IMG/VR virus record: IMGVR_UViG_3300045010_000600
Coordinates: 1-25,696 of that record
Reading direction: 5' to 3' (one strand)
DNA length: 25,696 nucleotides
Source of the DNA: a virus
Shown piece after piece: positions 1 through 25,696 of this stretch. A program made the translations under genes and the position numbers. The first letter of the stretch is position 1; each line of letters begins with the position of its first letter. Below the pieces are notes generated by a model. It did not search any database. It was not told the DNA's origin and saw only the letters and a list, made by a program, of their open reading frames with translations.

Positions 1-2
1 GC

Positions 3-122
3 TTGGATGATGATCGACAAAGATCAAACTACTACATCATGGACAGCAAAGGTCATGTCACACATAAAAAATGTGTTATCAATCTTTGCAAGGGTGAAGT
101 ATCTCAACCACGGATGGATTAA
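3..122 (+). CDS. 3' end of an upstream gene (partial, unidentified)
   Basis: The third reading frame is open from the window edge to a TAA at 120-122 and encodes about 39 residues, including the stretch YYIMDSKGHVTHKKC. It ends 22 nt before a well-placed ATG at 145, with a Shine-Dalgarno (AAAGGAG) in the gap. That is the normal spacing of consecutive genes here, so I read it as the C-terminus of a gene starting outside the window. Frame 1 is also open from the edge into the next gene, which is the competing reading. No family is recognised. Confidence 0.4.
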   Translation: MDDDRQRSNYYIMDSKGHVTHKKCVINLCKGEVSQPRMD

Positions 123-144
123 TTTCATTCAGAAAGGAGTAAAC

Positions 145-315
145 ATGGCTGATATTAAATCAAACTGTTGCCTAACAAAAAGTACTTATGGCTTTTGCTA
201 TAAGAACTTGTGGCATTGGTATGTATTTGTTGCCACGCTCCCCTTCTTTGTAGGGGGTGTAAAGTTCCTAGTGAACTTTCTTCAGAGCGTAGGTAGCCCT
301 GCTGCTGCTCATTAA
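145..315 (+). CDS. 56-aa single-pass membrane protein
   Basis: The start is set by AAAGGAG (132-138) six bases before ATG 145. The same frame is open further upstream to ATG 7, but those starts have no such site. Residues about 22-46 (NLWHWYVFVATLPFF and on to FLVNFL) form one hydrophobic aromatic segment. It is preceded by a short soluble N-terminus with a Cys pair (C8, C9) and followed by a small Ala-rich tail, so it is probably an inner-membrane peptide. It has no signal-peptidase site and no known domain. Phages of this type carry many such small membrane proteins near accessory genes; a role in lysis timing, exclusion of other phages or host membrane takeover is possible but nothing here decides it. 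Confidence 0.7.
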   Translation: MADIKSNCCLTKSTYGFCYKNLWHWYVFVATLPFFVGGVKFLVNFLQSVGSPAAAH

Positions 316-340
316 TTTCGTCACGGACGAATTACTTTCT
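313..340 (+). terminator. hairpin after the 56-aa gene, terminator-like
   Basis: Immediately at the stop codon, TAATTTCGTC (313-322) pairs with GACGAATTA (326-334) around a 3-nt loop, with one bulged T. The tail that follows (CTTTCTT) is only partly U-rich. It could be a weak intrinsic terminator or a transcript-end stabilising hairpin. Confidence 0.35.
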
Positions 341-379
341 TGGAGTCTTTGCGAGTCTGTACAAGAGAGGACATATTGA

Positions 380-490
380 ATGACTTGCTTTTTACGCGCC
401 GTGGGAGGTCAGCATCTCAGGACGGCTTATACTCGTCTAATCACAGGGGCAGCACCTGTACGGCGTATTTTTAAAAGGAGTAATAAATGA
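380..490 (+). CDS. possible 36-aa basic leader peptide
   Basis: ATG 380 follows AGAGG (366-370) by nine bases and opens a 36-codon frame rich in Arg (MTCFLRAVGGQHLRTAYTRL...). Its TGA (488-490) overlaps the next start in an ATGA arrangement, the classic sign of translational coupling. Against it: the same bases form a tRNA-sized cloverleaf (396-467), so the open frame may be accidental. No homologous family is recognised. Confidence 0.3.
   Translation: MTCFLRAVGGQHLRTAYTRLITGAAPVRRIFKRSNK
396..467 (+). ncRNA. tRNA-shaped structured RNA without tRNA consensus bases
   Basis: Seventy-two bases fit tRNA geometry. Acceptor-like stem GCGCCGT (396-402) pairs with ACGGCGT (460-466), seven pairs with one G-U. 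A D-like arm is 405-408/415-418. An anticodon-like arm GACGG/TCGTC (421-425/433-437) carries a 7-nt loop CTTATAC, which would place UAU in the anticodon after a U33. A 5-nt variable region is followed by a T-like arm ACAGG/CCTGT (443-447/455-459) with a 7-nt loop. However, U8, the D-loop GG and the TTC of the T loop are all absent, and the two side loops share CAGCA instead. It could be a decayed or highly divergent tRNA-Ile(UAU), a tRNA mimic, or a protein-binding leader of the gene at 487. The fold was found by eye. Confidence 0.3.
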
Positions 491-636
491 ACAGTAAAAT
501 GAAAGCAGTTAGAAAGAAGCATAAAAAAGCAAAAGAGCGTAAAAAAATACTAGCGGCAGAATCTCGAAAAAATGCAAAGTCTAAAACACGAGAATGCTGG
601 CTCCGAACTGGTCATATTCCAGTATTCATACCCTGA
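487..636 (+). CDS. 49-aa Lys/Arg-rich small protein
   Basis: AAAAGGAG (473-480) precedes ATG 487 by six bases, one of the best ribosome-binding sites in the window. Residues 4-37 are very basic and helical in character (KMKAVRKKHKKAKERKK and on), suggesting nucleic-acid binding. The last 13 residues (CWLRTGHIPVFIP) are hydrophobic and aromatic. The gene ends 14 bases before a tRNA-like gene. No family recognised; a small DNA- or RNA-binding phage peptide is an inference from charge alone. Confidence 0.55.
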   Translation: MNSKMKAVRKKHKKAKERKKILAAESRKNAKSKTRECWLRTGHIPVFIP

Positions 637-650
637 TGCGTGTCCACTTA

Positions 651-722
651 ACCATCTTAACATAATGGTAATGCAGTCGCTTTGTAAGTTACAGATCGTG
701 GGTTCGATTCCCACAGATCGCT
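651..722 (+). tRNA. tRNA-Thr(UGU), partly degenerate
   Basis: The T arm is perfect: GTGGG (698-702), loop TTCGATT, CCCAC (710-714). The D arm has the TGG of a normal D loop (666-668), and the anticodon loop TTTGTAA (681-687) places TGT at 683-685, reading ACA (Thr). The acceptor stem ACCATCT (651-657) against AGATCGC (715-721) has mismatches at pairs 1-72 and 3-70. The anticodon stem has a C-U mismatch and a G-U, and pair 10-25 is A-C. The discriminator is T and CCA is not encoded. It is tRNA-derived beyond doubt, but the mismatches suggest either a decaying gene or one corrected by other means. Confidence 0.6.
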
Positions 723-836
723 CTTGATGAAAAAAACACAACCTTTTAATAGACCGTAATTGGGAACTACTCTTGGTGGACAAGGTATGCGATGATATTT
801 TTTCCCAGGCATATATATTTGCAAAGTATCAAGCAC

Positions 837-1667
837 ATGACTAACATAAATGAAAATCTCGACCGATGGTTCAAAGAAAAATGGGTTGACATCTCCAAAA
901 AGAAAGATGGTAAACATCCTCCATGTGGACGAGAAGCAGCAAGCAAAAAGCATGGCGCATACCCTAAATGTCGGCCGTCTAATCGAGTGAGTTCAGATAC
1001 ACCCGAAACATCGGGACAGATGAGCAAGAGTGAGAAAGAGTCAGCGGTCAGACAAAAGCGCCGCGCAGAGAAGAAACGCAGGAAGGACAAGAAACCACAC
1101 ATGACCTCACACAAAGATATTGGAGAAGTAAACAATTTCGTCCCTACTGAATGGATGAACGAGGAATCAGAGAATGAACCAACTAATCCCTCGCTGTGGT
1201 CAAAAGCAAAGGCTTTGGCAAAGTCTAAGTTCCGCGTATATCCAAGCGCATACGCAAACGGATGGGCAGCCAAATGGTACAAGGAACATGGTGGTGGATG
1301 GAAAAAGGAGGCCGCCAAAGAATCATTCACTGGCATGCGGTTTGCTCATTTTGTTTCTGAAGCAGATCAGGTGGATAAGGAATCTATGCCGTGCAATAAA
1401 CCACGATCAAGCACTCGTCCAGGTAAAAAGCGCATGGTAAAGGCCTGCCAAGACGGTCAAGAAAAGATTGTACATTACGGTGCAGATGGCTATGGACACA
1501 ACTATAGCGATGAAGCCAGAGCATCGTTCCGCGCTCGGCACAATTGCGATCAGGCGAAAGACAAACTCAGCGCACAGTATTGGGCGTGTAAAGATCTTTG
1601 GTCAGGTAAGGGCGGCAGCACTAAGAGTTGCCCAGGCGGAAAAGATAACGAAAACTGCAAATATTGA
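837..1667 (+). CDS. three-module basic phage protein (DUF5872-like)
   Basis: A 276-aa Lys/Arg-rich protein built of three short modules that I recall as recurring in marine T4-like phages. The first is NLDRWFKEKWVDIS...PPCGR...YPKCRPS...AVRQKRRAEKK (about 8-80). The second is LWSKAKALAKSKFRVYPSAYANGWAAKWYKEHGGGW (about 120-155), the DUF5872-like part. The third is KPRSS...KKRMVKACQDGQEK...FRARHNCDQAKDKLSAQYWACKD (about 188-253). Acidic linkers separate them, and Cys residues recur in modules 1 and 3 (possible metal or disulphide sites). I chose ATG 837 because the family starts just before NLDRWF. ATG 792 in the same frame, with AAGG upstream, would add 15 residues and is possible. Function unknown; compact basic modules suggest nucleic-acid binding or packaging with DNA, which is inference. 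Confidence 0.85.
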   Translation: MTNINENLDRWFKEKWVDISKKKDGKHPPCGREAASKKHGAYPKCRPSNRVSSDTPETSGQMSKSEKESAVRQKRRAEKKRRKDKKPHMTSHKDIGEVNNFVPTEWMNEESENEPTNPSLWSKAKALAKSKFRVYPSAYANGWAAKWYKEHGGGWKKEAAKESFTGMRFAHFVSEADQVDKESMPCNKPRSSTRPGKKRMVKACQDGQEKIVHYGADGYGHNYSDEARASFRARHNCDQAKDKLSAQYWACKDLWSGKGGSTKSCPGGKDNENCKY

Positions 1668-1709
1668 AAATTGACTTGCATCTGTCGGAATCGGTGGTAA
1701 ATTTATCAT

Positions 1710-2612
1710 ATGATTCGACATTTAGGTTATGCTTGCAAAAATATGACACTTGGTAACAAGGTACTCACAGACCGTACCTTGCGTGAATCTAGATTTACTC
1801 TAGAACGAGTGAATGATCTTGCTCTGAAAAACTCACAAGACCTAGTTCGCATCATGCAGTGGAACGCCGATAACGGAATCAAGTTTTTCCGCATCGGTAG
1901 TGGTCTGTTTCCTTTCATGGATCATCCCAATCACTTTTACAAATTGGAAGATCTAGTCAGTTGGCCGCATATCACCCGCAATATCATAGATGCAGGTAAG
2001 ATTGCAGCAGACAATAGTATTCGTCTGTCATGTCATCCAGGCCCGTACACTTGTCTTGCAAGTCCTGACTCTTTCATAGTTATCAAGTCTGTGAAGACCA
2101 TTCAGATGCACGCCATGCTTGGTAAGATGCTGTGCTGTCCGAATGATGATTTCGTTATCAACTTTCATATGGGTGGTGTATATGGAAACAAACAAGAAAC
2201 CGCCAAGCGATTCCTAAACAACCTAGACACTTTAACAGATTGGGAGCGCAACCACATCACCATCGAAAACGATGACAAGGCTTCCATGTGGAGCATCAGC
2301 GATCTTGTAGAGTATGGTATCGGTAATATGGTTCGCATCGTGTTTGATGTTCACCATCACAGATTTTGTAACCGCGAATCTTTGCACGATGCAGCAGACA
2401 TGGCTTTTGAGACATGGCCTGATGATCAAGTGCCCAAGATTCACTATTCGGAATCTGCCGAAGGTAAGAAACCACAAGCGCATTCTGACTATATCCTTAA
2501 TTCGATCCCAAATAATTTGCACACACGCGATTACGATGTTATGATTGAAGCAAAAGCAAAGGAACTTGCGTTACAAGCATATGTCTCTAAATATGAATTG
2601 TTACATTCGTAA
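1710..2612 (+). CDS. uvsE: UV-damage endonuclease (UvdE/UvsE family)
   Basis: A 300-aa TIM-barrel enzyme of the UvdE family, which nicks DNA 5' of UV photoproducts to start excision repair without a glycosylase. Family signatures run in order: MIRHLGYACKN...RT at the N-terminus; FRIGSGLFP (60-68); SCHPGPYTCLASP (107-119); NFHMGGVYGNK (151-161, metal-binding His); TIENDD (184-189, with the catalytic-site Glu); VFDVHHH (211-217); KIHYSE (243-248); and a C-terminal MIEAKAKELAL helix (278-288). All metal-ligand-type His/Asp/Glu positions appear intact, so an active enzyme is expected. The length is normal for the family. T4 itself uses the unrelated DenV glycosylase for this job. The start matches the family N-terminus; only a weak GGTGG lies upstream. 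A tRNA-Glu begins four bases after the stop. Confidence 0.93.
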   Translation: MIRHLGYACKNMTLGNKVLTDRTLRESRFTLERVNDLALKNSQDLVRIMQWNADNGIKFFRIGSGLFPFMDHPNHFYKLEDLVSWPHITRNIIDAGKIAADNSIRLSCHPGPYTCLASPDSFIVIKSVKTIQMHAMLGKMLCCPNDDFVINFHMGGVYGNKQETAKRFLNNLDTLTDWERNHITIENDDKASMWSISDLVEYGIGNMVRIVFDVHHHRFCNRESLHDAADMAFETWPDDQVPKIHYSESAEGKKPQAHSDYILNSIPNNLHTRDYDVMIEAKAKELALQAYVSKYELLHS

Positions 2613-2615
2613 TAA

Positions 2616-2687
2616 GGGCCTGTCGTCTAGTGGATAGGACAAGAGACTTTCAATCTCTTAACAGGGGTTCAATTCCCCTCAGGCTCA
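2616..2687 (+). tRNA. tRNA-Glu(UUC)
   Basis: Acceptor GGGCCTG (2616-2622) pairs with CAGGCTC (2680-2686), with one G-U and discriminator A2687. The anticodon arm AGAGA/TCTCT (2642-2646/2654-2658) holds loop CTTTCAA with TTC at 2649-2651. The T arm AGGGG/CCCCT (2663-2667/2675-2679) has loop TTCAATT. All stems are sound. CCA is not encoded. It would read GAA, a codon used heavily in this AT-rich genome. Confidence 0.93.
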
Positions 2688-2699
2688 TTGGAATTAACC

Positions 2700-2993
2700 A
2701 TGGCTTACAGTATTCAATATTTTTTTGAGGAAGATTCAAATCGAATAGATGGATTTTTAATTGAAGAATTAATTTCACAATTTAAAGATTGTCGCATCAA
2801 AAAACTTATCAGTGAGACTAAAACCGATCTAGAACAAATTTTTGATCTTAGCGATAACGATGAGGATTATTTTATCTCATTTTGTGAACTAGAAATTATA
2901 TGCGATACTTTAGAATCTTTTGAATCCATACAGCAAAAAATAGAAAAAAAATATGGTATTGTTCCGTTTAGAACAGAATACAAAGAAAAATAA
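2700..2993 (+). CDS. 97-aa acidic protein of unknown function
   Basis: Lies between two tRNA genes: it starts 12 bases after tRNA-Glu and ends four bases before tRNA-Leu. ATG 2700 has a weak site (TTGGA, 2688-2692). A TTG at 2688 in frame would directly abut the tRNA and is less likely. The product is strongly acidic (EEDSNRIDGF; DLSDNDEDYF) with two or three predicted helices and a basic end (KKYGIVPFRTEYKEK). The acidity hints at a DNA mimic or protein-binding adaptor, but no family is recognised. Confidence 0.72.
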   Translation: MAYSIQYFFEEDSNRIDGFLIEELISQFKDCRIKKLISETKTDLEQIFDLSDNDEDYFISFCELEIICDTLESFESIQQKIEKKYGIVPFRTEYKEK

Positions 2994-2997
2994 TTAC

Positions 2998-3070
2998 GCA
3001 GGTGTAGCCCAACGGCAGAGGCAACGGACTTAAAATCCGTACAGTAGGGGTTCGATTCCCCTGACCTGCA
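2998..3070 (+). tRNA. tRNA-Leu(UAA) with short variable loop
   Basis: Acceptor GCAGGTG (2998-3004) pairs with GACCTGC (3063-3069), six pairs plus a G-G at the last position, and discriminator A3070. Anticodon arm ACGGA/TCCGT (3024-3028/3036-3040) has loop CTTAAAA, with TAA at 3031-3033, reading UUA. T arm AGGGG/CCCCT (3046-3050/3058-3062) has loop TTCGATT. The variable region is only five bases (3041-3045), whereas bacterial tRNA-Leu normally has a long class II arm. A73, important for leucyl-tRNA synthetase, is present. Confidence 0.88.
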
Positions 3071-3074
3071 TTTC

Positions 3075-3107
3075 AGGAATCATAAGTTCGCTACATATTG
3101 GCGAACT
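3075..3107 (+). promoter_or_regulatory. split ribosome-binding site bridged by a hairpin
   Basis: No Shine-Dalgarno lies at normal distance before ATG 3108. Instead AGTTCGC (3085-3091) and GCGAACT (3101-3107) form a perfect 7-bp stem with a 9-nt loop that ends exactly at the start codon. AGGA (3075-3078) lies just upstream. Folding the hairpin removes 23 nt and leaves AGGA about six bases from ATG. T4 genes 25 and 38 are known to use such an arrangement. Confidence 0.5.
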
Positions 3108-3761
3108 ATGCGATCCTTTAAACACCACCTACTATCTGTACAGCAATTAGATGCTCTGCGCTTTGATGCAGCACCAAAGACGGTTATACGCCGTTTAGAC
3201 GAAGGCCTATCAAAGTTTGAGATTGATATAAGCGATTTGTTTGTAGATACACCACCAACAAATAGCAGCAAACGATCCAAATACGAACTAGAAGAATTGG
3301 CTAAACTTGCAAAGCCTGGATTTTATTCGGGTCTTGTTGAGTTGCCAGTAATGGAAATTGTGCAAGTAATACTGGACGAGCATAATTTGCACCTGCCTGA
3401 TCCTTCCCGTAAGAGGATGGTTTCAGTACTGCACGATGTGCGTACCGCGTGTTTGGCATTGCAATACGAGTACCGTAGGATTCGTCCGCGTACCCTTGCA
3501 GAGCATTACGGTATCTCTCTGCCAGATACATACAAAAATCAAGACTCTACCCCATCGTATCCAAGTATACGAAGCACACAGATGTCATTTTTGACATTAT
3601 ATTTGGGAGAACGGTTTACCAAAATTGAGGATGATATGTACCGTCTTTCGGAAGAAACAGACGCTGCACTTATGGCATCAGCACTTCATTATCGTAGTGA
3701 TATTGAAGCATCTCACGAACTCGCTAGATATTTATTTAGCGTTCTAAAAAGGAAACTATAA
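3108..3761 (+). CDS. PAP2-phosphatase-like protein with altered active site
   Basis: A 217-aa protein with the layout of phage PAP2 (type 2 phosphatidic acid phosphatase / acid phosphatase) proteins: a helical N-terminus, then YEYRRIRPRTLAEHYGI (120-136) matching the K...RP block, then TPSYPSIRSTQ (148-158) where the family has PSYPSGH, then ALHYRSDIEA (192-201) where active members have SRxxxGxHYPSD. The RP pair (126-127), H194 and D198 are kept. The Gly-His of PSGH is Ile-Arg, and the Arg of the last block appears to be Leu or Met. No membrane segments are present, so it would be a soluble form. It abuts the next gene (stop 3759-3761, ATG 3762). It is either a non-catalytic homologue or one with a changed chemistry. 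The assignment rests on motif spacing read by eye. Confidence 0.72.
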   Translation: MRSFKHHLLSVQQLDALRFDAAPKTVIRRLDEGLSKFEIDISDLFVDTPPTNSSKRSKYELEELAKLAKPGFYSGLVELPVMEIVQVILDEHNLHLPDPSRKRMVSVLHDVRTACLALQYEYRRIRPRTLAEHYGISLPDTYKNQDSTPSYPSIRSTQMSFLTLYLGERFTKIEDDMYRLSEETDAALMASALHYRSDIEASHELARYLFSVLKRKL

Positions 3762-4313
3762 ATGCCTACCGCACCGAACAACCCTGAAGACTATGCAGCA
3801 ATGAATGATTTTGGCTTCACAGCAGTTGACGCCGATACCTATAATGCTTCGCAACAAGTGGTCACGCAGCAAACTACACAGCAAGTAGCAGATGAAGTTA
3901 CTGCGGCAGTTGATGATCGCCTCGATAGTATTGACGCAAATCTGCGAGCAATTCTCGACCGGCTATCAGGAGAAAGTGGAGATGGGTTTCCTGCCGCTGC
4001 AACCGATATCGAAAGACTAGAGCGCAAATTGGACGAGATGCTTCAATTGCAGACAGAAGAGTTATATGCTGCAATCAGCGGACAATCTTCCAATATTCGT
4101 GCAGTCATTGATGAGGTAGAAAAGCGTAAAGCGCAGGTGTCAGCAACGTACAAAGCAAAGATGACTGCGGTGGAACAACTAATCATGCCTCTGCTCTACA
4201 ATCTGAAGAAAAATCCTGAAAAGGAATATATTTACTGGCCTAACAGAGAGAATAAGATTCAAGATCAGATCACAAAGATTCTTGCTCTCACCCGTGCTGA
4301 AGTACCTTTATGA
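3762..4313 (+). CDS. coiled-coil protein conserved in marine T4-like phages
   Basis: A 183-aa protein starting one base after the previous stop (AGGAAA upstream) and ending in an ATGA overlap with the next gene, so the three genes from 3108 are probably translated as a coupled set. A disordered Gln/Thr-rich N-terminus is followed by long helices with heptad-like spacing (VADEVTAAVDDRLDSIDANL, about 42-61, and IERLERKLDEMLQLQTEELY, about 83-102). The conserved end is LIMPLLYNLKKNPEKEYIYW (about 140-159), followed by PNRENKI. That ending recurs in marine myoviruses as I recall it, without known function. Likely oligomeric. Confidence 0.85.
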   Translation: MPTAPNNPEDYAAMNDFGFTAVDADTYNASQQVVTQQTTQQVADEVTAAVDDRLDSIDANLRAILDRLSGESGDGFPAAATDIERLERKLDEMLQLQTEELYAAISGQSSNIRAVIDEVEKRKAQVSATYKAKMTAVEQLIMPLLYNLKKNPEKEYIYWPNRENKIQDQITKILALTRAEVPL

Positions 4314-5461
4314 AATCATTTCTATCGTTCATATCAGAATCAAAAAACACACACTTGGAACACTTGGAAGACACGATCTTTCTGAATGGTGTCAAGGGTA
4401 TTGATCTTGCTGTTTCTGTGGTGAATGATGTGATTAAGACTTTGCGCGGAGATTCAAAGAGTGGAGCATTTATTTCAGTGAAATGGGACGGAGCGCCTGC
4501 CGTGATCTGTGGAGAAGATCCACAAACAAAGAAGTTTTTTGTGGCAACCAAGAGCGTCTTCAATAAAACACCAAAGGTCAACTACTCACATGAAGACATT
4601 GACACCAACCACGGGAGATCAGGTGTTGCTGCCAAACTACACGCAGCATTTGATGCTCTAAAAAGCGCAGGAATCCAAGGCATCCTGCAAGGTGACTTGA
4701 TGTTTACTCCAGGCGACATAAAAACACAAAACATTGATGGAGAGAACTACTATACTTTCCAACCAAACACCATCATGTATGCAGTTCTCACCAAGAGCGA
4801 TCTCGGTAAGCGCATTGCTAGATCACAAATAGGAATCGTGTTTCACACAGTATATAAGGGAGCGAACTTCCAATCTCTCAGCGCATCGTTTAACCCAAAC
4901 ATTTCCAACCTAAGAAATAACTCTAAAGCGTGGATTGAAAACGCCTCGTTCATAGACGCAACGGGTATTGCAACCATGACTGCAACCGAAACCAAGCAAC
5001 TAGAGAGATTGCTCACCGATATCCTTGCGTTCAAATCAGACAACGATGTGATAACGGCGCTGTCAACCATTCAAAAAGATTCCACCATGAAAGACGCGGT
5101 GACGCGATACTTCAACAGCAGCATTCGTGCAGGAGTGGATCGGGGATCGGTTCCTGCACTCATCAAGTTTGTGCTAGACCAACCAAAATCAAATCAAGAA
5201 TTGGCACAGCGCATTCGCTCCAATGCAACTGGTCTAAAAAAAGCATTTGATCTACACAAGCGTATTGCTGTTGCCAAGAATATCATAGTAGCAAAGATGA
5301 GTCAGGTCAAAACCATCGGTGCTTTCTATCCAACAGATAGTGGATTTCGTGTTGCTAACCCCGAAGGATTTGTGGCAGTTGCTGCAAAGGGGGTCTACAA
5401 ACTGGTAGATCGTTTAGAATTCTCACGACAGAACTTTACTGCCTTGAAAAACTGGTCTTAA
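4310..5461 (+). CDS. ligase-like nucleotidyltransferase candidate (DUF6267-like)
   Basis: A 383-aa protein of a marine-phage family of unknown function (I recall it as DUF6267). Elements resembling the covalent nucleotidyltransferase fold of DNA/RNA ligases appear in order: KWDGAPAVICG (58-68, motif I KxDG with K58 as candidate nucleotide-accepting lysine), GILQGDLMF (124-132, motif III-like), YAVL and IGIVFHTVYKG (157-184), then a helical insertion (about 200-330), and finally PEGFVAVAAKGVYKLVDRLE (351-370), which resembles motifs IV (EGhV) and V (KL). The start ATG overlaps the previous stop. The second gene downstream is an HxGH-type nucleotidyltransferase, so the pair may act together on a nucleotide or nucleic-acid end. 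The motif assignment is mine and no activity is established. Confidence 0.82.
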   Translation: MKSFLSFISESKNTHLEHLEDTIFLNGVKGIDLAVSVVNDVIKTLRGDSKSGAFISVKWDGAPAVICGEDPQTKKFFVATKSVFNKTPKVNYSHEDIDTNHGRSGVAAKLHAAFDALKSAGIQGILQGDLMFTPGDIKTQNIDGENYYTFQPNTIMYAVLTKSDLGKRIARSQIGIVFHTVYKGANFQSLSASFNPNISNLRNNSKAWIENASFIDATGIATMTATETKQLERLLTDILAFKSDNDVITALSTIQKDSTMKDAVTRYFNSSIRAGVDRGSVPALIKFVLDQPKSNQELAQRIRSNATGLKKAFDLHKRIAVAKNIIVAKMSQVKTIGAFYPTDSGFRVANPEGFVAVAAKGVYKLVDRLEFSRQNFTALKNWS

Positions 5462-5500
5462 TTAGGCATAGATACATTATCTTTAGAAAGGAGATCATAT

Positions 5501-5623
5501 ATGGAAGCAATTCATAGCGCATTGGGTACATTTTTTTATACTGTAGTGGTGTTTGTTGCTGGTGCATTTATTGGCAAACCACTATGGGATTGGGTATCTA
5601 AGCATTTCCCGTGGAACAAGTAA
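5501..5623 (+). CDS. 40-aa membrane peptide
   Basis: AGAAAGGAG (5486-5494) six bases before ATG 5501 is a near-perfect ribosome-binding site. The product (MEAIHSALGTFFYTVVVFVA and on to FPWNK) has one hydrophobic segment at about 9-26 followed by a Trp-rich amphipathic tail (KPLWDWVSKHFPWNK). It ends 44 bases before the next likely start. Probably an inserted inner-membrane microprotein; function unknown. Confidence 0.7.
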   Translation: MEAIHSALGTFFYTVVVFVAGAFIGKPLWDWVSKHFPWNK

Positions 5624-5667
5624 ATAGTTAATTGCCATCTGAAGTAGGGGTAGGAAATGATCCAGCC

Positions 5668-7011
5668 ATGAAGTACGGCGATTGGAAGGCAAAGAGCGAT
5701 ACTGATGCACTCAACGAATCGTTGAAGGGCAAAACTGTCGTATTCACTTTCGGTCGTTTCCAACCCCCTACATCTGGACATCAAAAACTTGTTGATGCTA
5801 TTGTAAGCACGGCATCTAGTGTGGGAGGGCAGGCAATGCTCTATCCTGCTCGCTCCATTGATGCAAAAAAGAATCCACTAAATCCCGGCGTAAAGATCAA
5901 GTGGCTACGAAAGTTCTTCGGGGACAAGGTAAATATCATGGATGACTCTGGCGCAAAGACCATGTTCGATGTAATGAACAAGTTCCAGCGTGAAGGAGTT
6001 AAGAAGGTTATCATGGTTGTGGGTGGAGATCGTGTGAACGAGATGCGAAACACAATCAAACCATATCTGACACATAAAGATCCTAATAAGCGATACTCAT
6101 TTGAGTTTGAAGTGGTTAGTGCAGGTGAGCGCGATCCCGATGCTGAAGGAGTTGTCGGAATGTCTGCAAGCAAGATGCGCGCCGCTGCCGCAGAAAACAA
6201 TATGAGCGCATTCATGGGAGGTATTCCAAGTGGAGTATCTAAATCAGATGCAGAATCTCTATTCAAAGAATTACGCAGAGCAATGAATGCTAAAAGTGTG
6301 GTTGAGTCTGTTGATATTGATTCTTTGATAGAAATTGGTCAATTGGTACGCATAGATTCCAATGTAAGATTCTGGTTAGATGAAGTAAATGAGATTTACT
6401 ATGCAGTAGAAACCGACTCAGAAGGAAACAGCACAGAGGGTGGATACGGAACATTGGAAACCATGCTTTCCATGTATCCCGGATCGTGGAGTGTTCTAAA
6501 AGGTCAAATCAGAAATATTGTTAGTAGAAGAGCAAAGGCGAGAAGAGTTGATGGAGATGAAGACGGTAGCCTTAAATCGCCGCCCGAACCACCTTACCCA
6601 CCGTCTGTGGGTGAATCTACGCTACTCAAACCGTGGATGCTACAACTTCAATCGTTAAGAGAAGTTATTGCTATTGGAGTAATGCCGAGCATCGAATACA
6701 TTGCATCCGTGCCATGCAGTAAGCGCAAACTTCCGATGAGACTATTGCGCTCCACACGGTATGTCGATCCTATGGTAAAAAATCTGCAATTTGGGAAAAA
6801 AGAAGCAGAAGAGGCGATTGCAGACAATCATATGCTCAAGTTCAACAAAGCATATCTTGAGTTTGCCAATCTATTTATTACTGCGGCAGACACAGGAAAA
6901 GAATCAGACTGGAAAGCAGCACAGCAAAATCTGTGCAAAAACTATTCAATTATTCAGAGTGGATTACCAACCGAGATATCAGCATTATTATTGAGTGGAC
7001 CTGCACCGTAA
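5668..7011 (+). CDS. adenylyl/cytidylyltransferase-like protein with unknown C-terminal half
   Basis: A 447-aa protein. The N-terminal half is a nucleotidylyltransferase of the HxGH superfamily (the NMN adenylyltransferase and cytidylyltransferase group): VVFTFGRFQPPTSGHQKLVD (24-43) with the GxFxPxxxGH site, VVGGDR (117-122) and GMSASKMR (164-171), equivalent to ISxTxxR. These enzymes transfer NMP from NTP to a phosphate acceptor. The second half (about 210-447) matches nothing I know: an acidic WLDEVNEIYYAVETDSEG segment, a Pro-rich linker PPEPPYPPS (about 305-313), then helices. Start choice: ATG 5668. A TTG at 5632 directly follows an in-frame stop and lacks a ribosome-binding site. The substrate is unknown. 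Confidence 0.87.
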   Translation: MKYGDWKAKSDTDALNESLKGKTVVFTFGRFQPPTSGHQKLVDAIVSTASSVGGQAMLYPARSIDAKKNPLNPGVKIKWLRKFFGDKVNIMDDSGAKTMFDVMNKFQREGVKKVIMVVGGDRVNEMRNTIKPYLTHKDPNKRYSFEFEVVSAGERDPDAEGVVGMSASKMRAAAAENNMSAFMGGIPSGVSKSDAESLFKELRRAMNAKSVVESVDIDSLIEIGQLVRIDSNVRFWLDEVNEIYYAVETDSEGNSTEGGYGTLETMLSMYPGSWSVLKGQIRNIVSRRAKARRVDGDEDGSLKSPPEPPYPPSVGESTLLKPWMLQLQSLREVIAIGVMPSIEYIASVPCSKRKLPMRLLRSTRYVDPMVKNLQFGKKEAEEAIADNHMLKFNKAYLEFANLFITAADTGKESDWKAAQQNLCKNYSIIQSGLPTEISALLLSGPAP

Positions 7012-7022
7012 GAAAGGACAAT

Positions 7023-7292
7023 ATGAACCCTACACCATTTTCAAATCAAGATGATTTAACCAAAGACATCGCAAGCATATTAAATCAGATGCAAGCAAAC
7101 GAACCAAACCCGCTTCCTGTGGAATTACAAGCAGCAATAGAACCTGCAAGAACTCAAATTGCTTCTGCTAAAACTTCAGATGAAGTTATTTCCATTCTGA
7201 AGTCTACTGCCTTTTCTGTTGGACAAAAAGCAGGAACAGTCTATAGCAATCAAGACCTAATAAATTTTGAAAAACAAGTATGCAAAAAATGA
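7023..7292 (+). CDS. 89-aa helical protein of unknown function
   Basis: AAAGGAC (7013-7019) sits three bases before ATG 7023, a close but usable site, 11 bases after the previous stop. The product is helical and hydrophilic (DDLTKDIASILNQMQANEPN; IASAKTSDEVISILKSTAFS) with no Cys until the penultimate region (QVCKK end). No domain recognised. Confidence 0.72.
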   Translation: MNPTPFSNQDDLTKDIASILNQMQANEPNPLPVELQAAIEPARTQIASAKTSDEVISILKSTAFSVGQKAGTVYSNQDLINFEKQVCKK

Positions 7293-7299
7293 TAGTCTA

Positions 7300-7321
7300 A
7301 CAGAGTAATATCTGTGTTTTT
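7300..7321 (+). terminator. weak terminator-like hairpin
   Basis: ACAGA (7300-7304) pairs with TCTGT (7311-7315) around a 6-nt loop and is followed by GTTTTT, the layout of an intrinsic terminator. The stem is short and AU-rich, so termination would be partial at best. It lies wholly in the 32-base gap before the next gene, which also lacks a Shine-Dalgarno. Confidence 0.3.
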
Positions 7322-7324
7322 ACT

Positions 7325-7711
7325 ATGGAAGTTTCTATAATAACTAATTCTAATTTCATGCAGTACGCAATGGGAATTTATAAAAATCCATCTTGCGCGG
7401 GAATTAATGAATTTGCAGAAGATTTGAGTAGAATAAAATACATCAAAAGACTAATTAGACGATACAAAAAAACAGGAGAAATCAGAGAGCAGTTAATAAT
7501 TAATCATTTTATTATACTCAGTAATGTTTTTACAGTGGTAGGATCTGCAAGATTATTATTTTTTAAGATTGAACCAGAACTCTATCCTGAAATTAAAACT
7601 TTTATGGTGTATCTCGGTATTCTTCCTAAAAAAATACCAGAAGCAGATTTAGTCAAAATACCTCTGAATACGGATATAGTTGGTATTCTTAGATCGTTAC
7701 GATCTACATAA
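7325..7711 (+). CDS. conserved marine-phage protein of unknown function (128 aa)
   Basis: The 128-aa product has the sequence pattern of a small protein that I recall as nearly universal in marine T4-like phages near the baseplate hub gene: NPSCAGINEFAEDLSRIKYI (about 18-37), KRLIRRYKKTGEIREQLIIN (38-57), HFIILSNVFTVVGSARLLFF (58-77), then PEIKTFMVYLGILP. It is helical, with a basic centre and a hydrophobic second half that is more like a packed core than a membrane span. No Shine-Dalgarno is visible before ATG 7325. Function unknown; its conserved place suggests a morphogenesis role. Confidence 0.85.
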   Translation: MEVSIITNSNFMQYAMGIYKNPSCAGINEFAEDLSRIKYIKRLIRRYKKTGEIREQLIINHFIILSNVFTVVGSARLLFFKIEPELYPEIKTFMVYLGILPKKIPEADLVKIPLNTDIVGILRSLRST

Positions 7712-7729
7712 TTGTGTGGGAGAAAAAAT

Positions 7730-8047
7730 ATGGAAGAAAATACACCAATAAACAGTCTTTCTTCTAATAATATTCAGGGGGTTCAACCCGAAGGTCCTCC
7801 TGTAATTCAGGGAACCTTTGCAGGGTGTAAAGTGTTTGATGTAGACTCCGACACATTCTATAAGTGCATTTATGGCGCCAAGACTCCACAAGCCAGATGG
7901 AAACGATTTGTAGACTTGGAAACTCCTACTGGAAATGCGATCAGAGACTACTCTTACAAATCGCCAGGAAGACATATCATTGTACACAATCCCCAAACGG
8001 GACAGATGAGTTACATTAAGCGCGGGCAGCCTAGGAGTAAACCATAA
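7730..8047 (+). CDS. 105-aa protein upstream of the baseplate hub gene
   Basis: ATG 7730 follows GGGAG (7718-7722) by seven bases, and the stop TAA (8045-8047) shares its last A with the next ATG, implying coupled translation with the hub gene. The N-terminus is disordered. The body (IQGTFAGCKVFDVDSDTFYK; ARWKRFVDLETP; PGRHIIVHNPQTGQMSYIKR) looks like a small beta-rich domain. The pattern resembles small conserved proteins at this place in related phages, without known function. A virion or assembly factor is a reasonable guess from context only. Confidence 0.8.
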   Translation: MEENTPINSLSSNNIQGVQPEGPPVIQGTFAGCKVFDVDSDTFYKCIYGAKTPQARWKRFVDLETPTGNAIRDYSYKSPGRHIIVHNPQTGQMSYIKRGQPRSKP

Positions 8048-9396
8048 TGGACATACTGCACCGTGACTTTGTTGGACATTCGTTTATTTGGTGGCAAGGA
8101 GTTGTCGAAGATAATCTTGATCCACTACAACTTGGTCGGTGTAGGGTTCGTATTCTAGGATTTCATACCAGCGACAAAAAAGATATTCCCACCGATAAAT
8201 TGCCATGGGCATATCCCATTCAACCAACCACAAGTGCAGCAATCAGTGGTATAGGTTATTCTCCTACTGGATTGGTGCCTGGATCATGGGTGATTGGATT
8301 TTTCAGAGATGGTGCGAATGCTCAAGAGCCTGTTATATTCGGTAGCATCGGTGGCATTCCCGAAGAGAAAGCAAATACTAAAAAAGGATTCAATGATCCT
8401 CGCAAATGCGACGAATTAAAAACTATTCCTAAAGATGAATTTACCATCCAAGAATATCCACAAGATGGTCGTGGTGCCATTTTACAAAACACACCAGAAG
8501 GTAAAACCTATCCAAAGCACATTGGAGATGGTCCGCACCAAGCAAGACTGAACGAACAAGATACCAATAGGCTAGCAAGAGGATGCAAAACAGATGAAAC
8601 TATCATTGGCTTAAAACGAAGAACTGCTAAAAAGAAAATTCCAACTGCACTACAACCATCGCGTAACAAAACCGTTCCTGCTGCTGATCCTGCTGTTGGA
8701 GGGTCTGTAAGGACCAAAAGCAATGATGGTTTAGAGTGGGATGAACGCAAAAGTGACTATGCAGCAGAGTATCCATACAACCATGTACGCCAGTCCGAAT
8801 CAGGGCATACATGGGAATGCGACGATACTCCAGACGCAGAGCGCATATCAGAATATCATCGAAGCGGAACTCATTATGAAATATTTCCTGATGGAAGCAA
8901 AGTGGAACGCATTGTGCGCGACAACTATACGGTGATTCTCAAAGACGATCATGTTCAGATTGATGGCAATACCTATGTCACCATAGACAAGGCTCTTCGT
9001 ATTCTACAGAATACAGATCAAGAATCTGGGAAAAACTTTGATGTTCAGGTTGGGCAAGGTGCAAATGTAAATATAGAGGTTATGAAAGGTAGTGTTAATC
9101 TGACATTGCACGATGGGGACTATAACGCATATGTGAACGGAAATTATACGCTGGATGTCACAGGAAACATGACTGAAAGAATTGGAAAAAAACGATTCTC
9201 TCATTCGGGTGCAGATACACACATCAAGACTAACAAGACTTACATATTGGAAGCAACTAAAAATATCCTAGAATCCTGCGGAGGATTCCGAGACATGAAA
9301 ACTGGACTTTATACCGCATTAAAGTCTGGTCAATATCATCGTTTCGTGAGCCAAGCAAACACAATCATTCGCGGTGCAACCATTCAACTGAATTAA
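8047..9396 (+). CDS. 5: baseplate hub / central spike protein, gp5-like, no lysozyme domain
   Basis: The trimeric hub-spike protein at the tip of the tail tube. Residues about 15-113 are the gp5/VgrG OB-fold: WWQGVVEDNLDPLQLGRCRV, LPWAYPIQP, GIGYSPTGLVPGSWVIGFFRDG, QEPVIFGSIGGIPEE. A long polar linker (about 115-235) follows. The C-terminal part (about 265-449) is built of short beta repeats (FPDGSKVERIVRDNYTVILK; VEVMKGSVNLTL-like; GDYNAYVNGNYTLDVTGNMT), as in the gp5 beta-helix needle. T4 gp5 (575 aa) has a lysozyme domain between OB and helix. Here (449 aa) no lysozyme motif is seen, so peptidoglycan must be opened by another protein or not at all. AGGAG at 8033-8037 serves its start. The next gene is the PAAR tip that caps this spike. 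Confidence 0.93.
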   Translation: MDILHRDFVGHSFIWWQGVVEDNLDPLQLGRCRVRILGFHTSDKKDIPTDKLPWAYPIQPTTSAAISGIGYSPTGLVPGSWVIGFFRDGANAQEPVIFGSIGGIPEEKANTKKGFNDPRKCDELKTIPKDEFTIQEYPQDGRGAILQNTPEGKTYPKHIGDGPHQARLNEQDTNRLARGCKTDETIIGLKRRTAKKKIPTALQPSRNKTVPAADPAVGGSVRTKSNDGLEWDERKSDYAAEYPYNHVRQSESGHTWECDDTPDAERISEYHRSGTHYEIFPDGSKVERIVRDNYTVILKDDHVQIDGNTYVTIDKALRILQNTDQESGKNFDVQVGQGANVNIEVMKGSVNLTLHDGDYNAYVNGNYTLDVTGNMTERIGKKRFSHSGADTHIKTNKTYILEATKNILESCGGFRDMKTGLYTALKSGQYHRFVSQANTIIRGATIQLN

Positions 9397-9397
9397 C

Positions 9398-9682
9398 ATG
9401 GGAATGCCAGTACACAGACTCGGAGATTTATGCACAGGGCATGGATGCTATCCTCCAAGACCAAATGCAGGTGCCTCACCTAATGTATTTGTTAATAGCC
9501 TTGGAGTGCATCGTGTTGGTGATCCGTGGAAGTCACATTGTTGCCTTGGTTGTCACGGAGCAACGCAGGCTAGCGGATCACCGACAGTGTTTGCAAATGG
9601 ACGGCCACTTGCTCGTATAGGAGACTCGGTATCTTGTGGATCTCGTAATCAAACAGGCAGTGGAAATGTTTTTGCGGGGTGA
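9398..9682 (+). CDS. PAAR spike-tip protein
   Basis: A 94-aa PAAR protein that caps the gp5-type spike and sharpens it for membrane penetration. Typical repeats: MPVHRLGDLCTGHGCYPPRP, SPNVFVNSLGVHRVGDPWKS, HCC..CHG, SPTVFANGRPLARIGDSVSC and GSGNVFAG. His and Cys residues at the usual places would bind one metal ion near the apex. It starts one base after the hub gene stop and has no clear ribosome-binding site, so re-initiation is likely. Same role as T4 gp5.4. Confidence 0.95.
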   Translation: MGMPVHRLGDLCTGHGCYPPRPNAGASPNVFVNSLGVHRVGDPWKSHCCLGCHGATQASGSPTVFANGRPLARIGDSVSCGSRNQTGSGNVFAG

Positions 9683-9685
9683 ACT

Positions 9686-11146
9686 ATGGCCGAAGAAGGA
9701 ATTGACAGAACAAAAGACCTAGCAAGAAGAGCAATTGGCAAATGTACTCCGAACGCAGATAGGTTAAGTAATGCGACAAAATCTCTGGTAGACAAGATAT
9801 TCAAAGGAGAGATTTTTAAAAATGCATCAGCATTGGGCATTATACAGTGGTTGGCCTGCTCTGATGATTTAAAAACTCTTATTAGTGCTATTCCCCCCTG
9901 GGCGTATTCAGGTCAGCCACCCTCACTTAATCCACCCGGAGGTGTTACAGGTGTTACACCACAACAGGTGCATTTCTATGAGCGCCTTACCGATCCCGAT
10001 CTAGGTCCAAATGGTCCCGCCTTACTGTATAAATTCAGAGTCATGCAATTTGGTTATCCTCCCGGAAATCCCGGAAATCCAAGTCTAGTAGTTTTTACAC
10101 CCCTTACTGATAAAATCACCCAACAGCAATCAATTCTAAACCTGTTTAAGAATCATACAGATAGTCAAAGTGGTGTTGGGGATCCCACCACTTTCCAACA
10201 AAACATAGGCATAGCAAATGCTTTTGATTCGGCTAAACAACAAATGGAAGGTACAAATCAGGATAACTTTACAAGATTCTTTAATTCTACAATTCAAGGA
10301 CCTGTTATAGTGGATCAGATGAAAAATCTACTGTGTACTCCTGATTCAATCGGGCAAATGTTACGATCTGTTTTGGATTTAATTGCAGGAACCTCGTCGT
10401 TTACCTTCGATCATATCATTAATCTTCTCGGTGGTATGACTATAGACGAGTTTTTTACCACTCTTGATGGTATCTTTTCAGATATTGCAGGATTATTCGA
10501 TTATGTAAATTACATCATATCTCTTGATCTTTCACAATTTTCATTTGCTCAAGCATATGTGCAAAAGTTTACACTTGGACAATTCTTGGCATCAATGGCT
10601 AATGGAGAAGGCCGTGGAAATTGCATTGTACGAGCCATGCTTGAAGAATTTACTGGAAGTGATAATTTACGAGACGCCATCACCGCGATCAACATTGAAA
10701 CAGGCAAAGAAGAAAGAGCAGCAGAAGCCGCTTCAGAAGCCGAAACTGAATTTGAAAAACAAAAAGCATATGACTCACAAACCAAAGAAAAAGAAATATT
10801 CTTTAAACCAGTTGATGACGATTTGATTATGAGAGGAATAGTCACAGGAACCCCAACACCCACTCCACCCCCCATTGATGCTGCTACTATTGCTTCTATT
10901 ATAAACACAATAAATACTATAAATTCTAGAATCACGACACTTGGAAACCAAGTACAAACCTTTCTTGATCATATGGATTCAAATACATCTTCATTGGATG
11001 GTGGGTATTTTGATGAAAATTTTGATGGGGGATCAGATGGGGTGGTATTAAAAGATTCAATATGGTCTGTTAGCCAAACACCAACACCAACACCAACACC
11101 AACACCAAGTGGTTTTATAGAAGATCCACCATCGCTATTTGGTTGA
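9686..11146 (+). CDS. probable virion protein with coiled coil and Thr-Pro linkers
   Basis: A 486-aa protein located between the PAAR gene and gp25, three bases after the PAAR stop with GCGGGG upstream. Order of parts: a helical N-terminus (1-70); a globular region with a Gly/Pro-rich segment (75-150); hydrophobic helices (about 215-320, e.g. QMLRSVLDLIAG, FDHIINLLGG, YVNYIISLDLS); a charged helix (EERAAEAASEAETEFEKQKA, about 342-361); TPTPTPPP (about 389-396); a likely trimeric coil (IASIINTINTINSRITTLGN, about 401-420); and a terminal TPTPTPTPTP linker (about 465-474). The coil-plus-linker end resembles the start of the gene at 24877. Its neighbours make a baseplate or hub component likely; there is no recognised family. 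Confidence 0.85.
   Translation: MAEEGIDRTKDLARRAIGKCTPNADRLSNATKSLVDKIFKGEIFKNASALGIIQWLACSDDLKTLISAIPPWAYSGQPPSLNPPGGVTGVTPQQVHFYERLTDPDLGPNGPALLYKFRVMQFGYPPGNPGNPSLVVFTPLTDKITQQQSILNLFKNHTDSQSGVGDPTTFQQNIGIANAFDSAKQQMEGTNQDNFTRFFNSTIQGPVIVDQMKNLLCTPDSIGQMLRSVLDLIAGTSSFTFDHIINLLGGMTIDEFFTTLDGIFSDIAGLFDYVNYIISLDLSQFSFAQAYVQKFTLGQFLASMANGEGRGNCIVRAMLEEFTGSDNLRDAITAINIETGKEERAAEAASEAETEFEKQKAYDSQTKEKEIFFKPVDDDLIMRGIVTGTPTPTPPPIDAATIASIINTINTINSRITTLGNQVQTFLDHMDSNTSSLDGGYFDENFDGGSDGVVLKDSIWSVSQTPTPTPTPTPSGFIEDPPSLFG
11078..11109 (+). repeat. hexanucleotide ACACCA tandem repeat encoding Thr-Pro
   Basis: About five copies of ACACCA run from 11078 to 11109 and encode a TPTPTPTPTP linker near the C-terminus of the gene at 9686. 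Short in-frame repeats like this can change copy number by slippage without breaking the frame. Confidence 0.85.
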
Positions 11147-11174
11147 ATGAGAAGCGATATATGATTTTTGTTTA

Positions 11175-11217
11175 ATATGTGTTCTGGCTAATACATATAT
11201 GAGTAGGAGAACACATG
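11175..11217 (+). promoter_or_regulatory. two mutually exclusive hairpins over the gp25 start
   Basis: Hairpin A pairs 11175-11183 (ATATGTGTT) with 11190-11198 (AATACATAT), nine pairs with one G-U and a 6-nt loop. It leaves the Shine-Dalgarno AGGAG (11205-11209) free. Hairpin B pairs 11177-11185 (ATGTGTTCT) with 11208-11216 (AGAACACAT), nine perfect pairs. It covers the end of the Shine-Dalgarno, the spacer and the AT of the start codon. The two share bases 11177-11183 and cannot coexist, which is how translational switches are built. Confidence 0.5.
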
Positions 11218-11610
11218 GCAAGCACCCCAAAAAACAAATTCACAGATATTGATCTGAATTTTGCCAAAAATCCTTTGACACGGGATGTGAATATTCTACA
11301 AGATGAAACAGCAATCAAGCGGTCGCTTAAGAACATCATACTTACGAATATATACGAAAGACCCTTTTTGCCTGAACTAAAAGGCAATGTTACTGCTATG
11401 TTGTTTGAGCCGTTCACGGATTTAACCGTGATTAGAATAGAAAAGGGTATTCGTGATGCCATAATGTCATACGAACCCCGTGTAGTGATTCAAGATATTA
11501 TTGTTGAGGGTGAACCTGATCGTAATAGATTCATTGTAACCATTCGGTTTCAGATCAGAAACACATCAAAGGTATCTGAAACACAGTTTTACCTAGAGAG
11601 GCTTCGCTAA
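11215..11610 (+). CDS. 25: baseplate wedge protein gp25
   Basis: A 131-aa protein of the gp25/lysozyme-like baseplate family (T4 gp25 is 132 aa), the conserved core wedge subunit that joins gp6 and helps start sheath assembly. Signatures: LTRDVNILQDETAIKRSLKN (21-40), IILTNIYERPFLPELKGNV (41-59) with the characteristic YERPF block, then MLFEPFTDL and a C-terminal beta part (IIVEGEPDRNRFIVTIRFQI). The family is lysozyme-like in name but not an active enzyme. The stop shares one base with the gp6 start. The 68-base leader contains the alternative hairpins described separately. Confidence 0.96.
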   Translation: MASTPKNKFTDIDLNFAKNPLTRDVNILQDETAIKRSLKNIILTNIYERPFLPELKGNVTAMLFEPFTDLTVIRIEKGIRDAIMSYEPRVVIQDIIVEGEPDRNRFIVTIRFQIRNTSKVSETQFYLERLR

Positions 11611-13691
11611 TGACAGACACAAACAACAAGATCGCAGTAGATGGACTAGAGTTCTACGAGATCAAAAACAATCTAAAGCAATTTCTGAGTTCGCAGGATA
11701 AGTTCAAGGATTACAACTTCGAGGGATCGGGCTTAAGCATTTTGTTGGATTTGCTTGCGTACAATACTCACTACATCAACTACTATAGCAACATGGTTGC
11801 CAACGAAATGTTTTTGGACACAGCAACTGTCCGAGACTCGGTGGTTTCTCATTCAAAATTATTAGGATATACACCCACATCAAACAAAGGTGCAAGAGCG
11901 CAAGTTTCTATAACCGTAGACGCAGATTTCAATGGTGGAATTGCAAGTGAGTTTTTACCAAAATACAGCACATTCTTGGCAACTGGAGGAGGAGTTAATT
12001 TTTCTTTCAGAACCATCGACACTTACAAGTTTGAACCAAAAACATATGATGAAAATGCAAAAATTATGGAGTATTGGATACCCGAAGTAACCATTGTGGA
12101 AGGTAGACCAATAGTATCCACCTTTGTGGTAGATAGAACCAACTCTCCTTCTCAGAGATTCGTTATTCCCGAATCTAACATTGATATTAGTACGCTCAGA
12201 GTACGAGTTCAGACTTCAACAACAAACATAGCAGGATATGACGAATACTGGACTCTTGTTTCTGATCCTTTGCATCTTGATCCTACTAGTAAGGTTTATT
12301 TCTTACAAGAAACTGAAAATACCAAATACGAAGTGTATTTTGGCGACGATATTGTAGGTAAAGGATTACAAAACGGAAACATTGTAGTATTGGAATACTT
12401 GATTACTTCACCAGATCCAACAGAAGCGAACGGCATAGGTGCAACTGATACAGAATTGTTGCAGGGGTCTTTTAGTTTAGAGAGTAGTGATTTTTCTGAA
12501 AGTACCGTAGTAACCATTGATCCCGCTCTTGGTGGTGCAGAACGGGAAGGAATCGAGTCTATTAAGTACTACGCTCCTCGCGGGTTTCAAGCACAAGATC
12601 GCGCAGTTACGGTTGAAGACTATGGTTTTATGATCGCAAGAGACTATCCGTTTGCAGAAAGCATCTTTGTCTGGGGAGGAGAAGACAATACTCCACCCAT
12701 ATACGGTAAAGTTTTTATTTCTATTAAACCTTCAAAGGGAACTACTCTCACCAATCAAGAAAAAGAAGCGATCAAAATAAGCATCTTAAAGAAGTTCAAT
12801 ATTGTTGGTGTAACGCCAGAGATTGTTGATCCTGACTATACTTACTTACGATTTGAAAGTACAGTAAAGATGAATCCCGCCAAAACAACTAAGACACCAA
12901 ACGAAGTGAAGCAAGTTGTTAAAAATGCAATCAACTCATATGTAAATGGAAATCTTGGCAAGTTTGGAGGAAATCTACTCGCGTCTAGACTTTCTTCTAA
13001 TATTGATTCTTCAGATACTAGTATAGAGGCCAGCGGAACTGTAATATTTTTAGAAAAACACATATCTCCGAATTACGGAGAACAAGCAAACTATACCACA
13101 TCTTTTTCAAATTCGATAGAACCAGAAACTATAACATCAAATGGATTCTTACATTTTGATTCTGCAAAAACGGGATTTTCTTCTCCGTACTCTGTTGCAT
13201 ATTTAAAAGAAAATAGTGATATTTCTGGACAGATTGACATTATAACTTATGATTCTTTACCGAGCGTCGCGGGCGGTGGTGCGGGTGTATCGTCAGAATC
13301 AAAAAATAATTTTAGAGTACTAAAATCTAAAGCAGGAAACATAAACTACAAAACAGGGCAGGTTAGCCTCACTAATGTGAATATTGCAGGAATATCAGGA
13401 ATTGTTCCGTTATTAAAAATTGGAGCACAACCAAGTAAATTTGCAGAAATTGTTGCTGATAAAAATCAATTACTAGTATTAGATAATGACGATCCTACAT
13501 CAAATTTTGTAGATGTAAAACTTTCAACAGAAGGTAGATTATCATCTCCAAGTTCTGCAAAAAATCAACCAAAATTTGAAAAAAAATCTACACCCCCACA
13601 ACAAGCAAATACACAACAAAATAAACAATCCAACAATGTTGCGAATAAAAAAGAATCTTCTCCTACTCCAAAAAACTATCCACAGTGCTGA
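11610..13691 (+). CDS. 6: baseplate wedge protein gp6
   Basis: A 693-aa protein (T4 gp6 is 660 aa) that forms the inner wedge ring together with gp25 and gp53. The N-terminus is the usual helical block: YEIKNNLKQFLSSQDKFKDY, FEGSGLSILLDLLAYNTHYI, YYSNMVANEMFLDTATVRDS. The centre has a baseplate_J-like beta domain (GGAEREGIESIKYYAPRGFQ, about 307-326; DRAVTVEDYGFMIARDYPFA). The last 50 residues (about 640-693) are an unusual Gln/Asn/Ser/Lys/Pro low-complexity tail, probably disordered. GAGAGG (11595-11600) lies nine bases before the start. Translation is probably coupled to gp25. Confidence 0.95.
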   Translation: MTDTNNKIAVDGLEFYEIKNNLKQFLSSQDKFKDYNFEGSGLSILLDLLAYNTHYINYYSNMVANEMFLDTATVRDSVVSHSKLLGYTPTSNKGARAQVSITVDADFNGGIASEFLPKYSTFLATGGGVNFSFRTIDTYKFEPKTYDENAKIMEYWIPEVTIVEGRPIVSTFVVDRTNSPSQRFVIPESNIDISTLRVRVQTSTTNIAGYDEYWTLVSDPLHLDPTSKVYFLQETENTKYEVYFGDDIVGKGLQNGNIVVLEYLITSPDPTEANGIGATDTELLQGSFSLESSDFSESTVVTIDPALGGAEREGIESIKYYAPRGFQAQDRAVTVEDYGFMIARDYPFAESIFVWGGEDNTPPIYGKVFISIKPSKGTTLTNQEKEAIKISILKKFNIVGVTPEIVDPDYTYLRFESTVKMNPAKTTKTPNEVKQVVKNAINSYVNGNLGKFGGNLLASRLSSNIDSSDTSIEASGTVIFLEKHISPNYGEQANYTTSFSNSIEPETITSNGFLHFDSAKTGFSSPYSVAYLKENSDISGQIDIITYDSLPSVAGGGAGVSSESKNNFRVLKSKAGNINYKTGQVSLTNVNIAGISGIVPLLKIGAQPSKFAEIVADKNQLLVLDNDDPTSNFVDVKLSTEGRLSSPSSAKNQPKFEKKSTPPQQANTQQNKQSNNVANKKESSPTPKNYPQC

Positions 13692-13710
13692 TATAGTGTG
13701 AGGTTAATCC

Positions 13711-15615
13711 ATGCAAGGATACGATAACAAACTACAACATTTTGTCGCTGGACAAGTTCCAGAGTTTGTTTCATCGGATCATCCTATGTTTGTTGCATTC
13801 ATGGAAGCATATTTTGAGTGGTTACAAACCCATCAAGAAGGCAGAAGACTTTCTCCTCTTACTTTGCTAGATCAACGAGATATTGATCATAGTTTAGATT
13901 CTTTTGTGAAATTTTTCAGAGAAGAATACTTAAAACATTTTCCACAACAATTAGCATTTGATCAAACCACAGGAAAAATACTTGACGAACGAAAATTAAT
14001 GAAACATATCAGATCGTTCTACAAAGCAAAAGGAACCGAAAAAACTTACAAGTTTTTATTTTTGATTCTCTTTAATACATATGCTGAACTGTATTATCCG
14101 AAAGTAGATATTCTTAGACTTTCGGATGGTAAATGGAACACTTTATGCAAGATTAAAACTACATCATCCCACGGAAAATCTCTTTTTCAGTATGACGGAG
14201 GAATTCTCTCTCAAAAAGACTCAAGTGGAATATTAAAAGCATATGCAACTATAAAAGATATTATTCAATATACACATGGTGGGCATGAAGTAACTGAGTA
14301 TACGATATCTTCTCCTCTTGGAAAGTTTGTACCAAATTCTACAGTAGAAATTTCAAAACCTTCATTTCCTTCAGTAAAAGAAATCATATACAATATCCTT
14401 ATTGGATTTGATGTTTGCACAGATTTTGGATTGTTAAATGAAAGTGGTAATTTAGCATGGAAACTTTATAAAATAGGAGATCAAGTTCTACTTTATCCTA
14501 AAAATAATTACGGGGTTCCAGAAGGCATTGGAGGATTTGGACAAATCACTGAAATTGATTATTTGAATAGTCCTTATTTCGTTAAAACTGGAGAGAGCGA
14601 TGTTAGAGGTCCTGTGAAACGAATAAAGGTTATTGATGGGGGAGTAAACTATAATTCTAAAGAATGGAAAGCAAAAATTGTTTCTTCAGCAGGAAGAGGA
14701 ACAGAAGTAATTCCGATATTCGGTGCTGTATTGGAGAATTACGGGTTTTATAGCAACGATGATGGTCATGTATCTTCTAAAAAGAAATTACAAGACAACC
14801 GGGTTTATCAAGATTTTTCATATGTTATTAAAACAGATGAATCGTATAATAGATGGATAGAATCTATACGCAAATTGATTCATCCGTCAGGTTTAATAGT
14901 TTTTGCACAGCAATATCTTTATAGAACAACAGGATACCGTGTTGATGATAATAACTTTATAGTAACCTTTGAAGATCCTGTGATTGGGCACTACACACCA
15001 TACAAATTCAAGACCTACGAAAATCTCAGAAATAACAGTCAAGAGGTTGATCTGTATCCGAACGGATATAATCCTCTATTGGGTACTGCTGTTGAAAACG
15101 GACTCGATTCCCACGATCCAGACGGAAGTCCGCTATCGGAAGGATTAATACAAGGTATACACAACATTTGGTGTTTAGACGCTGATCACAAATTATCAGA
15201 CTATAATCAAGTCATAAGTAACAACATAACAGGTGGGTGTACAAACACAGAAGAGTTGCAAGCAACTCACGAAACATGGGAACTTTGCACGGGAACTGGT
15301 CCTGGTTGTTGTTTACAACAAGATTACTGGATCATATACAGTCATCCTAATAGCAGAGGATACACAAACATAACTCCATGCATATGCATCGAAGGAAAAA
15401 TAGACTTTACTAGATTTAGATACATCAAATTAAATAACTTCTTTCATATGGTTGATGAAAGATATCAATATACCTTTATTCCAAATGTAAACAAATTTGA
15501 TGGTTTTGAAATTGATGATTATGTTGGTGAAGAAACAACATATAGTTTAGCAGATTCAATTACGATGGAATCGGTTCAATTTGCTCAATCAAGTATAAGA
15601 AGGGTAAATCAATGA
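13711..15615 (+). CDS. virion/baseplate wedge protein in the gp7 position
   Basis: A 634-aa protein between gp6 and gp8, where T4 has gp7 (1032 aa). The N-terminal region has the pattern of the marine-phage structural family (VPEFVSSDHPMFVAFMEAYF, FVKFFREEYLKHFPQQLAFD, LMKHIRSFYKAKGTEKTYKF, LFNTYAELYYPKVDILRLSD, about 15-145), which in related phages occupies this slot. Then follow beta-rich segments, a helix pair (YNRWIESIRKLIHPSGLIVF) and a Cys-rich region (about 485-563, with eight Cys including GPGCC and TPCIC). GTGAGG upstream serves ATG 13711. The end overlaps the gp8 start in ATGA. The gp7 equivalence is by position, not by motif. Confidence 0.88.
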   Translation: MQGYDNKLQHFVAGQVPEFVSSDHPMFVAFMEAYFEWLQTHQEGRRLSPLTLLDQRDIDHSLDSFVKFFREEYLKHFPQQLAFDQTTGKILDERKLMKHIRSFYKAKGTEKTYKFLFLILFNTYAELYYPKVDILRLSDGKWNTLCKIKTTSSHGKSLFQYDGGILSQKDSSGILKAYATIKDIIQYTHGGHEVTEYTISSPLGKFVPNSTVEISKPSFPSVKEIIYNILIGFDVCTDFGLLNESGNLAWKLYKIGDQVLLYPKNNYGVPEGIGGFGQITEIDYLNSPYFVKTGESDVRGPVKRIKVIDGGVNYNSKEWKAKIVSSAGRGTEVIPIFGAVLENYGFYSNDDGHVSSKKKLQDNRVYQDFSYVIKTDESYNRWIESIRKLIHPSGLIVFAQQYLYRTTGYRVDDNNFIVTFEDPVIGHYTPYKFKTYENLRNNSQEVDLYPNGYNPLLGTAVENGLDSHDPDGSPLSEGLIQGIHNIWCLDADHKLSDYNQVISNNITGGCTNTEELQATHETWELCTGTGPGCCLQQDYWIIYSHPNSRGYTNITPCICIEGKIDFTRFRYIKLNNFFHMVDERYQYTFIPNVNKFDGFEIDDYVGEETTYSLADSITMESVQFAQSSIRRVNQ

Positions 15616-18125
15616 CATTTGACACTCGCATTTCTAACAAGTTTCGTACTGTATTAGCAGACTCGTTGTTGGATTACTTCGATTCTCTTTCTGATTACAA
15701 ATTTTTTCTATTTTTTGGGAAAAACTCAAAATGGAAAAATGAAAATTTTCCAGATTTAGTTATAGATTGTGTTAGAAGAGATTTAGATGCATGGATTGAT
15801 ATGATGGGTGTTATCCGTATTGGAAAAAGCGATGTGTGCTTGGTAATTCCAAGAAATCAATGGCAATATGAAACAGTATACACCGAGTATGATGATACTG
15901 TAAACTTGACAAATCCATATAATCCAAAGCAGTTTTATGTCACCACTTCTGAAAATAAAGTTTATAAGTGTATATCAAACAACAATGGAAGTCCCTCTAC
16001 AATACAACCAACAGCAATCGGTACAAACATATTTTGTACATCTGATGGATATAGATGGAAGTTTATGTATCAAATCTCTGATGATCTATACAATAAGTTT
16101 GCTACCGATACAAAAATTCCTGTAGAATTCATCAAAGATGGTTTTGATATTTCGCCAAATATTAATAATTCTAGGTCTTTACAACTCGCTGTACAAAAAT
16201 CTGCGATAAACGGATCAATTAACCATGTGGTTCTTTCATCATTGGGAGATTCTTTTCTCTATACAAATCAAAATAACAATAATACAGTTGTAAAGCCTGG
16301 CAGGGTGGGGGACACAAAAATCTATGTGAATTTAGTATCGTTTAATTTAAGCGATAGAAATGAATTAGCCGGATACAGCATATATTTTAACCAGGGATTG
16401 GGATCTGGAGAAATTTACGAAATTGAATCTGTTACTGGTACTGATGAAGGTGAAGGCAACTTGGAACTAACTTTGCATGAACCGCTTGTACGGCCTATAT
16501 CATCGGTTGTTGAAAATAAGACACATTTTGATATTCTTCCAACTGCAAAAGTTGTTGGTGATGGTATCGGTTGTCAATTACTATGTAAAATGGTAGAGAT
16601 AACAGGAACAGACTGTAATAGAAACTATCAAATTGATAATATAGAAATTTTAAAATCGGGAAAAAACTATACAAATGCAAAAATCATAATAGGTCCTGTA
16701 AATGCTATGGCTCCTGTTGCCAGAGCAATTATTTCTCCGCAAGGTGGTCATGGATCTAATTCAGTAAAAGAACTTGGTGCTTCTGAAATTATGATTTTTT
16801 GTTCTTCTAGGGCGGGTATAGCGGGAGACTTACCAACCATTAATAACTTTAGGCAATTTGGTCTTATTTTGAATCCAAAAATAGGAAGAGGTATAAATTC
16901 TGGACAAATTGCAGGTATTGAAGGAATAGAAGGATATAAACTAAGAATAGTCAAACCAAAAACAATATTAGTAAAGATTAAATTTAAATCAGATAATCCT
17001 CCTCCTAATGATGAGGGAGACACCGACAACGCTCACATATACATTCCATCAACTGGAGATTATGTTCCAGGACAACTAGTAAAACAATTTTCTGATTCAA
17101 GTCCAATTGGTAGAGTAGTTCGATGGATACCTCCTATTGCGGTATCTAGTGAAAATTGCTGCACCGCTATTACTGGACCAAACCCGACAGGATATTTGTA
17201 CATTGAACCGCTTCAAGATAGTGTATTTTTAAATGATTCGCTCTATCCAATTGAGGGGTATACTGATGCAAAACAAAACATAGGTCCATCTTATAAGTTT
17301 TTTGAAAAAGAGAACAACTTTGTTCCTGTTCTTGGATATAGTTCAGAATCTTTTGATTCTGGTAAATTCATAATTGGAATAAATTCATTAACCACTGCAA
17401 GAATTATTGGATGGGAAACTGGAGTTGATGGAACAGATGGATATCTCATACTAGGACAGATTAATGGGAAGTTTTTAGGACCAACTATAGATAATCAGGG
17501 AAATTTTGTGGAGGGTGAAAGAATCATACAGGTTTCTAGTGTGAACCCATTTTCTGGAATATGGGACGGAAGTAATATTAGTAGCACTGGAGTTAAAGAA
17601 ACAAATATTGGAATTGTTGCTGGAAACATCCAAAAAGAGATACTAACCAGAGAATCATACTCTCAAACCTATAAACTAACTGCTACTAATTTAGATGATA
17701 GTTTAATAGATTCACAGAGTAAAGTTTCTTATCTTTCGCTGGACAGTACTATTGATATTTTGGAAAGTACTCACGGGCTTGATGACACTAGTAATGTAAT
17801 TTATAGAAAAATAGGTACTGCCTCTGTAGTAAGTTATAAAATTAATACATCCGAAGAAAAAGAAACGGTGTATCTTGAACTTACTTCTGTCAGAGGATGG
17901 GATAGATCATTTGTTCCTTTTGCAACAGAAACTGAACCAGGCATTTTGTTGGGATTTGGAACAAAAGAAGACGATAATACCCCCGTTTTCAGAATGAAAC
18001 TAGAAACTATTGTTAAACCAGATCTTCAGATTAATAGTGGCGAAATCATATACATAGACAATATCAAGGCAATTACTCGCAACCCCGAGCGGCTTGAAGA
18101 ATTCAAGTTGATTCTAAGATTCTAA
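15612..18125 (+). CDS. 8: baseplate wedge protein gp8 with long C-terminal extension
   Basis: The first 200 residues match T4 gp8 features in order: NKFRTVLADSLLDYFDSLSD (9-28), FFLFFGKNSKW (31-41), DAWIDMMGVIRIGKSDVCLV (59-78) then IPRNQWQYE (T4: MMGTVKV...AVIPRRDW), VYKCIS (117-122) and SDGYRWKFMYQISDDL (144-159). T4 gp8 is 334 aa; this protein is 837 aa, so some 500 residues are additional, mostly beta-rich modules (EGYKLRIVKPKTILVKIKFK; GRVVRWIPP; WETGVDGTDGYLILGQING) that may take over roles of T4 gp9/gp10/gp11. AGAAGGG lies six bases before ATG 15612, which overlaps the previous stop. Confidence 0.9.
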   Translation: MTFDTRISNKFRTVLADSLLDYFDSLSDYKFFLFFGKNSKWKNENFPDLVIDCVRRDLDAWIDMMGVIRIGKSDVCLVIPRNQWQYETVYTEYDDTVNLTNPYNPKQFYVTTSENKVYKCISNNNGSPSTIQPTAIGTNIFCTSDGYRWKFMYQISDDLYNKFATDTKIPVEFIKDGFDISPNINNSRSLQLAVQKSAINGSINHVVLSSLGDSFLYTNQNNNNTVVKPGRVGDTKIYVNLVSFNLSDRNELAGYSIYFNQGLGSGEIYEIESVTGTDEGEGNLELTLHEPLVRPISSVVENKTHFDILPTAKVVGDGIGCQLLCKMVEITGTDCNRNYQIDNIEILKSGKNYTNAKIIIGPVNAMAPVARAIISPQGGHGSNSVKELGASEIMIFCSSRAGIAGDLPTINNFRQFGLILNPKIGRGINSGQIAGIEGIEGYKLRIVKPKTILVKIKFKSDNPPPNDEGDTDNAHIYIPSTGDYVPGQLVKQFSDSSPIGRVVRWIPPIAVSSENCCTAITGPNPTGYLYIEPLQDSVFLNDSLYPIEGYTDAKQNIGPSYKFFEKENNFVPVLGYSSESFDSGKFIIGINSLTTARIIGWETGVDGTDGYLILGQINGKFLGPTIDNQGNFVEGERIIQVSSVNPFSGIWDGSNISSTGVKETNIGIVAGNIQKEILTRESYSQTYKLTATNLDDSLIDSQSKVSYLSLDSTIDILESTHGLDDTSNVIYRKIGTASVVSYKINTSEEKETVYLELTSVRGWDRSFVPFATETEPGILLGFGTKEDDNTPVFRMKLETIVKPDLQINSGEIIYIDNIKAITRNPERLEEFKLILRF

Positions 18126-18135
18126 AGGGCTAATA

Positions 18136-21100
18136 ATGGCAGAAATCGAACCCACACAATTCGCAGGATTCCCGTACTACGACGACTATCAGGATGGCAA
18201 GCAGTTCATTAAGATGCTGTTTAAACCAGGCTATGCTTTGCAGGCCCGTGAACTTACGCAATTACAAACCATTTTACAAAAACAAATTAGTAGATTTGCT
18301 AACCATGTTTTCAAAGATGGAAGTCCAGTATTTGATGGTCAACTTGGTACTGTTTCTTGTGAGTTTATCCGCATAGAACCCACGATCACGGGGCCTACTA
18401 CGGTAACAGTTATACCCTCTCAGTTTGTTGGAAAAATCATCGTCAATGATGTTCCAAATAACTCTACAGTTCCTCAACTTCGCATGAAAGTTCTTCATGT
18501 GGAGGAGTCTTTGGAGCAGAATGATCAATATCATGTGTTGTTTATTGAATATCAAAATTCTGTCACGGTGAGCGGTGCAAACGGAGAACCAAAAAACATC
18601 GCAACACTAAAAGATCTGTACGATCACTTTAGAGATATTACAGGATCACCCCAACCACTAACTACATTGTCGGTGATTACCGTAGTTGATGAAGCCACCG
18701 GTGGAGAGATTGCAACCGATATTCGATGCCAGATTAAGGTTACTGTGGGTAATACTAATGACAAAATTGCCACCTTTGGAAAGGCAACTCTAGTATCGAA
18801 TCAAGATGGTATCTTTTATATTGATGGTGCCTTTATTATGACTCCCAAACAAACAATTGCCTTAAAACGCAAAGCACAACTGAAGAGTGAATTGCTTGGA
18901 GAAAGTCAACCAAATGGTGGAGATTCCGTAGAAGGGGAATGGACACGCCCGCCAGGAGAAAATTTTTCAAGTGACGAAGGTTGGGTATTCATCACAGGAT
19001 CAGATGTACAAGATCTTGTAGGAGTCAGATTATTTCAGTTTCCTTCGTCCAGAGTCGGGTTCACAATTAAGCGAGAAGTAATTGATGCTGATGCTGATAA
19101 AACTCTATTAGATCCTGCATACGGTTCTTACAATTATGCAGCACCTGGATCAGATCGTTACAAGGTTGATCTAATTTTAGATCATATTCCATTCACTAAT
19201 CAAGATAGTCTTGCAGACGCAGACCAGTATAAAACAAATAATTTTGTTGAGTTGACTCGTGTGATAGATGGAGAGATTCGATACTCAGTTAAATACCCCA
19301 TCTATAGTGATTTAGAACAAACTCTTGCTCGCAGAACCTATGACGAATCAGGATCGTATACAGTCAAACCATTTGAAATAGACATTGAAGAATATTTCAA
19401 TAGCGAAAAAACTTGTGTAATTAGAAAAAAAGTTAGACAGATTGAAGGTAGTACAGAATCTACACCATTCACGGTTATAGACAACCTCGGATCCGCTGAT
19501 ATTGAAACAGGATTTCCTGCCAATATTAGCGTGTACGGATTCAGAGGAGGATATCAAGTTTGGAAAGGTATCGTGTCCAACGTAGACACATTCCTTGCTC
19601 GTCAAGGAGAAATAGATTTTCGCTCAGATGGTTACGGCACTACTCTGATGTTTATGATCTTTGGAACCCCCGAAGAAGGAGACATTATGGTTTCAGAGTC
19701 GTACAAATTAACAGGAAATTCCAATAATTTTTTCTTGAAGTCTAAAATTCCATTGGCAGGAGAGATGACTAACCTGTATCATGATAAAAAAGTTCTATCG
19801 CAGCAAGATCCAATGCTCGCGCAAGATTATTTGGCAGTATTTCCCCATATAACCACGGTATCGGACTCTAGATTTAACGGAAAATATACTCTTGGTCGAT
19901 TGTATCCTGAATGGGCGACTAGTGAAGGAGATCCTCAAACTTCAGATGTAATTAATGCCATAAATGATGCCGAGAGCAAACTTGTTGTTGGAGTTGGCAC
20001 AGGAAAAGCGTACATTTATGGATATGAATTCGAGAATCAAAACACTAAGTTTATTCCAGTTTCAAAAGCAAGAGACTCTGAACAAATAAACGGAGAAGGG
20101 GTAAATCTGTTTATAGGAAACTATGTGATATGCGAACAACCATTAACTGGTGATACTTCTGCTCCTCCATATTTGAAACTTCCCGCATGGAGTTCACATC
20201 CGAAAGTTGAATTGTGGGATGAGTTAACCCCTAATGGAGGTGCTTCATCAGAATCTACTTTGATAGGTACTGCTCGCATTCGTGGAGTAACTTCAAATCA
20301 AAATAATAATGATAATGTTAATGTTCATCTTTGTGATGTTCAAATCAAGGATAACAAGTTTTTTCCAGATTTTGATTCCATACGCTTTCGCTATCAAAAT
20401 GTTACAGGTAATGGAGATAATTACCCAATAACTGGATCGTTACAATTGTTTAAAATTGCATTGACAGGTAATGGAGCAGGAGCAAATACAACCGTGATAG
20501 ATGGTGTTTCCTATTACGATACTGTTCTTTTTTCTCCGAATGAAAATTCTGCTGTGTTTGATCTTCCTTCTTTGTGTTCTTTAAAAGAAATCACCGAGTT
20601 TGCCAAGGCTGATTATGATTGCAAAAAGTCATTCACAAAGATGTTATTAGGTACGAGTGCGGGTCCAGGTTCAACATTCAATCCAGAAAGTCGTCTTAAA
20701 TGGAAGCAGTACGGTAGTGGTGATAATCTGCTATGGATTCTGAGCAATCATTCGGGAGTTGGTATTGTAGCCAACACAGCAAATACATCTCCAGACACTG
20801 AATATACTTTCAAGGCAAGCGTGGCCGCGAATTCAGGATTCCAATCAACTCTGAATGCAGCGATAGGCACATCTGAAAGTGCGTACTATGAAGCAGATAA
20901 TCTTGACAGCATTTTGCTATTTAATGCCAATACCAATCGAATGTTAAGGGTTGGTGATAGCAATTCAGATTCTTTGATTAAAGCAGTAGTGAATGCGAAT
21001 AAAAAGATCATGTATATCGTGTACAAGCCAGGCGCCGAAAATCCACTTCAACTTAATCCTCAAGACAATTTCCACATGGAGACTGTGGTTGCCGCTAAAG

Positions 21101-24100
21101 CATTAGGGCAGGCAAACACCATAAACTTCAGAAAGAAAACTGCATCCGTAGTTAGTGAATATAACACGGAAGGCATATGGAACAAGTATTTTAATGCTGA
21201 CGGATACTTGATGATTCCTTTACAAAACTGGAATGGAATTTTTACCTTTAATGACACCATTAATTCCGATGATCCGTGGAATGTCAATTTTAATCCAGAA
21301 GGAGAAAATGGGTGGAATTTGTGGACAGGCGACGACGATAGTGGAAATAATAATACCAACGGATTTATTAATGATTCTCTTCCAGAAGAATACATTACAA
21401 GTCTCGGATTCTCTGATGTTCTATCAATTGACGAAGTTCTCGTGTGGGATAGAGGCAATTCAACTGGCAAAAGAGACATTACGAATTACTTTCAGTTGAT
21501 TAATGGAACGAATGACAACTTCTACGATCATGCCAAGATTGTAATTCGCAAAAGTGCATTACAGGAACTAAAGAGTGGAAATAATACTATCTTCAAAAAC
21601 GAAGGTGACTACCTTGACTATACCTTGTTTGTTCGCTTCAAGTTCTTGAAACATAGTGGTAGTGGTCCTTTCACTATTGAGTCGTACAATCACGACGATC
21701 ACCACAGTTTCTTCAGGAAATACGAAAATATTCCTGTGTATACAAGTCCAATTTATGGATTCAATTTTGAACTTCGTAACTGTTTGGATTACAGACCGTC
21801 CAGAGAAAATTCTACACCTGCTAGAGTTGCCACCGCGCTGTTTCAATCTGTTAATGTTACAAATGTTACAGGAGAAAACCGTCCAAATGCATTAGATGAA
21901 GATTGCCCATTACGCGATAATTCGTTGGTACACGAAAGCACAGGAACATTTAATCCCCGTAATTCCAGAGGAGATTCGGAAACAGTTCTTCCTGCACTTG
22001 GACCAAATGGTTCTAGACCTGCAATAAGTTATGAGTATTTTATTTCTCGTAGCGATAAAGTAGTTCTGTTGAAAGATCGTAACTTTCAAGTTGTTCAAGG
22101 AAAACCAGCAATTCGTCCAGAGTCGCCCAAAGATGTACCAGAGTCTATGTCTTTGTACACCATTTCTCTTCCACAATATACATTTAATCCCGAAGATGTT
22201 ATAGTTAACTACATTGATAATAAACGATATACCATGAACGATATTGCTAAACTAGAAAAGCGAATCGAGCGTGTAGAATACTATACCACATTGAGTCTGT
22301 TAGAAAAAGAAGCAGCAGAACTTTCCATCCCCGACTCTGCATTAGGCGGAGCAGAACGAGTTAAAAATGGAATCTTTGTTGATAACTTCAAGGGACATGG
22401 TGTTGGTGATGTGTTTAGTCCTTATTATTCATGCTCTATGGATTTTGAGAAAGGACATTTACGTCCAAGATTTAGAACACGGCATATTGAATTTGAGCCC
22501 GAGGTGTGCCAGAATACGAACCCAGAAGAGTGCTCCTTTAAAATTTCTTCAGATGGTGTAATTACTTTAAATTACGACGAAGAAAACCCAAATCGGTACA
22601 TTGTACAGCCTGTGGCAAATAGAGCAATAAGTGTAAATCCATTTGATATTGTAAGTTGGCTAGGAAGTACAATACTATCTCCTAGCAGTGATACTTGGAT
22701 CGATACTAAAACTAATCCCGCAGTCAAAATTAATTTAGAAGGCGAAAATGATGCATGGGAAGGTATGAGGAATGCATTTGGAACTCAATGGAATGATTGG
22801 GAAACCACATGGTCAGGCACACCATCAAGCACCACAGAAGTACTTTCAAATTCCACTAATGAGAGATTATTAGCAAGTGCAACAAGTCGAGCAATTGGAG
22901 GTCGGCGGGATACTTTCGAGGTAACACGGACTAGAAGTGAAAGAATAACCGAAACAACTGAACGCGGACAAACCAGAGAAGGTATCAGAACTACAATTAA
23001 TCCGCAAAGAATAACTAGAGATCTAGGAGATAGGGTTGTAGATGTAAGTGTTGTTCCGTTTATTCGGGCTAAAGAAATTACTATAACAGGTAAAAGTTTA
23101 AAACCAAATACAATTCTATATGCATTTTTTGATAACATTTTAGTAAATAAATACTGCACTTTTAATGGTAATGCAGTAACTCCATCTAATCCAATCAAGA
23201 CAGACTCCACAGGAGAAGTAGAGATTAAATTTAATATACCAGATGGAGTTTTCAAAACTGGAGAACGCCAATTTAGACTCACGGATAGTCCCACAAACGA
23301 TTTACCAAAAAGTAATACTTCTGCGGATGCAAGTTATTTTGCTCAAGGAATTTTACAAACTAAAGAAAACACTATTGTATCTACTCGTGTTCCGGTGGTT
23401 ACTCGTGAAGCAGTTACAGATGAACGAGTGATTAGAGATGCAATTACAAGAACAAATACAACCACAACCACAAGTAATGAAACTCGACTTACTCCTATCA
23501 GATGGAGTGATCCACTTGCTCAAACTTTCTTGGTTGATGCTTTTAAGAGTCCAAAAGGAGTTTGGGTACATAGTATTGATATTTTTATCAAAAATAAACC
23601 TTCAGGAGATTCTGCACCACCCATTCGAGTACAGATCAGACCAACAGTGAATGGATATCCTCATTCTTCAGTAACTTTACCATTTGCTGAAGCAGTTCTT
23701 AATGCTGATGAAGTAAAAATTGCAACAGGAATTGGAGAAGGTGGTGTTCCTTCTATAGATGATGATCGAACATACACCAGATTTAAGTTTTCAACCCCTG
23801 TTTATCTGCTTCCAGGCGAATATGCAATTGTGATTATGAGCAACAGCGCAGAATATGAGTGTTATATCGCAGAAATGGGAGAAGTTGCAATTGGTAGTGA
23901 AGGAACGCGAATCACACAACAGCCATACGCTGGTGTATTCTTTAAGTCACAAAATGCAAGCACTTGGTCTGCGGATCAGAACACAGATTTGATGTTTACA
24001 ATAAACACTTGTAAGTTTAGAACAAATCCAAATGAATCATTATTTGAGATAAATTTTAGTCCAGTAAAAAGCAAACAATATGGATTTGATCCCAATCCTA

Positions 24101-24873
24101 ATAAAAATGATTATTTTGAAGTTGATATGATGAAAATTATAAGTCAACTTTTAAAGTTTGATGGAAGTACGATTGATGCAAAACTCATAATTAATAATAC
24201 AGAAATTTCTGTACCGTTGAATGAAAACTTTGCACCAAGACCAAAATCTCTTAAATTCGATAAAGATACTAAACTAAGATTGTTGATTAAAAACACAGAT
24301 CAAGATGTATCTCCTTGCATAGATTTTGAACGCTTAAGCGCCATTTTGATAGACAATATCATTGATGCAGAGACATCAGACCAACTACAAATTGAGCATA
24401 AGGCTAGACCACCATATCAGGTGGACGATGTATTGCACCCCGTGAGCAGATATATTTCTCGTAGGGTTGATTTAAATTCTGGTTTAGAATGCGACGATCT
24501 TAAAGTATATTTAACTGCAAATCTTCCTAATTTCACATTAGGTACTGAAAACATTAAAACTTCAATTCAGGTTTGGGCTAAAATTCAAACAACAGAATCT
24601 GATGTTCCATTTGATGATCTTAACTGGATGAAAATGGAGGTAAATCCTCTGCAAGCAACACAAATTGCAACAGATGAAATTACTTTTAGCGAGTATTCCT
24701 TTAGTATACCATCAGAATTCTATCCACAAAGTGGTATACCCACTAATTACGACACACAACAACAACAGTTTACAGTTCCTTTTTCTAGATATGCTATCAA
24801 AATTGTTTTGTATAGTAACAACGGAACATATGTTCCAGTAATCAAAGATCTTAGAGTAATTGCAGTGGTGTAA
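18136..24873 (+). CDS. giant DUF4815-type structural protein (2245 aa)
   Basis: The largest gene in the window; AAAGGG (18124-18129) precedes ATG 18136. The N-terminus has the DUF4815 pattern (YYDDYQDGKQFIKMLFKPGY, ALQARELTQLQTILQKQISR, about 14-53) common in marine myoviruses. Later parts: a helical coil YTMNDIAKLEKRIERVEYYT (about 1365-1384) followed by VDNFKGHGVGD and ACE-like beta segments; a beta-sandwich VVPFIRAKEITITGKSLKPN (about 1637-1656) with GERQFRLTDS; then DPLAQTFLVDA...GVWVHSIDIFIKNKPS (about 1793 on) and LLPGEYAIVIMSNSAEYECY (about 1893). These regions are shared by large virion proteins in related phages. Its place after gp8 suggests an outer-baseplate and fibre-anchoring role, like T4 gp10. 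Residues about 850-1200 look variable and may be the lineage-specific part. Confidence 0.92.
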   Translation: MAEIEPTQFAGFPYYDDYQDGKQFIKMLFKPGYALQARELTQLQTILQKQISRFANHVFKDGSPVFDGQLGTVSCEFIRIEPTITGPTTVTVIPSQFVGKIIVNDVPNNSTVPQLRMKVLHVEESLEQNDQYHVLFIEYQNSVTVSGANGEPKNIATLKDLYDHFRDITGSPQPLTTLSVITVVDEATGGEIATDIRCQIKVTVGNTNDKIATFGKATLVSNQDGIFYIDGAFIMTPKQTIALKRKAQLKSELLGESQPNGGDSVEGEWTRPPGENFSSDEGWVFITGSDVQDLVGVRLFQFPSSRVGFTIKREVIDADADKTLLDPAYGSYNYAAPGSDRYKVDLILDHIPFTNQDSLADADQYKTNNFVELTRVIDGEIRYSVKYPIYSDLEQTLARRTYDESGSYTVKPFEIDIEEYFNSEKTCVIRKKVRQIEGSTESTPFTVIDNLGSADIETGFPANISVYGFRGGYQVWKGIVSNVDTFLARQGEIDFRSDGYGTTLMFMIFGTPEEGDIMVSESYKLTGNSNNFFLKSKIPLAGEMTNLYHDKKVLSQQDPMLAQDYLAVFPHITTVSDSRFNGKYTLGRLYPEWATSEGDPQTSDVINAINDAESKLVVGVGTGKAYIYGYEFENQNTKFIPVSKARDSEQINGEGVNLFIGNYVICEQPLTGDTSAPPYLKLPAWSSHPKVELWDELTPNGGASSESTLIGTARIRGVTSNQNNNDNVNVHLCDVQIKDNKFFPDFDSIRFRYQNVTGNGDNYPITGSLQLFKIALTGNGAGANTTVIDGVSYYDTVLFSPNENSAVFDLPSLCSLKEITEFAKADYDCKKSFTKMLLGTSAGPGSTFNPESRLKWKQYGSGDNLLWILSNHSGVGIVANTANTSPDTEYTFKASVAANSGFQSTLNAAIGTSESAYYEADNLDSILLFNANTNRMLRVGDSNSDSLIKAVVNANKKIMYIVYKPGAENPLQLNPQDNFHMETVVAAKALGQANTINFRKKTASVVSEYNTEGIWNKYFNADGYLMIPLQNWNGIFTFNDTINSDDPWNVNFNPEGENGWNLWTGDDDSGNNNTNGFINDSLPEEYITSLGFSDVLSIDEVLVWDRGNSTGKRDITNYFQLINGTNDNFYDHAKIVIRKSALQELKSGNNTIFKNEGDYLDYTLFVRFKFLKHSGSGPFTIESYNHDDHHSFFRKYENIPVYTSPIYGFNFELRNCLDYRPSRENSTPARVATALFQSVNVTNVTGENRPNALDEDCPLRDNSLVHESTGTFNPRNSRGDSETVLPALGPNGSRPAISYEYFISRSDKVVLLKDRNFQVVQGKPAIRPESPKDVPESMSLYTISLPQYTFNPEDVIVNYIDNKRYTMNDIAKLEKRIERVEYYTTLSLLEKEAAELSIPDSALGGAERVKNGIFVDNFKGHGVGDVFSPYYSCSMDFEKGHLRPRFRTRHIEFEPEVCQNTNPEECSFKISSDGVITLNYDEENPNRYIVQPVANRAISVNPFDIVSWLGSTILSPSSDTWIDTKTNPAVKINLEGENDAWEGMRNAFGTQWNDWETTWSGTPSSTTEVLSNSTNERLLASATSRAIGGRRDTFEVTRTRSERITETTERGQTREGIRTTINPQRITRDLGDRVVDVSVVPFIRAKEITITGKSLKPNTILYAFFDNILVNKYCTFNGNAVTPSNPIKTDSTGEVEIKFNIPDGVFKTGERQFRLTDSPTNDLPKSNTSADASYFAQGILQTKENTIVSTRVPVVTREAVTDERVIRDAITRTNTTTTTSNETRLTPIRWSDPLAQTFLVDAFKSPKGVWVHSIDIFIKNKPSGDSAPPIRVQIRPTVNGYPHSSVTLPFAEAVLNADEVKIATGIGEGGVPSIDDDRTYTRFKFSTPVYLLPGEYAIVIMSNSAEYECYIAEMGEVAIGSEGTRITQQPYAGVFFKSQNASTWSADQNTDLMFTINTCKFRTNPNESLFEINFSPVKSKQYGFDPNPNKNDYFEVDMMKIISQLLKFDGSTIDAKLIINNTEISVPLNENFAPRPKSLKFDKDTKLRLLIKNTDQDVSPCIDFERLSAILIDNIIDAETSDQLQIEHKARPPYQVDDVLHPVSRYISRRVDLNSGLECDDLKVYLTANLPNFTLGTENIKTSIQVWAKIQTTESDVPFDDLNWMKMEVNPLQATQIATDEITFSEYSFSIPSEFYPQSGIPTNYDTQQQQFTVPFSRYAIKIVLYSNNGTYVPVIKDLRVIAVV

Positions 24874-24876
24874 TGC

Positions 24877-25696
24877 ATGAAAAATCACAAACTACCATCT
24901 AATCCATCAACACCAGTCACGGGATCAAGCAATTTGTTTGTACGAGCAGCGACAGAGAATAACCTGTCTCCTAGAGTGATGCCATCCGCCTTATTTGGGG
25001 CAGGGAAAATTGATGCTATAACTGCTAAAAGAAAAGCAAAGGCTGATGCAAGGGAAATAACTAGTAAATTTGAATCACTAACAGAAAGAATCTCACAATT
25101 AGAACTAATTCTTAGAAATAATGGTCTAATTTTACCCACTCCCACTCCCACTCCCACACGAACTGTAACACCCACTCCCACACGAACTGTAACCACTCCC
25201 ACTCCCACACGAACTGTAACACCCACTCCCACACGAACTGTAACACCCACTCCCACACGAACTGTAACACCCACTCCCACACGAACTGTAACGCCAACAG
25301 TAACACCCACAGTAACACCAACACGAACGCCAACAGTTACAGTAACACCCACAGTAACGCCGACGCCGCCTGCACCAACGGTGGATCCGCCGCCAGTAAC
25401 ACCAACCCTGACGCCGACGCTGACGCCGCCACCTCCACCTCCACCGCCTCCTCCACCGCCGCCACCGCCGCCTCCTCCACCGCCTCCTCCACCGCCGCCA
25501 CCGCCGCCACCTCCACCTCCACCGCCGCCACCGCCGCCACCTCCACCGCCGCCAGTAACACCAACCCTGACGCCGACGCCGACGCCGACGCCGCCTGCAC
25601 CAACGGTGGATCCGCCGCCAGTAACACCAACCCTGACGCCGACGCTGACGCCGCCACCTCCACCTCCACCGCCTCCTCCACCGCCGCCACCGCCGC
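24877..25696 (+). CDS. Thr/Pro- and poly-Pro-rich tail-associated protein, cut by the window end
   Basis: ATG 24877, three bases after the previous stop, opens a frame that stays open to the window edge (at least 273 codons). Residues 1-45 are a linker with SPRVMPSALFGAGKID. About 46-82 is a helix likely to coil (ITAKRKAKADAREITSKFES, LTERISQLELILRN). Then comes repeat sequence only: TPTPTRTV units, TVTPTVTP units, and a run of 43 consecutive prolines (25426-25554), a TPTLTPTPT spacer with APTVDPPP, and a second Pro run of at least 15. Related phages place a small coil protein after the giant structural protein, often joined to fibre genes. Here it may be a long rigid stalk. Codon choice turns GC-rich in the repeats, unlike the neighbours. 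No strong ribosome-binding site; a small hairpin (24859-24874) lies just upstream. Confidence 0.8.
   Translation, partial: MKNHKLPSNPSTPVTGSSNLFVRAATENNLSPRVMPSALFGAGKIDAITAKRKAKADAREITSKFESLTERISQLELILRNNGLILPTPTPTPTRTVTPTPTRTVTTPTPTRTVTPTPTRTVTPTPTRTVTPTPTRTVTPTVTPTVTPTRTPTVTVTPTVTPTPPAPTVDPPPVTPTLTPTLTPPPPPPPPPPPPPPPPPPPPPPPPPPPPPPPPPPPPPPPPPPPVTPTLTPTPTPTPPAPTVDPPPVTPTLTPTLTPPPPPPPPPPPPPPP
25135..25290 (+). repeat. 24-bp tandem repeats encoding TPTPTRTV
   Basis: Six copies end in ACACGAACTGTA at intervals of 24, 27, 24, 24 and 24 bases (GTA codons at 25165, 25189, 25216, 25240, 25264, 25288). All steps are multiples of three, so the frame is kept. Near-identity of the copies points to recent expansion. 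Confidence 0.92.
25357..25696 (+). repeat. 225-bp period direct repeat with poly-proline tract
   Basis: Bases 25357-25471 are identical to 25582-25696, an offset of 225 bp (75 codons). The second copy runs off the window, so more copies may follow. Each unit holds a PPAPTVDPPPVTPTLTPTLT segment followed by a poly-proline run made of CCG, CCA and CCT codons in mixed order with no CCC. Confidence 0.93.

Follow-up and report, generated by a model that had tools for sequence, protein, structure and literature searches.

Genes at the locus

The window analysed here is the whole of a 25,696-base virus record of a T4-like myovirus. On its plus strand, the gene of a protein belonging to the family DUF6267 is preceded by that of a coiled-coil-rich protein and followed, after a short open reading frame, by the gene of a second and structurally different nucleotidyltransferase (Table 1). 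The short frame, which an earlier sequence-only reading had taken for a membrane peptide, is probably a real gene, because it has the ribosome-binding site AAAGGAGAT upstream and is kept in four relatives with differences that are mostly synonymous; it is absent from the pair in distant relatives. The length of the second nucleotidyltransferase is counted from its conserved ATG. The family of the 183-aa protein (cluster 4) is a frequent neighbour of DUF6267, present in 34 DUF6267 loci and directly adjoining the DUF6267 gene in 27 of them.

Table 1. Features of the locus, in window coordinates
Feature	Position	Strand	Basis or remark
Gene of 183-aa coiled-coil-rich protein	3762..4313	+	stop overlaps DUF6267 start (ATGA)
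DUF6267 gene, 383 aa, proposed lysyl-AMP polynucleotide ligase	4310..5461	+	PF19782, AlphaFold2, VIA matches
Motif I KWDG (residues 58-61), K58 the proposed nucleotide-accepting lysine	4481..4492	+	conservation
Motif III-like QGD (residues 127-129)	4688..4696	+	conservation; within strand 125-132 of model
HT (residues 179-180), at the place of motif IIIa	4844..4849	+	invariant in 118-homologue alignment
Helical insertion (residues 225-330), lying between motifs III and IV	4982..5299	+	secondary structure of model
Motif IV EGFV (residues 352-355)	5363..5374	+	E352, G353 invariant
Motif V KLVDR (residues 364-368)	5399..5413	+	K364, R368 invariant
Gene of 40-aa predicted membrane peptide	5501..5623	+	ribosome-binding site, conservation in four close relatives
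HIGH-superfamily nucleotidyltransferase (cytidylyltransferase-like), 447 aa	5668..7011	+	phrog_3041 E 1e-53; model
HIGH motif GRFQPPTSGH (residues 29-38)	5752..5781	+	conservation
MSASKMR, at the place of the ISSTxxR motif (GMSASKMR, residues 164-171)	6160..6180	+	conservation

The same reading placed the two nucleotidyltransferases in a region concerned with virion assembly. This is not the setting found in most relatives, where the pair is part of the replication module and follows the genes of UvsX and the gp41 primase-helicase rather than lying among virion genes. In PA5oct and Phosso, the gene of the distant relative of DUF6267 lies just downstream of a DnaB-like helicase. The neighbours upstream of DUF6267 are of many different families. 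Several resemble PD-(D/E)XK nucleases on visual inspection, but Pfam confirms a single cluster (PF12705), and no nuclease step is therefore claimed.

The DUF6267 protein: motifs and predicted fold

The first protein matches PF19782 over the whole domain (profile positions 1-375 of 376) with an E-value of 1.2e-98 and 331 bits against a curated cut-off of 27. Of the phage records searched, about 470 contain the family, most of them from T4-like cyanophages. The literature searched yielded no described function for DUF6267 or PHROG 455, nor the terms 'DUF6267' and 'cytitidyltransferase'; the sequence-only reading had known of no described function for the pair. Among the profiles which that reading had named, DUF6267 was matched and the T4-type RNA ligase families were not, PF09414 and PF09511 giving nothing at E-values up to 1.

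KWDG, EGFV and YKLV (363-366) lie exactly where they had been reported, and the helical insertion described before EGFV corresponds to residues 225-330 of the AlphaFold2 model. For conservation, we aligned 118 diverse members of the family, drawn from viral and genome collections. K58, D60, G61, D129, E352, G353, K364 and R368 are invariant, among them the three residues (K58, E352, K364) on whose conservation the ligase-like interpretation had been made to depend; Q127, N153, Y157, H179 and T180 are invariant as well. These positions fit motifs I, III, IV and V of covalent nucleotidyltransferases both in order and in secondary structure. By motif order, K58 would occupy the position of the ligase lysine, and by order and strand H179-T180 would represent motif IIIa. 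The QGD motif with D129 is a further invariant element, one that the earlier reading did not mention.

Two departures from known ligases run through the family. Motif III has an aspartate where they have a glutamate, and motif V reads K-[LI]-V-x-R, with one lysine and the invariant R368 instead of K-x-K. A K-x-K motif V with two lysines is a common, though not strictly defining, feature of the superfamily, and membership of DUF6267 is therefore claimed as divergent. Known ligases grip nucleic acid with an OB or C-terminal domain. The 383-aa protein ends 19 residues past motif V, with no OB domain after the nucleotidyltransferase domain and neither an N-terminal OB nor a C-terminal domain elsewhere. 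There is also a short form of the family of about 300 aa, in which the helical insertion is shorter.

The AlphaFold2 model is confident (pLDDT 91.4, pTM 0.87). A Foldseek search of the PDB with this model returned nothing below an E-value of 0.001, its weak matches including T4 RNA ligase 1, a capping enzyme and DNA ligases. When Foldseek's PDB candidates were re-aligned by VIA, all of the best 50 entries listed were RNA or DNA ligases, with RNA ligases on top: the Naegleria ligase (Z 8.9, rmsd 3.5 over 180 residues), followed by REL1 (8.0), T4 Rnl2 (7.7) and T4 Rnl1 (7.4), and with T4 gp30-type DNA ligases at Z 5-6. A Z-score near 9 would be modest on its own, and the uniformity of the list is the stronger signal. 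The predicted fold is thus related to ligases, as had been anticipated, and we consider a ligase-like covalent nucleotidyltransferase fold with an invariant candidate active site well supported by the model and the conserved residues. Against predicted viral structures, the model gave significant matches to DUF6267 members and to fusions, with a remote relative from Pseudomonas phage PA5oct among them, and proteins annotated as RNA ligases ranked next at non-significant E-values.

Profile comparisons of sequence did not yield this relationship. A PDB profile search with 28 DUF6267 homologues found no ligase, and comparisons with Rnl1, Rnl2 and DNA ligase profiles were not significant, in a setting where the control comparison of Rnl1 with DNA ligase failed too. 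The alignment of the DUF6267 and Rnl2 profiles (E 0.14) places K58 and D129 in register with K35 and E99 of Rnl2, in a comparison whose positive control failed. The modest Z-scores, the non-significant Foldseek values and the missing profile link count against reading DUF6267 as a ligase, as do the single lysine of motif V, the aspartate of motif III and the lack of an OB or C-terminal domain. Set against Naegleria Rnl, REL1, T4 Rnl2 and T4 Rnl1, the family thus shares the predicted fold and the motif order I, III, IV, V with KxDG and EG[FY]V, and differs in these same sequence features, in its helical insertion and in its linkage or fusion to a HIGH-superfamily enzyme.

Capping enzymes share the fold and motifs of DUF6267, and the extra domains by which ligases grip nicks are missing here. 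A capping-type, protein or small-molecule nucleotidyltransferase that attaches a nucleotide without sealing an end, together with a constant partner that is itself another nucleotidyltransferase, would agree with both observations. The closest structures among the matches listed are nevertheless RNA ligases, the distribution of DUF6267 mirrors that of RNA ligases (see below), and no triphosphatase or guanine methyltransferase was identified beside the gene; we hold this alternative to be distinctly unlikely. From the interpretation offered by the sequence-only reading, the covalent nucleotidyltransferase fold and the conserved pair are retained, and end capping finds no specific support.

The HIGH-superfamily partner and its linkage

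The second protein falls into the phage 'cytidyltransferase' families phrog_3041 (E 1e-53) and phrog_395. It also matches the second half of phrog_455, the first half of which is matched by DUF6267, implying that natural fusions of the two exist. Both of its catalytic motifs are as previously described and are invariant or nearly so in homologues: G29, G37 and H38 are invariant in GRFQPPTSGH and R30, P33, P34 and T35 nearly so, and S166 is invariant in MSASKMR with A167, K169 and R171 nearly so. The well-modelled catalytic domain spans approximately residues 20-210, the C-terminal part being additional, and aligns with PPAT (Z 14.3, rmsd 2.9 over 154 residues) and with NadD-type enzymes (Z 13.7). 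On the basis of this model and both motifs, the protein is assigned to the HIGH-superfamily nucleotidyltransferases with a predicted Rossmann-like fold. It has no specific family match above a curated cut-off; the NadD, NadR, PPAT, FAD synthetase and TmcAL families all match it weakly. Compared with PPAT/CoaD, NadD/NMNAT, FAD synthetase and TmcAL, it shares the fold and both motifs and is set apart by the extra C-terminal part and the pairing with DUF6267.

The co-occurrence of the two genes, which the earlier reading had singled out as worth following across phages, is pronounced. We examined 77 non-redundant long-form DUF6267 loci with at least 3 kb of downstream sequence. In 57 of these the HIGH domain follows DUF6267 on the same strand, in none does it lie downstream on the opposite strand, and it was never found upstream (0 of the 43 loci with at least 5 kb upstream); in several of the remaining contigs it is farther off. 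The two domains are fused in the resequenced S-PM2 as a single 592-aa ORF that the older record splits into two, and also in metagenomic contigs L156 and L157. Linkage and fusion support a shared pathway of DUF6267 and the HIGH enzyme, in a pairing that is undescribed and kept across several phage groups.

In other phages the HIGH domain occurs in ORFs that range from 191 to 1,801 codons and contain a variety of further domains, homologues being fused to SET, RimK with a Zn protease, PAP2, Pol-beta or DUF192. Some homologues are thus long and carry unrelated enzymatic domains, as phage polyvalent proteins do (PMC5512222), whereas the protein of the window has 447 aa and a single recognised domain. 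The virion of cyanophage S-CREM2 has been found to contain a cytidylyltransferase (PMC10665884), and together with the varied fusions this makes a virion-carried role possible. The two genes could accordingly have separate roles, with DUF6267 serving repair or replication and the HIGH protein acting as a multidomain effector which the virion carries and which changes the metabolism of the host, such as its NAD levels. Such independence would suit the phages P-SSM2, S-SCSM1, S-N03 and ACG-2014f, where the genes lie far apart, as well as several jumbo phages and Cr30, which have the HIGH protein without DUF6267. It does not readily account for the strict order and strand of the pair, for the fusions, or for the retention of both genes even where they are unlinked: the short form of DUF6267 is often unlinked, yet four phages of this kind have kept the HIGH gene. 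We regard separate roles as possible but unlikely.

Ligases that are partnered by a nucleotidyltransferase are also found in RNA-repair modules, which combine an RNA ligase with the Pol-beta nucleotidyltransferase RlaP. Some HIGH-domain proteins (16 of 69) match the Pol-beta-type domain PF01909; the constant partner of DUF6267, by contrast, is the HIGH enzyme. The portions of PMC7824862 and PMC9503650 consulted contain no pair of a ligase with a HIGH enzyme.

Distribution of ligases and a possible pathway

Twenty phage genome records, 14 with DUF6267 and six without detected DUF6267, were surveyed for ligases. Recognisable T4-type Rnl1 and Rnl2 are missing from all 14 DUF6267 phages, as is NAD+-dependent ligase, and in 13 of the 14 no DNA ligase, whether dependent on ATP or on NAD+, could be recognised. 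The six others all have a DNA ligase, and five of them have both RNA ligases, the exception being Pseudomonas phage phi30-2. A whole-genome search with the DUF6267 profile gave no match in six genomes; in phi30-2, a motif scan following a structural match revealed a 449-aa distant relative with KIDG, EGYV and KIVD, and the profile therefore misses remote members, so that its lack of a match in other genomes does not prove absence. Aligned via its PA5oct orthologue, this protein shares the PN-x-I-x-Y signature of DUF6267, which is not a general ligase motif. Relatives of this type occur in 11 Pseudomonas records, the same number as those with the HIGH domain. Sinorhizobium phage Phosso likewise has a DUF6267 relative, whose sole Pfam match is RNA_ligase (E 0.085), and a weak HIGH-domain match. 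With phi30-2 counted among the phages carrying a relative, none of the 15 phages that have DUF6267 or a relative shows a recognisable Rnl1 or Rnl2, against all five of those that have neither, in a comparison that represents only about five or six independent lineages and relies on Pfam profiles that may miss divergent ligases. In a broad tblastn search with T4 Rnl1, Rnl2, gp30 and the Cr30 DNA ligase, no cyanophage was among the ten commonest names listed, which bounds the absence of ligases from cyanophages and does not prove it.

For DNA ligases the complementarity is weaker. An ATP-dependent DNA ligase (PF01068) accompanies DUF6267 in Stenotrophomonas phage DLP_6, the one such case among the 14, and likewise in contig G016, which is related to the window's phage, and phi30-2 has a DNA ligase beside its distant relative. 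This bears on the proposal that marine T4-like phages have in DUF6267 their missing replicative DNA ligase, which would seal Okazaki fragments in place of T4 gp30. T4-like cyanophages keep the T4 replication proteins and are reported to be without the T4 DNA ligase (PMC2984593): homologues of g30 were not found in cyanomyoviruses, and RNase H was found only in S-PM2. That 2010 review named unrecognised distant g30 homologues as one possibility and favoured true absence with a host enzyme substituting; a host ligase that could serve in this way speaks against the proposal. The proposal agrees with the near-complete lack of recognisable DNA ligases in the DUF6267 phages surveyed and with the position of the gene, which adjoins gp43, UvsX and gp41; both the replication setting and the superfamily fold are shared with gp30-type ligases. 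Strict replacement is weakened by DLP_6 and G016, and the missing OB domain and the first rank of RNA ligases in the structural list also speak against it. We consider a replicative DNA ligase unlikely.

What could the pair do? We propose, at what we judge to be about even chances, that DUF6267 is a divergent polynucleotide ligase, acting on RNA more probably than on DNA, and that the HIGH protein is an adenylyltransferase of the same pathway. K58 would be adenylylated to lysyl-AMP by a donor, of which ATP is the simplest, with D129, E352, K364 and R368 binding metal and phosphates. The AMP would then pass to a 5'-phosphate end, and joining of the activated end to a 3'-OH would set the AMP free. 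The HIGH adenylyltransferase might prepare the end, or supply or recycle the nucleotide. Since RNA ligases rank first structurally and the distribution of DUF6267 mirrors theirs, RNA is favoured as the substrate over DNA, neither line being decisive. One paper names a 'ligase' among the genes of cyanophage S-CREM2, which may count against the proposal. An adenylate kinase gene adjoins DUF6267 in some operons, which is consistent with AMP release; together with the absence of recognisable RNA ligases and the position in the replication module, it fits end joining at least as well as capping. DUF6267 may be the ligase that marine T4-like phages were thought to lack, and it provides, with named active-site residues, a concrete candidate for a ligase in T4-like cyanophages.

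A more specific version of the pathway, which seems to us highly improbable, would make the pair a self-recycling NAD+-dependent ligase, in which AMP comes from NAD+, NMN is released and the HIGH enzyme converts NMN and ATP back to NAD+. A ligase joined to the regeneration of its own cofactor would, if true, be a new arrangement.

Architecture and relatives of the ligase-like protein

The division of the fusion between DUF6267 (PF19782, the proposed ligase-like protein) and the HIGH-superfamily nucleotidyltransferase domain into two genes, p141 and p142, in the older record of cyanophage S-PM2 (NC_006820, L043, 4995-6774) is probably a sequencing frameshift, because the resequenced genome (LN828717, L163, 3995-5770) carries a single intact ORF of 592 aa. 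Long HIGH-domain ORFs in other phages bear unrelated domains (SET, RimK with a Zn protease, PAP2, Pol-beta, DUF192 and HNH). Distant DUF6267-like proteins, not covered by the Pfam model, are encoded by Pseudomonas Wroclawvirus phages and Sinorhizobium phage Phosso, with a DnaB-like helicase gene immediately upstream.

Genes adjoining DUF6267

In some phages DUF6267 is directly followed by an adenylate kinase gene (PF00406). The C-terminal segment RARHNC...YWACKDLW of the DUF5872 protein at window 792-1667 is found again in the DUF6267 neighbour of L046 (41-1003), and also in phrog_220 and phrog_7595.

Features by locus (L-numbers, phage loci; coordinates within each locus or record)
Feature	Locus	Position	Strand
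Long multidomain HIGH-domain ORF	L062	2126-7528	
Long multidomain HIGH-domain ORF	L049	5531-8671	
Long multidomain HIGH-domain ORF	L081	4208-7600	
Long multidomain HIGH-domain ORF	L046	3242-6040	
Distant DUF6267-like protein	L211	4010-5350	
Distant DUF6267-like protein	L210	2501-3736	
Distant DUF6267-like protein	phi30-2 (LC727697)	163702-165048	minus
Adenylate kinase gene, directly 3' of DUF6267	L082	1227-1850	
Adenylate kinase gene, directly 3' of DUF6267	L117	7185-7793	
Baseplate hub gp5 homologue	window	8047-9396	
UvdE-type UV endonuclease gene	window	1710-2612	
tRNA-Glu	window	2616-2687	
tRNA-Leu	window	2998-3070	

Other features of the window

A Pfam search of the gp5 homologue matched the OB domain and the C-terminal repeat and found no lysozyme domain. 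The UV endonuclease gene adjoins the two tRNA genes (1710-3070), and a long coding tract of low complexity, with TPTPTRTV and poly-proline, occupies 25100-25696 and continues past the window end.
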